A stretch of DNA of 64,000 nt, taken from NCBI RefSeq assembly GCF_000974425.1, contig NZ_CP010429.1, positions 4,635,501 through 4,699,500 on the forward strand. Direction: 5' to 3'. Position 1 is the stretch's first letter, and each line of letters begins with the position of its first letter. The translations under genes and the position numbers were made by a program. Shown in pieces: positions 1-64,000 of this stretch. Origin of the DNA: Spirosoma radiotolerans (lineage in GTDB: Bacteria; Bacteroidota; Bacteroidia; Cytophagales; Spirosomataceae). Under the pieces are notes generated by a model that searched no databases, was not told the origin of the DNA, and worked only from the letters and a program-made list of their open reading frames with translations.

Positions 1-2
1 GC

Positions 3-1820
3 CGCCTGCAACCCATGCAGCAACGCCGGCTGAAAGAAGAGAAAGAACGCGGGTTCCTGACCGTTTACGATCCGCAGGCCGGTAAGCTAACGCCCCTGGC
101 CAGCCGTGAAGTACCAACCGTTTCGTTCGATCCTAAGACGAACGCCCGTTACTTACTTGGCCTGAGCGACCTCCCCTATCAGGTTCAATCGTCCTGGGAT
201 CCTGGTCATACGGATCTTTATCTGGTCGACGCCCAGACGGGTGAAAAGAAGCGTATTGCCAACGACATCATGGCATCACAACCGAAATTATCGCCCGAAG
301 GAAAATACGCTTATTGGTTCGATGAACGCGATTCGCTCTGGCGGGCTTGGTCCATTCCCGAAGGAAAACGCATTGACCTGACCCGTGGCCTGCCAAGTAA
401 ATTTTTCGACGAAGAACACGATACGCCTAACCTGCCCGGCTCCTATGGTGCGGCTGGCTGGACAACCGGTGATCGGTATCTCTGGCTCTACGACCGGTAT
501 GACATCTGGCAAATTGACCCCACTGGCCGGGAGAAACCGACAAACCTAACCTCCGGCTGGGGCCGTAAAAACAAGATTCGGTTGCGTCGTGCAGAACTGG
601 ACAACGATGACGACGATGCACCTGGCCGCCGATCAGGCTCTATCGAGAAAGCCATCGACCCAAAAAGCGAACTGTTTCTGACTGGCATTTGGGAAAGCGA
701 TAAAGCAACGGGAATCCTGAAAAGTAAAAATGGACTGGCAACCGCCGAGCCAGCGGTTCTGACCCGTAGTAATCACCGCTATTTTGGGCTGAACAAGGCG
801 AAGAATGCACCGGTCGTTACCTTCTACAAAGGCAACTATCAGGAACCAATCAACCTGTTCCAGACGGATACAACCTTGGCCAATCCGATTCAACTCACCC
901 ACACGAATCCACAGCAGGACAGCATTCGTTGGGGTAGTGCCGAGATTGTGAAATGGACAGGTACCAATGGGGTTAAGCTGGAAGGACTGCTCTTTAAACC
1001 GGAAGGTTTCGACCCCAAGAAGAAGTACCCGATGCTCACGTACTTCTATGAGCGCAATGCTGAGACCTTAAACGACTACCGGGCTCCATCGCCAAGCCGC
1101 TCGACGATCAACATCCCTTACTGCGTTTCAAATGGCTATCTGGTCTTCGTACCGGATATCGTTTACACCACGGGTCAGCCCGGCCCGAACGCCTACGACT
1201 GTATTGTACCGGGCGTGTTGAGCCTCCTCGATAAGGGCTTCGTTGACCGGGATCGACTTGGTATTCAGGGACAAAGCTGGGGTGGTTACCAAACCGCGTA
1301 CATCATCACGCGAACCAACCTGTTCCGGGCTGCCGAAGCCGGTGCACCCGTTGCCAACATGACGTCGGCCTACGGTGGTATCCGCTGGGAAACAGGGATG
1401 AGCCGGGCCTTCCAGTACGAAAAAACCCAGAGCCGAATTGGTGGTACGCTGTGGGACAAACCCATGAACTACATCGAAAACTCGCCCCTTTTCTTTGCCA
1501 ATCGCATCGAAACGCCCCTCATGATGACGCACAATGACGCCGATGGAGCCGTCCCCTGGTATCAGGGTATCGAGCTGTTTTCTGCCCTGCGCCGGTTGAA
1601 CAAGCCCGTTTGGATGCTGGTCTACAATGGCGAAGGGCATAATCTGACCCAGCGGCATAATGCCAAAGACCTGAGTATTCGCTTGTATCAATATTTCGAT
1701 TACTACCTTAAAGATGCGCCCATGCCGATCTGGATGAAGGAAGGCCGCAGCGCCGTGGAGAAAGATCGGGGCGAGATGAAGTACGGCATCAGGCAGAGCG
1801 CTGATGCACCACAACGGTAA
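3..1820 (+). CDS. S9 family (prolyl oligopeptidase-type) serine peptidase, 5' truncated
   Basis: C-terminal part of a secreted or periplasmic S9 peptidase. The frame is open back to the window edge (R-L-Q-P precedes the first Met at base 15), so the true start lies outside. Counting from that Met, the first ~300 residues look like beta-propeller blades (LVDAQTGEKK, YAYWFDERDS). The alpha/beta-hydrolase domain follows, with the nucleophile in GQSWGGYQTA (Ser421), a late Asp in the NDADGAVPW segment and the His in NGEGHNL. About 606 residues are visible; full-length Bacteroidota relatives are about 900 residues. It ends against a long hairpin shared with the convergent DUF1573 gene. Family is clear; substrate (peptides, probably long oligopeptides) is inferred. 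Confidence 0.93.
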   Translation, partial: RLQPMQQRRLKEEKERGFLTVYDPQAGKLTPLASREVPTVSFDPKTNARYLLGLSDLPYQVQSSWDPGHTDLYLVDAQTGEKKRIANDIMASQPKLSPEGKYAYWFDERDSLWRAWSIPEGKRIDLTRGLPSKFFDEEHDTPNLPGSYGAAGWTTGDRYLWLYDRYDIWQIDPTGREKPTNLTSGWGRKNKIRLRRAELDNDDDDAPGRRSGSIEKAIDPKSELFLTGIWESDKATGILKSKNGLATAEPAVLTRSNHRYFGLNKAKNAPVVTFYKGNYQEPINLFQTDTTLANPIQLTHTNPQQDSIRWGSAEIVKWTGTNGVKLEGLLFKPEGFDPKKKYPMLTYFYERNAETLNDYRAPSPSRSTINIPYCVSNGYLVFVPDIVYTTGQPGPNAYDCIVPGVLSLLDKGFVDRDRLGIQGQSWGGYQTAYIITRTNLFRAAEAGAPVANMTSAYGGIRWETGMSRAFQYEKTQSRIGGTLWDKPMNYIENSPLFFANRIETPLMMTHNDADGAVPWYQGIELFSALRRLNKPVWMLVYNGEGHNLTQRHNAKDLSIRLYQYFDYYLKDAPMPIWMKEGRSAVEKDRGEMKYGIRQSADAPQR

Positions 1821-1837
1821 TGCATAAAGTCTCACGA

Positions 1838-1901
1838 CAGGTCCACTAAATCAGAACGCCCGATTACAGTTGTAATCGGGCGTTCTGATTTAGTGGACCT
1901 G
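1838..1901. terminator. 31-bp perfect hairpin between convergent genes
   Basis: Arms 1838-1868 and 1871-1901 are exact reverse complements (31 bp) around a 2-nt centre. It fills most of the gap between the stop codons of the S9 peptidase and the DUF1573 gene, so it probably terminates both. The stem is about three times longer than a typical intrinsic terminator. Confidence 0.75.
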
Positions 1902-1905
1902 CGTT

Positions 1906-2298
1906 TTATTGGGCTGACGCGGCTTCCTTCACCACTTCACCTTTGAGATACAACGTTTGCGAACCACCCTCGGCGTTTGATTCAACCAGAACGGTTTTGT
2001 TGAATGCGCCTAGTGCAGCCGCATTGAACGTCGCCTTGATCTTTCCCGTCTGGCCGGGTAACACCGCACCTTTTGGGTAGTCGACGCCCGTACAACCGCA
2101 GGAGCCTTTTGCTGAATTGATAACCAGCGGTAATTCGCCTGTATTGGTAAATGTGTATTCAGCCGTAACGGGCTTGCCTTGGGCAATACGCCCAAAATCG
2201 TGGGTGGCACTACGCCAGTTGAACAGGGCCGCTGGAACAGTCATGGCAATGGAAGCCGTCAGTAAAATCAGCGAAGCGAAGAATAGGATGCGTTTCAT
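1906..2298 (-). CDS. DUF1573 domain protein
   Basis: 130-residue exported protein. It starts with a signal peptide (MKRILFFASLILLTASIAM) and continues into a single DUF1573 domain with the family hallmarks THDFGRI, YTFTNTGELPL and GSCGCT. DUF1573 domains are ASH/MSP-like beta-sandwiches common in the Bacteroidota envelope; their role is not established. The ATG at 2298 is preferred over an upstream alternative start (2334), because it places the signal peptide at the N terminus. A TAGGTTTG -7 box lies 50 nt upstream. Family assignment is secure, function unknown. Confidence 0.88.
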   Translation of the reverse strand: MKRILFFASLILLTASIAMTVPAALFNWRSATHDFGRIAQGKPVTAEYTFTNTGELPLVINSAKGSCGCTGVDYPKGAVLPGQTGKIKATFNAAALGAFNKTVLVESNAEGGSQTLYLKGEVVKEAASAQ

Positions 2299-2347
2299 AA
2301 AAAAACGGTTTATAAGATTTGTAACACCGCTCACCTGAGCGACAATG

Positions 2348-2355
2348 CAAACCTA
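2348..2355 (-). promoter_or_regulatory. Candidate -7 element for the DUF1573 gene
   Basis: On the minus strand the sequence is TAGGTTTGCA, an exact match to the Bacteroidota -7 consensus TAnnTTTG. It sits 50 nt upstream of the chosen ATG. No clear TTG is visible at the expected -33 spacing. Confidence 0.4.
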
Positions 2356-2447
2356 CCCCGCCCTTCGCAGTCCCTTTGTTAAGCGGTTGCTAACGTTTGT
2401 TAATGAGTTGTTAATTAGTTGGGTACAATAGCTCAGACGCTATCTTT

Positions 2448-2495
2448 GAGTGAAAGAGCGGCCGTTTCTCCATTTGTTCATTCGCTCTTTCACTC
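2448..2495. repeat. GAAAGAG-type inverted repeat upstream of sensor kinase
   Basis: 13-nt arms GAGTGAAAGAGCG (2448-2460) and CGCTCTTTCACTC (2483-2495) pair perfectly around a 22-nt loop. The same words recur in the inverted repeats at 3760-3888 and 17629-17715. It lies in the leader of the kinase gene, whose ATG is 24 nt further on. Confidence 0.55.
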
Positions 2496-2518
2496 ATTAA
2501 CTCTTCCGCTCTTTACCT

Positions 2519-3820
2519 ATGTCTCGCCTGCGTCTATTGATCGTACTTTCGGTTTTATCCATCATCGGCATCCTGGCGGTGCAGGCGATATGGGTGCGAA
2601 ATGCCTACGCCCTACGGGAACGGCAGTTCCGGCAATCAGCCTTCATTGCCTTGCAGGACGTAGCCGATGACGTAGCCCAACTAAATCACTTTACGATCAA
2701 TCGGTACGCGGTCACACAGCTTTCGCCTGATTACTTCATTGTCAACACCGATGCACCAATTGATCCGGTCACCCTGGAAGCCTTCATCCAGCGATCGCTT
2801 CAACAACACCATCTTATTACAGATTATGAATATGGTATCTATAATTGCGAAACCGACCGCATGGTCTATGGTGCCTATGTGAGCACCAGCAGTTCAACGC
2901 CCTTGACAACAGGTATTCAGGGCAAAAATCTACCGAAGTTTCCGCGCTACACTTACTACTTCGGTATTCGATTTCCGAACCAAACGGGTTTTGTAGCGGG
3001 GCAATTGAGTGGCTGGCTATGGTCCACAGTGGCGGTATTGGTGGTGGTTATGTTCTTTGGCTATACGCTGAGCGTTGTGCTGAAACAACGGCGGCTAACG
3101 GAAGTACAGCGTGACTTCATCAACAACATTACCCACGAACTTCAAACGCCCGTTTCCACCATTCGCGTGGCGGCCGACGTGCTTCAATCCGACGCCATTC
3201 TTCAACAACCCGACCGTCTGAAGCAATACGCCAGGGTCATGGGTGAAGAAAGTCGGCGGTTGCAGAAGCAGATTAACAGCGTCCTGCAATTGGCCCGTTC
3301 GGAACGCAACGGCTTTGTGCTTGATCGGGAAGTTATTGATCTACACGAACTTATGACGACTGTTGCGGACAGATTTGCGCCCTACGTAACGCTTGGCCTC
3401 ATGGCACCAGATGCCCGCCTTCAGGCCGACCGGTATCATCTCGAAACGTCGCTCAATAACCTGATCGACAATGCCTTAAAATATTGCACTACTACTCCCT
3501 GCGTTCTCCTGGAAACCCGGCTCGAACGCGGCCAGTTGATTTGGTCCGTTAAAGACAATGGTATTGGCATTGCCCCGGAACATCAGAAAGCCGTTTTTCA
3601 TCAGTTCTTCCGCGTCACCTCCGGCCACACCCACAACGTCAAAGGATTTGGCCTGGGGCTTTATTACGTTCATCAGGTCATGCGGGCGCACGGCTGGCGG
3701 TTAACCCTGACGAGCCAGCCAGATCAGGGAAGTACGTTTGCCATCGCCTGCCCTTATTTAAAGAGCGTAAGAGTGAATGAGCGTAAGAGTGAGTGCCCAA
3801 GCGGAGCGAAAGTAGTGTAA
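2519..3820 (+). CDS. Membrane sensor histidine kinase
   Basis: 433 residues with two membrane segments: one at the N terminus (about 4-24) and one near 167-187. They flank a periplasmic sensor loop of about 140 residues with no recognisable domain. The cytoplasmic part has a HisKA H-box (FINNITHELQTP, phospho-acceptor His206) and a HATPase with an N-box (NLIDNALKY), a D/G1 box (DNGIGI) and a G2 box (GFGLGLYYV). It is paired with the response regulator that follows, which is its likely phosphotransfer partner. The last ~20 residues are encoded inside a long inverted repeat and are probably not a conserved part of the enzyme. The stimulus cannot be read from the sequence. Confidence 0.93.
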   Translation: MSRLRLLIVLSVLSIIGILAVQAIWVRNAYALRERQFRQSAFIALQDVADDVAQLNHFTINRYAVTQLSPDYFIVNTDAPIDPVTLEAFIQRSLQQHHLITDYEYGIYNCETDRMVYGAYVSTSSSTPLTTGIQGKNLPKFPRYTYYFGIRFPNQTGFVAGQLSGWLWSTVAVLVVVMFFGYTLSVVLKQRRLTEVQRDFINNITHELQTPVSTIRVAADVLQSDAILQQPDRLKQYARVMGEESRRLQKQINSVLQLARSERNGFVLDREVIDLHELMTTVADRFAPYVTLGLMAPDARLQADRYHLETSLNNLIDNALKYCTTTPCVLLETRLERGQLIWSVKDNGIGIAPEHQKAVFHQFFRVTSGHTHNVKGFGLGLYYVHQVMRAHGWRLTLTSQPDQGSTFAIACPYLKSVRVNERKSECPSGAKVV

Positions 3821-3888
3821 CGAAGCGACTATCTGCACTCACTTTTCTTGGGTATTCACTCTTTCGTTTATTCATTCTTTATCTCTTT
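3760..3888. repeat. Long imperfect inverted repeat between kinase and regulator
   Basis: Arms 3760-3801 and 3847-3888 are complementary at 33 of 42 positions, and many of the mismatches are G.T pairs in RNA. An inner pairing of GAGTGAGTGC (about 3787-3796) with GCACTCAC (from about 3835) is also possible. The left arm encodes the C terminus of the kinase. The right arm reaches the start of the regulator. Confidence 0.6.
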
Positions 3889-3892
3889 CGCT

Positions 3893-4558
3893 TTGAACAC
3901 CGCTCATATCCTGTTTGTCGAAGATGACATCAATCTCGGCTTTGTTGTCCGCGACACCCTTGAAAATGTGCCTTTTGCGGTAACACATTGTACAACCGGG
4001 CCCGAAGCCTGGGTTGCTTTTCAAACGCAATCATTTGATTTATGCCTGCTGGATGTCATGCTGCCCCAAACAGATGGCTTTACACTGGCGCGCCAGATTC
4101 GGTCTGTAAATACGCAAATCCCGATCCTGTTTCTGAGTGCGCTGGCAGATAAAAGCGACCGGCTGCAAGGGTTACGGCTTGGTGCCGATGACTACCTGAC
4201 CAAGCCTTTCAGCGTTGAGGAGCTCCTCCTGAAAATCAATATTTTCCTGCGCCGAACGATTAAAGAAGCCAGCCTGCTCACAAATACGTTTCTCGACAGA
4301 AAAAATTTAACGCTTTCGGTTCATGGGCAAACGCAGATACTCACTCAACGCGAAGCCGATGTGATGGCTTACCTCCTCGACCGGCCCAACACGCTCGTCC
4401 GGCGCGATGAACTATTACGGGCCGTTTGGGGCGACGATGACTATTTTATGGGCCGCAGTCTCGACGTTTTTATTTCCCGGCTTCGCAAACGGCTTGCCCA
4501 GAGCGCAAGCCTTCGGATTGAAAATGTGCACAGTGTCGGATTTATTTTGCGACAGTAA
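3893..4558 (+). CDS. OmpR-family response regulator
   Basis: 221 residues from a TTG at 3893. The REC domain has an acidic pocket (FVEDDINLG), a phospho-acceptor Asp in CLLDVMLPQTDG and a Lys in DYLTKPF. The C-terminal winged helix is OmpR/PhoB type (LTQREADVMAYL, VWGDDDYFMGRSLDVFISRL). It follows the histidine kinase at 2519 and probably forms a two-component pair with it. The start is uncertain. An earlier TTG at 3848 would add 15 residues, but those are encoded by the inverted repeat and precede the usual regulator start, so the later TTG (LNTAHILFVEDD) is preferred. Confidence 0.9.
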   Translation: MNTAHILFVEDDINLGFVVRDTLENVPFAVTHCTTGPEAWVAFQTQSFDLCLLDVMLPQTDGFTLARQIRSVNTQIPILFLSALADKSDRLQGLRLGADDYLTKPFSVEELLLKINIFLRRTIKEASLLTNTFLDRKNLTLSVHGQTQILTQREADVMAYLLDRPNTLVRRDELLRAVWGDDDYFMGRSLDVFISRLRKRLAQSASLRIENVHSVGFILRQ

Positions 4559-4594
4559 TTCACTTAGTTTGTAGGGTGTTTTTATTTTTACCGA

Positions 4595-5740
4595 ATGAAT
4601 TTTCGACTGTCTGTCCTTGCCACAACAGCTTTTTTACTTGCCTACGGCTGTAAAACGGCTAAACTTATTACGAATAACGCCCCAGCTTCAGCCAGCATTA
4701 CCGAAGAAGGGTTACTCAACTGTTTCACAGCAGGTACAGTACTCAATGGTCAACCCGTCTGGTGCGAAGCATCAGCTGTTTTATACGATGGCAAAAATCT
4801 GTTTTTCGCCAACGACAAAGATATGCCTACCGGGATGAGTCCCGTATTTGAAAAAACACCCGCATCGCTGGGCGATTCGACCAAAACACCCACTTATCTA
4901 ACGCAACCAGCTTTTTCGACGACCCGCAAATACGAAGATTTCGCCCAGACACCCAATCAAGCCAACGGCTTTGTTTTTCTAACGACCGCTTTTGACCGGG
5001 TGAAGTCCGGAAGCCACGATTGGGATAATTACAACACCATTTTATATTGGCGCAAAGGCGATGAACAGCATCCGCACGTGCTGGCTCCCGATGATACCAG
5101 CCGCACCTCGATAGCCTACCGGCAGCGGATTGCTCAACTCCTGGCAACTGATGAGTTTCCCGGTGCGCTCCCTTACTTCAAGGTTGAAGGCTTAGCGGCT
5201 ACGGATAAACAGTTGCTGTTTGGGATTCGGGAAGAAGGCAAATCGTATGAGAGTTTTACTTACCGCGCAAAAATCATCAGCGTGTCGTACCGGATCGAAA
5301 AAACTGGCAACGGAGAGCGGATTCGCCTGTCTGACGACTGGAAGATCATTAACAATTTTGACATCGCGAAAGCGGATGCCAGTTTGCCTAAACCACTGGC
5401 CCTGTCAAGTTTGGAATATGATCCATATCGGAACCGGTTCTGGATGCTAACCTCGCTTGAGCAGAATGGCCAGTTCGATGCCTACCTCTGGACAATCACG
5501 CCAAATGATTTGTATGCCAACAAACCCTTTACACTCCTGCGTAATGCCCAAGGCCAGCCCCTGCACACGGCTGGTCATAAGGCCGAAGATTTAACCTTTC
5601 TGGATGCCAACCGGGTTCTGCTCATTCATGATGACGACCGAGGGCGAACAACGGTTGGCAGCCGCATCAGACGACCCAATCAGGCGGCCTACACCATTCT
5701 TACTGTATCGTCCCGAAGAAATCGTATGTCCCTAAAATAA
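4595..5740 (+). CDS. Hypothetical lipoprotein, probable beta-propeller
   Basis: 381 residues. A type II signal peptide ends in a lipobox (LLAYGC, Cys19), so the protein is likely anchored in a membrane facing the periplasm or cell surface. The body has recurrent beta-rich segments (DGKNLFFANDKDMP, VEGLAATDKQLLFGIRE, GHKAEDLTFLDANRVLLIHD). These resemble the esterase-like/phytase-like or SdiA-regulated propeller families, but I do not recognise a definite family. Its 3' end overlaps the convergent hydrolase gene by 41 nt (5700-5740). Function unknown. Confidence 0.8.
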   Translation: MNFRLSVLATTAFLLAYGCKTAKLITNNAPASASITEEGLLNCFTAGTVLNGQPVWCEASAVLYDGKNLFFANDKDMPTGMSPVFEKTPASLGDSTKTPTYLTQPAFSTTRKYEDFAQTPNQANGFVFLTTAFDRVKSGSHDWDNYNTILYWRKGDEQHPHVLAPDDTSRTSIAYRQRIAQLLATDEFPGALPYFKVEGLAATDKQLLFGIREEGKSYESFTYRAKIISVSYRIEKTGNGERIRLSDDWKIINNFDIAKADASLPKPLALSSLEYDPYRNRFWMLTSLEQNGQFDAYLWTITPNDLYANKPFTLLRNAQGQPLHTAGHKAEDLTFLDANRVLLIHDDDRGRTTVGSRIRRPNQAAYTILTVSSRRNRMSLK

Positions 5741-6899
5741 ATGATAGAACACCCGTGGCATGAGTTGCCCCTTTAATGGGAATCAACTGAACATTAGTAG
5801 CACCCCGTTTTGTCATGGCATCGTAGGCATTTTGTGAATTCAGGAAATTGACGATCTCATCGGCATCTCCGTGATAAAGTCGGGTGGGCGTACGAGGCTT
5901 CCAGTCATGCACGTCATTATCCTGAACAGCGGCCAAAAAAGCCTTGTCGGTGCCGTTGTTAATGCCCTGCCTGAAGCTGTCGGTGAAAGCCTGATTCAGA
6001 CTAACGTTGATGGTCGCGTTATTACCCTGAGCGGCAATTTGCGTAGCATAAGGCTCTTTGAAGTAAGCAGACGCGGGTCGATTGAGCCCGTAAATCCGGT
6101 CGTAGGTTTGCAACACCCAAAGATAAAGCCGATTAATATAATCAACACCTGATGACTTTTCGTTGATGATCTGCTTCATAAACGCTGGTTTGTCATAGGC
6201 ACCCGCGCCACAACTCGAGGCCACCAGATTGAATTCGGTACCGGTTTCTTCTTCGATTTTCTTTTGCAAAGACATGGTTGCATAACCCCCTTCTGAATAC
6301 CCCGCAATCATCAATCGCTTATCCCAGTTGATCTGTTGATCGGTCAGGAAGTCACGGGTAGCGCGTATCATATCAAGCGATGCGGTGGCCAGTCCATTGC
6401 GCTGTTCATAGGTGTGCGGTAAATCCTTCGATGCACCGTATCCAATGTAATCCGGGGCTGCAATGATATACCCCTGAGAGGCAAACACAGACCCAAAACT
6501 ATACGCTTCGCTGCTTGAGTAAAAATTCGATGGAGCGTCGTCCTCTCTAGTAATCGTGCCGTGCTGCATACTGATCATAGCAACCGGCGTTGGCACAGAG
6601 GGAATGATTAGCGCACCAGACGCCTTGATGGTTTTTCCATCCGTATTGGTTGTCGTATACTCCAGCCGATACGCCTTAATGCCATACCGGATAAAAAACT
6701 GAAGGGGCGCATTGACTCCCGTAAAACGACTACGCAACTGAGCGGTTGTGTATTCACCAAGGAGTGCACTACTAACCAGTGTTCGGGCAGGAACCGGCGT
6801 GACCGATTCTGTTGAGTTGGATTGCTTACAACTACTTGGCGCAACGAGTAACATAGCCCCAAGCAGGAAGAGAAAAATTGTTGATTTTAACAAGATCAT
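5700..6899 (-). CDS. Alpha/beta-hydrolase lipoprotein (secretory lipase-like)
   Basis: 399 residues with a lipoprotein signal (VAPSSC, Cys24). The hydrolase fold carries a GYSEGGY nucleophile elbow (Ser202), an acidic residue in HGDADEIV (Asp347) and a late His in GATHATG (His380). The order and spacing fit a secreted lipase/esterase, resembling the secretory-lipase (LIP) family rather than peptidases. The substrate is probably an ester at the cell surface. The coding end overlaps the 3' end of the convergent lipoprotein gene. Family confidence is high, substrate unknown. Confidence 0.88.
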   Translation of the reverse strand: MILLKSTIFLFLLGAMLLVAPSSCKQSNSTESVTPVPARTLVSSALLGEYTTAQLRSRFTGVNAPLQFFIRYGIKAYRLEYTTTNTDGKTIKASGALIIPSVPTPVAMISMQHGTITREDDAPSNFYSSSEAYSFGSVFASQGYIIAAPDYIGYGASKDLPHTYEQRNGLATASLDMIRATRDFLTDQQINWDKRLMIAGYSEGGYATMSLQKKIEEETGTEFNLVASSCGAGAYDKPAFMKQIINEKSSGVDYINRLYLWVLQTYDRIYGLNRPASAYFKEPYATQIAAQGNNATINVSLNQAFTDSFRQGINNGTDKAFLAAVQDNDVHDWKPRTPTRLYHGDADEIVNFLNSQNAYDAMTKRGATNVQLIPIKGATHATGVLSFILGTYDFFGTIQ

Positions 6900-7340
6900 G
6901 GATGAGAAAAGAAAAGTACACCTCCTAGTATCTTTTTAACGTTCCACACCCAATTTTCGTTTGGCTCCAGCCGACAATAAACGAAAAATAAATAAAGCTA
7001 TCTCACTGTCAATCAAACATATACAATAAATAAAGATAGACTTTACATGAATCTAAAAACGATTGGCTTTTAAGTGCTTAAAAGCTTCTATATACCCGTG
7101 GTGAGCTTTCATCGGATTATGTGGAACACGCTCTACAACTATAGGCATCTTACTTCCCGGTTACTCTATAAAATAACTACACTTTACGAATAATACTGAA
7201 TTGGAGCTTTTCCTTCCTTCTTCCCTTACGATCTGTTTATCAACAGGTTATAAACGCATTTATTGTCATATAAGATGTCTTCTGATTAAACTGGTACAGC
7301 GTTTGGGTAATTACAGTCAGTACCAAATATTCACAACACT
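6900..7340. other. AT-rich divergent intergenic region
   Basis: 441 nt between divergent genes with no convincing coding frame. It must hold the promoters of the hydrolase lipoprotein and of the OmpA lipoprotein. A weak sigma-54-like pattern (TGGTAC-N5-TTGG) begins at 7292, 49 nt before the OmpA start, but it lacks the -12 GC. Confidence 0.5.
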
Positions 7341-8054
7341 ATGAATAGTCAGTTGAAATCAGCCGGAACCAGGTCACTTGCGATGCTTATGGCCGCCGGT
7401 ATCTTATCAGGCAACATTTTAACGAGTTGTAAATCATCTGCCCAGTCGTTAAATAAAACACAGAAGGGCGGCATTGTAGGAGCCAGTGGTGGCGCTGTTA
7501 TTGGCGGCATGATTGGTAAGTCGAAAGGTAATACCGCGTTGGGCGCTATACTTGGCGCTACTGTTGGTGGTGCAGCCGGGGCCGTCATTGGCCGTCGGAT
7601 GGACAAGCAGGCGGAAGAAATGAAACGCGATATGCCTAATGCGCAGGTAGAGCGGGTTGGTGAGGGTATCAAAGTATCTCTTGGCTCCGACATTTTGTTT
7701 GACGTGGACTCGTACGCCCTGAAGTCAGATACGAAGCAACAGCTCATCGATTTTGCTAAATCGCTTAATAAATACGAAGATACCGATATAGTAGTGGAAG
7801 GCCATGCTGATGCTACGGGGTCAGATGCGCACAACCTGACGCTCTCGAAACAACGGGCCGATGCGGTCGCTAAATTTTTGGAAGCACAGGGCGTAAAAAC
7901 ATCCCGAGTAGACGAAAAAGGATACGGTGAAGCCCAGCCCATTGCAGATAACAGCACCGAAGCTGGACGTCGCAAAAACCGCCGGGTAGATGTAGCCGTT
8001 TTTGCGAACAAGAAACTGCAGCGTGATGCCAAAGATGGCAAAATAGGTGAATAA
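7341..8054 (+). CDS. OmpA-family lipoprotein with glycine-zipper domain
   Basis: 237 residues in three parts. A lipoprotein signal ends in LTSC (Cys30). A glycine-zipper segment (about 42-85) is rich in GxxxG (GGIVGASGGAVIGGMIG, GAILGATVGGAAGAVIG). A C-terminal OmpA domain (about 115-225) binds peptidoglycan (LFDVDSYALKSD, VEGHADATGS, LSKQRADAVAKFL, NRRVDVAVF). It probably links outer membrane to cell wall. It opens a run of stress-type genes and is followed by a hairpin terminator. Similar YfiB/YiaD-like proteins are envelope-stress proteins, so that role is inferred. Confidence 0.92.
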   Translation: MNSQLKSAGTRSLAMLMAAGILSGNILTSCKSSAQSLNKTQKGGIVGASGGAVIGGMIGKSKGNTALGAILGATVGGAAGAVIGRRMDKQAEEMKRDMPNAQVERVGEGIKVSLGSDILFDVDSYALKSDTKQQLIDFAKSLNKYEDTDIVVEGHADATGSDAHNLTLSKQRADAVAKFLEAQGVKTSRVDEKGYGEAQPIADNSTEAGRRKNRRVDVAVFANKKLQRDAKDGKIGE

Positions 8055-8061
8055 TTAAGGG

Positions 8062-8107
8062 GTAGATCAGAGTAGTCATAGTGTCTATAACTACTCTGAT
8101 CTACTTG
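8062..8107 (+). terminator. Terminator after the OmpA lipoprotein
   Basis: 15-bp perfect stem (arms 8062-8076 and 8090-8104) with a 13-nt loop, followed by a short T run. It separates the OmpA gene from the DUF2945 gene. Confidence 0.7.
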
Positions 8108-8128
8108 TTTGGCTAAACTAATAAAGCG

Positions 8129-8347
8129 ATGGCAACGGTAAAAAAGGGCGACGAAGTAACCTGGAACTACGGCAAAGGCAAAGCAAAAGGCACTGTTGCC
8201 GAAGTTCACAATGACGATGTTGAACGAACGGTTCAGGGAGCCACGGTGAAACGTAAAGGATCGGCCGAAGAGCCCGCTTTGGTGATCAAACAGGGTGACA
8301 AGAAAATTGTGAAATCGGCTAGCGAAGTTACCAAGAACAAAAAGTAA
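8129..8347 (+). CDS. DUF2945 / HVA1-type Tudor-like protein
   Basis: 72-residue cytoplasmic protein with the DUF2945 pattern: KGDEVTWNYGKGKAKGTV at the N terminus and ALVIKQGDKK...SASEV at the C terminus. This small beta-barrel family (hypervirulence-associated Tudor-like) has no defined biochemical role. It often sits beside DUF3140 in stress-type clusters. Here the DUF3140 gene follows 2 nt after the stop codon, so the two are almost certainly co-transcribed. Confidence 0.88.
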   Translation: MATVKKGDEVTWNYGKGKAKGTVAEVHNDDVERTVQGATVKRKGSAEEPALVIKQGDKKIVKSASEVTKNKK

Positions 8348-8349
8348 AA

Positions 8350-8700
8350 ATGGGCGCTACAGAACTCAACGATACCCAGAAAAAATCGGCCCGAGCCGAT
8401 TTTGATGAAGCCGTTAATATGTCTGCTTCACAGCTTGACAAGTGGCTTCAGACGGACGAGTCCAAGTCGGTTGGGCAAACAAAAGACGGAGACAATGAGT
8501 CGATTGGTCATCAATCAGGACATCATATTGTCAATATTCTCAACAAGAAAACCAGTGACTTGTCTGACAGTGACTATGCGCACATGGAAAAGGTAGTAAG
8601 TTATGTCAAACGGCATATGGCGCAACGTCCCGATAAGGTAGCTGGCTCAAACTGGAGTTACTCGTTAAAAAACTGGGGACACGATCCGGAAAAAAAATGA
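8350..8700 (+). CDS. DUF3140 family protein
   Basis: 116 residues with the DUF3140 features: an N-terminal ADFDEAVNMSASQLDKWL segment, the SVGQTKDGDNESIGHQSGHH stretch and a C-terminal YVKRHMAQRP...WSYSLKNWGHDP. It is a small, charged, probably DNA- or nucleoid-associated protein, but no function is established. It is translationally close-coupled to the DUF2945 gene (2-nt gap). About 200 nt without a gene follow, with no clear signal. Confidence 0.88.
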   Translation: MGATELNDTQKKSARADFDEAVNMSASQLDKWLQTDESKSVGQTKDGDNESIGHQSGHHIVNILNKKTSDLSDSDYAHMEKVVSYVKRHMAQRPDKVAGSNWSYSLKNWGHDPEKK

Positions 8701-8902
8701 GCGCCCCGTTTGCTCACTAATTTAGATTCTGGTTCGTTTCAGCGTTACTAACGCACCAGCCAGGATACGAAGTCAATACATTAATAGTCAGTAAGTTTAC
8801 ACTTAATTGCTGACTTTAAATGACGTAAAAATGCACTTTCTGATTTACTCAACTATAAATTAAGTACCTGTTCAAATTCACCCTACACAATTACAAAACG
8901 TT

Positions 8903-9358
8903 ATGAACGTAAAACAAACACGAGGAGAAATCCTTGACCAACTCAATCGGCTTCTGACCCTTAGCCACGACGCAGAAAAAGGCTACAAGGAAGCAGCCGA
9001 AAATGCAAAAGATAATGAACTGAAGAGTCTGTTTCTGGCTCAGTCGCGCCAACGGGCAGAGTTTGCGCTGTCTCTCGACCGTGAGATTCGGGCGCTGGGT
9101 GGCGAACCAGATAACGGAACAAGTATTGCGGCTGATTTACACCGCGCCTGGATCAACATAAAATCGACATTTGCCTCCGACGACGACAAAGCCACCGTTG
9201 AGGAGTGCCACCGGGGCGATCAGGAAGCCCTTGAAAATTATAATGCTGTGTTGCAGGAAACTGATTTAGTTGCCAGCACACGTGAACTCTTGCTTCAACA
9301 AAAACAGAGCATCGATACGGCAAATGCGACGATGGCTCGTTTGGCCTTGGTAGTGTAG
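8903..9358 (+). CDS. DUF2383 / PA2169-type four-helix-bundle protein
   Basis: 151 residues, all helical, ferritin-like in pattern (LLTLSHDAEKGYKEAAENA, LFLAQSRQRAEFALSLDREI, EECHRGDQEALENYNAVLQ). This matches the PA2169/DUF2383 family. The Glu/His spacing suggests a possible metal site, but this is not shown. It sits in the stress-gene run between the DUF2945-DUF3140 pair and glgX, and has its own terminator directly downstream. Confidence 0.85.
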   Translation: MNVKQTRGEILDQLNRLLTLSHDAEKGYKEAAENAKDNELKSLFLAQSRQRAEFALSLDREIRALGGEPDNGTSIAADLHRAWINIKSTFASDDDKATVEECHRGDQEALENYNAVLQETDLVASTRELLLQQKQSIDTANATMARLALVV

Positions 9359-9374
9359 TGAATGGTGGGATTGG

Positions 9375-9406
9375 AAAGCCTACCTCCGTTGGAGGTAGGC
9401 TTTTTT
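9375..9406 (+). terminator. Intrinsic terminator after the DUF2383 gene
   Basis: 13-bp stem (9375-9387 with 9391-9403), 3-nt loop, ending in a six-T run. This is a canonical intrinsic terminator. Confidence 0.9.
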
Positions 9407-9500
9407 GTGTTATACCCCTCTAAAAACAATCCCAATGGACAGAATGTTACGTTACAAACATGCTGCGAAAGCATATAAATGCTTCAGATAAATTTACGTT

Positions 9501-11630
9501 ATGAGTAAACAGTCCAAATCGAAATCTTTTTTCGAATCAATTAAATCAAGACCTGGCAAACCCTATCCTTTGGGTGCTACGTATGATACTGAGGGTGTAA
9601 ACTTTGCCTTATTTAGTGAAAACGCCACTGCCGTTTATTTGTGTTTATATAACCCATCCGATCCTGCTGAAGAGGTGGCTCGTATTACGCTGGAGGAACG
9701 GACGGATTTAGTTTGGCACATCTATATTGAAGGACTTCGCCCTGGACAATTATACGGGTTTCGGGTTGATGGGCCTTATTCACCGGAAACGGGCCATTTT
9801 TTCAACCCGAACAAACTCCTGCTCGACCCGTATGCCCACGCAATCAACGCGCCCGTTAACCACAACAACGCCTGGTTAGGATACGACTATACGAAGAAAG
9901 CGTCGGAGCATCACAAAAACGAAGCCATCCTGTCGATGAGTGAAGAGGATAGTGGACCAAGCATGCCCAAGAGCGTTATTATCGATACGGCTTTCGATTG
10001 GGAAGACGACACTGCTCCTGACACGCCCCTGCATCGCTCGATTATTTACGAGATGCATGTGAAAGGATTCTCCTACTTACACCCTACTATTGACGAGCGC
10101 GTTCGGGGAACGTATGCCGGAATAGGCACGCCTGAGAGTGTTGATTACCTAAAGCGGTTAGGGATCACGGCCGTTGAATTACTTCCTGTGCATCAGTTTA
10201 CGGACGAGAGCTATTGGGGTTACAACAGCATTGGCTTCTTTGCTCCTCAAAATACCTATTCGTCTTCCGGCATGGCAGGCCAGCAGGTCGTTGAGTTCAA
10301 GCAGATGGTAAAAAATCTGCACCAGGCAGGCATCGAAGTCATTCTGGATGTCGTCTATAACCATACAGCGGAGGGTAATCAGCTCGGGCCAACGCTCTCC
10401 TTCAAAGGCATCGACAATCGAGTATACTACCATCAGGTTGGCGATAATCCAGCCTATTACATGGATTATACAGGTACGGGCAATACATTCAACCTGAGTC
10501 ATCCCCGCGTGCTGCAATTGGTTATGGACAGCCTGCGTTATTGGGTGACCGATATGCACGTCGATGGATTCCGTTTTGACCTGGCATCTGCTCTGATTCG
10601 GACCGATGAAGAGTTCGGCTCCGTTTCGTCATTCCTGGATACCGTTGCCCAGGACCCAATTCTGGCCCGGGTGAAGCTCATCGCCGAACCTTGGGATATT
10701 CAGTCGTATAATGTTGGTGGTTTCCCTGTGCGCTGGTCGGAGTGGAACGGTAAATTCCGGGATTCACTGCGGTCCTTCTGGAAAGGTGACGATAGCAAGG
10801 CGGCTGAAACAGCGATACGCTTGCTGGGAAGTCCCGATTTATACGCCAATGATGGCCGGTCACCAGCCAACAGTATCAACCTGATTACGGCCCATGATGG
10901 CTTTACCCTCAATGATCTGGTCAGCTATAATGACAAGCACAATGAGGCCAATGGCGAAAATAACAATGACGGTTCCAACGACAATATGAGCTGGAACTGC
11001 GGAGCCGAAGGACCTACAGATGATGAGGCTATTAACGAGCTACGCGAACGCCAGAAACGAAACTTCCTGACTACTATGCTGCTCAGCCAGGGAACCCCGA
11101 TGCTGGTGATGGGCGACGAGTGCGGCCGGACACAGCAGGGCAACAATAATGGCTATAATCAGGATAGCGAAATTAGCTGGATGGACTGGCATTGGAACGA
11201 CAAGCAACAAGCCTTATTCGAGTTTACGAGCCAGCTTACCGACCTTCGCCGTACCATTCCGCTCCTGAGCCGACGTCGTTTCTTTGACCGGGAGCAGGTG
11301 GCTTATCTGCTCCCTAACGGTGGCGAGATGACAAGCGATGATCTGGAAAATCCGCATACACACTGCCTGGCACTCTTCATCGATGGCTTGCGTGTTTCGG
11401 AACAAACCGAAGACGGGCAGGATATTGGTGACGAACAGCTGATCTGGATCCTAAACGCCTATTGGGAACCTATTGACTTTATGCTGCCTAAAATTGGCCG
11501 TAAAAGTTCTCAGTGGGAAATCGTTGTCAACACCGATACTGGCGAGATTCATCCAAATGGCTCCCCCATTAAGGGCGGCCATGAAATTAGTGTTCCTGGC
11601 CGGTCGTCGCTGTTGTTACGACTCAAATAA
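9501..11630 (+). CDS. glgX: Glycogen debranching enzyme (GH13, GlgX type)
   Basis: 709 residues, the usual GlgX length. It hydrolyses alpha-1,6 branch points of glycogen limit dextrins in the cytoplasm. An N-terminal CBM48/isoamylase domain (about 18-120, PLGATYDTEGVNFALFSENA) precedes the GH13 barrel. The barrel has the conserved VYNHTAEGN, the nucleophile in GFRFDLASAL (Asp360), the acid/base in IAEPWD (Glu396) and the third acid in TAHDGF (Asp466). A C-terminal beta domain follows. No other glycogen genes lie nearby. The placement among stress genes suggests mobilisation of glycogen or trehalose-type reserves under stress, which is inference. Confidence 0.95.
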   Translation: MSKQSKSKSFFESIKSRPGKPYPLGATYDTEGVNFALFSENATAVYLCLYNPSDPAEEVARITLEERTDLVWHIYIEGLRPGQLYGFRVDGPYSPETGHFFNPNKLLLDPYAHAINAPVNHNNAWLGYDYTKKASEHHKNEAILSMSEEDSGPSMPKSVIIDTAFDWEDDTAPDTPLHRSIIYEMHVKGFSYLHPTIDERVRGTYAGIGTPESVDYLKRLGITAVELLPVHQFTDESYWGYNSIGFFAPQNTYSSSGMAGQQVVEFKQMVKNLHQAGIEVILDVVYNHTAEGNQLGPTLSFKGIDNRVYYHQVGDNPAYYMDYTGTGNTFNLSHPRVLQLVMDSLRYWVTDMHVDGFRFDLASALIRTDEEFGSVSSFLDTVAQDPILARVKLIAEPWDIQSYNVGGFPVRWSEWNGKFRDSLRSFWKGDDSKAAETAIRLLGSPDLYANDGRSPANSINLITAHDGFTLNDLVSYNDKHNEANGENNNDGSNDNMSWNCGAEGPTDDEAINELRERQKRNFLTTMLLSQGTPMLVMGDECGRTQQGNNNGYNQDSEISWMDWHWNDKQQALFEFTSQLTDLRRTIPLLSRRRFFDREQVAYLLPNGGEMTSDDLENPHTHCLALFIDGLRVSEQTEDGQDIGDEQLIWILNAYWEPIDFMLPKIGRKSSQWEIVVNTDTGEIHPNGSPIKGGHEISVPGRSSLLLRLK

Positions 11631-11642
11631 GGTCAGGTTTAT

Positions 11643-11687
11643 CAACCAAAAGGGGTCAGAACGCAATGTTCTGACCCCTTTTGGTTG
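11643..11687. terminator. 20-bp perfect bidirectional hairpin
   Basis: Arms 11643-11662 and 11668-11687 are exact complements (20 bp) with a 5-nt loop. It lies between the stop of glgX and the stop of the convergent DUF3891 gene. Confidence 0.75.
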
Positions 11688-11764
11688 GTAGAATTGCATG
11701 AGGTTTTAAGAAGCCTTGCTATTCAGGTTTAAGGGACCTATTTTGTTAGTCGTTAATGAATTGA

Positions 11765-12493
11765 TTATTTCTCACGAAACGTCCACTCTTTAACTCCAAC
11801 CGGCGCATTCTGGAGCGCGGTATACAGCTGTTTATCATTTTTAAAAACCAATTTATCCAGCAAAAACGTCTCAACATGTACGGCAAACGCTGGCGTGTCG
11901 AAAGGCCACGGCTCCATGGAAAGCGATGCATCTGTTCGTTGATGGATGTAATACGGGATGCCATCTGGCCCCAGGCTTACTTCCAGACGACGACTTTCGG
12001 GCGGCACCTGATCCATGCACAAGACCAGCGACAGGGCATCACACCACTGAAGAAACGCATAGGCATAATCGGCTTCTTTTTTCGTCGCTTTGATCTCTTT
12101 GCGCCATTTAGTTTGATTCGTAACCTGCTGATCCAGAAACTCATCCAACTCTTTATCCGTCCCCCGTTTGGGTTCATACAGGAAAGAGGTATGCATCGAC
12201 ATCAGCAGCGCGTTCCAGCGGCTTTTTTGCAAACCAATCTGAATGAGCTTACGGCATTGTTCTACCGAATATTGCAGTAATTGAAAATGCAGAGGAGCCC
12301 CGGCCGTGGTCAAGTGATTTCGCCCTTCCCAGGCATCCTGTCCATCATCATGTTCCGTTAGCGCAATCAGGGTTTCTATCCAATTGACGGGGCGGCTGTC
12401 AGGACGCCAATGTAAGGCGACCTGCACAGCCAGCAGACCGTGCGCCTGCTGATTAATAATTTGCCAGCCGGTATCTGTTTGGGTAACAATCAT
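11765..12493 (-). CDS. DUF3891 family protein
   Basis: 242 residues matching the DUF3891 family. The N-terminal QTDTGWQIINQQAHGLLAVQ is followed by a His/Asp-rich helical core (ALTEHDDGQDAW) and a WCDALSLVLCMDQVPP segment. The order of His and Asp residues recalls an HD-type metal-binding fold, but no activity is established. It is transcribed opposite to glgX. A decayed copy of the RAYT-associated hairpin repeat lies directly upstream (12527-12624). Confidence 0.85.
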   Translation of the reverse strand: MIVTQTDTGWQIINQQAHGLLAVQVALHWRPDSRPVNWIETLIALTEHDDGQDAWEGRNHLTTAGAPLHFQLLQYSVEQCRKLIQIGLQKSRWNALLMSMHTSFLYEPKRGTDKELDEFLDQQVTNQTKWRKEIKATKKEADYAYAFLQWCDALSLVLCMDQVPPESRRLEVSLGPDGIPYYIHQRTDASLSMEPWPFDTPAFAVHVETFLLDKLVFKNDKQLYTALQNAPVGVKEWTFREK

Positions 12494-12526
12494 AAAAAAT
12501 TAACGGCGTAATAAGATGTAGCGGTG

Positions 12527-12624
12527 AAGTCGGTTATAAATAAATAACCGACTTGTGTGGTTCCTCAAGATCGAACGAGCCACATAGATCGGAAGAAACC
12601 TCGCGAGCCAGATTTAAGAATCTG
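12527..12624. repeat. Decayed copy of the RAYT-associated hairpin array
   Basis: Two of the four palindromes remain recognisable: AAGTCGGTTA (12527-12536) with TAACCGACTT (12545-12554), here with an 8-nt loop, and CAGATT-TAAG-AATCTG (12609-12624). The order and final TAAG tetraloop match the copy at 59443-59539. The middle part is degenerate. Confidence 0.5.
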
Positions 12625-12645
12625 CCTTCACTTAAATTCATTTTA

Positions 12646-12686
12646 CAAAAAAGCGGCCTGAAAGTTTTCTATGCTTTCAGGCCGCT
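12646..12686 (-). terminator. Terminator for the PPOX-like gene
   Basis: 13-bp stem (12652-12664 with 12674-12686). On the minus strand it is followed by a T run (plus-strand A run at 12647-12652). It lies 21 nt after the stop of the gene at 12708. Confidence 0.8.
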
Positions 12687-12707
12687 CTCTATGCATTTAT
12701 TCGTTCA

Positions 12708-13211
12708 TTAGTTGTAAACCTTTTCATTCTCCCCCATTTTAGGCGGATTCCCGGTAATGGCGGCTGTAGCTTGCTGGAATAACCGAACCATTGTGCTATC
12801 GCTCGAATTCCAGTATTCAGCCATATCGATATGTACTTTCAGCAGGATCAGTTCAGGATCATCCTTCCCTTTTGGGAACCAGGCTTTAGCCTGAGGATTC
12901 CATAGCTCATCTACTTTAGCGCGATCATCCAACTCCTGTGCCGTACCCGACACGGATACATAACTAGCATCGCTCACGTCGGCAAACGATACGTTGACTT
13001 TATGCTGGTTGTTCTCGATCTGGTCGACTTTGGGCGATGTCCGTTTGGTGAAGAACCAAATTGTCCCGTCTTCATCTACCTGGAGGGCAGCCATTGGACG
13101 ACTTACCAGATTTCCCTGTTCATCTACAGTTGTCAGCATAGCGATGCGAATGTCTTCGATTAGATCGCTAACTTTTTCCAACTGCTTATTTGTTTGTTGT
13201 TTCGTTTCCAT
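12708..13211 (-). CDS. Pyridoxamine 5'-phosphate oxidase-like / general stress protein
   Basis: 167 residues with the split-barrel flavin-binding fold of the general-stress-protein-26 type (Pyridox_oxase_2): IRIAMLTTVDEQGNLVSRPM, IWFFTKRTSPKVDQI, VSVSGTAQELDD and a conserved LWNPQAKAWFPKGKDDPELI. Family members bind FMN or FAD. Most are not true PNPOx enzymes and are induced by stress. It belongs to the minus-strand stress group with the Cys-rich protein upstream and ends at a strong terminator. Confidence 0.9.
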   Translation of the reverse strand: METKQQTNKQLEKVSDLIEDIRIAMLTTVDEQGNLVSRPMAALQVDEDGTIWFFTKRTSPKVDQIENNQHKVNVSFADVSDASYVSVSGTAQELDDRAKVDELWNPQAKAWFPKGKDDPELILLKVHIDMAEYWNSSDSTMVRLFQQATAAITGNPPKMGENEKVYN

Positions 13212-13305
13212 AACGTTGAGATTAATCGATAAGCAACTTATAAACGATAGGCCAACGAGTAATACTACTGAATCTACTCAAAAAGGCCGCTCGACCGTTT
13301 ATTGC

Positions 13306-13722
13306 TTAGTTAAATAGTGTTTCGCGCAAATCTATTCCATAAAACAGCGATGCTGGCGTTACGACTGGGTTTTTCGCTTCCATTTCCGTCTGGTTCCCCA
13401 TGTCGATAATGTTTACGCAACTGCAAATCGTTTGCTGACACATAGCGTACACTTGGTTGCTCCGTTCAGAGTTGAACTGTAATACCTCCTGCGCGCATTT
13501 TTCGCATACCTCGATACAGGCAGTTGCCAGTAAACGAGCGTTCTCCGAACCGCGCACATACAGCATAGCCAGATTACGACACATATCAGCGCAGTCGAGG
13601 TTCAAAAAAATACTGCGATAACAGTTTTCAATGTCATCCGAGTTTGAGCACTCTGTTGCGAATTCATTACAAAGAGTAGAACAACTGGTTAACGTGTCGT
13701 AAATGGTCTTCTTCCAAATCAT
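13306..13722 (-). CDS. Cys-rich four-helix-bundle protein (copper-storage/DUF326-like)
   Basis: 138 residues with at least twelve cysteines, many spaced CxxxC or CxxC along predicted helices (LTSCSTLCNEFATECS, LDCADMCRNLAML, ACIEVCEKCAQEV, MCQQTICSC). This pattern is typical of the four-helix-bundle copper-binding family related to Csp copper-storage proteins. No signal peptide is visible, so a cytosolic Csp3-like role in holding Cu(I) is the best guess. It lies 30 nt downstream of a YdaT-like gene on the same strand, probably in one operon. Metal identity is not shown. Confidence 0.78.
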   Translation of the reverse strand: MIWKKTIYDTLTSCSTLCNEFATECSNSDDIENCYRSIFLNLDCADMCRNLAMLYVRGSENARLLATACIEVCEKCAQEVLQFNSERSNQVYAMCQQTICSCVNIIDMGNQTEMEAKNPVVTPASLFYGIDLRETLFN

Positions 13723-13752
13723 GACGAATACTATCTTCAGGTTTCAAATTAA

Positions 13753-13986
13753 TCAGGCAAAGGTTCCTACGTTAGCGCCAGCCCAGCCAGATTCGGTGCG
13801 GCTTAAGCGCGCCCAGCGACGAGCTTCGTCAATACTCATAGCCACTACTCGATGGTTATCAAACTGGCCCTGTTCGAGCAAGTTATTGGCAATCTCGATT
13901 GCTTTCGCCCGAGTCGTAGGGTTTAGCGACCGCATAGCCGCCGGAAAGTGTGAAGTAGACCACATAGCGTTGACGTGTAGGTTCAT
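13753..13986 (-). CDS. YdaT-like small stress protein
   Basis: 77 residues. The core STSHFPAAMRSLNPTTRAKA followed by IEIANNLLEQG and SIDEARRWAR matches the short N-terminal module of YdaT/DUF2188-type proteins, which bear no known activity. The start may be the ATG at 13986 or the in-frame ATG at 13965 (MWSTSHFP), which fits family members better. On the minus strand a weak sigma-54-like arrangement (CTGGCAT-N5-AAGC) spans 13996-14011. It probably heads the operon with the Cys-rich protein. Confidence 0.7.
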   Translation of the reverse strand: MNLHVNAMWSTSHFPAAMRSLNPTTRAKAIEIANNLLEQGQFDNHRVVAMSIDEARRWARLSRTESGWAGANVGTFA

Positions 13987-14178
13987 TTGTATAATAGCTT
14001 ATATTATGCCAGTATCAGCGCCAGGTGCGGCCGTTTCCTATAAATCCTATTAGGCTTCTGATTCTCAATAATTTATAATTTATGATTAAGTATTTAACCA
14101 GGACAAAGTGAACAGATTGTTTACTAGCTTGGGGAAAAAAGTTAGAGAGGTGGGTATTTTTATACCCAGTGGGGTCCA

Positions 14179-14212
14179 CAAAAAAAGCCAGCTCCGTTAG
14201 GAAACTGGCTTT
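14179..14212 (-). terminator. Terminator of the REC-PAS-kinase gene
   Basis: Stem AAAGCCAG (14184-14191) with CTGGCTTT (14205-14212) and a 13-nt loop. On the minus strand it runs into a seven-base T run. It lies 38 nt after the stop of the kinase at 14250. Confidence 0.8.
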
Positions 14213-14249
14213 CTTCGCTAATCAGGGTATCACCTGACTAAAGGCGTCT

Positions 14250-15728
14250 TTATTTAGGAAAGTATAGTCGAAATGTGGTGCCTAGCCCTAATTGACTCTC
14301 CACTTCGATAGATCCTTTATGGCTATTAATGATGTTCTGGGTGGCTGTTAGCCCTAAGCCCATGCCACCCGATTTTCCTGTAAAAAATGGGTCAAATAGT
14401 CGTTGTCTGTCCGTTTCATTAATACCTCCACCATTGTCGGTTACTTCCACAAAAACTCGTTTGTCATCCGTGCAGTTGGTTTTAACCACTAATATTCCTT
14501 TACCTTCCTGCATGGCTTCTACAGCATTGACCAGTATATTCAGCAGCGCTGTCTTCACCTGATCACGGTCAATCAGCGCGTTGCAGTCGTCAGTAACGAA
14601 GCTTGTTTCAAGGCGCATCCGCTTCAGTTTAATACGATCACTGACCAGTTGCAGCGTTTCCTTAACAACCAGGTTAAAATCCTGCTTTTTGCGGTCCAGA
14701 TCGCGTGGCTTCGATGAGTTAAGCATCTCCGTAATAAGCTGACCAATACGGTCTACATTCCGGCCAATGATGTCGGTGAACATTGTAATGTACTCATTGT
14801 CCGTATCTAGCTCATCTTTTAGCTGTTCCAAAGCCAGGCTAAGATTAGTGAGCGGATTACGGACTTCATGGGCAATACTACGGGCAATTTTACCCGTCAT
14901 AGTCAGCTTTTCGGCCAGAATTAAGTCTTGCTGTGCCTTTTTCTGTTCGGTGATATCCCGCACAATTCCCTGATACCATTCCGGACGGCCAGCCGGGTCA
15001 TCGACGGCCCAAACGGAAATCAGGCAAATTCGTTTGCGACCACTTCGGTGGATAAGGTTTGTTTCGAAGTCTTTTATCTGGCCATGTTCCCGGACATTAA
15101 AACGAAGTTTTCGTAGCTGATCGAGGTCAGCAAACAAACGGGCAGGATTCAGGATGCGGAGTTCATCCCGGCTGTAGCCCAACAAGCGTTCCACTGATGA
15201 ATTGGCGTCCTGAAAGCGCATTTCGTTGTTGGCCACAAAAATGGCATCTATCGAGCGCTCAAAGAGGGAGCGGTACTTGTTTTCCTTCTGAGCGACTTCA
15301 GCCAGCACACTGGCTTGCCGGAGCGCATACCGAATACTACGACCCAGAAGCTGCGCATCAATCCGGCCTTTTACCAGATAATCGGCAGCTCCAAGTTCGA
15401 GGGCCGATTGATCGACGGTTAAGTCATCCTGCCCTGTAAGCAGGATCATAGGCGCTCGGCAACCTCTCCGGAAAGCCTCTTGAATAAGATCAATACCTGT
15501 ATGATGCCCTAATCGGTAATCAACCAGGTAAACGTCATGCTTGTGCGTATCAATGGTTTCTAAAGCGAGGTCATAACTATCAACCCAATCGAGTTTGATT
15601 GTCGCATTCTCTTTCGCTGATACAAGTGCTTTTGTCAGTAAGTAATCATCTTCGTCGTCTTCAATCAACAAGACACGAATTGTCTCTTTTTCATCAGCAA
15701 CGTCAAGTAATACCGCAGCAGGAGTCAT
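14250..15728 (-). CDS. Soluble REC-PAS-histidine kinase
   Basis: 492 residues with no membrane segment. Order of domains: an N-terminal receiver (about 17-135; acidic pair LIEDDEDD, phospho-acceptor Asp70 in VYLVDYRLG, Lys in DYLVKG), a PAS domain (about 150-262; SIDAIFVANNEM, LLGYSRDEL), a HisKA domain (H-box IARSIAHEVRNPLTNL, His287) and a HATPase (NILVNAVEAM, DNGGGI, GGMGLGLTAT). The leading receiver suggests that it integrates phosphate from another kinase. Partners are probably the receiver genes at 15904 and 19279 and the sigma-54 activator at 17714, all on the same strand. The signal is unknown. Confidence 0.93.
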   Translation of the reverse strand: MTPAAVLLDVADEKETIRVLLIEDDEDDYLLTKALVSAKENATIKLDWVDSYDLALETIDTHKHDVYLVDYRLGHHTGIDLIQEAFRRGCRAPMILLTGQDDLTVDQSALELGAADYLVKGRIDAQLLGRSIRYALRQASVLAEVAQKENKYRSLFERSIDAIFVANNEMRFQDANSSVERLLGYSRDELRILNPARLFADLDQLRKLRFNVREHGQIKDFETNLIHRSGRKRICLISVWAVDDPAGRPEWYQGIVRDITEQKKAQQDLILAEKLTMTGKIARSIAHEVRNPLTNLSLALEQLKDELDTDNEYITMFTDIIGRNVDRIGQLITEMLNSSKPRDLDRKKQDFNLVVKETLQLVSDRIKLKRMRLETSFVTDDCNALIDRDQVKTALLNILVNAVEAMQEGKGILVVKTNCTDDKRVFVEVTDNGGGINETDRQRLFDPFFTGKSGGMGLGLTATQNIINSHKGSIEVESQLGLGTTFRLYFPK

Positions 15729-15903
15729 AAAATAAAGTGCAGTTAGTTGGTATTCGTAATTAGTCGGCTTCTAAGTAGACGCTCAATGATTTAGCTGCTG
15801 GGCTTGTCATTAATTGTACATTTTTTCACCCGTTCACAGTCACTAAATAAGAAGCAATTCAGTAACTTAATAATCTTGCACAAAAGTATAACGGAGGCAC
15901 TAT

Positions 15904-16344
15904 TTAAGGTAATTTAACGGTGTCCATCCAGTAGGTTTTTAAAGCCCCAACCATCTCCACCAGACGGTTAAAGTTGAATGGCTTTGTAACGAATGAATTA
16001 ACGCCAAGGGTATAGGTTTTTAAGATATCTTCATCCGCAGAAGAGGTAGTCATGACCACCACCGGAAGTCGACGCAACTTGGCGTCATCCTTAATCTCGC
16101 GAAGTGCCTGGAAGCCATTTTTACGGGGCATGTTCAGGTCTAAAATCAACAAATCGGGCCAGGGTACATTCTGATCGGCATATCGTCCGCTTTGGTTTAA
16201 GTACTCCATCAATTCTTCCCCATCTTCAACAAACTGTATTGTCTGGGTGTACCCACTCTGGCGAAGCGCGCGTTCCATGAACAATCGATCATCGGAATCG
16301 TCATCGGCTATAAGAATGGTCATGAGAGCTGGTTTACGAGGCAT
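15904..16344 (-). CDS. Single-domain response regulator (Rcp1-like)
   Basis: 146 residues consisting only of a receiver: ILIADDDSDDRLF, phospho-acceptor Asp in LLILDLNMPRKNG, Thr in VVVMTTSS and Lys in FVTKPFNF. The long alpha1/beta3 insert (QNVPWPD) is typical of Rcp1-type receivers that shuttle phosphate for phytochrome-like or PAS kinases. It lies upstream of the REC-PAS kinase on the same strand (175-nt gap). The start is uncertain: ATG at 16344 is used; ATG at 16323 (MTILIADDD) is equally possible, and the TTG at 16362 is less likely. Confidence 0.9.
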   Translation of the reverse strand: MPRKPALMTILIADDDSDDRLFMERALRQSGYTQTIQFVEDGEELMEYLNQSGRYADQNVPWPDLLILDLNMPRKNGFQALREIKDDAKLRRLPVVVMTTSSADEDILKTYTLGVNSFVTKPFNFNRLVEMVGALKTYWMDTVKLP

Positions 16345-16983
16345 GTCATTAAAGTTGGACAAAGTAGTTACGGCTACAGTAATGATGCTAATTCTAACTT
16401 TCTATTTGATATAGTAAAAAAAGCTAACAGCTACAGACCAGCCTAAGTGGCCTTTACTCGTTTACCCATAAAGCTATTCTTACCATTCAAAGATACTAAA
16501 AAACATTAATTTTAACTTTTTCCAATAGCTAAATAAGCCGCCCATCCACTTGATTTTAGAGCAGTTAGTTTACCTTTTCGCTATGCAGATACTTATTGAG
16601 GATGATAAAAGAAACGGGCTGAAAATAATCTTAATTAATCGTACAAAAATGTAGTTTATACCAAGTAAGCCAGCCTAAGGACTATAGGGCGGAAAGTGCC
16701 TAAATCTACCTTTCCCTCCCTCAATTATTTTATTCAGCTCTATCCTATTTCCCCAATAGTATTCTTATAGAAATTTGAATGATGTCTTCCACAATTTGGG
16801 GAACTTCTTCCGCACCAACGGGCCAGTAACCGTCAAATAAGCACTACCTTACTTTATTGCAAATGAGTATAATACAACACTATAGCGCCAATACAGCCTA
16901 TTTTAACGGACTTGGCACGATTTTAACATATTGGTGTGTCATGACAGCTGCACGTAGTAGCTGTCGTTAATTCACTAACCGAT
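16345..16983. other. Long divergent intergenic region
   Basis: About 640 AT-rich nt between the divergent receiver gene and the outer-membrane protein gene. No open frame with coding character is seen. The only recognisable signal is the sigma-54-like -24 box at 16912. A small inverted repeat (ACAGCT...AGCTGT) follows it near 16943-16963. Confidence 0.5.
16912..16930 (+). promoter_or_regulatory. Candidate sigma-54 promoter of the beta-barrel gene
   Basis: TTGGCACG is a perfect -24 box. The -12 region reads TAAC instead of TTGC, so the match is incomplete. It lies 72 nt upstream of the ATG at 16984. The neighbouring convergent gene encodes a sigma-54 activator, which makes the site worth testing. 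Confidence 0.3.
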
Positions 16984-17628
16984 ATGAAAAAGTCATTCAA
17001 CACTTTGTTTGCAACAGCTACTCTGGTAGCCGGAATCATGATCTTCAACTCATCTGATGCGTTAGCGCAGGGACGCACACGAATAGGTGTTAAAGGAGGT
17101 TTAAATGCTAGCTCACTGTTTTATGACAGTCAGGGAGCTACCAATAAAAATGAACGCATCGGCTTCCATGTAGGCGTATTCGCTCAGGCACCCATTGGTG
17201 AGTTTTTTGCTATTCAGCCGGAGTTGCTTTACATGACAAAAGGAGCATCAGCTGATTATAACATCCTCGGATTTAACGGAAAAAATACGTTTAAACTCAA
17301 TTATGCCGAACTACCCGTATTGGCTACGTTTAAATTAGGCCAGGCCGTTGAACTACAGGCGGGCCCTTATGTATCATATCTGCTTAATTCCAATGTCAAT
17401 TCAAACGGAGACTTTGGCGTAGGCGCTGGCGCCATCAATCGGGACAATTTCAATAAAGTCGATTACGGTGTTGCGGGTGGCCTTAATATCTACTTTGGGA
17501 AGGCCTTTATTGGTGCCCGGTACGAACAAGGGTTACAGCAGATTGCAAACAGTGGCGCAGCTAAAACGCTTCTGGGAAGCGCCAAAAATGGAGTTGGCTT
17601 ACTCTCGGTTGGTTTCAGCCTGAATTAA
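16984..17628 (+). CDS. Outer-membrane beta-barrel protein (PorT/OMP_b-brl type)
   Basis: 214 residues with a Sec signal (MKKSFNTLFATATLVAGIMI, cleaved after ALAQ). The mature part of about 185 residues is an eight-stranded-barrel pattern (RIGVKGGLNASSLFYD, FAIQPELLYMTKGA, LNYAELPVLATFKLG, LQAGPYVSYLL, DYGVAGGLNIYF, FIGARYEQGL). This family is widespread in Bacteroidota and mostly of unknown function. A hairpin fills the whole gap to the convergent sigma-54 activator gene. A possible sigma-54 promoter lies upstream. Confidence 0.9.
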   Translation: MKKSFNTLFATATLVAGIMIFNSSDALAQGRTRIGVKGGLNASSLFYDSQGATNKNERIGFHVGVFAQAPIGEFFAIQPELLYMTKGASADYNILGFNGKNTFKLNYAELPVLATFKLGQAVELQAGPYVSYLLNSNVNSNGDFGVGAGAINRDNFNKVDYGVAGGLNIYFGKAFIGARYEQGLQQIANSGAAKTLLGSAKNGVGLLSVGFSLN

Positions 17629-17715
17629 AAAAGAGCGAAAGAGTTAAAAGTGAAAGGGCGAAAACTGGATGCACCAGGTCATTCGCCCTTTCACTTTTAA
17701 CTCTTTCGCTCTTTT
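17629..17715. terminator. 34-bp perfect hairpin filling a stop-to-stop gap
   Basis: Arms 17629-17662 and 17682-17715 are exact complements (34 bp) with a 19-nt loop. The left arm starts right after the TAA of the barrel gene. The right arm overlaps two bases of the stop codon of the convergent activator gene. Its GAAAGAG/GTGAAAG words match the repeats at 2448 and 3760. Confidence 0.75.
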
Positions 17716-19186
17716 ATAAGTGAATATCGTACGCTTTCAACTTATTGTAAAGCGTTTTGCGGTCGATGTTGAGCACTTCGGCCGCTTTTGTTTTATTGTA
17801 GCCTGTTTTTTCAAGGACTTTCAGGATCGCAGCCCGTTCGGCGTTTTCTGAAACCGATTTCAGGTTGGCTGCCGACTGGCTGAACACAGGTACGCCGGGC
17901 CGGGCCGGATCGTAGCTGATTTGAATGCCTGAATTACCGGTATCTTCGGCTGTCAGGTATTGAGGTGAAACGATCTCCTGCGGCAAGACATCCGCTTCTA
18001 TATAATCACCCTGAGTAAGAAGCACCGAACGTTTTACGACGTTTTGCAACTCACGCAGGTTACCATGCCAATAGTATTCCTTGAGCTTCTCTTTGGCTTC
18101 TTCTTCGAAACCTAGAATTTCTTTTTCTAGTTGGATATTGGCCGACTCTAAAAAGTGTTCGGCAAAAATCATGATGTCCGCCTTACGCTCACGAAGGGGC
18201 GACAGGTGCATTTCAAACTCGGCAATACGGTGGTAAATATCTTCCCGAAACTTACCTTGCCGGACGGCTTCCCGCAAATCTTCATTGGTAGCCACAATAA
18301 TCCGAACATCGACGGGTATATCCTGGTTACTACCGATTCTGCGAATTTTACGTTCCTGCAATACCCGGAGCAGTTTGATTTGGTTATCATACGACAGGTT
18401 TCCAATTTCATCCAGGAAAATGGTACCGCCATTGGCAAACTCAAAACTACCGGCTTTATCAGCCATGGCCCCCGTGAATGACCCTTTAACGTGGCCAAAC
18501 AATTCACTACCGGCCAGCTCTTTCCCCAATGCACCACAGTCGATGGCCACAAAAGGTTTATCGGCCCGCTTGCTTTTGAGGTGAATGGCATTGGCCACAA
18601 ATTCCTTTCCCGTACCCGTTTCGCCGGTAATGATGACCGACATATCCGTTGGGGCAATCAGGTCAATATGTTTCTGGAGTTGTTCAGCCGCCCGGCTTTT
18701 GCCAAATATGAATCGTTTGCCATCAGGGGCAAGCGGTGTTTTAGCAGATGCTGCTTTTGTAGAGCTTGGCTTTGTCGGCTGGGCCGTGGCAGGTGCAACG
18801 CTTTTGGGCTGACTCAGTGATTGGCTGCGCCGTTCGAGCGCGCCTTTGATGGTATATAAAATTTCGTCGGGATAGAGCGGCTTCGTTACATAATCGTAAG
18901 CTCCGTGTTTGACCGTCTGCACGGCTACCCGCACATCTGAATATCCGGTAATAATAATAACGGCTGTAGTTGGGTGCATGACCTTGATCCGGCGCAGCAT
19001 TTCCAACCCATCAACATCGGGAAGTTTAAAATCACAGATAACTAATTCAAACGACTCTTTCCGTAACAACACAAGACCATCATCGCCCCGCTGCACCGAC
19101 GCCGTTTTATATCCCTGCTTTGTCAGAAAGCGCTCTAATAACAGGCATATATCATTGTTATCGTCAATAATCAGTATTTTTTCCAT
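17714..19186 (-). CDS. NtrC-family sigma-54-dependent response regulator
   Basis: 490 residues. The receiver (1-118) has an acidic pocket (IIDDNNDI), phospho-acceptor Asp52 and Lys in DYVTKPL. The AAA+ domain (about 158-395) has Walker A GETGTGK (188-194), the sigma-54 contact loop GSFTGA (235-240; usually GAFTGA), Walker B TIFLDE and an arginine-finger region. The Fis-type helix-turn-helix is at the C terminus (NKTKAAEVLNIDRKTLYNKL). It activates transcription by remodelling sigma-54 RNA polymerase. It sits in a block of receiver and kinase genes and may be phosphorylated by the REC-PAS kinase. Targets are unknown; candidate sites are listed at 16912 and 20077. Confidence 0.95.
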   Translation of the reverse strand: MEKILIIDDNNDICLLLERFLTKQGYKTASVQRGDDGLVLLRKESFELVICDFKLPDVDGLEMLRRIKVMHPTTAVIIITGYSDVRVAVQTVKHGAYDYVTKPLYPDEILYTIKGALERRSQSLSQPKSVAPATAQPTKPSSTKAASAKTPLAPDGKRFIFGKSRAAEQLQKHIDLIAPTDMSVIITGETGTGKEFVANAIHLKSKRADKPFVAIDCGALGKELAGSELFGHVKGSFTGAMADKAGSFEFANGGTIFLDEIGNLSYDNQIKLLRVLQERKIRRIGSNQDIPVDVRIIVATNEDLREAVRQGKFREDIYHRIAEFEMHLSPLRERKADIMIFAEHFLESANIQLEKEILGFEEEAKEKLKEYYWHGNLRELQNVVKRSVLLTQGDYIEADVLPQEIVSPQYLTAEDTGNSGIQISYDPARPGVPVFSQSAANLKSVSENAERAAILKVLEKTGYNKTKAAEVLNIDRKTLYNKLKAYDIHL

Positions 19187-19278
19187 GAAGAGGAAGTAGC
19201 TTGTTCAGTTGAGCTACACCTAGTATACGACCAAGTGCATTATTCACAAGCCTTCGTTGGCTATATAAACAAAGTTAC

Positions 19279-19653
19279 TCAAACCTGAATGGTTTGCAAA
19301 GCCGTCTCCACAGATCGACGCGTGAATGGTTTTCCAATAAAATAATCAGCTCCCTGTTCAGTGGCCCGACGGCGTTCCGCCTGTCCATCGAAAGCACTTA
19401 TCATAATGATTTTAGCCACATTCTGGCCTTCTTTTATGAAGGGCAATAAATCAAAGCCTAAGCCATCCGGCAAGTTCAAGTCAAGAAAAATAGCGTCAAA
19501 CTGCTGAGAATCCAGCCACTGACGGCCCTCTTCTATAAAATGAGCACATGTCGGCTGGTAGCCCAGTCGACGCAACAAACCTGATAACAACAAGCATATA
19601 TCTGCTTCATCATCTACAATCAACACTCGCTTAGCAAGAAATGTTGTATTCAT
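19279..19653 (-). CDS. Single-domain response regulator
   Basis: 124-residue receiver only: RVLIVDDEADICLLL, phospho-acceptor Asp in AIFLDLNLPDG, Ser in IIMISAF and Lys in YFIGKPF. It starts at the ATG 19653 (MNTTFLAKRVLIVDDE); a longer frame back to 19707 adds residues not typical of the family. It lies 92 nt upstream of the sigma-54 activator on the same strand and may be co-transcribed. As a stand-alone receiver it is likely a phosphate shuttle or sink between kinases. Confidence 0.9.
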   Translation of the reverse strand: MNTTFLAKRVLIVDDEADICLLLSGLLRRLGYQPTCAHFIEEGRQWLDSQQFDAIFLDLNLPDGLGFDLLPFIKEGQNVAKIIMISAFDGQAERRRATEQGADYFIGKPFTRRSVETALQTIQV

Positions 19654-20144
19654 TACGGTTGGTCTGAATTGATGGCCCGCATTAGCTCCTACGATCGGTC
19701 TTACCACGGTAATATTCGTTTTCTTGTATTTCTTATTTATAGTTATTTATATAAAATATGATGCCGGAATTGATACTAATGCCCTAATATGTACCACTTG
19801 ACTTAATAAAAGCCAATAAACTAACTGATTGCGATTTTTTTGCTCCTAATTTGACGGTTGCTATCTCAAACGTATAGTTTGTAAACGTCGTTGCGAACGG
19901 GCTGTTTTTCTACGGTTATTCTACACATGTGGAAATTTTTCCACAACCTACAGAATTTCGTCTAACTACACAAGAACTAATCATATGACATAAATATGTT
20001 TATTATTAGCTCATTTACAAGCCTATAAGGCATTTCCAGGCACTATGCCTTCTTTAGAAATTGACATTCCAACTCTTTGGCACAGATTTTTCTAATCTAG
20101 ATAACAACAGCGAGATAGCTTTTTCTGATTTACTCACGAACATA
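19654..20144. other. Divergent regulatory region
   Basis: About 490 AT-rich nt without a coding frame, between the receiver gene (minus) and the small membrane peptide gene (plus). It holds a perfect 8-bp palindrome TGTGGAAATTTTTCCACA (19928-19945), which could be an operator, and the sigma-54-like site at 20077. Confidence 0.5.
20077..20093 (+). promoter_or_regulatory. Candidate sigma-54 promoter of the Lmo0937-type gene
   Basis: TTGGCAC-N5-TTTC has the -24 GG and -12 elements at the correct 10-nt spacing. The only change in the core is TC in place of GC. It lies 52 nt upstream of the ATG at 20145, in the same region as the sigma-54 activator gene. Confidence 0.35.
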
Positions 20145-20312
20145 ATGGGAAACCTTCTTTATACAATAGCTGTGATACTCATCATTATCTGGCTCCTCGG
20201 CTTCCTGGGCGTTCTGGGAACTGGCATTGCAAGTAGTGGTTTGATTCATATACTATTGGTGATTGCAGTGATTGCAATTATTCTGCGCCTGATTCAGGGA
20301 CGCGGGGTATGA
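20145..20312 (+). CDS. Lmo0937-family small membrane protein
   Basis: 55 residues with two hydrophobic helices separated by a glycine-rich turn (MGNLLYTIAVILIIIWLLG; LIHILLVIAVIAIILRLI) and a basic tail RLIQGRGV. This is the standard Lmo0937 pattern. These peptides are strongly stress-induced in many bacteria and their function is unknown. A longer frame opens at 20061 (TTG), but those residues are not part of the family and include the likely promoter, so the ATG at 20145 is chosen. Confidence 0.85.
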   Translation: MGNLLYTIAVILIIIWLLGFLGVLGTGIASSGLIHILLVIAVIAIILRLIQGRGV

Positions 20313-20745
20313 GAAGAGAAGTACCTCTTACGATATTGTTTTAACGAATAATGTCTATTACAAAAACATTCCTAGTCAATAGGTGATCTCATTTTAGGTT
20401 AAGTACAAGTTACGGTGGGTACGGAATCCCTGCGCCAAGTTGAGCGCGGGGATTTTTATTTATACACACTTTTGCAGAAAATTTATACTGCTATTTCAGC
20501 AAATAACCGTTAAACTTGTAGGGAACTTGTTCATACTGATTCTAAAACTCGGGGCAGCATTGCGTAAAACGTGGACGTCCTTGTAGAAAAAAGTCCTCAC
20601 CTGCTCAGATTGGTAAGCCCACATCGAAGCAACACAAATGGCTTACTGTCAATAACTTAGTAGTTGATTATCATTACTGGTATAAAATTTTCTATGCGGT
20701 TGGCATCGAGAATAGAATTAATCATTCACAAAAGTTCTAGAAACT
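20313..20745. other. Intergenic region between small stress genes
   Basis: 433 nt with no coding frame. It contains the terminator at 20426 and the presumed promoter of the YtxH pair. A TTGGCAT box at 20700 resembles a sigma-54 -24 element, but no -12 GC follows at the right distance. Confidence 0.5.
20426..20457 (+). terminator. Intrinsic terminator
   Basis: 10-bp stem with one G.T pair (20426-20435 with 20444-20453), 8-nt loop, then a five-T run. It lies about 110 nt after the Lmo0937-type gene and probably ends its transcript. Confidence 0.8.
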
Positions 20746-20997
20746 ATGAAAGCATTGCCAGGAATAATAGTAGGTTTAGCGGTTGGCGCTATTGTTGGAA
20801 TTCTGCTTGCTCCTGAGAGTGGTCAGAAGACGCGCAAACGCATTTCGTCGGAGTCGGACTCGTTTTTCAAAGATCTTCAGGACCAGTTACAAGAAGGGTT
20901 GGAAAGCATTAAAAGCCAGTACAACGATTACGTTGATTCGGCTTCTGAAAAAACGCAGGACTTAGTTAGCCAGGCAAAACGCAAAGCAAAGCAGTAG
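20746..20997 (+). CDS. YtxH domain protein (short)
   Basis: 83 residues. An N-terminal hydrophobic helix (GIIVGLAVGAIVGILLAPES) is followed by the YtxH signature GQKTRKRI and an amphipathic, probably coiled-coil tail rich in K, Q, E and S. YtxH proteins are membrane-anchored stress proteins of unknown mechanism. The gene is 47 nt upstream of a second, longer YtxH gene and the pair probably forms an operon. Confidence 0.88.
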   Translation: MKALPGIIVGLAVGAIVGILLAPESGQKTRKRISSESDSFFKDLQDQLQEGLESIKSQYNDYVDSASEKTQDLVSQAKRKAKQ

Positions 20998-21044
20998 TAG
21001 ATTAGGCTGCCATCAAGCAAACACTTACCTAAAACAATAGAACA

Positions 21045-21413
21045 ATGAGAAGCACAAGAGATTTTCTAACTGGTATTATTACTGGTGTTGTTATCGGAAT
21101 TTTAACAGCTCCCCGGAGCGGAAAAGAAACACGCGACAAGCTAACAGAAGAAGCTAATAAGCACACCGGTGACTTGAAAGACCAGTGGGAAAAAGGTGTA
21201 TCGCAGGTGAAAGAAGGCTTGGAACAGGCAAAAACGCAGGTGAACCAGTACACCGATAAAGCCAAAGAGCAGTTCAACCAATACAAAGATCAAGCTCAGT
21301 CTGCTCTTAACAAAGACAAGGTAAAAGACCAGTACAACGATAAGGTTGATCAACTAGCCGACGACGCTAAAGCGGGTGTCGACAATGCTCAGTCAACGAT
21401 TAAAGTAAGCTAA
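21045..21413 (+). CDS. YtxH domain protein with repeated amphipathic helix
   Basis: 122 residues. The membrane helix (FLTGIITGVVIGILTAPRSG) and YtxH signature (GKETRDKLTEEANK) lead into repeated 11-residue-like heptads (QVKEGLEQAKTQVNQYTDKA, KEQFNQYKDQAQ). These recall LEA-type or apolipoprotein-type amphipathic helices. The tail may become structured on desiccation or bind membranes, which is inference. It is probably co-transcribed with the shorter YtxH gene upstream and is followed by a hairpin at 21516. Confidence 0.88.
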   Translation: MRSTRDFLTGIITGVVIGILTAPRSGKETRDKLTEEANKHTGDLKDQWEKGVSQVKEGLEQAKTQVNQYTDKAKEQFNQYKDQAQSALNKDKVKDQYNDKVDQLADDAKAGVDNAQSTIKVS

Positions 21414-21515
21414 GAAAACCTAGGTCTGATGCGATCGATCCTGTCGAACAGGCGATTACTAGTCCTAGATTCCCCATTAAGTACAAATACTCGATTTACT
21501 CAACGTTATTATAAA

Positions 21516-21546
21516 GTAACCCCCACTGAAAAACAGTGGGGGTTAC
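21516..21546 (+). terminator. Hairpin terminator after the YtxH pair
   Basis: 13-bp perfect stem (21516-21528 with 21534-21546) with an A5 loop. No strong T run follows, so the strength as a terminator is uncertain. Confidence 0.65.
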
Positions 21547-21633
21547 GCATGTTTAGGGGTTTAATAACCTTTTAATGCTGGTTTAAGAGGCCTTTAATTA
21601 GCAGGGTAGACCTTTGTGACGGAAAACATAGTC

Positions 21634-22866
21634 ATGAAAAAATACTCGTTTTTTTCGTATCCTCAATTGCTCGATCAGATGAGGTTCACTGTCACCCGGT
21701 TATTGCATCAACCCCCGGCTCAGTTGCTGGTAGTTGTGTCACCTCTATCCCCTTCCAGGCTATCCAATAAGGTCTGGAGACACTATTTGCATGTTCTGTC
21801 AGCCCTGTTGATAACGTCCCTTTTAAGCAATTGTGGCGGTAGTTCGGCCAAAACAGAGGAATCTTCGTCGGAGGGTACGCATCGTAAAAATAATCTGCTT
21901 GCCACAGCCACTTACGATACAGCGAAACTTGAAAACGTCCGGAATGAACTTAACTTAACCGGCAAAGTCACTTTCAATCAGGATCAGGTTGTGAAGGTGT
22001 TTCCTTTGGTTGGTGGCCATATCGAAACCCTAAAAGCCGATTTGGGGGATTATGTACGAAAAGGTCAAATTATGGCCGTAATTCGCTCTGGCGATTTGGC
22101 TGACCTTGAGCAACAGACGGTTGCCGCAAAAGGTCAGTTAGCCGTTGCCCAAAAAAATCAACAGGTTACGGAAGACATGACCAAAGCGGGCTTGAGCTCG
22201 CAACGCGAGTTAGTAGCCAGCCAGGAGCAGTTACAGGCTGCCAAAGGCGAATTGGCCCGCGTTGGTGAGCGACGTCGGATTGTAGGCGGAACAGGCTCTG
22301 TTTATCTGGTTAAAGCACCAATGAGTGGGTTTGTTGTGGAAAAGACAGCCTCCCCCGGCATGGAACTCCGCTCCGACGATCCAGAGAATCTGTTTACTGT
22401 TTCGAACCTGGAGCGTGTCTGGGTGCTGGCTAATGTGTATGAGTCTGACTTAGCCAATGTGCACGAAGGTGACGCTGCGACGATTACGACGATCTCCTAC
22501 CCGGACAAGATCTTTCGGGGAAAGATCGATAAAATTTTCAACGTACTCGATCCCGATAGCAAAACGCTACGGGTACGCGTCACGCTCAATAATGCAGACT
22601 ACCGGCTCAAACCCGAAATGTTTGCGAATGTCAGCGTAACCTATGCTGGTCATGATCAGCGCATTGCAATTCCGGCTGGGGCCGTTGTTTTCGACAAGAA
22701 TCGCAACTTTGTCGTGATGGTCAACAAAGCCAATCAGCCCATCGTACGTGAAGTAGAAATCTACAAAACGATTGGTCAGAAAACGTATCTCGCGAGCGGT
22801 GTCGCTCCCGGCGACCGGATTGTGACGACAAACCAATTACTGATTTATAATGCATTGGGTAGTTAA
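21634..22866 (+). CDS. Orphan RND-efflux periplasmic adaptor (HlyD/CusB-like) lipoprotein
   Basis: 410 residues from the ATG at 21634. A lipobox (SLLSNC) sits unusually far in, at residue 67, after about 50 unusual residues. A TTG at 21787 would give a clean lipoprotein signal (LHVLSALLITSLLSNC) and may be the real start. The mature protein has the adaptor order: barrel-sandwich half (VVKVFPLVGGHIETLKADLG), alpha-hairpin (QQTVAAKGQLAVAQKNQQV), second lipoyl half (LVKAPMSGFVVEKTASPG), beta-barrel (YESDLANVHEGDAATITTIS) and membrane-proximal domain. Adaptors of this type join an RND pump to a TolC-like channel, but neither gene is adjacent, so it must work with distant partners. A GTG at 21616 is a further alternative start. 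Confidence 0.85.
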   Translation: MKKYSFFSYPQLLDQMRFTVTRLLHQPPAQLLVVVSPLSPSRLSNKVWRHYLHVLSALLITSLLSNCGGSSAKTEESSSEGTHRKNNLLATATYDTAKLENVRNELNLTGKVTFNQDQVVKVFPLVGGHIETLKADLGDYVRKGQIMAVIRSGDLADLEQQTVAAKGQLAVAQKNQQVTEDMTKAGLSSQRELVASQEQLQAAKGELARVGERRRIVGGTGSVYLVKAPMSGFVVEKTASPGMELRSDDPENLFTVSNLERVWVLANVYESDLANVHEGDAATITTISYPDKIFRGKIDKIFNVLDPDSKTLRVRVTLNNADYRLKPEMFANVSVTYAGHDQRIAIPAGAVVFDKNRNFVVMVNKANQPIVREVEIYKTIGQKTYLASGVAPGDRIVTTNQLLIYNALGS

Positions 22867-22898
22867 GCAATCACGTTAACAAGTACTAGCCTATATTA

Positions 22899-22930
22899 GA
22901 AAAGCCAGCCCAACTAAGGACTGGCTTTTC
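22899..22930. terminator. Bidirectional terminator
   Basis: 10-bp stem GAAAAGCCAG/CTGGCTTTTC (22899-22908 with 22921-22930), with a 12-nt loop and A/T runs within both arms. It lies between the stop of the adaptor gene and the stop of the convergent pyrophosphatase gene. Confidence 0.75.
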
Positions 22931-22963
22931 TGGTTGAACAACTTCAATAACCAATCAGATAAC

Positions 22964-25642
22964 TTACTTTTTCGTGACCCGAATGGAAATCCGGCGGTTC
23001 TGCGCCCGGCCCTCCTTGGTATCGTTCGAGGCAACAGGGTGCTCCTGCCCATACCCTTCTGCCTCCAGACGATCTTTATCAATACCCATTTTTTCAAGTT
23101 CAGCGCGTACCGAATTCGCCCGGTCCTGAGAAAGCTTCAGGTTACTGGCAGCATTGCCCGTATTGTCGGTATAACCACCTAATTTGACATTTACTGCTGG
23201 GTATGCTTTCAAAATTTCGGCAATATTCTTCAACTGCTCCTGCGACTCGGACTTAAGAGTAGCTTTACCCGTTTCGAACGTTAGCCGGTCGAAGTCGAAC
23301 CAGGTGGTTTTATCAACCGCCTTATCGCCCTTTATAAACGTCAGCAGTTTATTTTCGATACCTAGTTCAGGAATATTCAGCTCGACACCGCTTGTCAGTT
23401 TCTGAAGGCTGAAAGCTCCCAGGCGCTCGTTTGGTGTACTAACGATGTCATTATCAGCCGCCGTCGATTCTTCTAAAGGAACTTCGGTACCGGCCGCTTC
23501 CTTGCCTTCACGATTATAACCCGGCGTCTCCGACGAGGGAACGGCGATGTAAGGTGCGATAACCAGCGACACGATAGACATCAGTTTGATCAGAATGTTC
23601 ATCGACGGACCAGAGGTATCTTTAAATGGATCGCCAACCGTATCGCCTGTTACTGACGCTTTGTGCGGTTCAGACTTTTTGTAGAACATTTCGCCATTGA
23701 TCAAAACGCCTTTCTCAAACGACTTCTTGGCGTTATCCCAGGCACCACCGGCGTTATTCATGAAAATACCCATTAAAACACCTGATACGGTAACACCCGC
23801 TAACAAGCCTCCAAGCACTTCAGGGCCAAAAATGAACCCAACAATAACGGGTACGGTCAGCGCAATGGCTCCCGGCAAGACCATCTCGCGGATAGACGCC
23901 TGGGTGGAAATGGCTACGCATTTTTCGTATTCCGGCTTGCCTGTGCCTTCCATAATTCCTGGGATCTCCCGAAACTGGCGACGAACTTCTTCTACCATGG
24001 CCATAGCCGCCCGCCCTACAGCCGCAATGGCCAGCGACGAGAAAATATAAGGAATCATGCCACCCACAAACAGGCCAGCCAATACATCGGCTTTATAAAT
24101 GTCAATCGCTGAAATTCCAGACAAACCCACAAACGCGGCAAACAGTGCCAGCGCCGTCAACGCAGCCGAGGCAATAGCGAATCCTTTACCACTGGCAGCG
24201 GTCGTGTTACCTACGGCATCGAGAATGTCGGTACGGCCGCGCACTTCTTCGGGCAGGTAACTCATTTCGGCAATACCACCAGCGTTGTCGGCAATAGGCC
24301 CAAAAGCATCAATGGCCAACTGCATAGCCGTTGTAGCCATCATACCTGCGGCTGAGATAGCGACTCCATACAAGCCAGCAAAGTGATACGAGGTATAAAT
24401 ACCAGCGGCCAGGACCAGAATTGGCAATACCGTCGATTCCATACCGACCGACAAACCGCCGATGATGTTGGTAGCCGCTCCCGTTGCCGACTGACGAATA
24501 ATGGACAATACTGGACGACGACCCATAGCGGTGTAGTATTCCGTGATGATACTCATCAGCGCCCCCACAACCAGACCCGTTACGATAGCAAAAAACACAT
24601 CCATCCGGGTAAACTCAACACCCCGGATCTCCATCGTACCAGTCGGTAGCATCGCATTGACCAGAAAGTAAGACGCAATGAGTGTGATAACAATTGAAGC
24701 CCAGTTACCCAGATTCAGTGCTCCCTGAACGTTACCGTTGTCATCTTTAACACGTACGAAATAGGTAGCGATGATGGAAAAAATAAGGCCCAACCCTGCA
24801 ATAACCATCGGTAGCACAATAGGCGCATGACCGATAATGGGATCACCAGGAATAACGATTTCGCGACCCAACACCATGGTAGCCAGAATGGTAGCTACAT
24901 AAGAGCCAAATAAATCGGCACCCATACCGGCTACGTCGCCCACGTTATCGCCCACGTTATCGGCAATGGTGGCTGGGTTACGCGGATCATCCTCGGGAAT
25001 ACCGGCTTCTACTTTACCCACAAGGTCAGCGCCAACGTCGGCCGCTTTCGTATAAATACCACCGCCCACACGAGCGAACAACGCAATCGACTCGGCACCG
25101 AGCGAGAAACCCGCCAGCACTTCAAGAGCCTTCTCCATCGGCAGGCCGTTGACATCACCCGATGGTTCGACGTATAATTTATAGAGAATAATGAACAGAC
25201 TTCCCAAACCCAGTACTGCAATACCGGCCACACCGATTCCCATCACCGAACCACCGGTAAAGGACACTTCGAGGGCTTTAGTCAGGCTGGTACGGGCGGC
25301 ATGGGCGGTACGGACGTTTGCTTTGGTAGCGATGTTCATACCAATGTATCCTGCCAATGCCGATAAAAAGGCCCCAAGGACAAATGAAATACCTATGATT
25401 GGACTGGAGTTGGGTACCAGGCTACCCATGTAGGCTAATAAAAGGGCTACAATAATACCGAAATAGGTCAGGACACGCCATTCTGCTTTAAGAAAAGCGA
25501 TGGCCCCGTCGGCAATGTAGCCTGCAATTTCCTGCATCCGAGCATCGCCAGCGTCCTGTTTCGAAACCCACATGAATTTGGTAAACATCACCAGCAGGCC
25601 AACAATGCCTAATATGGGGACCAGATAAACACTGTAATTCAT
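22964..25642 (-). CDS. hppA: Membrane ion-translocating pyrophosphatase fused to a C-terminal OmpA domain
   Basis: 892 residues. Residues 1 to about 701 are a complete multi-helix membrane pyrophosphatase, which couples PPi hydrolysis to H+ and/or Na+ export. The PPi/Mg site is clear ([37 protein letters not shown]). GNTTAASGK has Ala where K+-independent enzymes carry Lys, so K+ dependence is predicted. After the last helix (about 681-701) comes a linker of about 75 residues. An OmpA peptidoglycan-binding domain then spans about 780-889 ([60 protein letters not shown]). Both termini of these pumps face the periplasm, so the domain could tether the pump to the cell wall. Ion specificity cannot be settled by eye. 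Confidence 0.95.
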
Positions 25643-25676
25643 AGAAATAGCTAAAGGTTAGAGTTTTGATTGCTCG

Positions 25677-25707
25677 CAAAGATAGAATTTGACCGCCCAT
25701 AACCCAA
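25677..25707 (-). promoter_or_regulatory. Promoter of the pyrophosphatase gene
   Basis: On the minus strand TTG (25707-25705), a 20-nt spacer and TATCTTTG (25684-25677) match the Bacteroidota TTG-N19-21-TAnnTTTG promoter. The start codon is 35 nt downstream of the -7 box, leaving a leader of about 30 nt. Confidence 0.6.
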
Positions 25708-25895
25708 CCTAAAAAACTCGTTTGTTGACTTTTTTTGAGGTTTTTTTCGGTTATTCAAGGAGATTCTTAATTACATAATGCCAAATGGCACCAAAGTTTG
25801 GAAGTAGCTCTTCAGCAACGTAAGTTCAGAAGAAAGTTTTGGCATAACGACTTATAACAGCTATAGCAAACGAACATTATTCCTATTACCTAAAT

Positions 25896-28800
25896 ATGAT
25901 TTGTCCGGTATACTCTTATACAAAATTAATTGCTACTTGGTTACTCCTTCTCTTACCAATACGAATGATGGCTAATGGAGCCGACTCAATTCGGGTATCG
26001 ATTACAGAAGGCACTAATATGGCAGCCGACTTATCGCCCGATAAAAGTCAGATTGTCATGGACTTGCAGGGCACCCTTTGGCTCGTTCCGACCGCAGGTG
26101 GCGTAGCAAAACCCATCACCGATCAATTGGGCGACTGCCGTCAGCCAAGCTGGTCGCCCGATGGCAAACAGATCGCTTTTCATTCGTTCTGGGATGGGCG
26201 GTATCACCTATGGAGCGTATCGGCAACGGGGGGCAAGCCTAAACAGCTAACCACAGGCATCTACGATGACCGCGAACCGCATTGGTCGCCCGATGGGAAG
26301 CAGTTAGTATTCTCGTCGGATCGAAGCGGCAATTACGACATCTGGCAACTCAATCTGGCCGATGGAAAACTAACGCAATTAACCCACGATTCGGCTAATG
26401 ACTTCAACCCGGCATTTTCGCCCGATGGCAAACAAATTGCATTCATTTCCGACCGCACCGATGCTCCCGGCCTGTATATCCTGACACCGGGCGCTCCCGA
26501 GAAACTTAGTACGCCCGCTGCTGGCAAACTGGCCGGAGTGGCCTGGCAGCCCGATGGCTCACATCTGTTTTACAACATCCTCAACAATACGCAGAGTGGC
26601 CTGGCAACGGTGTCTCTGGCGGGTAATAAAGGGCAGATACTGACAGAAATCAGTGACGATGTGTTTCCCTTTCGAGTTAGCTGGCTTTCGGCCGATGAAT
26701 ACCTGTACACGGCCAGCGGACTATTGAAACGGCGTAAAATCGGGAGTAAAACCAGCCAGACCATTCCCTTTCAAGCCCTGATTGCGCTACCCCGAAACAC
26801 CTACAAACGGAAAGTATACGATTTTGATAGCCAGAAACCACAACCCGTTCGGGGCATCAAAGGGGCCGCCATCTCACCCGATGGGAAACAAATTGCGTTC
26901 GCAGCGCTGGGCGATCTGTGGTTACTAGCAAGGGGAACAAAAACCCCGGAACGACTGACGCAGGGAGCAACGATGGAACTGGAGCCAAACTGGTCACCCG
27001 ATGGGACCAAGCTGGCTTATGTATCGGATCGAAATGGTACGATGGACGTCTGGATTCGGGATTTAAAAACCGGGCAGGACCGCCTTCTGGTCGATATGAC
27101 CGACGACCTTCACTACCCGACATGGTCGCCGGATGGCAGTAAAATAGCTTTTTACCAAAGTGATCCCCGCAACGCCTGGGGACGCAGCACCCTCTATGTA
27201 GCCGACGTTACCTATACGGCTGATGTCACCGCTCCGAAAACTCGTATCGCCCACGAGTCAATTTTTGTACCCAGTCAGGCAAGTTGGTCGCCCGATGGTA
27301 AGACCATTGCCGTCTCAGCGCTTCACCCCTACTCGTCGCGTTACCGGGAAGGTGTCAGCGAAGTATTGCTTATTTCGGTCGACGGTAAAAATGACCGATA
27401 CGTATCGCCAGCCCCTGCACACAGCCTGGCGACCAGGGGCCAGAATGGGCCTGTCTGGTCGCCCGACGGGACAAAAATGGCGTATGTTCTCGATGGTCTG
27501 CTCTATGTAACGGACGTAAAATCCGATGGCAGCATTAGCGGAACACCCCGACAGCTTACTACCGAACAGGCCGAAACCCCCTCCTGGACCAATGATTCAA
27601 AAAGCCTGCTATTCCTGGCTACCGACGTTTTCAAGCAAGTTTACCTAATCGATGGACACGTTGAAACCCATCCGATGGATCTGTCCTGGAAAATCAGCCA
27701 GCCAACCGGAACCGTGGTAGTTCATGCCGGGCGGCTCTTCGATGGCAAGGCCAACACCTACCGCACCAATGTTGACATTCTGATCGATGGCCACCGGATC
27801 AAGGCCATTTTGCCACATCAGGCAGGTCGCTCCGGCACGCTCGTCGATGCATCGGCCAAAACGGTTATACCCGGTTTATTTGAGATGCACACGCACCAGC
27901 ACTCGATGGTTGGCGAGAAGATTGGGCGGTTGTGGTTATCCTTTGGTATCACCTCCATTCGCGAGCCCGGTGCCGATCCATATGACGCGCTTGAACGCAA
28001 AGAAGCCTGGGCGAGTGGTATCCGGCCCGGCCCACGCCAGTTTTTTACGGGTGGACTAACGGACGGAACCCGCATTTACTACGGAGCTGCTACCAGCATC
28101 AACTCCGATGAGCAACTGGACCGCGAACTCAACCGCTCGGTCCGTCTGGGATACGACCTTATCAAGACCTATGTCCGAATGCCGGATGCCATGCAACAGC
28201 GGATTACGGCTTTTGCACACGCGCATGGGCTACCCGTTTCATCCCACGAGATTTTCCCGGCCATGCGATACGATGTCGATGCCGTTGAGCACATTGGCGG
28301 CACAAGCCGACGGGGATACTCGCCCAAAATAACGGCCATGAACCGCAGTTACCAAGACGTAATTCAGTTGCTGGCCAAGTCGGGCATGAACATTACGCCA
28401 ACGGCTTCACTGCAGGGCGGCTTTTCGGTACTGACCACCAAAGACCCAGGGTTGCTGGAGAACCGGCAGTATAAGGCATTTTACTCGGAAGAGTACACCA
28501 ATGCCCTTCTGGCAGGATCGGCTCAGTACGCGAAGTTAAGCCCTGGTTACCTGAGCAATTTCGGGAATCTGGAAAAAGGCGTCAAAGCCCTTGTCGACGC
28601 GGGTGCCCACGTTACAACCGGCACCGACAGCCCCTTTGTGCCCTACGGCATGAGCCTGCATACCGAGTTGCAGGTTTTCGTTGACGCGGGTCTTACTCCT
28701 TATCAGGCGTTGCGCTCCGCCACACTCTGGGCCGCCGAAACAGTTGGCGTCAGTAATGATTTAGGCTCAGTAGAGCCGGGCAAACTGGCCGATCTGGTTA

Positions 28801-28907
28801 TCGTAAACGGCGACCCGCTCACCAATATCCGCGACGTGTTGAATGTCGAACAAGTTATCCGTAATGGTGAGGTATTTCCAATAGACCGATTGTTAACGCG
28901 GCCCTAA
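25896..28907 (+). CDS. TolB-like propeller fused to an amidohydrolase
   Basis: 1003-residue exported protein; the signal peptide covers roughly residues 1-27. Residues about 40-600 contain PD40/TolB beta-propeller blades, each with a variant of WSPDGKQIAF (at least seven copies). Residues about 610-1000 form an amidohydrolase of the imidazolonepropionase/prolidase type: a metal-binding HTH motif in MHTHQHSMVG, later histidines (HEIFPAMRYDVDAVEHIGG) and the catalytic Asp in TTGTDSPFVPYG, ending LADLVIVNGDPL. It probably cleaves a cyclic amide or dipeptide in the periplasm. Bacteroidota encode many such fusions and the substrate is unknown. A strong terminator follows. Confidence 0.92.
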   Translation: MICPVYSYTKLIATWLLLLLPIRMMANGADSIRVSITEGTNMAADLSPDKSQIVMDLQGTLWLVPTAGGVAKPITDQLGDCRQPSWSPDGKQIAFHSFWDGRYHLWSVSATGGKPKQLTTGIYDDREPHWSPDGKQLVFSSDRSGNYDIWQLNLADGKLTQLTHDSANDFNPAFSPDGKQIAFISDRTDAPGLYILTPGAPEKLSTPAAGKLAGVAWQPDGSHLFYNILNNTQSGLATVSLAGNKGQILTEISDDVFPFRVSWLSADEYLYTASGLLKRRKIGSKTSQTIPFQALIALPRNTYKRKVYDFDSQKPQPVRGIKGAAISPDGKQIAFAALGDLWLLARGTKTPERLTQGATMELEPNWSPDGTKLAYVSDRNGTMDVWIRDLKTGQDRLLVDMTDDLHYPTWSPDGSKIAFYQSDPRNAWGRSTLYVADVTYTADVTAPKTRIAHESIFVPSQASWSPDGKTIAVSALHPYSSRYREGVSEVLLISVDGKNDRYVSPAPAHSLATRGQNGPVWSPDGTKMAYVLDGLLYVTDVKSDGSISGTPRQLTTEQAETPSWTNDSKSLLFLATDVFKQVYLIDGHVETHPMDLSWKISQPTGTVVVHAGRLFDGKANTYRTNVDILIDGHRIKAILPHQAGRSGTLVDASAKTVIPGLFEMHTHQHSMVGEKIGRLWLSFGITSIREPGADPYDALERKEAWASGIRPGPRQFFTGGLTDGTRIYYGAATSINSDEQLDRELNRSVRLGYDLIKTYVRMPDAMQQRITAFAHAHGLPVSSHEIFPAMRYDVDAVEHIGGTSRRGYSPKITAMNRSYQDVIQLLAKSGMNITPTASLQGGFSVLTTKDPGLLENRQYKAFYSEEYTNALLAGSAQYAKLSPGYLSNFGNLEKGVKALVDAGAHVTTGTDSPFVPYGMSLHTELQVFVDAGLTPYQALRSATLWAAETVGVSNDLGSVEPGKLADLVIVNGDPLTNIRDVLNVEQVIRNGEVFPIDRLLTRP

Positions 28908-29257
28908 CGGCACCGTTTTTACTTACTTACTTTTCAACCGGGCGTCTTGCTTCGTAGACTGGCTTTCGCAAAAGCAGCTATAAAGCAAGACGCCCGTTTT
29001 TATAGCGATTATTACGGTAAATACCACTCATACTACCTTGCCTCCGCCCAACTGATTAACAGCGCTTTGTCACCATATATCCACTAATACTTTCCTATAA
29101 ATAGCGTAAAAATACCCACCGCCTAGCACAGACTTTTACTTAAATATAAATAATTCTTAGAAAATTTGCATATATAAAATAATATTCTGCATTATATATT
29201 ATAGTTAGAATAATATTTTACAAATTTAGACAACCTATATCATTATAGGGAAATGTA
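28908..29257. other. Terminator plus AT-rich promoter region of susC
   Basis: 350 nt without a gene. The first 95 nt hold a terminator (28939-29001). The stretch 29100-29240 is very AT-rich and includes AAAATTTG, close to a -7 TAnnTTTG box. No operator palindrome stands out. Confidence 0.5.
28939..29001 (+). terminator. Intrinsic terminator of the amidohydrolase gene
   Basis: 14-bp perfect stem (28939-28952 with 28983-28996), a 30-nt loop, then five T residues. Confidence 0.8.
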
Positions 29258-32200
29258 ATGCGTTTCTTAACTTCCTTAAAACTTATGATGAAATCATTAC
29301 TCATGAGCCTGCTTCTGGTGGGCTTGAGTTGCTCTGGCGCACTGGCACAGGGCCGAAAAGTAAGCGGCATAGTTACTGCCGATGAAGGAATTGGTGGGTT
29401 TGCGGGTGCTACCGTCGTTGTCAAAGGCACAACCATCGGTACAGTAACGGATGTGAAAGGAGAATTCAGTTTAAATGTACCAGCTTCAGCAACGACCCTG
29501 GTTATCTCGGCGGTCGGGATGCAAACGGTTGAAGAAGTTATAGGGGGAAAAACCTCGCTTAATGTTCTCCTTAAAACAGACACCAAGCAATTAAATGAGG
29601 TAATCATTACGGCGCTTGGCCTGAAAGAAGAGCGCGACAAATTTGCGTCGTCCGTATCAACAGTAACGGGTAAAAATATAGCCAAATCAGGGGAAACCAG
29701 TCTACTGACAGGATTGAGCGGAAAAGCGTCCGGTGTAATCATTACCCGAAACGGGGGCGATCCGGGTGCCGGGGCTTACATCCAGATCCGGGGTCAGAAT
29801 ACCATCAATGGCAATGCACAGCCCCTCTTTATTGTAGATGGTATCCCGGTCAGTAACTCCAGCGACAACAATGGCTCTGCGGCCGGTAACTCAATTGTTC
29901 AGCAGTCGCGTATTAACGACATCAACCCGGAGGATATCGAGAGCATGGAAGTCCTGAAAGGCGCTTCGGCAGCGGCCTTATGGGGCACACGGGCTGCCAA
30001 TGGGGTCGTTGTGATTACGACAAAAAAAGGAAAAGATAGTAAAGGGAAAGTCAATATCACGTTTAAGTCGACCGTCTCTTTCGATAAAGTCAATAAAATG
30101 CACCCCCTGCAAACCACTTATGGACAGGGAACCAACGGGCTCTACAGCCAGGGAAATAAGGTTAGTTTCGGCGATCTGATTTCTGACCGGAAAGGCGGGC
30201 CGGATACCTACATTACGGACCCTACCGATCCGCGTTATCAGGGCTATGTGACCTTTCCAGATGGCACTAAACGGTATGCCATCGCGCCGGGTACGGCCGC
30301 CAATCCACATGGTGGTAAAAACTCAAAGGATGTTTTTGACCATGTGAACGACGTGTATCAAACAGGCCATTACACCGATAATAGCATCAACATCAGCGGG
30401 GGGAATAACCGATCCAACTTTATGATCAGTTATTCTAACTTGAATCAGGACGGCATTGTAAAAGCCTTCAGTAACTATCAGCGAAATACGGCCAGGGTAA
30501 ACGTAGCCAGCCAATTTACCGAGTGGTTCCGGGCTTCTGCCAACGTGGCTTATTCGAAGGTATTCTCATCCCGAAACCAGCAGGGCGATAACCTGGATGG
30601 TATTCTGCTGGGCGGTACGCGTACTGCCCCCGACTTCGACAATTCCTACTACACTGGCACGTACACGGATGCCAGCGGACAGGTTTACGCCAATGAACAC
30701 GTGTCGTATCGGAACCCGCTGGGTAAAGATCAGAATTCCATTTATTCGAATCCGGTATGGAACATCAACAATAACAAAAATACAACGGATGTTGACCGCA
30801 TTACGGGAAATGTAGAGTTAGGCATTACGCCTGTATCCTGGTTAAGCATTACAGGACGCACGGGCGTTGATAACTTCACCGATGCCCGTTTGGAGCGATT
30901 TGCCCGTAACTCGTCTACATACCTCGGCGGTTATCTATCCAAAAACTGGATTACCGAAAAGCAGTTCAACACGGATATATTTGCCAATGCCAGTAAAACC
31001 TTCAGTAATGATTTCAGTGGTTCGCTGCTGGTGGGGGTCAATTACAACAGCCGTCGGAAAGCTATTTTAACGGATGCCATTACGAATCTAATCGTGCCGA
31101 CAGCTCCTGATATTCTGACAAATGCGCTGAACTCAAATCTCAGCGCCAGCAATTACAACTCGCTCATCCGCACCTACGCCTATTATGGGCAGGCCGAATT
31201 GCAAGCGTATAATATGCTGTTTTTGACCCTGACTGGCCGGAGCGAAAGTGCCTCGACATTTGGCTCTAAAACCAAAAACAGTTTCTTCTTTCCATCGGCG
31301 GCACTGGCCTGGCAGTTCAGTAAGCTGAAAGGGCTGGAAACGAGCCCGGTTCTTAGCTTCGGCAAATTACGACTGACCTGGGGGCAGGTGGGTATTCAGC
31401 CACAGCCTTACCAGAACTTCACCACATTCTCACCGGCCCTGTATGGCGATTCGTTTGCGGGTGGTTTATCGTCGGCCAGTTCGCTTTATGGCGGGGGGTA
31501 TGTACGTAGCACAACAGCCGGCAATGACTTCCTGCGACCCGAGCGGAAAACAGAAACCGAAGTTGGTGTTGATTTACGCTTCCTCAACAACCGGATCAAT
31601 TTCTCCGCTACCGCCTACACCAACAGCACCAAAGACGTCATTCTGTCGCTGAATGTGCCTTATGAAACAGGCTATACCGTTCGCAACATCAATGCGGCCG
31701 AGCTCTCCAACAAAGGAATTGAGCTGGAAGCCGGGGCCGATATGTTTACGGCGGGTGATTTCAAATGGAATCTGGCGGCCAACTTCTCCCTGAACCGGAA
31801 CAAAGTAATATCGCTGGCCGGTGCTTCCGTCCAGATTTTACCCGACAGCTATCAGGAAAATGCATCCCTGATTCCGGGTCAGCCATTCGGCGTTTTCTAC
31901 TCGACCGATTTCCTGAAAGACGAATCGGGCAAATACAAACTCGATGCCAATGGCTTTCCACAGGGCGGCACCGATAACGAAATCATTGGTAACCCAAACC
32001 CCAAATGGCGGGGCGGCCTAGGCAGTACATTCTCCTACAAGGGCCTTTCTCTATATGTTCTGTTTGATCGTGTTGCCGGCAATGATTTTTATAATGGAAC
32101 GCGGGGCGCACTTTATAACATCGGCACCCACGGCGACCAGGGCCACACGGCCGTTGCACCAGCGGGCGGCATCAAAGATGTGAATGGCAAAACCATTGCC

Positions 32201-32572
32201 GCCGGCACCTCTTTCCAGGGTGAGATCAAAGACTTTGGTGCCGGGCCTGTGGCGCTGAACCAGGCCTGGTATCAGGGACGGGGAACGGCCTTTAACTCAG
32301 CCTCCTATAAACAGTTTATCGAGGATGGAAGCGCGACCCGCCTGCGCGAAATAACGCTGAGCTACAGCCTGCGGAGCGAGAAGTTTCGCCGGGCAACTCA
32401 CCTATCGAATGTCGACTTCAGCTTAACGGGCCGTAACCTCCTTTTATGGACCAAGTATACCGGCACCGACCCCGAGGTGAACATTACGGGCGCGGGCCTC
32501 TCGAGAGGGCAGGACTGGTTTACAAACCCGAATACGAAGTCACTCCTGTTTTCGATGAAAATTACGTACTAA
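29258..32572 (+). CDS. SusC/RagA-type TonB-dependent receptor
   Basis: 1104 residues. Signal peptide with two Met choices (29258 or 29285). Then a CarboxypepD_reg-like domain (about 30-110; GFAGATVVVKGTTIGTVTDV), a TonB-box/plug region (LNEVIITALG, then YIQIRGQNTINGNAQPLFIV and DGIPVSN) and a 22-strand barrel ending in an aromatic-terminated strand (LLFSMKITY). SusC proteins import nutrients across the outer membrane with TonB energy, together with a SusD lipoprotein lid, encoded next. No glycosidase is adjacent, so the cargo cannot be named. The PIG-L deacetylase downstream hints at an N-acetylated amino-sugar compound, but it lies beyond a terminator. Confidence 0.95.
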   Translation: MRFLTSLKLMMKSLLMSLLLVGLSCSGALAQGRKVSGIVTADEGIGGFAGATVVVKGTTIGTVTDVKGEFSLNVPASATTLVISAVGMQTVEEVIGGKTSLNVLLKTDTKQLNEVIITALGLKEERDKFASSVSTVTGKNIAKSGETSLLTGLSGKASGVIITRNGGDPGAGAYIQIRGQNTINGNAQPLFIVDGIPVSNSSDNNGSAAGNSIVQQSRINDINPEDIESMEVLKGASAAALWGTRAANGVVVITTKKGKDSKGKVNITFKSTVSFDKVNKMHPLQTTYGQGTNGLYSQGNKVSFGDLISDRKGGPDTYITDPTDPRYQGYVTFPDGTKRYAIAPGTAANPHGGKNSKDVFDHVNDVYQTGHYTDNSINISGGNNRSNFMISYSNLNQDGIVKAFSNYQRNTARVNVASQFTEWFRASANVAYSKVFSSRNQQGDNLDGILLGGTRTAPDFDNSYYTGTYTDASGQVYANEHVSYRNPLGKDQNSIYSNPVWNINNNKNTTDVDRITGNVELGITPVSWLSITGRTGVDNFTDARLERFARNSSTYLGGYLSKNWITEKQFNTDIFANASKTFSNDFSGSLLVGVNYNSRRKAILTDAITNLIVPTAPDILTNALNSNLSASNYNSLIRTYAYYGQAELQAYNMLFLTLTGRSESASTFGSKTKNSFFFPSAALAWQFSKLKGLETSPVLSFGKLRLTWGQVGIQPQPYQNFTTFSPALYGDSFAGGLSSASSLYGGGYVRSTTAGNDFLRPERKTETEVGVDLRFLNNRINFSATAYTNSTKDVILSLNVPYETGYTVRNINAAELSNKGIELEAGADMFTAGDFKWNLAANFSLNRNKVISLAGASVQILPDSYQENASLIPGQPFGVFYSTDFLKDESGKYKLDANGFPQGGTDNEIIGNPNPKWRGGLGSTFSYKGLSLYVLFDRVAGNDFYNGTRGALYNIGTHGDQGHTAVAPAGGIKDVNGKTIAAGTSFQGEIKDFGAGPVALNQAWYQGRGTAFNSASYKQFIEDGSATRLREITLSYSLRSEKFRRATHLSNVDFSLTGRNLLLWTKYTGTDPEVNITGAGLSRGQDWFTNPNTKSLLFSMKITY

Positions 32573-32577
32573 CTACC

Positions 32578-32651
32578 GTTTACGGTTTTCAGCTTACGGC
32601 AGCTCATCACCAGGGCGGCTCACCGAAAACAAAAAACCGTAAACCGTAAAC
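32578..32651 (+). promoter_or_regulatory. Intercistronic hairpin between susC and susD
   Basis: GTTTACGGTTTT (32578-32589) can pair with either of two overlapping downstream copies of AACCGTAAAC (ending 32644 or 32651). No T run follows, so it is more likely an mRNA-stability or attenuation element than a terminator. The other SusC/SusD pair in the window has a comparable hairpin at 49715. Confidence 0.5.
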
Positions 32652-32663
32652 TCCTTTAGAACC

Positions 32664-34094
32664 ATGAAAAAATCATTTTCCCATAAAATCACCGTGGCGC
32701 TGCTGGGTATCACCCTGCTGAGCAGTTGTAAGGATTTGTTTAATGAACCAACGATTCAGAGCAACCCAAATGCTGTTACGGACGTCGATGTAGCCACGCT
32801 GCTGTCTGGAACCTTGCTGGGTGTGTCGATGCTTCATGAAGATACCGACGTACGGATCGGTGCCATCTGGGCAGGCCAGTTAAATGGATTGGCCCGCCAG
32901 CATCAGGGGTATGCCGATTACATTGTTTCCTCGCAGAACTTTACCTGGAATCCACTCTATCCGGCGGCAAGCCAGGCCCGGCTGATTCAAATCAAAGCCG
33001 ACGCCGTTGGCGATAAGTGGACAAAAGGCGTTGGTCAGGTGCTGGAAGCTCTGCTGATTGCCAAAGCAACCGATTTATACGGCGATGTTCCCTACAGTCA
33101 GGCTTTTGACGATGTTAAATACCCAACGCCCGTTTTCGATAAACAGGCCGATGTATATACGGCCATTCAAACGACGTTGGACAACGCCATTCAGAACTTA
33201 TCGGCACCGGCAGGCCTGGCGTTTGCCAGCCAGGACTTTATTTACGGCGGTAGCGTTGCCAAGTGGAAAGCAGCGGCCAACACCCTCAAAGCGCGGCTTT
33301 ATTTACATACCGGCGAGTATGCGAAAGCCGTCAGCAGTGCTGCATCGGGTATAAGCAGTACCGCCGGAGATGCCTTAATTCCACACGGCACGAGCCAAGG
33401 GGTCGATTATAATCAGAACTACGATTTCTTCCGGGTTAACCGGGCGGGCGATACAGGCTTCGACGGAGCTTACTTACCCGCCCTGATGCAGTCGCGCATT
33501 GGTTCGGCCAACACCAAGACCAACGAAACAGCGCTCTATAATCATTATTTTAAGCTAGGGATTACGGCAACGGGCAGCCTTGACCCAAACACAACCGATG
33601 GCGCTTTTACATCAACAGCGCCCCACCCTATCATTACGTATTACGAAAATCAATTGATCATCGCCGAAGCCCAGGCCCGACTGGGCGATACCGCCAAAGC
33701 ACTGGCAGCGCTTAATTCGGTCCGAAGTGGGTTGGCCACTGGCTACATCAACGGAAAAACCTTATCTGCCACGGGCCGTCAATATGACCCTTACGTACTG
33801 GCCGATTTTAGCCCGACTGGCCTGGCCAATCCAACCAAAGCAGCCACGGTCCAAACCGCTCTCCTGTATGAGATTATCGCGCAACGATATATTTTCTTCC
33901 TGATGCAGTATGAAGCGTTTAATGACGTTCGTCGGCTGGAGAAAGCGACACCTCTTGTTCAATTGCCCATTCCACTGTATAGCGGCAGTAAGAAACCCGA
34001 GCGGTTCATTTACCCACAGGGCGAAGTCAATACCAATCCAAATGTACCCAAGCCACTTCCAGACCAGTTTCAGAAAATTCCAATCTTCCAATAA
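32664..34094 (+). CDS. SusD/RagB-family outer-membrane lipoprotein
   Basis: 476 residues. A lipoprotein signal (LLGITLLSSC, Cys22) is followed by a mostly helical SusD fold. The family marks are a TPR-like helical core (LEALLIAKATDLYGDVPYSQ, KWKAAANTLKARLYLHTGEY) and a C-terminal IIAQRYIFFLMQYEAFNDVRR segment. It matches the shorter SusD-like_2 subgroup. SusD sits as a lid over the SusC barrel and captures substrate at the surface. It follows susC after 91 nt with an intervening hairpin and is followed by a clear terminator. Confidence 0.93.
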   Translation: MKKSFSHKITVALLGITLLSSCKDLFNEPTIQSNPNAVTDVDVATLLSGTLLGVSMLHEDTDVRIGAIWAGQLNGLARQHQGYADYIVSSQNFTWNPLYPAASQARLIQIKADAVGDKWTKGVGQVLEALLIAKATDLYGDVPYSQAFDDVKYPTPVFDKQADVYTAIQTTLDNAIQNLSAPAGLAFASQDFIYGGSVAKWKAAANTLKARLYLHTGEYAKAVSSAASGISSTAGDALIPHGTSQGVDYNQNYDFFRVNRAGDTGFDGAYLPALMQSRIGSANTKTNETALYNHYFKLGITATGSLDPNTTDGAFTSTAPHPIITYYENQLIIAEAQARLGDTAKALAALNSVRSGLATGYINGKTLSATGRQYDPYVLADFSPTGLANPTKAATVQTALLYEIIAQRYIFFLMQYEAFNDVRRLEKATPLVQLPIPLYSGSKKPERFIYPQGEVNTNPNVPKPLPDQFQKIPIFQ

Positions 34095-34122
34095 TTCGTT
34101 TAGTTGTTAGGTAACATGGGTC

Positions 34123-34156
34123 AAAAGGCTACCTTTTTTAGGTAGCCTTTTCTTAT
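34123..34156 (+). terminator. Terminator of the susCD unit
   Basis: 12-bp perfect stem (34123-34134 with 34140-34151), T5 loop, T-rich tail. It closes the susC-susD transcription unit. Confidence 0.85.
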
Positions 34157-34177
34157 TTTTACCTTGAACTTTAATCG

Positions 34178-34185
34178 TAAATTTG
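34178..34185 (+). promoter_or_regulatory. -7 element of the PIG-L gene
   Basis: TAAATTTG matches TAnnTTTG exactly and lies 31 nt before the GTG start at 34216. Its presence argues against the TTG at 34183 as a start, because that codon would fall inside the promoter. Confidence 0.45.
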
Positions 34186-34215
34186 CCCAATACCCCCATA
34201 ATCTGTCTCCTGCCT

Positions 34216-36732
34216 GTGTCTCTCAAGAAATCACTACTCATCCTGCTGCTTGGCAGTCTGCTCACGCACTCCTCTTTCGCTCAAGTTCCCTATGGCCCCA
34301 TCAAGCCAGCCCCACCAGGCGAGATTCTGTCAAACCTCAAGAAGCTGAATGTGCTGGGTTCCGTGCTGTACGTAGCCGCGCACCCCGACGATGAAAACAC
34401 CCTATTACTTTCTTATCTGGCCAAAGAACGACTGGTCCGAACCGGCTATTTATCCCTGACCCGGGGCGATGGCGGCCAGAATCTTATCGGCCCCGAACAG
34501 GGCGAAAACATTGGTGTGATCAGAACGCAGGAGTTGCTGGCGGCCCGGCGCGTCGATGGGCCGGATCAGTTTTTCAGCCGGGCGTATGATTTCGGTTTCT
34601 CTAAACAAACGACCGAAGCGGTCCGCACCTGGGGGCAGGATAAAGTGCTGGCCGATGTGGTCTGGATGATCCGCAAATACCAGCCCGACGTAATCATGAC
34701 GCGCTTTCCACCCGATGCCCGCGCGGGTCACGGGCACCATAGCGCATCGGGATTTCTGGCTGAAGAAGCCTTCAAAATTTCGAACGATCCTACTAAATTT
34801 CCCGAGCAACTGGCCTATGTGAAACCCTGGCAGGCCAAACGCATCATGTGGAATATGTTTATTCCGGGGGCATTTTTGAGCAATAAAAAACCCGAAGAAG
34901 CCGGTAACCTGATTGGCATTGAGACCGGCTTATTCAATCCGCTACTGGGCCGATCATACGGCGAAATTGCCTCCGAAAGTCGCAGTCAGCACAAAAGTCA
35001 GGGCTTCGGCGTAGCCCCTAACCGGGGTGCCAAAATTGATTATCTGTTGCTGAAAGGCGGTGATCCTGTTCAGAAGGACCCGATGGAAGGCGTCGACATG
35101 ACCTGGAAACGGGTACCCAACAGCGATGCCGTTCAGACGCAGGTGAACCAGACCATCAGTCAGTTTAAGCCCGACCAACCAGCTGCATCGGTACCCGCCC
35201 TGATCCAACTGTATGGAGCGATTGGTAAACTGGATACGACCAATATTTACGTAAAAGCGAAGCGGCAGGAAGTCGAAATGCTTATCCGGCAGTGCCTCGG
35301 CCTATGGTTTGAAACCAACCCAACCGATTATGCAGCCACGCCCGGCGAAACCATTAAGCTAACCACCAACATCGTTAACCGTACGGACTCCCCTGTTACG
35401 TTAGTCCACATCCACTACTCGACCGGAAAAGACAGCACGCTCAACCTGACCCTCAAGCCCAATGACGTGGTGCTGCTCCCAACGAGCGTGATGATTCCGA
35501 AAACCGCGAAAATTTCCCAACCTTACTGGCTCGAAAAACCGATTGACAAAGGGTTATTTCAGGTTGACAATCAGCAGCTTATTGGCCTGCCCGAAAATCC
35601 GCCTGCCTTAACGACCAGCTATACGTTTGATATTAGTGGCCAGCGCTTTACGTTCAGCCGTCCGGTTGTCTACAAATCGACCGATCCCGTCGATGGCGAA
35701 ATTTACCGGCCGTTTATTATTCAACCCGCTGTGACGGCAAACCTGGCCGAACGCGTTTACACCTTTGCCGACAACACGCCAAAAACAACCGAGGTTGTCC
35801 TGAAAGCAGGGCGTGCGAATGTAACCGGCACTTTACGGATCGATGTGCCAACGGGCTGGCGGATCGACCCGGCATCGCAGCCCTTCGAGTTAAAAAACAA
35901 AGGGGATGAACAACGGCTATCGTTCCGGTTGACCCCGAGCGATAAAGCTCAGAATGGGAAGCTACAAGCCGTGATGACAACGGCAGATGGCACCTTTACA
36001 ACGGGCCTGCGGGTGATTGCCTATAAGCATATTCCAACTCAAACGCTGTTTCCACAGGCGGAGGCCAAACTGGTTAAGCTGGACGTGAAAGTAACCGCCA
36101 AAAATATAGGCTACATTGTTGGTGCGGGGGATGAAGTGCCGGCAGCCTTACAACAGATGGGCTGTCGGGTAAACATTCTCGGCCCAACCGAACTGAACGG
36201 AAACCTGTCGGCTTACGATGCCATCGTGGTGGGCGTTCGGGCGTACAACACCAACAGCGCCATGGCCCGCTACCAGCCGAAATTGATGGAATATGTCAAA
36301 AATGGCGGAACGATGGTTGTTCAATATGTGACACCCAATAATTCGTTTTTGCGTAATGAAGCTCAACTGCCGCCATTAGGCCCCTACCCCTTTACGGTCG
36401 TAAATGAACGCGTAACGGAAGAAGATGCACCCATGACGTTCATTAATCCAAAGCATCCGTTACTGAACTACCCGAACAAAATTACCGAAGCGGATTTCGC
36501 AGGCTGGATACAGGAGCGTGGTATCTATTTCGCCCGCGACTGGGACAAAGCCTATGAGCCGATCTTCTCATCCCACGACCAGAACGAAGCCCCCAAAGAA
36601 GGCAGCCTGATCTACGCTAAATATGGCAAGGGGCATTACATGTATACAGGTCTGGTATTCTTCCGTGAGCTACCAGCTGGTATTCCCGGTGCCTATCGTC
36701 TGTTCGCCAACCTGATTTCAGCCGGGAAGTAA
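34216..36732 (+). CDS. Secreted PIG-L family deacetylase with C-terminal ThuA-like region
   Basis: 838 residues from a GTG giving a clean signal peptide (SLKKSLLILLLGSLLTHSSF, then AQ). The N-terminal LmbE/PIG-L domain (about 45-290) has the zinc motif AHPDDEN (His56, Asp58, Asp59) and HGHHS (His172, His174, His175). PIG-L enzymes remove acetyl groups from N-acetylglucosaminyl or related substrates. The middle is beta-sandwich-like. The C terminus (about 615-835) resembles a glutamine-amidotransferase/ThuA-like fold (GAGDEVPAALQQMG, YDAIVVGVRAYNTNSAMARY, EYVKNGGTMVVQYVTP). A TTG at 34183 is a less likely start. It is adjacent to but separately transcribed from the SusCD pair. Confidence 0.9.
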   Translation: MSLKKSLLILLLGSLLTHSSFAQVPYGPIKPAPPGEILSNLKKLNVLGSVLYVAAHPDDENTLLLSYLAKERLVRTGYLSLTRGDGGQNLIGPEQGENIGVIRTQELLAARRVDGPDQFFSRAYDFGFSKQTTEAVRTWGQDKVLADVVWMIRKYQPDVIMTRFPPDARAGHGHHSASGFLAEEAFKISNDPTKFPEQLAYVKPWQAKRIMWNMFIPGAFLSNKKPEEAGNLIGIETGLFNPLLGRSYGEIASESRSQHKSQGFGVAPNRGAKIDYLLLKGGDPVQKDPMEGVDMTWKRVPNSDAVQTQVNQTISQFKPDQPAASVPALIQLYGAIGKLDTTNIYVKAKRQEVEMLIRQCLGLWFETNPTDYAATPGETIKLTTNIVNRTDSPVTLVHIHYSTGKDSTLNLTLKPNDVVLLPTSVMIPKTAKISQPYWLEKPIDKGLFQVDNQQLIGLPENPPALTTSYTFDISGQRFTFSRPVVYKSTDPVDGEIYRPFIIQPAVTANLAERVYTFADNTPKTTEVVLKAGRANVTGTLRIDVPTGWRIDPASQPFELKNKGDEQRLSFRLTPSDKAQNGKLQAVMTTADGTFTTGLRVIAYKHIPTQTLFPQAEAKLVKLDVKVTAKNIGYIVGAGDEVPAALQQMGCRVNILGPTELNGNLSAYDAIVVGVRAYNTNSAMARYQPKLMEYVKNGGTMVVQYVTPNNSFLRNEAQLPPLGPYPFTVVNERVTEEDAPMTFINPKHPLLNYPNKITEADFAGWIQERGIYFARDWDKAYEPIFSSHDQNEAPKEGSLIYAKYGKGHYMYTGLVFFRELPAGIPGAYRLFANLISAGK

Positions 36733-36764
36733 TGGATTGGTGAGTGTCGGTTGTGTTTATAGGC

Positions 36765-36880
36765 TGTGGTGTCGGGTTCTCAAACCCGACACAGGGAGGT
36801 TTCTCAAAACTTCCTTAATTAATCAACCAGCAGCACGCGGTTTTGAGAAACCGCTCATGTCAGTTTTAAGAAACTGACAT
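36765..36880. repeat. Four-hairpin REP-like array, copy A (upstream of RAYT)
   Basis: 116 nt containing four palindromes in order: stems 36769-36778/36783-36792 (loop CTCA), 36795-36802/36807-36814 (loop CTCA, one G.T pair), 36837-36843/36848-36854 (loop TGAG) and 36857-36866/36871-36880 (loop TAAG). Copy B downstream of the transposase is the same length, same orientation and identical at 106 of 116 positions. Confidence 0.85.
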
Positions 36881-36935
36881 CACAGAACCACTGATAAATC
36901 AACTAATTCCCATTTCAACGTGGCGTCATTATCAT

Positions 36936-36976
36936 AAACTCGTCTTACAGGGTATACCTAAAAGACGAGTTTTTTT
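36936..36976 (+). terminator. Terminator abutting the RAYT start codon
   Basis: 11-bp stem AAACTCGTCTT/AAGACGAGTTT (36936-36946 with 36962-36972) and a T run that ends on the base before the ATG at 36977. It would block read-through transcription into the transposase and also hide its ribosome site. Confidence 0.75.
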
Positions 36977-37513
36977 ATGGGATTGCGCAATCGAAGTCTG
37001 TTAACTGAGGAACGTTGCTTTTTCATCACAACTACTTGCTACCGGCACTTACCTCTACTAGCCGATCCGACCTGTTTTGGTATTCTGTTCGATAGCTTTC
37101 TGTTCTATAACAAAAAGTACAAAGCAAAGCTGCTGGCCTATGTACTCCTGAATAACCATATTCATTTCATCATTTATTTTCCGGAAGAAACGCGGCTGAT
37201 GGATTATATTCGAGACTTCAAGAAGTTTACATCGCTGAAACTACGAGAATATATTGAAACAAATTATCCAGATCAAGTTTGGTATATCGAATATAAAAAG
37301 CGTACCCAACACTTTAAGATCTGGGAAGATCGATACGATGATGTGTACCTTCACTCACGCAGCGTCTGCGAGATAAAAATCGACTATATCCACAACAACC
37401 CAGTGCGCGCTGGATTAGTCAGCAATCCGGCCGACTATCCTTATTCTAGCGCTGCATTTTATGAAGGCAAGCGGGAGAAATCGCAATTAATGCATTATCT
37501 AGAGGTGTTTTGA
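36977..37513 (+). CDS. REP-associated tyrosine transposase (RAYT, IS200/IS605-like)
   Basis: 178-residue Y1 HUH nuclease. The HUH motif is NNHIHFI (His61, His63). The candidate nucleophile Tyr lies in WEDRYDDVY (Tyr120 or Tyr124). The C-terminal signature DYIHNNPVRAGLV...DYPYSS is typical of RAYTs, single-copy domesticated relatives of IS200 transposases that mobilise short palindromic REP repeats. The gene is bracketed by two direct 116-nt arrays of four hairpins (36765 and 37535), the expected DNA substrates. A terminator runs directly into its start codon, so expression is probably kept low. No second transposon gene is present. Confidence 0.92.
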   Translation: MGLRNRSLLTEERCFFITTTCYRHLPLLADPTCFGILFDSFLFYNKKYKAKLLAYVLLNNHIHFIIYFPEETRLMDYIRDFKKFTSLKLREYIETNYPDQVWYIEYKKRTQHFKIWEDRYDDVYLHSRSVCEIKIDYIHNNPVRAGLVSNPADYPYSSAAFYEGKREKSQLMHYLEVF

Positions 37514-37534
37514 AGTCATGTAATAGCTATGGAC

Positions 37535-37650
37535 TGTGGTGTCGGTTTCTCAAAACCGACACAGGGAGGTTTTGAGAAACCTCCTTAATTAACCAATCAG
37601 CAACACGCGGTTTTGAGAAACCGCTCATGTCAGTTTTAAGAAACTGACAT
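37535..37650. repeat. Four-hairpin REP-like array, copy B (downstream of RAYT)
   Basis: Stems 37539-37548/37553-37562 (loop CTCA), 37565-37572/37577-37584 (loop TGAG), 37607-37613/37618-37624 (loop TGAG) and 37627-37636/37641-37650 (loop TAAG). Compared with copy A, hairpin 1 has a compensatory G-C to T-A change, and the loop of hairpin 2 is reversed. The hairpin structures are therefore preserved while the sequence varies. Confidence 0.85.
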
Positions 37651-37655
37651 TACTC

Positions 37656-37753
37656 ACAATAATGGACATTGCTAACAAGAAACTGACACCACTGACAAGA
37701 AACTGACATCACTGACAAGAAACTAACACCACTGACAATAACGGACATTGCTG
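37656..37753. repeat. Tandem 20-nt repeat next to copy B
   Basis: Five units: a 19-nt unit (37656-37674), three 20-nt units related to ACAAGAAACTGACACCACTG (37675-37734), and a 19-nt unit (37735-37753) that resembles the first. The word AAACTGACA is also in the right arm of hairpin 4, so the array may have grown from the end of copy B. Confidence 0.75.
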
Positions 37754-37776
37754 AACGTCACTACACGAACCTTCCT

Positions 37777-38358
37777 TCAATTCTGACTCAACTGTTTTAG
37801 CCGCAGGTGTTGTAACAGCATGATCGTTTTGCCATCCATGATCTCACCACGCGTTACCATGTCGTATGCCTGGCTAACGGGGAGCTCTAAAATATCAATC
37901 TCCTCCTCGTCGATGCCGCCCCCGGCATTGCGTTCGGTGTCAGCGGTGTACTCCGCCAGGTAAAAGAACAGTTTCTCCGTTACCGAACCGGGACTCATGT
38001 AGGCTTCCATCACTTTCTGTACTGATTCAATCCGATAACCGGTTTCCTCCTCCGTTTCCCGCCGGATGGCATCGTCGGGGCCTTCATCGTCGAGCAGTCC
38101 CGCGCAGGTTTCAATGAGCATACCCGTGGGATTACCGTTTACGAAAGTTGGCAATCGAAATTGGCGGGTCAGAATAACCGTGTCGGTTTGCGGGTTGTGA
38201 AGCAGAATCGTAGCGCCGTTTCCCCGATCATAGGCTTCCCGTTGCTGGGTTGTCCACTGTCCATTTTTACCAAGGTAATTAAACGTGAATCGTTTTAGAA
38301 TATACCAGTTATCGGACAGTAACTTCTCTTCGGTTATTTGGACGCGTTCAGTAGCCAT
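37777..38358 (-). CDS. nudK: NUDIX hydrolase, GDP-mannose pyrophosphatase type
   Basis: 193 residues. It closely follows the E. coli NudK pattern: LLSDNWYILKRFTFNYLGKN, YDRGNGATILLHN, LTRQFRLPTFVNGNPTGMLI and the NUDIX box ETCAGLLDDEGPDDAIRR continuing ETEEETGY. The first Glu of the GX5E part is offset by one residue (Gly in the usual place), which is worth noting. NudK cleaves GDP-mannose to GMP and mannose-1-phosphate, using Mg. The ATG at 38358 is used; a TTG at 38376 is inside a palindrome. It is divergent from the DeoR gene with a shared 54-nt promoter region. Confidence 0.88.
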   Translation of the reverse strand: MATERVQITEEKLLSDNWYILKRFTFNYLGKNGQWTTQQREAYDRGNGATILLHNPQTDTVILTRQFRLPTFVNGNPTGMLIETCAGLLDDEGPDDAIRRETEEETGYRIESVQKVMEAYMSPGSVTEKLFFYLAEYTADTERNAGGGIDEEEIDILELPVSQAYDMVTRGEIMDGKTIMLLQHLRLKQLSQN

Positions 38359-38367
38359 ATGTTTAAA

Positions 38368-38397
38368 TTTGTTCAATTTTGTTTATTTTTGAACAAA
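38368..38397. promoter_or_regulatory. Palindromic operator between nudK and the DeoR-family gene
   Basis: TTTGTTCAA (38368-38376) and TTGAACAAA (38389-38397) are exact complements, 21 nt centre to centre (two helical turns). It sits between the divergent starts, so it is a likely autoregulatory site for the DeoR-family protein. Confidence 0.5.
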
Positions 38398-38412
38398 AGA
38401 ACTTGATTTGCT

Positions 38413-39165
38413 ATGAATTTCCAAAACAGGAAGCAACTAATTGTACAAACGGTCGATGAGCGAGGGTCCGTTGATGTGCGGGAGTTGGCCGAACTTTTAC
38501 AAACATCGGAGATGACCGTCCGGCGCGATTTGGTTCAACTGGCGGCTTCCGGCCTGCTTTACCGGACACGCGGTGGGGCCATGAAAGTGAGCCTCGCTAC
38601 CGATCAATTCCGGTTCGCCAATAAAACGGCCGTGAACGCCGACCGTAAAGATTACATCTGCCAGCTAGCCGCACAGGACGTTCAGGAAGGCGATATCCTT
38701 TTTATGGATTGCGGCAGTACCGTATTTCGCCTGTGCCCGTTCATTCGCAACAAACGCATCACGGTAATAACCAACTCACTACCAGTGGTGGCCGAGTTAA
38801 TGTCTTCCGACGTAACGGTTAATCTGGTCGGTGGTGAGGTAGACAAAGAACGGCAGGCGGTTCATGGACTCATGGCTGAAGAGCACATAGCCCGTTACCG
38901 GGCCAACCGGGCATTTATTGGCGTCGATGGCATTTCACTCCAGCACGGACTAAGTGCCAACAGCGAGAAAGAGGCCAGCACAGCCACAGCTATGGCCCGG
39001 CAAACGGAAAAAGTTTACCTACTCTGTGACTCCTCGAAATTAGAAACCGACAAATACCTCTATTTTGCGCCTTTAAGCCTATTCGACGTGCTCATTACCG
39101 ATACTGAGGCCAAGCCGGACGTTGTAGCGGCTTACCGAAAGGCCGGTATCAGGCTGATTAACTAA
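38413..39165 (+). CDS. DeoR/GlpR-family transcriptional regulator
   Basis: 250 residues. N-terminal winged helix (about 5-57) with the DeoR signature (RGSVDVRELAELLQTSEMTV, RRDLVQLAASGLLYRTRGGA). The C-terminal sensor domain is sugar-isomerase-like (GDILFMDCGSTVFRLCPF, RITVITNSLPVVAEL, NLVGGEVDKERQAVHG). Such proteins usually bind a phosphorylated sugar or small metabolite. The next gene, a hydantoinase/oxoprolinase, follows after 3 nt and is the obvious target. A palindrome in the upstream gap fits autoregulation. Confidence 0.92.
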   Translation: MNFQNRKQLIVQTVDERGSVDVRELAELLQTSEMTVRRDLVQLAASGLLYRTRGGAMKVSLATDQFRFANKTAVNADRKDYICQLAAQDVQEGDILFMDCGSTVFRLCPFIRNKRITVITNSLPVVAELMSSDVTVNLVGGEVDKERQAVHGLMAEEHIARYRANRAFIGVDGISLQHGLSANSEKEASTATAMARQTEKVYLLCDSSKLETDKYLYFAPLSLFDVLITDTEAKPDVVAAYRKAGIRLIN

Positions 39166-39168
39166 CCC

Positions 39169-42100
39169 ATGTACCAAATCTGGATTGATACCGGCGGCAC
39201 CTTCACCGATGGCCTCGCCCAAGACCCCAACGGAATCCTACACCGCGCCAAAGTACTGAGCAGCAGCCGCCTACGGGGACAGCTCATTGATGGCAAACTG
39301 GTAGCGCCCTGGCTCACCGCTCCGATTTTTGATGGTTATTATCTTCGTGTTGTCGACACGGACGAACTGTACACGATTGAATCGCTGGGTGTGGATGGAA
39401 CAGTGGTGTGTACTGCAGACAAGATGCCGGAATACCACGCCACCGTCGAGCTATTCACAAATGAAGAAGCTCCCGTTTTGGCGGCTCGCTTACTCACAAA
39501 GACACCCGTTAATCAACCCTTTCCGCCCTTAACCATGCGGCTAGGTACGACGAAAGGGACGAACGCTTTACTCGAACGAAAAGGAGGACGGGTAGCGCTG
39601 CTCGTGACGAAGGGGTTTACCGATGTGCTCAAAATCGGGACGCAGCAACGGCCCAATCTCTTTCAACTGGCCATTCCACCCGCCGACGTGCTGTATGATT
39701 CGGTATGGGAAGTGACGGAGCGCATAGCCGCCAACGGTCAGGTGTTGACGCCTTTATCCGACCAAACCATTGCCGACCTGATCGAACATTTGCGCCAGAG
39801 CAAGCCCGATGCCATCGCCATTTCGCTCCTGAACGCCTACCGAAATCCAGTCCATGAACAGCAACTTAATCAGGCACTAACCGCAGCGGGATTCTCTTAC
39901 ATTACCCTGTCGACTGCCGTATCAACGGCTCCGCAGTATGTGGCCCGCACGCAAACGGCAGTCGTGGATGCTTACCTGACACCCGTTATGCGTTCGTATT
40001 TAGACAATGTGCAACGCCAGCTTGGCGGCCAGGAAGTCCGGATTATGACTAGTTCGGGAGGTCTTGTACGAGCCGATTTGTTTCAGCCTAAAGACAGCTT
40101 ACTCAGCGGACCGGCAGGCGGTGTCATTGGAGCCTCTGTGGTATCCGATAGCCTCTGGCAGTCGGAGGGCAATAACACCGACAGCCAGAGGCTATCGGGT
40201 ACATTAACGCTGGACATGGGTGGGACCAGCACGGATGTGGCCCGAATTCAGGGCGGTTTAGATTATCGGTTCTCGACGAAAATCGGCCACTTTGATTTAC
40301 AATTGCCTTCCCTGGCCATTGAAACCGTGGCCGCCGGGGGCGGGTCGATCTGCTGGTTCGATGGAACACAATTACGGGTTGGTCCGCATAGCGCAGGCGC
40401 CAATCCCGGCCCGGCCTGTTATGGCGTAGCTGTTCCGGGCCAAGCCCCCCTGCTGACCATTACGGATGTCAATCTGTTACTAGGCAAATTAGACCCTAAA
40501 CAGTTTGGCATTCCTGTTTTTCCGGCCAAAGCACAGGAAGCCCTGGCGGCTATTGTTCGGCAAGTTGACGCAACAGGCACGCCTGCCTCTGCTATTGACT
40601 TGCTGCGTGGCTTCGAGCACATTGCCAATGAAACCATGACCGGTGCCATCCGGAAAATTTCGGTAGCTCGCGGGTTCGATCCCAAAGAGTATAGTTTGCT
40701 TGTGTTTGGGGGCGCCGGTGGTTTGCACGGATGTGCTATTGCCCGGTTATTAGGCATGGAGCGGCTCATTCTGCCCTTCGATGGGGGCCTGTTAAGTGCC
40801 TATGGCATCGGCCAGGCCCAAATTGAACGGATGTCCGCCCAGTCGATCCTGCAACCGCTGTCGGTCATTGAGCCTGAACTTCCCGGCATCCGCCAGCAGC
40901 TTATTGACTCAGCCACCCAGACACTGCAGCAGGATGTTGGTACGGAAACGACGATCCAGGTAAAAGCGGTTTCGATATTCCTGCGGCTGATGGGCCAGGA
41001 AGCCACGGTTGAAGTTCCCTTCAGTGATCAGTTAGCGACTGATTTCGAGCAGAAATACCAGCATTTGTATGGCCACTTTCCAACCAACGCCAATGGGCAC
41101 CCGCGACCGATCGAAGTCGAAAGCATACGGGCTCTGGCCAGCACGGTTACCGAAAAATTACCGACAAACGGATCGCCTATAAGCCACCGGCACGCGGTTC
41201 CGGTCGGCTACTCAACACAGTTTAGCGGGGAAGCCTACCCAACCTACGACTGGACACAATTGCAGGAAGGCGATACCTTTCGCGGGCCGGCTTTGCTCCT
41301 GAACACGACCTCGTCGGCATTCATCGAATCGGGCTGGCGACTGGTTGTGCAGGCCAACAAAAACGCCCTTATCGACTACGTTGCCGATGTAGAAGAGCCC
41401 GGAGAAATAGCCGCCAACGAAGTCATTCAACTGGAATTGTTCACCCAGCGCTTCCGGGCCATTGCCGAAGAAATGGGCGCTCAGTTGCAGCGGACCGCCT
41501 TTTCGGTGAATGTGAAGGAACGGCTCGATTTTTCCTGTGCCTTGCTCGATGCCAACGCCGAACTGGTCGCCAATGCGCCCCATATTCCGGTACACCTGGG
41601 CAGCCTGGGCGTTTGCGCACGGCTGGTACGAAATAAAATAGCCCTTAAACCGGGCGATGTGGTCATCACCAATCACCCGAAATACGGCGGGTCTCACCTC
41701 CCCGACGTAACCCTACTTAGCGGTGTGTTTACGGACGCAACACCAAGCGAACCGCCCCAACTGATCGGTTATGTGATCAACCGCGCTCACCATGCCGAAA
41801 TTGGTGGCAAAGTGCCGGGCTCCATGCCACCCGATGCCGTTTCGCTGGTTGAAGAAGGCGTTGTTCTGGAACCGATGTACGTGGTTAAAGCGGGTGAGTT
41901 TTTATGGAAAAATACCGAAACGACCCTTGGCTTATCGACTTATTTTACGGATGGCCCTTACCCTACCCGCGCCCTAGCCGAAAATCAGGCCGATATTGAA
42001 GCCGCGCTGGCATCGCTCAAAGCAGGCGAAACGGCGCTCAAGGCATTAACCCGGCAATACGGCCTTTCGACCGTCCACCATTACATGACACGGCTGAAAC

Positions 42101-43020
42101 AAGCCGCCACCGACGCGATATTATCTGTATTGCAACCGCTGGATGAGCAGGAGTTTACGGCGCAGGAATCGCTCGACGACGGCCATGCCATTCATGTACG
42201 GATCCGTGTGGCCAACGGGCGGGTTGCGTTTGATTTTTCAGGCACTTCGGGCGTTCACCCTAACAACCTAAACGCCAATATCTCGATTCTGTACAGTGCC
42301 GTGCTGTATGTGCTTCGGCTTTGGTGCGCTAAAGATATTCCATTGAATGAAGGCTTAATGGCTCCCGTCGACCTGATTCTCCCGGAATCCTCCTTTCTGA
42401 ATCCGATTTTTCCGGACTCACCGTCGGCCTGCCCGGCTGTAGTGGGTGGCAATACCGAAGTTAGCCAGCGGCTGGTCGATACATTGCTGAAGGCGTTACG
42501 GTTGGCCGGCTGTAGTCAGGGCACCATGAATAATTTCCTGTTCGGAAAATCAACATTGCCAAATCCCTTTGGCTATTACGAAACCATTGGCGGGGGCGCA
42601 GGCGCCACAATTGGGGCGCATGGTCGCTCGGCGGTACACCAGCACATGACCAATACTAAGCTGACCGATCCCGAAGAGTTCGAGCGTCGCTACCCGGTAA
42701 GGCTTCATGAATTCAGTATCCGTACTGGTTCCGGGGGTCATGGTCAATGGCGCGGGGGCGATGGCATCATTCGGGACATCGAGTTTCTGGAACCCGTACA
42801 GGCCACCCTCCTTAGCCAGCACCGGGTCGTGGCTCCGTATAGCCTGAACGGTGGCGAAGCGGGCCTAACGGGTCGCCAAACCTTGCTTTATGCCGATGGT
42901 CGGCAGGAAGATCTATCTGGCATTTTTACCCGCGCCATGCAACCGGGCGAACGCATCCGGATCGAAACACCAGGGGGCGGTGGAGCGGGTTATGTTCATC
43001 ATAAAAGTGATCAGACCTGA
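39169..43020 (+). CDS. HyuA-HyuB fused hydantoinase / 5-oxoprolinase family ATPase
   Basis: 1283 residues in one chain. The HyuA half (about 1-740) has the actin-like ATP sites IDTGGTFTDG, MRLGTTKGTNALLERKGG and LDMGGTSTDVARI. The HyuB half (about 755-1275) begins near QLELFTQRFRAIAEEMGAQL and has NDGSHLPD-like KYGGSHLPDV and GSGGHGQWRGGDG. Fused forms are known for 5-oxoprolinase, which opens 5-oxoproline at the cost of ATP; hydantoinases are close relatives, so the exact substrate is open. It lies 3 nt after the DeoR gene. A 25-nt-armed palindrome inside the gene (40141-40202) encodes an apparently extra loop ahead of the second ATP motif. Confidence 0.92.
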   Translation: MYQIWIDTGGTFTDGLAQDPNGILHRAKVLSSSRLRGQLIDGKLVAPWLTAPIFDGYYLRVVDTDELYTIESLGVDGTVVCTADKMPEYHATVELFTNEEAPVLAARLLTKTPVNQPFPPLTMRLGTTKGTNALLERKGGRVALLVTKGFTDVLKIGTQQRPNLFQLAIPPADVLYDSVWEVTERIAANGQVLTPLSDQTIADLIEHLRQSKPDAIAISLLNAYRNPVHEQQLNQALTAAGFSYITLSTAVSTAPQYVARTQTAVVDAYLTPVMRSYLDNVQRQLGGQEVRIMTSSGGLVRADLFQPKDSLLSGPAGGVIGASVVSDSLWQSEGNNTDSQRLSGTLTLDMGGTSTDVARIQGGLDYRFSTKIGHFDLQLPSLAIETVAAGGGSICWFDGTQLRVGPHSAGANPGPACYGVAVPGQAPLLTITDVNLLLGKLDPKQFGIPVFPAKAQEALAAIVRQVDATGTPASAIDLLRGFEHIANETMTGAIRKISVARGFDPKEYSLLVFGGAGGLHGCAIARLLGMERLILPFDGGLLSAYGIGQAQIERMSAQSILQPLSVIEPELPGIRQQLIDSATQTLQQDVGTETTIQVKAVSIFLRLMGQEATVEVPFSDQLATDFEQKYQHLYGHFPTNANGHPRPIEVESIRALASTVTEKLPTNGSPISHRHAVPVGYSTQFSGEAYPTYDWTQLQEGDTFRGPALLLNTTSSAFIESGWRLVVQANKNALIDYVADVEEPGEIAANEVIQLELFTQRFRAIAEEMGAQLQRTAFSVNVKERLDFSCALLDANAELVANAPHIPVHLGSLGVCARLVRNKIALKPGDVVITNHPKYGGSHLPDVTLLSGVFTDATPSEPPQLIGYVINRAHHAEIGGKVPGSMPPDAVSLVEEGVVLEPMYVVKAGEFLWKNTETTLGLSTYFTDGPYPTRALAENQADIEAALASLKAGETALKALTRQYGLSTVHHYMTRLKQAATDAILSVLQPLDEQEFTAQESLDDGHAIHVRIRVANGRVAFDFSGTSGVHPNNLNANISILYSAVLYVLRLWCAKDIPLNEGLMAPVDLILPESSFLNPIFPDSPSACPAVVGGNTEVSQRLVDTLLKALRLAGCSQGTMNNFLFGKSTLPNPFGYYETIGGGAGATIGAHGRSAVHQHMTNTKLTDPEEFERRYPVRLHEFSIRTGSGGHGQWRGGDGIIRDIEFLEPVQATLLSQHRVVAPYSLNGGEAGLTGRQTLLYADGRQEDLSGIFTRAMQPGERIRIETPGGGGAGYVHHKSDQT
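40141..40202. repeat. Intragenic palindrome in the oxoprolinase gene
   Basis: Arms 40141-40165 and 40178-40202 are complementary at 23 of 25 positions around a 12-nt loop. The frame stays open through it and encodes SDSLWQSEGNNTDSQRLSG, just before LDMGGTSTD, where relatives usually have a short linker. Confidence 0.7.
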
Positions 43021-43145
43021 GCTTAAAGCAACGGTCTATCCTTCCGTTCAAATCAAAAATTAGTAGCCAATAAAGTTGAAGGTCAACGTATGGAAATTTA
43101 GCTCCCAATAGCTCTTATCTTTATAGAATCTCAACACGTTTAACT

Positions 43146-44267
43146 ATGCAGCTCCCTTGTTTACTCACGGCGCTTATTTTTATACTCGTTGGCCAACCAG
43201 TCACAGCCTGGTCTCAGGTAATCAGTGCCCAGACAGGCTATAAAGATTTTTCAATCAACGGTAAAACTATCCTGTTGCAAAGCAAATCCGGTAAGCTCAA
43301 GTTAATCAAAGGCGTTACCAATAAGCAGCCTTTGGTATTAACTACAGATGCACCAATTGTTGCCTCGGCTATTGATCGTGAGGGCAATATCGTTGTTGGT
43401 GACACCAATCACTTCATTAAGTCCTTCGATGAACATCAAAAAACTTGGCATACTATCGGTAGCTATACCGATAAGTTGAGCAGTATTGTTTTCGACAAAA
43501 AAAATCAATGCTTCTTAATAACCAATAAAGGAATCGTCGATTTTCAAAGCAACACGTTATACTTTCCTGATAGCTCTTTCTCCCAAAATAAACAAATTAG
43601 GTATACAGGCAGCTGGTTCGATTCGCCAGTTTGTTTTTTAGACAGTCGGGATAAATTATGGCTTGGGTTCGATCAAGGTGAATGGGGGGGTAATGTGTAT
43701 GTTTTTAATACGCAGGAGCGAGCGTTTATACGCTTAAATACTAAGGAAGCTGATATGGAATTAAATCCAGTCAACGGCTTTTGTGAAGATCAGCAAAACG
43801 TTTATATGTCTGGAGGACTTAGTCACATCATGTTGACACACGGGAGCATTTATCGGTTCACCAATGAAATTGCAACACCTGTTTTGTTATCAAAAGATAA
43901 AGAAACCCCAATGGAGTTTCTTATGAACGATCCGCTAACGGGCAAAAAAAGTAAACAGATTGGAATTACATGGAAGGGAGGACATCGAATAGGGCCTAGC
44001 GCCTATAATCCCACCAACAATTGCCTGTACTTTTACTCTCAGTTTGGTATTTTCAACGCTAAACTCGGCACTAACCTGGCCGATATAAAAAAATGGCAAA
44101 AAGTTTTTGAACCAAAACTCCAATGGACGGGTGGCAGTCGTTATGCAGCCGGCCCAGCAATGAATGTATTGAAAATGCAATTTACCGCTGACGGCACATT
44201 ACTGTTTCTGACCGAACACAATGGACTTGGTGTTTTTGATGGAAAGAGCTTACGGTTTATTCAGTAG
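43146..44267 (+). CDS. Secreted protein of unknown function, probable beta-propeller
   Basis: 373 residues with a Sec signal (LLTALIFILVGQPVTAWSQ). The body shows repeated short beta-strand segments (AIDREGNIVVGDTNHFIKSF, SIVFDKKNQCFLITNKGIVD, LDSRDKLWLGFD, LKMQFTADGTLLFLTEHNGL). This is consistent with a six- or seven-bladed propeller, but no family is recognised. The gene looks more AT-rich and uses more AAA, TTT and TTA codons than its neighbours, which suggests recent acquisition or weak selection. It is flanked by the oxoprolinase and a TIM-barrel gene on the same strand, without clear operon signals. Confidence 0.75.
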   Translation: MQLPCLLTALIFILVGQPVTAWSQVISAQTGYKDFSINGKTILLQSKSGKLKLIKGVTNKQPLVLTTDAPIVASAIDREGNIVVGDTNHFIKSFDEHQKTWHTIGSYTDKLSSIVFDKKNQCFLITNKGIVDFQSNTLYFPDSSFSQNKQIRYTGSWFDSPVCFLDSRDKLWLGFDQGEWGGNVYVFNTQERAFIRLNTKEADMELNPVNGFCEDQQNVYMSGGLSHIMLTHGSIYRFTNEIATPVLLSKDKETPMEFLMNDPLTGKKSKQIGITWKGGHRIGPSAYNPTNNCLYFYSQFGIFNAKLGTNLADIKKWQKVFEPKLQWTGGSRYAAGPAMNVLKMQFTADGTLLFLTEHNGLGVFDGKSLRFIQ

Positions 44268-44311
44268 GTCTACGTTCTCTTTGTATTTATAGTCTTCTTT
44301 ATTTAAGACTT

Positions 44312-45250
44312 ATGCCCGCTTCCCGACGCCAGTTTCTAACCTCCGCTACGGCCCTCGCCGGGGCTTCCCTCCTGGGTGAAAGCCAGTTTGCACAGGCGCA
44401 GTTGGCCACGAAATCGTTGCCGGTTGCCTGCAACTCCTACACATGGCTCACGTTCTACCAGCGGCAGGGGAAAACCTGGATGGCCGATCCCGATGCGTCG
44501 CTGGCCGAACTGGCCCAATCGGGTATTACGGCGTATGAACCGGGGGTAAATTCGGCCGAAGAGGTTACGAAACTCGTGCCCCTGCTGAGCAAACACAAGC
44601 TGGTCATGCACTCGCTCTATGTAAACAGCACCTTGCACAGGGCCGATGAAGCGCAGAAATCCATCGACTCGGTACTGGCCATTGCGGATGCTGCCAAACC
44701 CGCCGGAACGTCTATTTTTGTCACGAACCCAAGCCCCATCAAATGGGGGACCAACGACGATAAATCGGATGCCGAACTCATAGAACAGGCTCGTAATCTG
44801 GACCAGCTCGGGGCTGAACTGCGCAAACGCGGCATTACGCTTGCCTACCACACGCACGCCCCCGAACACCGGCAGGCCGCCCGCGAATTTCATCACATGC
44901 TGCTGGCCACTGACCCAAAACACGTATCGCTTTGCCTGGATGCGCATTGGGTCTATCGGGGATCAGGAAATTCGCAGGTAGCCCTGTTCGATGTCGTTAA
45001 GCTATACGGCAGCCGAATCACGGAAGTACACATCCGGCAATCGAAAAACGGCATCTGGCAGGAAACGTTCGGCGATGGCGACATTGACTACCAGCGCCTT
45101 GCCAATACCTTAAAAGCCCTGAACAGTAAGCCGAATCTGGTGCTGGAACAATGCCTGGAGAAAGACTCACCCAACACCATAGGGCCCGTCGACGCCCACA
45201 AACAGGATCTGGCCCAGGTAAAGCGCGTCTTTGCCGGGTTGATCGGCTAG
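44312..45250 (+). CDS. Tat-exported sugar phosphate isomerase/epimerase-like protein
   Basis: 312 residues. A twin-arginine signal (SRRQFLTSATALAGASLLG) is followed by a xylose-isomerase-like TIM barrel: GITAYEPGVNSAEEV, HSLYVN, LAYHTHAPEH, SLCLDAHWVYRG, VHIRQSKNGIWQETFGDGDI and LVLEQCLEKD. His, Asp and Glu residues at the strand ends fit a divalent-metal site. Many such periplasmic proteins occur in Bacteroidota and act on sugars or inositols, but the substrate is not evident here. Confidence 0.9.
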   Translation: MPASRRQFLTSATALAGASLLGESQFAQAQLATKSLPVACNSYTWLTFYQRQGKTWMADPDASLAELAQSGITAYEPGVNSAEEVTKLVPLLSKHKLVMHSLYVNSTLHRADEAQKSIDSVLAIADAAKPAGTSIFVTNPSPIKWGTNDDKSDAELIEQARNLDQLGAELRKRGITLAYHTHAPEHRQAAREFHHMLLATDPKHVSLCLDAHWVYRGSGNSQVALFDVVKLYGSRITEVHIRQSKNGIWQETFGDGDIDYQRLANTLKALNSKPNLVLEQCLEKDSPNTIGPVDAHKQDLAQVKRVFAGLIG

Positions 45251-45288
45251 TGAAACAAACAGGAGGCTTGTGGGTTAATCTTTGTGAA

Positions 45289-45301
45289 GGTCACAGTGAC
45301 C
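45289..45301 (+). promoter_or_regulatory. Palindrome in the dps leader
   Basis: GGTCAC-A-GTGACC is a perfect palindrome, extended by GTGAA and TTCAC with one unpaired base. It lies 32 nt before the dps ATG and 3' of a partial TTTG promoter element (TAATCTTTG). Placement suits a repressor site. Confidence 0.35.
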
Positions 45302-45332
45302 GTTCACAACCTCATAAACTCACGTTAGTCTC

Positions 45333-45806
45333 ATGCAACCCAATATTGGCCTCGAAAAAGACGTCCTCAAACAGGACAATGTACTTTTAAATGATTTCCT
45401 GTCTGACCTGCACGTCTTATACATTAAGACCCGTAAATACCACTGGAATGTTGCCGGGCCGAACTTTATGGAATACCATAAATTCTTCGAGTCTCAGTAT
45501 AAAGCCATTGAAGCCGAAATTGATGAAGTCGCTGAACGTATCCGGCAGTTAGGCGGTACACCCCTGGCAACAATGGCCGAATTTATTCATAACACGAGTC
45601 TCAAAGAAGATTCTGGCAAGCCCAAAGACACAGCGGATATGTTCAGAAACCTATTGTCTGACCATGAGCAAATCGTTCGTGAACTGCGCGAAGACGTAGA
45701 AAAGTGCGACGACGAGTTGAAAGACGCGGGTACCGCCGACTTCCTGACGGGTCTTATGGAAGCCCACGAAGCGATGGCCTGGATGCTGCGGAAATACCTT
45801 TCCTAA
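45333..45806 (+). CDS. dps: Dps family ferritin-like DNA-protection protein
   Basis: 157 residues, standard Dps length. The intersubunit ferroxidase ligands are present at canonical spacing: His37 (KYHWNV), His49 (MEYHKFF), Asp64 and Glu68 (AEIDEVAERI). Dps dodecamers oxidise Fe(II) with peroxide and store the ferric core, protecting DNA. No long Lys-rich DNA-binding tail is visible. A palindrome lies in the leader, and the next gene is a divergent Nramp transporter on the same strand 95 nt away across a hairpin. This hints at metal-linked expression. Confidence 0.95.
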   Translation: MQPNIGLEKDVLKQDNVLLNDFLSDLHVLYIKTRKYHWNVAGPNFMEYHKFFESQYKAIEAEIDEVAERIRQLGGTPLATMAEFIHNTSLKEDSGKPKDTADMFRNLLSDHEQIVRELREDVEKCDDELKDAGTADFLTGLMEAHEAMAWMLRKYLS

Positions 45807-45830
45807 TTCCGAATAATGAGGAAGAATAAC

Positions 45831-45900
45831 TGAGGAATGATGGATTGTAAGGAGTTTTCTTTACATTCATCATTCCTCATTTCTAATTCATCATTCCTCA
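45831..45900. repeat. GAGGAATGATG inverted repeat between dps and the Nramp gene
   Basis: TGAGGAATGATG (45831-45842) can pair with either of two downstream copies of CATCATTCCTCA (45868-45879 or 45889-45900). It ends one base before the GTG of the next gene, so the alternative pairings could affect access to that start. Confidence 0.55.
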
Positions 45901-45901
45901 C

Positions 45902-47125
45902 GTGCCTAAAGTACTTTCTCTTCGCTCAGGTCTCGGCAGTGTTTTATTCTGGTCGGTTATTTCGGCTGCATTTATTGGCCCCGGTTCGGTGACGGCCTGT
46001 GCTATTGCCGGTTCAACTTATGGACTTCAACTCCTTTGGGTTCTCACCTTCTCTACCCTGGGCACTGTCTGGTTGCAGGAGGCCGCTGCCCGAATTACTA
46101 TCGCTACTGGCAATGATTTAGGCCAGGTTATTGTCCAGACCTATGCCGGTCCTCGCGGACGACGAATCGCCTGGGCGTTGTTTCTGGCTATTTTTCTGGG
46201 CTGTGCCGCTTATCAGGCAGGCAATATTCTCGGGGCTGTATCTGGCCTTGCCCTGTTAACGGGCTTTCCCGTTCCGCTCTTGACGATTGTTGTTGGGCTG
46301 GTGTGTGTCGTACTCTTATGGGTCGGCTCCACGCAGGGATTGGCGAATATGCTTGGCCTGGTCGTTTTTGCTATGGGCGGAGCCTTCCTCTACGTTGCCT
46401 TCGGGACGCCCGTTACACCCGCAAGTCTGGCTAGTGCGCTGGTTACGCCCGCCGTACCTTCGGGCTCTCTGCTGCTGATTAACGGCCTCATTGGGACAAC
46501 AATTGTGCCTTACAATCTTTTCTTCGGATCAAGCATCGTGCCAACGTCCGGTGATTCGGCAACTGGAGAATCCAATGGGCAGTCGTTGGGCGAAATGAAG
46601 TTGGGCATTTGGGTAGCCGTTATCCTGGGCGGCATCATTTCGGTGGTGTTGCTCTTGGCAGGTCTTCTCATTCCCAATGACTTTTCTTACGCACACATGG
46701 CACAGGTAATGACCAGCCGAATTGGTCCCTGGGCAGGGTCGCTGTTTGCCTTTGGCCTCTTTGCCGCCGGCTTTGCATCCTCGCTCACAGCACCATTGGC
46801 AGCATCCGTAACGGCACACAGTTTACTTGGCGTTCCGAAAAACTCGCTTACCTACCGGGCCATCTGGCTCATTGTGCTAACGACAGGGCTGGTGTTCGGG
46901 TTGTTAAACGTTACACCGATTCCGGTCATCGTTGCCGTACAGGCGATCAATGGCATACTCCTCCCGTTCGTGACGGTGTTTTTGTTTCTGGCCGTCAATA
47001 ATAAATCTTTGCTTGGCGATAAATACTGTAATACCCTTTGGCAAAATATAGCCATGGGCAGCGTTGTGCTTGTTACGGCCGTTTTTGGTCTCTGGAACGT
47101 CTGGCTGGCTATTCAGGCAATCTAG
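45902..47125 (+). CDS. Divergent Nramp-family metal transporter
   Basis: 407 residues with about eleven membrane helices in the LeuT-like Nramp fold. The start is a GTG. The two metal-binding helix breaks are unusual. TM1, canonically DPGN, reads FIGPGSVTA (Asp to Gly, Asn to Ser). TM6, canonically MPHN, reads TIVPYNLFF (Met to Val, His to Tyr). Canonical Mn/Fe coordination is therefore lost, and the substrate may be another ion such as Mg or something else. It follows dps on the same strand. Confidence 0.85.
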   Translation: MPKVLSLRSGLGSVLFWSVISAAFIGPGSVTACAIAGSTYGLQLLWVLTFSTLGTVWLQEAAARITIATGNDLGQVIVQTYAGPRGRRIAWALFLAIFLGCAAYQAGNILGAVSGLALLTGFPVPLLTIVVGLVCVVLLWVGSTQGLANMLGLVVFAMGGAFLYVAFGTPVTPASLASALVTPAVPSGSLLLINGLIGTTIVPYNLFFGSSIVPTSGDSATGESNGQSLGEMKLGIWVAVILGGIISVVLLLAGLLIPNDFSYAHMAQVMTSRIGPWAGSLFAFGLFAAGFASSLTAPLAASVTAHSLLGVPKNSLTYRAIWLIVLTTGLVFGLLNVTPIPVIVAVQAINGILLPFVTVFLFLAVNNKSLLGDKYCNTLWQNIAMGSVVLVTAVFGLWNVWLAIQAI

Positions 47126-47272
47126 ACGTTTCAGTGTCGATGAGCTGACTTCGTCTTGCTTATTTTTACTTAGTGGAATAGCTCACCAAAACCAGCAAAA
47201 ATCGTCCATAGCTAACGTGCGTCAAAGATACCCCAAGAGTTAATAGATTGATTTACAGGTGTTTTGTGACTA

Positions 47273-47365
47273 TTTCTTGTCATCCTGACGAAGGAGGGAT
47301 CTTAACGTATCCTATCTTGAGCGCTACGAAAAGTTAAGATCCCTCCTTGGTCGGGATGACAAAAG
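47273..47365. repeat. MITE-like GTCATCC inverted repeat
   Basis: 33-nt arms (47274-47306 and 47333-47365) match at 29 of 33 positions, with a 26-nt loop. The arm CTTGTCATCCTGACGAAGGA followed by GGGATCTTAAC has the look of the short palindromic elements spread through Bacteroidota genomes. It lies between the Nramp gene and the convergent phnZ-like gene. Confidence 0.65.
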
Positions 47366-47397
47366 CTAATCATCATTTACGTTAACGAAGAACTTCT

Positions 47398-47937
47398 TCA
47401 GTTGTGATTTCGATTGGCTATGGTTAAATAGTAAGCTATACCGGGCGTTGGCAAGCCCGGAATTTTGGCTTGCTCATCCCAGGTGCGCATTTGCAAAATG
47501 CCTTTGAAGTAAGGATTAGCTTCAAAATCGGCGGCTTCTTCCTGCGTCATCGGTCCACCCTGAAATTCCAGCGTTTTCAAACTGGCTTCCGACAACCGGG
47601 CGAAGTACTTCGGATTTTTGAATACCAGATAGCGCTTGGCATTCACATGGTGCTCAATCAATTGGGCTACTTTTTCCGAAAAGCCAAGATTACGAAGATA
47701 ATCGGCTCCCAGCCGTTCGTGGTCGACTGTGCCGTAGCCATCCATGTACCCATCGGCCATGGCTGGTGGAAGCAGATGACCAATATCGTGCAGGAAGGCT
47801 GCTACAACCGTTTCTTCATCAGCGCCAGCCTGCTCGGCCAACAAGGCGCATTGCAAAGCATGCTCCAACTGGGTTACGGGTTCGCCAAAATAAGCATCCT
47901 GCCCACCTTGGGCAAAGAGAGTAGCAATCGTTTCCAT
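47398..47937 (-). CDS. phnZ: PhnZ-type HD-domain diiron oxygenase (phosphonate degradation)
   Basis: 179 residues. The residues equivalent to those of PhnZ are all present in near-identical spacing: Tyr16 and Glu19 (AYFGEPV), His26 (QLEHA), His50-Asp51 and His54 (FLHDIGH), His73 (DHERLG), His97 (EHHVNAKRYL) and Asp153 (RTWDEQAK). PhnZ cleaves the C-P bond of (R)-2-amino-1-hydroxyethylphosphonate with O2, giving glycine and phosphate. A PhnY-type hydroxylase is not in the window. The gene lies downstream of the SusCD pair and two further phosphonate-type genes on the same strand, but behind a terminator (48044-48076), so it probably has its own promoter. Confidence 0.87.
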   Translation of the reverse strand: METIATLFAQGGQDAYFGEPVTQLEHALQCALLAEQAGADEETVVAAFLHDIGHLLPPAMADGYMDGYGTVDHERLGADYLRNLGFSEKVAQLIEHHVNAKRYLVFKNPKYFARLSEASLKTLEFQGGPMTQEEAADFEANPYFKGILQMRTWDEQAKIPGLPTPGIAYYLTIANRNHN

Positions 47938-48038
47938 AAGTAATACCGGATGGTTTATCCAGTTGGCTAATTGACAAAAGAAAGATCACCGACAATGATC
48001 TAATTATCCGGGGGTGAATATACGGATAACCCCGGAAG

Positions 48039-48076
48039 GAAAAAGACCGATCAGGTTTTGGAAACCTGATCGGTCT
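48039..48076 (-). terminator. Intrinsic terminator after susD of the phosphonate locus
   Basis: 15-bp perfect stem (48044-48058 with 48062-48076), 3-nt loop, and on the minus strand a T run after the stem. A second palindrome TTATCCG...CGGATAA (48004-48029) lies just beyond it, upstream of phnZ, and may be an operator. Confidence 0.85.
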
Positions 48077-48123
48077 ACTTTATGATAAATGGTGGGGTTG
48101 ATGGTTAATCTAAGAAGCGGAAA

Positions 48124-49695
48124 TTATTTCAATATCCACATGGCCGCATTGATGTCGTCATTACCGGCATACTGACTGGTTACGGCTGCGGCATTGTTTG
48201 TGGTGTTATACGACCGTTCGGTTGATGGATATTGCCACCGTACCGGAATCCGCTGGCTATTGCCCGTTCCGGGACCTACCAAAAATGTAGGCACACCTGT
48301 CCGACGCTGGTTATAAAACGCTTCCATGCCCGACTGCTGAAAAAACGCAAGGTACTTTTGCGTCAAAATCTGATTCAGTCCAGTTGTTGTATTGCCGGCG
48401 TAGTTTACGGCAGCCTGCGCGTAGTAATCAGCGAAACTGACATTTACGGTATAGGCGTTGAACACCTTATAGCCTCCATCGGCTGAGAAATAAACGGTGT
48501 TGGCACCATCTGTCAGGCCATAAAAACCCCAGGATGCCTGAATTCCTTTTTTGTAATAATCTTCGGCTGTACCGCCGGCCCATCCCCGGTTGATTCCTTC
48601 GGCAATGGTAAATTGCAGTTCCGGATAGCCGATGATGATATACGGTTCGGCAGTGTATGTGCTGTAATAGCGCTTCCGGTTCTGGAATGAATACAAGCCC
48701 TGGTTGGCATTCGAAGACATAATGGCCAAATCTTCGCCAGACGACGCGCCGACAAAAGCAGCAAAATCCGTTGGCTTCGCCCCCGCAGCGACTTTTGCCG
48801 TAGCGGGTTCAGCCACCACAAATGTCCGGGGATCTTTCAGCGTGGTCAGGGTGCCCAGGTATGTGGCCGACATGTTTTCACGCGTGGCGTTTTGCCCGAA
48901 ATTATCCGGATTACGATTGTACTTGTTGAACGAGCTATTATAAACGTATTGCAAGTTATCGTCCATCGAAGCCATCACAGGAAACTTGGTCGGGTTGGCC
49001 AATACTTCGGCAAATCGGGCTTTTACATTCAACTCTGTATCAGCCTCTTTCTTGCTCAAACTCACCAGCACCCGTAGCTTATAGGTGTTGACCGTTTTCT
49101 GCCATTTCGCCAGATTATTGCCGAGGTAAATATCGCCCGTCAGGTTGTTATCGCTTTTGGCAATCAGAGTGGTTAAGTCGGCATTGGCATCGTCGAGCCA
49201 TTTCAGAATCTGTACATAAACTTCCTTCTGCGTATTGTATTTTGGCGTCGGGTTATCCAGTCCCTGCAATGCATCGGTCAGGGGAATATCGCCCACGCGC
49301 TTGGTCATATTTTCGAAATAATACGCCCGAAAAAACTTACCCAGCGCCGAATAGGCGTTTACGTCCGGTAAACCCGCTTTCTTGGCTTCCTGCTCCATCT
49401 TCACAACGTTTTTCAGGGTTGTGTAATAGAGGCTGGTGGCTGTCCAGGCGTAATCATTGGTTGCGTAGTAGTTGTAGTTGCTGGCGTAAAACTGATCCCA
49501 CCGTTGTGCATCATTCCAGGCACCCCCACCCGCCACACTATACATGTCGTTTAATACACCATTGAAAACCAGCGAAGCCGGGGCGCTCGTCGGCCGGTTC
49601 GGGTCCTGCTCCAGTTCATCAAATGGCTTTTCGCAGCCTGAGAGCATCAGGCCAAGAGCCGTTAGCGAGACGATAACGAGTTGATTGAGTTTCAT
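48124..49695 (-). CDS. SusD/RagB-family lipoprotein (phosphonate locus)
   Basis: 523 residues from the ATG at 49695 (a longer frame to 49746 has no signal-like start). Lipobox LGLMLSGC (Cys21). The helical SusD fold has ALGKFFRAYYFENMTKRVGD, KWQKTVNTYKLRVLVSLSKK and a C-terminal ILTQKYLAFFQQSGMEAFYN. It pairs with the SusC gene immediately upstream on the same strand (60-nt gap with a strong hairpin) and should form the lid of that transporter. Its place between a PhnZ-type gene and an FAD oxidoreductase/PhnX-like pair suggests a phosphonate-bearing ligand, which is inference. Confidence 0.93.
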   Translation of the reverse strand: MKLNQLVIVSLTALGLMLSGCEKPFDELEQDPNRPTSAPASLVFNGVLNDMYSVAGGGAWNDAQRWDQFYASNYNYYATNDYAWTATSLYYTTLKNVVKMEQEAKKAGLPDVNAYSALGKFFRAYYFENMTKRVGDIPLTDALQGLDNPTPKYNTQKEVYVQILKWLDDANADLTTLIAKSDNNLTGDIYLGNNLAKWQKTVNTYKLRVLVSLSKKEADTELNVKARFAEVLANPTKFPVMASMDDNLQYVYNSSFNKYNRNPDNFGQNATRENMSATYLGTLTTLKDPRTFVVAEPATAKVAAGAKPTDFAAFVGASSGEDLAIMSSNANQGLYSFQNRKRYYSTYTAEPYIIIGYPELQFTIAEGINRGWAGGTAEDYYKKGIQASWGFYGLTDGANTVYFSADGGYKVFNAYTVNVSFADYYAQAAVNYAGNTTTGLNQILTQKYLAFFQQSGMEAFYNQRRTGVPTFLVGPGTGNSQRIPVRWQYPSTERSYNTTNNAAAVTSQYAGNDDINAAMWILK

Positions 49696-49714
49696 AAAGA
49701 ATCTATTTTTTGGC

Positions 49715-49751
49715 GTTCGATGGCGCGAGCGGTGTGCTCGCGCCATCGAAC
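49715..49751 (-). promoter_or_regulatory. 16-bp intercistronic hairpin between susC and susD
   Basis: GTTCGATGGCGCGAGC (49715-49730) pairs perfectly with 49736-49751 around a GGTGT loop. On the transcribed strand it is followed by A-rich sequence, not a T run, so it is unlikely to terminate fully. It lies 4 nt after the susC stop. Confidence 0.6.
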
Positions 49752-49755
49752 CTGT

Positions 49756-52700
49756 TTAAAATGTCAGATTTAGATTGATCCCGTACCGACGGGTAGTCGG
49801 GGTTTGCAGCGACGACGCACCACCCGTTACGAACTGGTCGAGGTCGATGTCTTTGCGTTCGGCGAAATAGAGCAGGTTACGACCCACAATGGATACGCTG
49901 GCCTGTTTTACGCCCAAACGGCTCAGCATAGTTGGCGGTAGTGTGTACCCAATGATCACCTCCCGCAGTTTGGCAAAACTCCGGCTGATAAGCGACGCTT
50001 CGGCCTGTCCATACACACGGCCGATGTAATCCTGCTCATAGGTTTTTGTCGTATTCGGCGTGTATTTCAGCTCGCCATAATTGGTTACGTTACCATTTAC
50101 GTCGTAGTTGATCGTTCCGCTGGCAATGGCAACACCTTCACCCACGTACGATTTGATACCCAGCACATCATTCGGACGGGCAGCGCCCAGCGCGCCTTCA
50201 ACGGTTTCGATATTACGACCGCCCTGGTACGTCTTCTGTTTGATATAGTCCATGATAACACCCCCTACGCGGCCATCGAACTGGAAGCTGAAGTTGATAT
50301 TTTTATAGCTGAACCGGTTATTGATTCCCCACACGAACTTAGGGTTCACATAACCCAATAACTGGGCTACTGGATTGACGATAGGCCGTCCACCGCCGTC
50401 GTTAATCAACTGACCATCAGTTGTCCGTACGAAAGCACCGGCATAATAAGCGTCGGTTCGGTCGCCGATGTTGAGGTAGCGGGAACCGCTGCTGCCATTC
50501 ACGAAATAATTTGAGGCCAGGGTGTTGATGCCCCCATCCGGATACACTTCTTTGAGCCGTTCGGTATAGGTCGAATAGTTGGCAACCACGTCCCAGCTCA
50601 GTCCTTTTGCAGAACGAATGGCTTTACCCGTTACGGAGATTTCGCCCCCTTTTTTCTGCGTTTGAATACCGTTTACCAACCGGCCCGTGGAGCCCGTTGC
50701 TTCCGATGAAGGCAGGGTAAAAATGCGCGGACCGTCATTGCTGACATAATAAGCCGCATCGACCGCAATCCGGTTATCGAAGAAACGAACGTCCAGACCA
50801 ACTTCACTTTGTGAGGTCGAGTTTGGCTTCAGGTTCGGGTTGTTGAGCGTGTTGGTAAAGTACGCGCCGGGCTTGTTGTTGTAGAGCAGCGGCAAGGAAT
50901 AGACCGCCGAGTTTTGATAAGTCGGACCGCCGTAGGAGGATGAATAGTTATCACCGTACCCAATTGGATTTGAACCGTAATTGGAGAATGGATTAAACGC
51001 ATTCTGAATCGTCGATTGCGTAAGCCCATCCTTTACGTTGGCGTACGAAGCCCGTAATTTCAGGAATGAAATACCCAGATTGGACGGCAATTTCACGTAA
51101 TCGGAAATGACCGTACTCAGGGCCACCGACGGATAGAAGTAGGAATTGTTTCCTTTAGGTAAGGTCGAGAGCTTATCTACACGACCCGTTGTGGTCAGCG
51201 TAGCGTAATCGCGGAAGGTGAAATCAGCGGAGTAATACGCTGACAGCACGCGCATGTCCGACTGGAAATTTGAGGCAATCACCGGATTCGATGAGTTGGC
51301 GAAGTTATAAACGCCCGGCACGTTCAGGTAGTTGGTGCTGGCAAAGTCAGAATTGTAATTGAAAATCCGGGCTTCGCCACCAGCCAGCGCATTGATATTC
51401 AAATCCTTCGTCACTTTGCGATTATACTGAAGCAGCACCTGATTGATATTATCGAACAGACTACGGCGGTCTTCGCGATAATCGCCACGGGCTTCTTCCC
51501 GACCATAAGTCGTTGCCGAATAGGGCAATTTCTCCGTACGAAGCAGGTTATAGGTCGTTAACTGCGTTTTGGCCGTCAGTTGTAGCCCATCGGCTAGCTG
51601 ATAGCGAAGTGACGTATACCCATACACGTTGTTATTGTAATGACCACGCAACCAGTATTTGGCCAGAAACCAGGGGTTATTGTAGCGCTGATATTCGGCG
51701 TAGATTTGCTGAGTACCCTCTTTACCCGGCTGCCAGATCTGCTTCATATCGTCGATGTTCCAGTCGGCACCACCCCAGGCAATAATATTGTAAATCAGCG
51801 AATTAGGACCGTAGTTCACGTCTGGAAAATTTGGCGTGTACTGGCGGTTGTAATTCAAACTGGCTTCGAAACGAAGTTTAGGCGAAAAGTTATATCCGCC
51901 CGTCATGTTGAAGTTGGTAACGTTCAGCTTCGTGTTCGGCACCAGGCCCCGCTGGAAGTTGTGCGAGAGCGAAAAACGCATGTCATATTTCTCCCCTGAT
52001 GCCGCCACGGCGATGTTGTTGTTCGAGAGGATACCTGTTTGAATAAACCGGCTCAGGTTATTCTGACCACGGGGAATAAACGGCGTTGGCTGGCGGTTGC
52101 TGGTAAACACCACGTTATTGCCATCCGCTTTCTTAAATGTCGTCGTAAAACTCTGTCCTGGCACAACCGGACTGTCGTACTGTGGGATGAGCTGCCCATT
52201 GAGCGCAGGTCCCCAGATGTCATAATCACCATCGTTCAGACCGTTGCCTTTTCCATCACCAAACGCATACACGCCGTGGTCACCAGGGCCGTATTGATCC
52301 TGTACTTTAGGAATGGCAATAAAGCCCTGATCAGCCATCTGGCTTGTGTTCACCTCAACAGAGAACCCGCGTTTATCTTTCGTTCCGCGTTTGGTCGTGA
52401 TGAGGATAGCCCCATTTTTGCCCCGGAAACCATATAATGCGGAAGCTGAAGCACCTTTTAACACAGTGTACGTATCAATGTCATCGGCACTGAGGTTCCA
52501 GGTGTCTGATGTAATGGGGATACCATCGACAACAAACAGTACGTCCTGATTCCCCCGCAGGACTACCGATGGACGCCCCAATAATTCTGCGGATGCCCCG
52601 ATGGTCAGACCGGCTACTTTACCGGTAAGGGAGTTAATCGGGTTTGGTTCACGCGCTTTAAGCAGTTGCGACCCATCGACGGTCTGAATGGCGACCCCCG

Positions 52701-53103
52701 TTTGCCGAACATCTTTTCGAATACCCAGCGCCGTTACCACGACTTCGTTCAGCGCTTTTGCGCTCCCGGCCATCGACACATCGATCGTACTGCGGTTCCC
52801 TACGGTAACGTCCTGCGTTTCGTACCCAATGAACGAAAACGTTAATGTGCTGGCAGACTGCGCACTGATCGAGTAGGTACCATCGGCACGGCTGGTTGTC
52901 CCCGTATTTGTGCCTTTCACAATAATCGATACACCCGGCAGCGGTTGGTTATCATCACCAGACAGTACGCGCCCGGTAATCGTTTGTGCAAAGGCCGACA
53001 GGCCGGATAACAGACAAAATAAAAACGTCATGGATAGTCGGCATAAATCGCGAGGAGCGGTCGGCCGATGCCATGACGTTGAAGACGGTATACAAAGCTT
53101 CAT
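49756..53103 (-). CDS. SusC/RagA-type TonB-dependent receptor (phosphonate locus)
   Basis: 1115 residues. The signal peptide has a long basic N-region (hydrophobic part MTFLFCLLSGLSAFA). The CarboxypepD_reg-like domain (GVSIIVKGTNTGTTSRADG) comes next, then the TonB box region LNEVVVTALGIRK, the plug (LFVVDGIPITSDTWN; LKGASASALYGFRGKNGAIL) and a large barrel. Expected role is TonB-driven import of a surface-captured compound with the SusD that follows. A candidate promoter with TACTTTTG lies 37 nt upstream. The neighbours on both sides of this pair belong to phosphonate catabolism families. Confidence 0.95.
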   Translation of the reverse strand: MKLCIPSSTSWHRPTAPRDLCRLSMTFLFCLLSGLSAFAQTITGRVLSGDDNQPLPGVSIIVKGTNTGTTSRADGTYSISAQSASTLTFSFIGYETQDVTVGNRSTIDVSMAGSAKALNEVVVTALGIRKDVRQTGVAIQTVDGSQLLKAREPNPINSLTGKVAGLTIGASAELLGRPSVVLRGNQDVLFVVDGIPITSDTWNLSADDIDTYTVLKGASASALYGFRGKNGAILITTKRGTKDKRGFSVEVNTSQMADQGFIAIPKVQDQYGPGDHGVYAFGDGKGNGLNDGDYDIWGPALNGQLIPQYDSPVVPGQSFTTTFKKADGNNVVFTSNRQPTPFIPRGQNNLSRFIQTGILSNNNIAVAASGEKYDMRFSLSHNFQRGLVPNTKLNVTNFNMTGGYNFSPKLRFEASLNYNRQYTPNFPDVNYGPNSLIYNIIAWGGADWNIDDMKQIWQPGKEGTQQIYAEYQRYNNPWFLAKYWLRGHYNNNVYGYTSLRYQLADGLQLTAKTQLTTYNLLRTEKLPYSATTYGREEARGDYREDRRSLFDNINQVLLQYNRKVTKDLNINALAGGEARIFNYNSDFASTNYLNVPGVYNFANSSNPVIASNFQSDMRVLSAYYSADFTFRDYATLTTTGRVDKLSTLPKGNNSYFYPSVALSTVISDYVKLPSNLGISFLKLRASYANVKDGLTQSTIQNAFNPFSNYGSNPIGYGDNYSSSYGGPTYQNSAVYSLPLLYNNKPGAYFTNTLNNPNLKPNSTSQSEVGLDVRFFDNRIAVDAAYYVSNDGPRIFTLPSSEATGSTGRLVNGIQTQKKGGEISVTGKAIRSAKGLSWDVVANYSTYTERLKEVYPDGGINTLASNYFVNGSSGSRYLNIGDRTDAYYAGAFVRTTDGQLINDGGGRPIVNPVAQLLGYVNPKFVWGINNRFSYKNINFSFQFDGRVGGVIMDYIKQKTYQGGRNIETVEGALGAARPNDVLGIKSYVGEGVAIASGTINYDVNGNVTNYGELKYTPNTTKTYEQDYIGRVYGQAEASLISRSFAKLREVIIGYTLPPTMLSRLGVKQASVSIVGRNLLYFAERKDIDLDQFVTGGASSLQTPTTRRYGINLNLTF

Positions 53104-53362
53104 ACGTTTGCAGGTTAGTGTTGCTTAAGTAATTTCCCGCAAAAGTATGATTGTGCTGTTGGCTTAATATTAAGTATAGATTACCTGTTTATAAATAAAA
53201 AGCCAAACTATTTACCGTGTCTTAACATCAAAATGCCAAATAAATACAACAATAAGACTTCTTTTTATTCTACCAATAAGTACCGTTTGACTAAGGATAC
53301 GGTGGTGAAATGATAGTAGGCTGATGGTACGAACGTCTACGTTCGCCCCATTAGCCCATCTT
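53104..53362. other. Gap between FAD oxidoreductase and susC
   Basis: 259 nt without a gene. It holds the susC promoter (53140-53147). A small hairpin CGAACG-TCTA-CGTTCG near 53329-53347 lies just beyond the oxidoreductase stop, without a T run. Confidence 0.5.
53140..53147 (-). promoter_or_regulatory. -7 element of the phosphonate-locus susC
   Basis: On the minus strand TACTTTTG matches TAnnTTTG, 37 nt before the ATG at 53103. No certain -33 TTG at the usual distance. Confidence 0.45.
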
Positions 53363-54514
53363 TTAACCAAGCCACTGCCGGATGCTTTCTTCGGCATAGC
53401 CAGCACCGGAACTCATGCCTTTTCCGCCAATACCCGTTACGATGCGTATGCTGTCGGCCACATTATGCTCAAAGATCTCGGCCTTTGTCTGGCTGTAAAA
53501 ACCAGCCCAGGTTTTTCGGATGGTTAACGGGAAGGTAACAATGCGCCGGGCTTCGGTCAGCATCAGGTCGTTGATGTAATCCTGGGTATGGTAGCCGAGG
53601 TCCTCCGCCTGGGTAGCCTCCGCGTACTCATGCGAATCGCCAACGATGATGGAACCATCGATGGCCTGCTTGAAAAGAATGTGAATACCCCACTTTTTGA
53701 GTTCGGCAAGATGCTCGGGCGTGTTTGCCGTAAGGCTGGCGTAGGATGGGCATTCCTGAAACGCTTCATAACGCCGGATTGTCAGTCCCGTCAGAATATT
53801 ACCGGGCAAACGCAGACCTGCCACCGGCTCGGCCAGTAGCATCTGAAGTTTACTAACCACTAACCCCGCCTGAGCCAGCACGTCAGGGAATAACAGCCGA
53901 ACTTCATGTCCTCCGCAAATAAGCACACGCCCGGCCTGAAACTGTTGCTGATTGCTCAGGGTTACCGTGGCTCCGCTGGCGTTCGGCTGGGTGTCGATCA
54001 CGACTGAACCGGGCCGGTAATCGACTGGGTATTTCTGTTGAATGAACGCCAGCAGCCGATGAATCATCTGCTCTGGTTCTACGCTCATTTCCTGCGGAAA
54101 GAAAATACCGCCTACGACATAGTCAGGCTTTAGGGCTGGGTAATTGGCGAGGCATTGCGCCTTCGTCAGTAGCTCACTCGTATAACCAAGGTGCTGATAC
54201 CGGTCGTGAAGTTCGTTGGCCAGTGTCCACTCGTCGGCATCGGATGCGATGTAGATCGTACCATTCGGTCGGACTGTCAAATCGGTTTCCTGTTGTATTT
54301 CCCGGTAAATTTCCATGCTTCGGCGGCCGTACTCAAACCACCGTCCTGCCAGGCCGGAGGGTACTACCTGGCCGAAGTTTCGTACGGTCGCGCCGATCGG
54401 GTAGCTATCTTTTTCGAGCAAGAGTACGCGTTTCCCCGATTTAGCGGCATGATACGCATGGAAGGTACCGAGCGCCCCGGCACCAATAATAATCAGATCG
54501 TACGATGATGTCAT
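53363..54514 (-). CDS. FAD-dependent oxidoreductase of the phosphonate-associated type
   Basis: 383 residues of the DAO/glycine-oxidase fold. The N-terminal dinucleotide motif is LIIIGAGALGTFHAYHAAKS and ends with the Glu of LLLEKD. Next comes GATVRNFGQVVPSGLAGRW, and the C-terminal FAD contact is VTGIGGKGMSSGAGYAE. One branch of this family is recurrently encoded beside PhnX-like hydrolases and has been proposed to oxidise the amino group of an aminophosphonate to the aldehyde with release of an amine. Here the PhnX-like gene is 66 nt upstream on the same strand, supporting that role. The exact substrate (for example 2-aminoethylphosphonate or an N-methyl or 1-hydroxy form) is not determined. 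Confidence 0.87.
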   Translation of the reverse strand: MTSSYDLIIIGAGALGTFHAYHAAKSGKRVLLLEKDSYPIGATVRNFGQVVPSGLAGRWFEYGRRSMEIYREIQQETDLTVRPNGTIYIASDADEWTLANELHDRYQHLGYTSELLTKAQCLANYPALKPDYVVGGIFFPQEMSVEPEQMIHRLLAFIQQKYPVDYRPGSVVIDTQPNASGATVTLSNQQQFQAGRVLICGGHEVRLLFPDVLAQAGLVVSKLQMLLAEPVAGLRLPGNILTGLTIRRYEAFQECPSYASLTANTPEHLAELKKWGIHILFKQAIDGSIIVGDSHEYAEATQAEDLGYHTQDYINDLMLTEARRIVTFPLTIRKTWAGFYSQTKAEIFEHNVADSIRIVTGIGGKGMSSGAGYAEESIRQWLG

Positions 54515-54580
54515 TTTTTAAGAAAGAGAGACCGTGAGGACACAGCCCTGGGCATACAACTTAATCACTCTCTGCAGCTA

Positions 54581-55318
54581 TTAGTTTGTAAGAGATAGTT
54601 CGTGTTTCTCCAGCAGCGCGGGCAGCTCCCAAAGTGAACCCAGCAGCAAATCATGCGGCTGATTTTCCAGTTGCTCGCGCGAATGTGTCCCGTTGGTCAG
54701 GCCCAGATTCAGCGCCACGCCCGCAGCCCGACCCGACAACAGATCAGAAGGCGTATCGCCGATGTTCACTACGGCTTTGGGATTCGTTACGCCCACCAAT
54801 TGCATGGCCCGCTCGATCATTTGTGGGTACGGCCGACCGCGCGAAACTTCATCACTGGCAATTGAAGCCTGTAGTAAACTGGTGGGCGTTCCTACCCGTT
54901 GCGCATCGAGTCCCTCGAGCCAGCCAAGTTTTTCCAGAATAATATCGGTAACGACGCGGTAGAAACCCGTTGTGAGCGCAATGGCAATACCCCGTTCGTG
55001 CAGATAGGCAAAGGTCTCCAGGCAACCTTCGGTGGGTGTTGCGCCCTGCGTCAGGTAGTGTTCTTCCAATATGCGCCGGAAAGAATCGTAGGAAATGTCA
55101 ACGTTCGACTGAACCTCGGGGCTATCTTCTCCGAGTTGCTCTTTCCAAAGCGTTTCGAAAACATACCGCTTGGCAAGGCCCTGCATAGCCAGAATCCGCT
55201 CATCGGTAACCGACAGACCCGTTTCCACAGCAGCTTCGGCAAAACACCGCTCTACTTCATGGTGATCGGTGACCGTAGTCCCGGCCATATCGAAAACAAC
55301 TAACTCAATTGGCTGCAT
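54581..55318 (-). CDS. Phosphonatase-like HAD hydrolase (PhnX-like)
   Basis: 245 residues. Phosphonatase-specific HAD features are present: motif I reads FDMAGTT instead of DxDxT, the cap domain has a Lys in GLAKRYVF (candidate Schiff-base residue), and Arg replaces the usual Lys in SRGRPYPQMI. The final acidic motif is IGDTPSD. Such enzymes should hydrolyse phosphonoacetaldehyde or a close relative to the aldehyde and phosphate. It starts at the ATG 55318; a frame extension to 55354 is not family-like. It is the first gene of the minus-strand phosphonate unit and is followed by the FAD enzyme. Confidence 0.87.
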   Translation of the reverse strand: MQPIELVVFDMAGTTVTDHHEVERCFAEAAVETGLSVTDERILAMQGLAKRYVFETLWKEQLGEDSPEVQSNVDISYDSFRRILEEHYLTQGATPTEGCLETFAYLHERGIAIALTTGFYRVVTDIILEKLGWLEGLDAQRVGTPTSLLQASIASDEVSRGRPYPQMIERAMQLVGVTNPKAVVNIGDTPSDLLSGRAAGVALNLGLTNGTHSREQLENQPHDLLLGSLWELPALLEKHELSLTN

Positions 55319-55796
55319 AATTCGGTAGATCCAAATGAAAAGAAAACAAATCAACAGAATCTTTTGGTATGACCAACTTCTTCCGGATTAAGAAAACATG
55401 AAATTAGCGTAACCAGATCTTTTACGAAAATTTCTACAGGTAACTTACCTCAGGCATTGTCAACTATAATTCTAGAAAGACAAGACTCCATCCATTCGCC
55501 GGTGGTTTGCATCAGTCAATAAAACGTTTTTAAGAATGTCTTTTTTTCTGCAAACGCTGCCGCAAACGTTTGCAGAAAAATAATCAATTACTTCCCGGCG
55601 TAAACGAGTATTTTTTTGCGCCAGGCATCTACTTTCGTGTAAAATAGGTAGTGATTAAGGTAATTTTAGCGACATGCCATCGCTTCGTTTTTCTCCAACG
55701 CTGCTTAGCCTTTTTGTACTTTATACAGTGTATCGCTTAAACGTTTCCCGGAAATAACCGCTAACACCCCTTTTGCCAGCTGGCAATTCTGTACCT
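55319..55796. other. Divergent promoter region of the PhnX-like gene and kduI
   Basis: 478 nt without a gene. The main signal is the LacI-type palindrome at 55543-55580. The stretch from 55590 to 55796 is the likely kduI leader. A TTG at 55773 in frame with kduI is probably not the start. Confidence 0.5.
55543..55580. promoter_or_regulatory. LacI-type palindromic operator
   Basis: 14-nt arms TTTTTCTGCAAACG (55543-55556) and CGTTTGCAGAAAAA (55567-55580) are exact complements with a 10-nt spacer. The inner GCAAACGTTTGC (55562-55573) is also a perfect 12-nt palindrome around CG, the classic LacI/GalR half-site arrangement. It could be read as one long site or as two overlapping sites. Confidence 0.5.
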
Positions 55797-56681
55797 ATGC
55801 AAGCCCAATCAACCAGCCAGACCGATAGCCAAACCGAGCCCAGAACAGTCTTCGAAAGCCGATATGCTTCTTCACCCAACGAAGTAAAAGGCATGGATAC
55901 CGCACAGCTCCGGCAGAACTTTCTCATTGATACCTTGTTCGTAGCCAACCAGTTCAGATGGACACTGTCGTTTTTTGACCGATACCTGACGGGAGGCATT
56001 ATGCCAGTTGATGGCCCGCTTACCCTCGACACGCCCGATCAACTCAAAGCCAACTATTTTCTGGAACGGCGCGAACTGGGTATCATCAATGTAGGCGGGG
56101 CTGGCCGCGTGGTAGCCGATGGGGCCCCGTATGATCTGAATTATAAAGAAGCCCTATACATTGGTCAGGGTACGCAGGATATTCAGTTCATTTCTTACGA
56201 CGCCGATGCTCCGGCTAAATTCTACCTTAACTCGACACCGGCCCACCGAAACTATCCGACCCGCAAAATAGCACGTGCCGATGCCGACGTCGTGGAGTTG
56301 GGCAGCATGGAAACCGCCAACCACCGGGTTATCAATAAATTACTGGTAAATAGTGTGTTGCCAACCTGCCAGTTGCAAATGGGTATGACGGAACTGAAAG
56401 CAGGCAGCGTCTGGAACACGATGCCCGCCCATACGCACGACCGGCGCATGGAAGTTTACTTTTACTTTGAAGTGCCGGAAGGCCAGAGCGTCTGCCATTT
56501 TATGGGACAACCGCAGGAAACCCGCCATATTTTTATGCAGAACGAACAGGCAGTAATCTCGCCTAACTGGTCGATTCATGCCGGGGCTGGCACCTCAAAT
56601 TACACCTTCATCTGGGGAATGGCCGGTGAGAACCTCGACTATAGCGACATGGATTTCTGTGCCATAACTGCCCTCAAATAA
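55797..56681 (+). CDS. kduI: 5-keto-4-deoxyuronate isomerase (4-deoxy-L-threo-5-hexosulose-uronate ketol-isomerase)
   Basis: 294 residues. It interconverts 5-keto-4-deoxyuronate and 3-deoxy-D-glycero-2,5-hexodiulosonate in the breakdown of pectin and other uronates. Family landmarks are FESRYASSPNEVKGMDT, NQFRWTLSFFDRYLTGGIMP, the metal site AHTHDRRMEVYFYF (His, His, Glu) and the later His in PNWSIHAGAG. The ATG at 55797 is used. No kduD or pectin enzymes are adjacent. A LacI-type palindrome 220 nt upstream is a plausible control site, consistent with uronate-responsive regulation. Confidence 0.95.
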   Translation: MQAQSTSQTDSQTEPRTVFESRYASSPNEVKGMDTAQLRQNFLIDTLFVANQFRWTLSFFDRYLTGGIMPVDGPLTLDTPDQLKANYFLERRELGIINVGGAGRVVADGAPYDLNYKEALYIGQGTQDIQFISYDADAPAKFYLNSTPAHRNYPTRKIARADADVVELGSMETANHRVINKLLVNSVLPTCQLQMGMTELKAGSVWNTMPAHTHDRRMEVYFYFEVPEGQSVCHFMGQPQETRHIFMQNEQAVISPNWSIHAGAGTSNYTFIWGMAGENLDYSDMDFCAITALK

Positions 56682-56737
56682 GGCATAACCCGGAACAGCC
56701 TCTCCACCGTAAAAAGGAGGCTGTTCCGGGTTATGCC
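56682..56737. terminator. 21-bp perfect bidirectional hairpin
   Basis: Arms 56682-56702 and 56717-56737 are exact complements (21 bp) with a 14-nt loop. It starts right at the kduI stop codon and faces the convergent M23 peptidase gene. Confidence 0.8.
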
Positions 56738-56781
56738 CAGGTAAGGCTTATGAGTCGTTGATATACTACACGTCAGAAAGC

Positions 56782-57645
56782 TTACTTCACTTCCTGCATA
56801 TCCGCCGGATCGATCAGTAAAAAGCCGGGATTAATACAGGCGCCATGCCAGCGCACACCGAAATGCAGGTGAGGCCCTGTTACACGGCCTGTTTCGCCAG
56901 CGAAACCAATTTTCTGCCCTTTGGTAACCGTTTGATTCGGCTTAACGGAGTAGCTTTTCAAATGGAAATACTCCGAAATAAGCCCGTTGCCGTGGTCGAT
57001 ATAAACAGCATTTCCACTATAAAACTGATTGGCAGCCAGTAACACACGACCATTGCCAACACTCAGCACCGGAGTGCCCACGCCAACAGGGTAATCCTGC
57101 CCGGTATGCCGGTCTCGGGGTTGGCCGTTGATGGTCCGGCAGGCACCGAAGTTACCTTCTCCTTTGGGTAGGGAATTGGCAGGCTTGCCCACCGGCAAGT
57201 CGAAAACAGCGGGACGCAGGCTCGACTGATAGCGAATCAATGGATTAACGACAGCCGCTTCTTTAGCCGCCCGAGCCTGATTTTGAGGAGACACATTGAC
57301 GTACTCCTTCTTTGGAAAATTGGTAATGTCTTCCTGTACACAAGCTTTTTCAGCTACATTTATCGTGGCTGTTTCCAGTTTACCGCCCGTTGTCCGGCGG
57401 GAAATAGTATAATGGCCCGGTTTCATATCCATATCAACCGGATAGTAGCAGGTGCCATTAACGGCCGACCAGGCGCGTTTTTCAAAACTACAACGCAAGC
57501 AGTTACCAGCCCAGCGAGCTACTTCACCCTGCGCCACACTTACGGACTTGGGCGTTGTGGTTGACGAAGCTTTCTTCGTTTGGGCCTGTCCCGAAGCCAG
57601 GCTCAGAAAAAATACCATCGGGATAGTAAAGAGAAGCTTGTTCAT
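56782..57645 (-). CDS. M23-family (LytM) peptidase
   Basis: 287 residues with a Sec signal (MNKLLFTIPMVFFLSLASG, then QAQ). An N-terminal region (about 40-160) has two CxxC-like cysteines (GNCLRCSFE). The C-terminal LytM domain has the zinc ligands in RHTGQDYP (HxxxD) and GPHLHFGV (HxH), with YIDHGNGLISEYFHL. It probably cleaves peptidoglycan cross-links. It is convergent with kduI and stands alone. Confidence 0.93.
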   Translation of the reverse strand: MNKLLFTIPMVFFLSLASGQAQTKKASSTTTPKSVSVAQGEVARWAGNCLRCSFEKRAWSAVNGTCYYPVDMDMKPGHYTISRRTTGGKLETATINVAEKACVQEDITNFPKKEYVNVSPQNQARAAKEAAVVNPLIRYQSSLRPAVFDLPVGKPANSLPKGEGNFGACRTINGQPRDRHTGQDYPVGVGTPVLSVGNGRVLLAANQFYSGNAVYIDHGNGLISEYFHLKSYSVKPNQTVTKGQKIGFAGETGRVTGPHLHFGVRWHGACINPGFLLIDPADMQEVK

Positions 57646-57763
57646 ACGTTATGGGGCTAGCGCCTGGGTCAGCAAATCTGATTATCCATGTTATAACCAG
57701 ATTCCAGCAAGCACTGTTTCCCTACTCACGGCTGAAGCAGTGAACAGTAAGTTTATCCTGTTC

Positions 57764-59437
57764 TTATCGGCGAATCAGTTTGTTTCTCAATTCGCTGATC
57801 ACCTGACGCGTTTCGTCGACGCGGGTTTTGAGCCCTTTCTTATAATACCAGGCCCGGAATTCGGGGTTATCGTGGTGCGTTTCGAGTTCCTGCTCCAATT
57901 CACGAAGGTACTTTTCACTCAGGGTTAGGTAGCGTTCAACGGATTCAGGATTGTGAAACCCATCTCCATCAACGCTCACATATACAGGCGTTGTGTGGGC
58001 CGCCTGTCGGGATTTCCCATAGCACCGGGCCGCAATCCAGAGGCCATGCGCCACAGACGGAAGCTCTATGGTTAGGGCTAACCGCCCCGTCGATTGACCC
58101 GAATCCTGTTTCGTGACTCGACCCAGTACCCGACCGTGGGCGATAATTTCCAGAGTGTCGAGTGGCGTCTGACCGGGATGGCCCAGGGCTTCGGCCCGGA
58201 TGCGCAGCCCGCTTCCCTTCATCAACGCAACCCGGTCACCGGGCAAGGCATCGTTGACACTGAAGGTAAGAACAGGGCCACTGGTCACGAATGTATGTCC
58301 GGCGGCTACGGCTTCTTTCCAGGCGGTATAACTGAACGGTTTATTGAGATAGGTGTAGAAACGGGCGTTCCCAATCCGGGCCGACTGTTCGGGTGGGCCA
58401 TGATCGTGGTCGTGCCCACACCAGGGGAAATCCGACCCAGCCGTAGCCGTCAGCGGAAATCCCAGGTCCAGCATGTGGTAATACTGTTCCGTGCGCAGGG
58501 GTTGATCCGACACGCAATATTGCAGCAGTTCCAGCATATCGACTTTGCGACGCAAGCCATCGAGGGTAAGTCCCCGGTAGCCATGAAACGATTCGGCCTG
58601 GTGCGCGTATCCAGTCAGGCCACCGCGTTTGTGCAATTCGTCAAAAACCTTGTCGTAGTAATAATAATCCTGCTTATAACGCACAGCCCCCGTAGCGCCA
58701 AACCCCAGGGCGTGGCCCAGTTCGGGCGTTCGGGGGTCTTCCTGACCGGCCGTCAACAGATAATTCCCGGATTGATAGTTTCCCTGCTCACCGAAAGCGT
58801 ATTGGGGATAATAGGTTTCCCAGAAATCGCCCATTTTGAGCAGAACGCCCACGTTCAGATCTTCGGCCTGGAGCCAGTTCATCAAGGACTGGTTTTCGCC
58901 CGGTGAGCGCCGGATATGGATATGATCATCGGCCGAATACCAGCCCCGTGCCCCCATATTGATCCAGCGTGTCAGGGTGTAGGTTTTCTGAAGCGCCTGA
59001 TTGGGTTTTATAACAAGCGTATGCTGCTGATTGACGTACTCATTTCCCTTCATCAGGGTGAGCTGATAGGTGCCCGGCGGTAGCGGCAGAGTAAATTGCC
59101 CCGGCACGTAAAACGAACTATCGGGTTGATACCTGTAGCCATCGGCATGGTCCCATAAGCCATACGAAACCGCTGCGACTTCTTTTGGCAGTGTTTTTAT
59201 GGGTTTCCCACCCTGCGTCAACCGCACCCGAACGGCGGTGAGCTTGCCTGTCTTGCCATCGCGCACGGCAATATGTAGTGAGCCGGACGGCTTACTTATC
59301 TGAGCATAGGTGTTTTTTTGTGCAATGAAGTAAACTATTCCAGTCAATATGCAGTAAAAAAAGCCAGTAGACAGCCATTTCGGTATACAACGCAAATGAA
59401 TCTTGCCGTGTAAGACAGATAACCTTATAGGCTGCAT
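57764..59437 (-). CDS. CehA/McbA-type PHP metallohydrolase, secreted
   Basis: 557 residues from the ATG at 59437. A signal-anchor (WLSTGFFYCILTGIVYFIAQ) precedes a beta-sandwich region (about 50-160, RVRLTQGGKPIKTLP; PGTYQLTLMKGNEY). The PHP-like metal site follows: GWYSADDHIHIRR, LTAGQED, GYAHQAE and TATAGSDFPW. A C-terminal beta domain ends in a coiled coil (SEKYLRELEQELETHH). CehA/McbA enzymes hydrolyse carbamate esters or related bonds, but most family members are uncharacterised. A longer frame opens at 59581, but its first 48 residues read through a four-hairpin repeat (59443-59539). That part is probably not coding. Confidence 0.85.
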   Translation of the reverse strand: MQPIRLSVLHGKIHLRCIPKWLSTGFFYCILTGIVYFIAQKNTYAQISKPSGSLHIAVRDGKTGKLTAVRVRLTQGGKPIKTLPKEVAAVSYGLWDHADGYRYQPDSSFYVPGQFTLPLPPGTYQLTLMKGNEYVNQQHTLVIKPNQALQKTYTLTRWINMGARGWYSADDHIHIRRSPGENQSLMNWLQAEDLNVGVLLKMGDFWETYYPQYAFGEQGNYQSGNYLLTAGQEDPRTPELGHALGFGATGAVRYKQDYYYYDKVFDELHKRGGLTGYAHQAESFHGYRGLTLDGLRRKVDMLELLQYCVSDQPLRTEQYYHMLDLGFPLTATAGSDFPWCGHDHDHGPPEQSARIGNARFYTYLNKPFSYTAWKEAVAAGHTFVTSGPVLTFSVNDALPGDRVALMKGSGLRIRAEALGHPGQTPLDTLEIIAHGRVLGRVTKQDSGQSTGRLALTIELPSVAHGLWIAARCYGKSRQAAHTTPVYVSVDGDGFHNPESVERYLTLSEKYLRELEQELETHHDNPEFRAWYYKKGLKTRVDETRQVISELRNKLIRR

Positions 59438-59442
59438 ATGCC

Positions 59443-59539
59443 TGTGGTGTTGGTTACTTATAACCGACACGTGAGGTTTCTCAAAACCTCGCATAGTTTG
59501 GTTATAAGTAACCGCACATGTCAGATTTAAGAATCTGAC
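59443..59539. repeat. Four-hairpin REP-like array, distant copy D
   Basis: Same layout as the arrays flanking the RAYT: stems 59447-59456/59461-59470 (loop CTTA, one G.T), 59473-59479/59484-59490 (loop CTCA), 59500-59504/59509-59513 (loop TAAG) and 59520-59527/59532-59539 (loop TAAG). It sits between truC and the CehA/McbA gene, 22 kb from the RAYT. Confidence 0.75.
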
Positions 59540-59621
59540 CCCACTCAACCCTGTTTTACAAGCGAGCTTTTTATGAAGCATATTGGAGAGGGTGTCTATT
59601 TTTTTGTGCTACTTGCGGGCA

Positions 59622-60347
59622 ATGAATCAAGGTATAAATACAACGCAACCCCTCTCTATACTGTATCAGGATACAGATTTGGTGGCCATCAATAAACCGC
59701 ATGGCTTACTGGTACACCGCTCGTTCATAGCCAGCGACGCGAGCGAATTTGCCGTCCAACTTCTCCGCGACCAGTTGGGGCAACGCGTTTATCCCGTTCA
59801 CCGGCTCGACCGCAAAACGGCGGGCGTCCTCCTCTTCGCCCTTTCCGAATCCATGAACTCCCTCATGCAGCAACAGTTTATGGAAGGAGCCGTACACAAA
59901 ACGTACCTGGCCATTGTGCGAGGCCACACGCCCGATGAGCAAGCGATCGACTATCCACTTCGCCGGGACGACGGAATTGTACAAGACGCCTTTACCCAGC
60001 TAAAAACCCTCCAGCGGACGGAGATACCTCTGCCATTTGGGAAACATACTACGTCTCGTTATTCGCTGGTGGAATTGACACCCACCACGGGCCGGATGCA
60101 CCAGTTACGCAAGCACATGGCCCACATCCTCCACCCCATTATCGGCGACCGCCCGCACGGCTGCAACAAGCAGAACAAGTTATTCAAGGATCATTTCGGG
60201 ATGAACACCATGCTGCTCCACGCGCAACAAATTAAGTTTACGCATCCGGTCACGTCGGAACCGGTTACGATCACAGCGCCCTGGCAGGCCGAGTTTGGGC
60301 GGATGCTGGGGGTGTTGTTTGGGGAAGAAGAGCAAAAAATAAACTAA
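59622..60347 (+). CDS. truC: tRNA pseudouridine synthase C (TruC-like)
   Basis: 241 residues of the RluA-type fold. It follows the E. coli TruC pattern along its length: LYQDTDLVAINKPHGLLVHR, the catalytic HRLDRKTAG (Asp), LAIVRGHTPDEQAIDYPL, YSLVELTPTTGRMHQLRKHM and HPIIGDRPHG. TruC makes pseudouridine at position 65 of tRNA. The ATG at 59622 (MNQGINTTQPLS) is preferred over a TTG at 59583. It converges on the helicase with only 13 nt between stops. Confidence 0.9.
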   Translation: MNQGINTTQPLSILYQDTDLVAINKPHGLLVHRSFIASDASEFAVQLLRDQLGQRVYPVHRLDRKTAGVLLFALSESMNSLMQQQFMEGAVHKTYLAIVRGHTPDEQAIDYPLRRDDGIVQDAFTQLKTLQRTEIPLPFGKHTTSRYSLVELTPTTGRMHQLRKHMAHILHPIIGDRPHGCNKQNKLFKDHFGMNTMLLHAQQIKFTHPVTSEPVTITAPWQAEFGRMLGVLFGEEEQKIN

Positions 60348-60360
60348 ATCAATTTACCTT

Positions 60361-63327
60361 TTATTGTTTCGCCTTATTCCATTTCCTTTGTCTATAGTTA
60401 ATTACGCCAGCGATTATAGCCCGTACGGATCGATTTTTAGGTTTGGGCAGTAGGTAAACAGCACATATCTCTCTCACGTTGTCAAGATCAGTACTTGTTT
60501 GCTCGCACCAAAGCCGTACAGCATTTTTGGCTTCACTCTCGACAGTGGCAGGATTCACTAGTGCTCGCTCGGTTGCCTCTTCACATTTGATGAGGTCGAG
60601 GATCTCCAGACTATCGTGTTCGTGTTCGAAGAGTTGGGTGGCCGTGTTGAAAAGTAAAAGCCGCTTCTCGCTATTGATATCTATGAGTACCACTACTCTT
60701 TCTTCTTGCCCGTAATACATTGCGCTATGTATTCCTTCTGGCAAGGTTTTAGCCAGGTCGCTATATTGTTCACGCATAGCTACATGATGAAAAAGCGGAT
60801 GAGATTGGTTAGTACCCGTAGTTTCGTAATAATCAAATTCACTCGCTAATCGCTCTTCTATTTGTGGATCGTTCAGGTCAATTGTTTTTACTGTTTCAGA
60901 GGCCATCACGTCAAGGCCCAAAATATGACGCGATTTTGTGTGCCGCTTCATCATACGGTCGAATGTATTACGGATTCGCTTCCACGCTTCTGAACGTGTT
61001 TGTTGTTGAATATTCGCCGGAATGAATGTGTAGAGATAGACTATTCGGTCTGGGTCGTTGGTAAAACGGAGAACCCGTCCTGCACGCTGAAAAAGCGTAT
61101 CAGCTCCTTCGGTGGGATCATAGTTTACAACCACATTTGCATCCTGTAGATTCACACCTACTCCATCAGCATCGGTACAGATCAATATATCCAGCTCATG
61201 CTTTGTACTGTGGCGATGCGATTTAGGAGAGAACTGTTTTAGCAGTTCGCGTCGGTATTTGGGTTTCTTTAATTCGTACTTACTTGACGTTACATGAACT
61301 GTGCAGCCGATTTTCACAGTACCTCCAAAGTAATTTTGTAAGGCTATTTCTATAAACGTTGCTGTACACAAACGCTCAACAAAAACAATGACTTTCTCTT
61401 TTCTTTCCAGACAATGCTGCTGAATAATAGCTTGTAGCTTATGGACTTTATCGTCGGGTTGAAACTCTTTCAGCGATTCTAACGAGGACCTAAGCACCTG
61501 GTTTCTCTCGTACCAGCTACGCAGCATTTTAGCAGTATAGCCTAATTTATCCTGTTCATCTTTTGTTGGGAATGACGGATTAGCTGATAGATCATTAGCC
61601 CATATTGGTATTTGTTGGCCTGTGCCGTCAACGGGGTCGTTCGTACCAATGGTATATAGATTCTTACGAATACTTTCCCGAACCGCCGACGGCGAACTTA
61701 GCCAGGATAAGATAAAGTTTTTGTCGGCAGTATCCACTGCTCCTGTTTTAAACTTTCTTGCTTCTTCATCATAATGGTCTGTCAACGTCGGCGTGGCGTG
61801 TGAGAAACAATCAGCATCAAACGCTTTTCGTAATTCGCTAGCTAAAGGCAGTTCGTAGCTCACTTTATTTACCTGAATGACTCTTGGTAAATACCGGCGT
61901 TCTTCGCCAAACTGGACAAACAGCCTTCCTTTTTCATCTACGTTGTTACGCGTTCTAGCTAACTTCAATACGTCATGTAAGCCCAACACTGATACCACCG
62001 GCAGTTTCATAAAATCGTCCAACGACTCCACACGCCAGGCTGTCGGTTCATTAAACAATGGATCAATACGCCGTTCGGGCAGTAGGCGCAAAAGGCTATT
62101 TAAGTTTTGCGTGTCGGTTCCATAAGGAGTGGCCGTTAGCAAAATCATAGCCGCTCCTTTCTGATTGACTACAGGTAATAACCGCTTATAAACTAAACTT
62201 CCTTTCGGTTGCTTCTTTCTACGGCGTTTACTTTCAAAGGCAATCCATTGTTGCTTCAGTTGATTTCGATAAGCATGCCCTTCATCTATAATAATAAGAG
62301 TTTGCGGACCGGCCTGCTTCAGTATCAGTTCTAACTGATGCGTTTTATGGTGGGTCGGTGTTTCGTCCACTGAATCTTTAAAGAGCGTTTCAATACTGAT
62401 TGGCTCGAAAAAGAATTCGCGCGCTTTGATATGACGCTTCCACTCATCGTGCACGGCCTGCGGAGCAATAAGTATAACGTGCTTAGCTCGTTTGAACAGC
62501 CGCAGTTGATAAGCAATTTCTGCCCCAATAACTGTTTTGCCTAATCCAGTAGCCGCAATAATTATACTGCCATCATACAACTTTACCTGCTCAACCGCCC
62601 GCATAATAATAGCTTGCTGGTAGTAGACAGGCAGATCGAGACCCGGTTCCGCTTCCCGTTCAAACAATTTATTTAGTTTATGCAGAATCAGTAGATATAC
62701 GTGGAAGGGCGGAACTAAGTCGAGCCATTTTCGGAGTCGTTCCAATAAATCGGGTAGAAGGTCTTTAGCTCCGCGCATGTCTTTTTCGAAGCGCTCCACA
62801 AAGGATTTTACCTCTGGAGCCGAACGAATTAGACTCGCCTGTTCAATAGTGGTTCGTAAGCCCCGGCCCGTATAGTTGCCGGAACCATGCCACAAAATGG
62901 AGTCGTCGCAGATGTAATATTTGCAGTGAAAGGCTATCTCGATCCCGCGGGCGTCGACCATCTCACGAGCATCCCGAATAATAAACTGATTAGACTCCAT
63001 CCGCTGCACCAATTGATACACAGCGTTCCAGAGGTCTTCTTTACAACTGGTTAGTTCGCGCTCAACTTCTTTGATAATCGACGATTGAACACTCGCCCCC
63101 TCTTCAGCCCCTACCAGAATCTGAAACTGTACAGATCGATTAGTCAAGTACTGGGTACCGATATCGTATCCCTTTACCGTAAAATAAGCACTGGCAATCC
63201 GTATTCGTTTTTTAGCTCGACCGTAATACTGCTTTAAAAACGTTTCAACGGTACCCGGACCAACACCCGACATCAGCTCACCCGTTTCGAGATCATAGTT
63301 CAGTGTTGGCTTATCGGGTTGATTCAT
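60361..63327 (-). CDS. PLD-domain SNF2-type helicase
   Basis: 988 residues. The N-terminal phospholipase D-like nuclease domain (about 25-180) has a single HKD site (His134, Lys136, Asp141 in FHCKYYICD, followed by HGSGNYTGRG), so it probably acts as a dimer. The SNF2/Rad54-type helicase then has Walker A ATGLGKT (259-265), IIIDEGHAYRN (motif II, DEGH), TATPYG (III), TDADGVGVNLQDANVVVNYD (V) and LFQRAGRVLRF (VI). A C-terminal tail of about 230 residues is unassigned. Such PLD-helicase fusions occur in prokaryotic defence loci. Here a nucleotidyltransferase gene is 55 nt upstream on the same strand, suggesting a two-gene system. Function is inference. Confidence 0.88.
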   Translation of the reverse strand: MNQPDKPTLNYDLETGELMSGVGPGTVETFLKQYYGRAKKRIRIASAYFTVKGYDIGTQYLTNRSVQFQILVGAEEGASVQSSIIKEVERELTSCKEDLWNAVYQLVQRMESNQFIIRDAREMVDARGIEIAFHCKYYICDDSILWHGSGNYTGRGLRTTIEQASLIRSAPEVKSFVERFEKDMRGAKDLLPDLLERLRKWLDLVPPFHVYLLILHKLNKLFEREAEPGLDLPVYYQQAIIMRAVEQVKLYDGSIIIAATGLGKTVIGAEIAYQLRLFKRAKHVILIAPQAVHDEWKRHIKAREFFFEPISIETLFKDSVDETPTHHKTHQLELILKQAGPQTLIIIDEGHAYRNQLKQQWIAFESKRRRKKQPKGSLVYKRLLPVVNQKGAAMILLTATPYGTDTQNLNSLLRLLPERRIDPLFNEPTAWRVESLDDFMKLPVVSVLGLHDVLKLARTRNNVDEKGRLFVQFGEERRYLPRVIQVNKVSYELPLASELRKAFDADCFSHATPTLTDHYDEEARKFKTGAVDTADKNFILSWLSSPSAVRESIRKNLYTIGTNDPVDGTGQQIPIWANDLSANPSFPTKDEQDKLGYTAKMLRSWYERNQVLRSSLESLKEFQPDDKVHKLQAIIQQHCLERKEKVIVFVERLCTATFIEIALQNYFGGTVKIGCTVHVTSSKYELKKPKYRRELLKQFSPKSHRHSTKHELDILICTDADGVGVNLQDANVVVNYDPTEGADTLFQRAGRVLRFTNDPDRIVYLYTFIPANIQQQTRSEAWKRIRNTFDRMMKRHTKSRHILGLDVMASETVKTIDLNDPQIEERLASEFDYYETTGTNQSHPLFHHVAMREQYSDLAKTLPEGIHSAMYYGQEERVVVLIDINSEKRLLLFNTATQLFEHEHDSLEILDLIKCEEATERALVNPATVESEAKNAVRLWCEQTSTDLDNVREICAVYLLPKPKNRSVRAIIAGVINYRQRKWNKAKQ

Positions 63328-63382
63328 GCCGTTATATGGCTGTAGTTTAGGCTATTTCAAAGGTTACAACGTATTGAATTAG

Positions 63383-64000
63383 TTATAGCTGAGGATATAT
63401 CTGCTTGGTCTCGGTTATCTCTAACACTTCATCATCCGATGGATGAAGACTAATGTACCGGGACTTATTTTTAAGGAATGCTTTTACATCATTTTGTGGA
63501 GCAAACATCTGATCCATCCAATCTCTGAAGTGCCGCCCATTCTCAATTGCTGATCGCATATACTCGTCACTTTTCTTACGACGCTCATCTGGGCTATCAT
63601 ACTTGGGGGTTATTTCAACCGCAATATCTACATCGTTCAATTCAGTGGCCTCAGGACGGATGTAACTACCAAATAGCAGCACCTTTGACACTTTGTAAAT
63701 GTATTTTTCATTGCCATTAATTTCCTCAACACGATCCATGAATTCCTGTACAATACGATCTGCCTTTTGACGAGTTATGGGCGGAACAGCACGAGCTAAC
63801 GCTAAAGAACAGCCAAGAGGTAAAAGTTCGTATCGAATTTCTTTCCTGTAAGCAGGTGCCATTTCTTCGGGCAGTACGCGTTTACAATAGCCTAATTCCG
63901 TAAACTCTAGACAGATCATTTTTGCGGCTTTTTTCGAAAGCGTGAAGAAATAAGCAGCTGTTTCAACGCTAAATCGTTCGTACCGTTTAAAGAAATCTCT
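63383..64000 (-). CDS. Nucleotidyltransferase domain protein, start beyond window
   Basis: 205 residues are visible; the frame is open through base 64000, so the start lies outside. The central nucleotidyltransferase (Pol-beta fold) has the motif LFGSYIRPEATELNDVDIAV, giving the GS...DxD catalytic pattern. Upstream is a region including ETAAYFFTLSKKAAKMIC and LVTRQKADRI-like IVQEFMDRVEEI helices. Similar proteins are MNT-type antitoxins or parts of abortive-infection systems, but no family is certain. It precedes the PLD-helicase gene by 55 nt on the same strand and is probably co-transcribed. An internal ATG at 63919 is not needed as a start. Confidence 0.8.
   Translation of the reverse strand, partial: RDFFKRYERFSVETAAYFFTLSKKAAKMICLEFTELGYCKRVLPEEMAPAYRKEIRYELLPLGCSLALARAVPPITRQKADRIVQEFMDRVEEINGNEKYIYKVSKVLLFGSYIRPEATELNDVDIAVEITPKYDSPDERRKKSDEYMRSAIENGRHFRDWMDQMFAPQNDVKAFLKNKSRYISLHPSDDEVLEITETKQIYPQL

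Follow-up and report, generated by a model that had tools for sequence, protein, structure and literature searches.

The question raised by this locus is whether a gene of the RAYT type and the two similar arrays of hairpins on either side of it belong to one system and, if so, to which kind. It is very probable that they do, i.e., that the gene encodes a RAYT accompanied by its cognate population of REPINs. The results below give good support to a RAYT-REPIN system whose kind is known, if poorly described, and which is marked by a composite REP and an oriented, largely lineage-specific loop. Positions refer to the window, i.e., the whole stretch of 64,000 nucleotides that was analysed.

The ORF between the arrays encodes a 178-aa protein of the RAYT type (Y1 HUH). 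It scores 105.9 bits against the curated model NF047646 («REP-associated tyrosine transposase», cut-off 80) and 27.2 bits against PF01797 (Y1_Tnp, cut-off 23); against NF033573 (IS200/IS605) the score is 20.3 bits, i.e., below the cut-off of 55 for an IS200 transposase. The HUH motif and the catalytic Tyr are present within a TnpA_REP fold, Tyr137 being the counterpart of Y115 of the E. coli protein. The description in an earlier note on this DNA, i.e., a RAYT of 178 residues between two similar direct repeats of four hairpins, is thus confirmed.

The two copies of the direct repeat, at 36758-36883 and 37528-37653, each span 126 nt, lie 770 nt apart and are 90% identical. From its GTG foot to its CAC foot, REPIN 1 covers 36766-36883, slightly more than the earlier note gave for it. 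The loops are, in order, CTCA, CTCA, TGAG and TAAG in array 1, and CTCA, TGAG, TGAG and TAAG in array 2. The compensatory change pointed out previously (G-C at 36776/36785 vs. T-A at 37546/37555) and the reversal of the second loop (CTCA vs. TGAG) are both present. The features are collected in Table 1, where R1 is a covariance model of the REP unit.

Table 1. Features of the RAYT locus and related units in the window.
Feature	Position	Strand	Details
RAYT (TnpA_REP-like Y1 HUH endonuclease)	36977..37513	+	HUH motif NHIH, catalytic Tyr137
REPIN 1, left REP unit	36759..36818	+	R1 64.7 bits; foot GTGG 36766-36769; hairpin A 36769-36792 (CTCA); hairpin B 36795-36814 (CTCA)
REPIN 1, right REP unit (inverted)	36832..36890	-	R1 75.9 bits; hairpin B' 36837-36854 (TGAG on +); hairpin A' 36857-36880 (TAAG on +); foot CAC 36881-36883
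REPIN 2, left REP unit	37529..37588	+	R1 53.2 bits; hairpin A 37539-37562 (CTCA); hairpin B 37565-37584, loop flipped to TGAG
REPIN 2, right REP unit (inverted)	37602..37660	-	R1 74.0 bits; hairpin B' 37607-37624; hairpin A' 37627-37650; foot changed to TAC
Degenerate half-REP tail, ~20-nt period (AAGAAACTGACAYCACTGAC)	37651..37760	+	Repeat families D2, D4
Another REPIN of the same family, distant from the RAYT	59437..59551		R1 71.9 (+), 63.6 (-) bits
Degenerate REPIN of the same family	12517..12638		R1 29.5 (+), 33.0 (-) bits
Weaker R1 match	11695-11751		17.2 bits

As single-stranded DNA, both arrays have a fold z of -8.3 against 200 shuffles. The predicted minimum-energy fold of array 2 consists of the four hairpins, whereas in that of array 1 the inner hairpins B and B' pair together. 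Such pairing across the opposite REPs would give an alternative fold, which the loop flip could prevent. Each half-REP of the tail that follows array 2 is made of the 3' half of hairpin A and a CAC foot; runs of half-REPs trailing a REPIN were also seen at locus L103.

The copies of the unit share one plan: a foot GTGN, a hairpin A (stem NNGTCRG, apex TT[CTYA]AA), a hairpin B with the same apex (GAGGTTT[CTYA]AAACCTC, 23-24 nt from A, apex to apex), a spacer, and then the inverted REP. On these sequence grounds, the four-hairpin array is a REPIN, i.e., two inverted copies of one composite REP of two hairpins, and the reversed loop of array 2 is one of several flips of hairpin B; since its two arms mirror each other as inverted repeats, a flip of B alters only the loop. 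Pairs of R1 matches on opposite strands, as expected of REPINs (inverted REP pairs in many copies), are found in the window, in this genome and in others. The form that had been described as a four-hairpin cassette is indeed unusual, even if it resolves into two REPs. The distinct «loop code» proposed with it is given up: CTCA and TGAG represent a single loop type (CTYA), seen from one strand or the other of an inverted repeat, with occasional flips in B.

The alignment comprises 30 units of this genome (32 were found and two overlapping palindromic ones omitted; 3 of the 30 come from the RAYT locus). Both sides of the stem have changed in 42 cells vs. 12.6 in shuffles, and 94.4% of the stem cells pair, which bears out the initial remark that the differences respect the fold. 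Pairing is lower in hairpin B (91% vs. 97%), the base of which is open in 9 of 30 cases. A further count concerns 42 A hairpins chosen for their GTG foot, from 34 loci of this genome picked by likeness to the array, hence with a bias toward units with B. Hairpin B is found in 34 of the 42, at 23 nt (28) or 24 nt (6). The A loops are CTNA (38), CTTG (1) or reversed (3), and the B loops CTYA (29) or flipped to TGAG (5). The foot is GTGG in 20, GTGA in 12, GTGC in 8 and GTGT in 2.

The repeats are not unique to the RAYT locus, which was the first test proposed for the coupling, and the REPs flanking this gene are, like those of other RAYTs, dispersed in the genome. The source genome is a single contig of 7.03 Mb, and the nearest named relatives belong to Spirosoma. 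The array has 46 blast matches in it, GTTTYTCAAAAC is present 43 times vs. 4 for the reversed control, and R1 has at least 99 matches (all per-genome R1 counts are lower bounds, no more than 150 candidates having been scored in any genome). The units are mostly intergenic: 25 of 28 tested loci (from the 34) lie outside ORFs of at least 100 aa, 16 between tandem, 8 between convergent and 1 between divergent genes. This distribution and the strong folding of the arrays would also be expected of terminators, attenuators or mRNA-stabilising structures that flank the gene by chance, the RAYT being inactive on them. That reading is very improbable, since no T-run was found by inspection 3' of the hairpins of the two arrays, and since it leaves unexplained the foot, the oriented loop, the pairing of inverted units and the enrichment beside RAYTs of this kind (36- to 61-fold, see below).

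Within the genus, R1 matches occur in at least 25 of 36 genomes. Five of the 35 relatives carry a close RAYT ortholog, at 66-78% identity, and REP units adjoin all six close orthologs, the RAYT of the window included. The six genomes that carry one have at least 99 (G000), 81 (G003), 123 (G014), 150 (G022), 107 (G026) and 105 (G035) matches. The 30 genomes without a close ortholog fall into three groups: 11 with none among the matches listed, 15 with at least 1-49, and 4 unit-rich ones (at least 122 in G005, 150 in G008, 91 in G010 and 134 in G021). The proposed coupling of RAYT and repeats is supported, every close ortholog being flanked, but at least 19 of the 30 genomes without a close ortholog hold at least one unit. 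Repeats in relatives devoid of RAYT had been named as a finding that would speak against the coupling, and in this respect the objection is partly justified; the pattern fits a loss of the RAYT, without proving it. As for other RAYT-type genes, the scan covered 25 loci, made up of 24 weaker homologs and this genome's second PF01797 gene, and a further 59 around RAYT-model matches (some overlapping, and a subset of all matches to the model); an R1 match was found beside one gene only, a weak one (18.5 bits) at G005:C1:811479-811946. Up to 13 RAYT-model matches per genome were counted in G008, G010, G016 and other relatives.

Five of the six orthologs sit between a PIG-L and a NUDIX gene, and the sixth (G026) lies at a contig end beside NUDIX. 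This locus was scanned in 30 of the 36 genomes: 24 are without RAYT, both neighbours were found in 18 of these 24, and tblastn (E<=0.01) detected no RAYT remnant at the locus. A REP match of at least 20 bits lies beside NUDIX in 4 of the 18 RAYT-less loci (G001, G015, G021, G027), and G021 keeps a full REPIN there (65.5 and 58.6 bits). The unit-rich G005 and G010 have no such match at the locus, and in G008 the two genes are non-adjacent in the stretches seen. On a tree built from the two neighbours (15 of 33 inner branches starred), the presence of the RAYT requires five changes. G007, G010 and G027 cluster with this genome, G008 is near G003 and G022, and G005 groups with G014; three of the four unit-rich genomes without ortholog are therefore near RAYT-bearing ones. 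The exception, G021, clusters with G001 and G015, all three being RAYT-less. The pairs test has four pairs on starred branches, which is too few; 3.1 of them go the same way, 0 the other way, and 0.8 show no difference. The simplest reading is that the RAYT is likely an old resident gene, lost several times with its REPINs left behind; it may instead have been gained by exchange at the same locus.

The stable position also bears on the possibility of a small autonomous IS200-like element, in which RAYT and flanking repeats would transpose together. Outside Spirosoma, 20 upstream units lie on the + strand and 27 downstream units on the - strand, vs. 9 and 8 in the opposite sense, so that the RAYT gene is mostly inside an inverted pair, as such an element would have it; moreover, in G014 the gene stands in opposite orientation at the same PIG-L/NUDIX locus (L295 / L338). 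The latter may result from an inversion between the flanking repeats or from an independent arrival. We consider an autonomous element very improbable, given that each of the six genomes has a single close copy, with no near-identical copies at several places, that the orthologs keep the same neighbours, and that the score for NF033573 is far below its cut-off.

The distribution of hairpin B differs from that of hairpin A. It was seen in none of the non-Spirosoma flanks read, and nearly all the copies at the 69 hit loci inspected in G014 have one hairpin per REP; the two best matches of that genome look two-hairpin (L110, 49.0 bits; L298, 45.8 bits). The RAYT of G014 is outside the clade of the other five orthologs (87/94, unstarred), and the RAYT-less G005, close to G014 on the neighbour tree, carries B-type units (L104). 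Hairpin B was possibly gained in the five-ortholog clade or lost in G014. It could be thought that B is outside the recognised unit, i.e., debris that fold-back copying or the decay of REPs has left beside A. Its absence from nearly all the G014 copies and from the flanks of L193, the existence of perfect palindromes with either A or B as their hinge, and the flipped loops (5 of 34 B vs. 3 of 42 A) are in keeping with this. On the other hand, debris would hardly keep to a spacing of 23 or 24 nt in all 34 of 34 cases when 19-30 nt were allowed, nor show compensatory changes at 3 of the 7 pairs of its stem, nor be included in whole-unit matches of 59-60 nt, which are among the best matches in several other genomes of the genus. 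An origin as debris is thus rather unlikely, and the most likely role of B is that of an additional hairpin for docking or for stabilising the fold.

Beyond the genus, 80 relatives of the RAYT from named genomes were considered; many of these are metagenome bins, the labels of which may be wrong. The core hairpin flanks related RAYTs labelled Bacteroidota, Ignavibacteria, Zixibacteria and Planctomycetes. The 42 loci from outside Spirosoma (L191-L232) yield 75 R1 matches up to E 1, of which 64 are no more than 300 nt from the RAYT, 4 fall within the gene and 7 are elsewhere; a near match is present at 33 of the 42 loci. A motif search (GTCNG stem of 6-8 bp, loop of 3-5 nt) finds the core hairpin at this distance from the RAYT in 39 of these 42 loci, and in 8 of 35 more distant ones (L233-L267). 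There are 117 motif records near RAYTs vs. 22 in 305 kb elsewhere, some hairpins being counted on both strands in either set; 38 of the 117 have no GTG or CAC foot within 5 nt. The hairpin is enriched 36- to 61-fold beside RAYTs of this kind. What these relatives have in common is hairpin A, with its foot and the polarity of its loop.

Read from the GTG foot, the 76 loops near RAYTs (hairpins footed at both ends being counted twice) are TTAC (26), TTTC (21), CTCA (7), TTCC (6), CTTA (4), four other pyrimidine-first forms (1 each), TGT (3) and reversed (5). The loops were placed on a tree of 33 RAYTs, from which 10 RAYTs without footed hairpin, 4 without clean translation and some further loci were left out; for the window, L188 and L189 the labels were entered by hand. 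The CTYA loop has one origin (support 99/97; 0 of 500 shuffles as low). TTAC requires 5 changes (1 of 500 shuffles) and TTTC 6 (8 of 500), and TTCC is not clustered (4 changes, 500 of 500 shuffles). All classes together require 13 changes vs. 18.9 in shuffles (0 of 200 as low). It must be kept in mind that these shuffles test clustering only, and that near-copies alone yield clustering. The clustering suggests that the loop, in identity and polarity, has largely though not strictly been passed on together with the RAYT, which would be expected if it is a recognition signal open to change.

At locus L191 (a Microscillaceae MAG), ten direct copies of GTTGGATT[CTCA]AATCCAAC were seen within 500 nt upstream of the related RAYT; many are 28-30 nt apart, and they take the place of inverted pairs.

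Anatomy, dispersal, coupling and the partial inheritance of loop and foot can be read from sequence comparison; the mechanism can be proposed by analogy. As suggested by work on TnpA_REP, the RAYT would bind REP DNA in single-stranded form, as at a replication fork. It would read the GTG foot and the oriented loop, in which case one strand only would be a substrate. Tyr137, with a metal site formed by His61 and His63, would cut the strand next to the hairpin, and a 5'-phosphotyrosine and a free 3'-OH would result. The REPIN would then be moved or multiplied in trans, by strand transfer or by copying from the 3' end, the RAYT gene itself staying in place.

Palindromes are a further trait of these genomes. 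Among 85 hairpins examined in G014, the arms of 17 are perfect over 20-35 nt, i.e., 7-22 nt past the 13-nt arm of the REP. The extended arms lie in differing flanking sequences and are perfect inverted copies of unique host DNA around a 4-nt loop. Solo REPs with this property include L317, L323, L344, L357, L362, L363, L366 and L369, among others; at L366 and L352, nested or tandem pieces of REP are mirrored in both arms. By eye, a T-run is close to some of these palindromes (L369, L317) and absent at most. One palindrome is absent from the four orthologous gene ends compared. In the genome under study, L016 (~3856.4 kb) and L028 (~5569.0 kb) are perfect or near-perfect palindromes hinged on one 4-nt loop, with A flanked by B on either side or B flanked by A. 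Copying of the flank from a folded 3' end fits the G014 palindromes better than insertion into a ready-made hairpin; they could also be a replication error independent of the RAYT.

A more inclusive model can be put forward, tentatively. The RAYT would read a code at the tip of the hairpin (GTGN and an oriented, lineage-specific loop of four bases, inherited with the RAYT in several phyla); in one lineage the substrate would have been enlarged to two hairpins in fixed register; and the REP hairpins of the genus would serve for snap-back priming, in which the 3' end at a nick folds on the hairpin and copies the flank, so making palindromes and inverted REP pairs.

The closest known kind is probably RAYT group 5, i.e., TnpA_REP subclass 2.6, described in Bacteroidetes with flanking «atypical secondary structures» (Quentin et al. 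2018, PMC6006769). The lineage, which the earlier note took to be possibly undescribed, was thus probably already reported. According to Table 1 of that paper, subclass 2.6 has ~179 aa, NH[LIV]H, YIH[QN]NP, W-Q and a C-terminal SS. The present RAYT (178 aa, NHIH, YIHNNP, C-terminal YPYSSAAFY) agrees in taxon, size, both motifs and the serine pair of the C-terminal tail, as well as in the atypical flanking structures with copies elsewhere in the genome and in the unconserved guide-contact region (PMC6006769). It differs by W116-E117 instead of W-Q, the residue following W being variable across 40 aligned RAYT sequences, and perhaps by its GTGN foot (GTGG in 20 of the 42 hairpins chosen for a GTG foot), no GT[AG]G foot being reported for the subclass in the text available. 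Neither a REP consensus, nor loop polarity, nor a two-hairpin REP appears in that text, and its Table S1 may list such hairpins.

The E. coli TnpA_REP (PDB 4er8; Y/Z REPs, BIMEs; subclass 2.2 / group 2) is 23% identical over 144 aligned residues; unlike in that system, the REP here has a GTGN foot, a regular stem, an oriented loop and a second hairpin. The likeness to Stenotrophomonas maltophilia (group 3) is in the short REP with a perfect stem and in the importance of loop orientation, as reversal of the loop severely affects cleavage there; its REP has a GTAG foot, a 3-nt loop and a single hairpin, vs. GTGN, 4 nt and two hairpins (PMC8266576). The same source reports that in Marinomonas it is the foot that guides where the cut is made, and suggests that replication or transfer might make use of the 3'-OH. 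As in the REPINs of Bertels and Rainey (2011, PMC3116915), the unit is made of two inverted REPs, but each of these has two hairpins here.

The choice of REPs by RAYTs has been tested in few systems; one study used Escherichia, Stenotrophomonas and Marinomonas (PMC8266576). For a poorly described subclass, the probable recognition signal can now be spelled out, changes of the loop can be aligned with changes of the protein on a tree, and the two-hairpin REP represents a natural change in the complexity of the substrate. Together they make the question of specificity testable with matched pairs of enzyme and substrate from environmental bacteria. A model of the R1 type can be used to find and count these REPs in other genomes of the group.

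Immediately upstream of the RAYT, a terminator-like inverted repeat is present at 36936-36976 (arms of 16 nt, 88% complementary), with a T-run that abuts the start codon. It may act on translation of the RAYT, by attenuation or sequestration.
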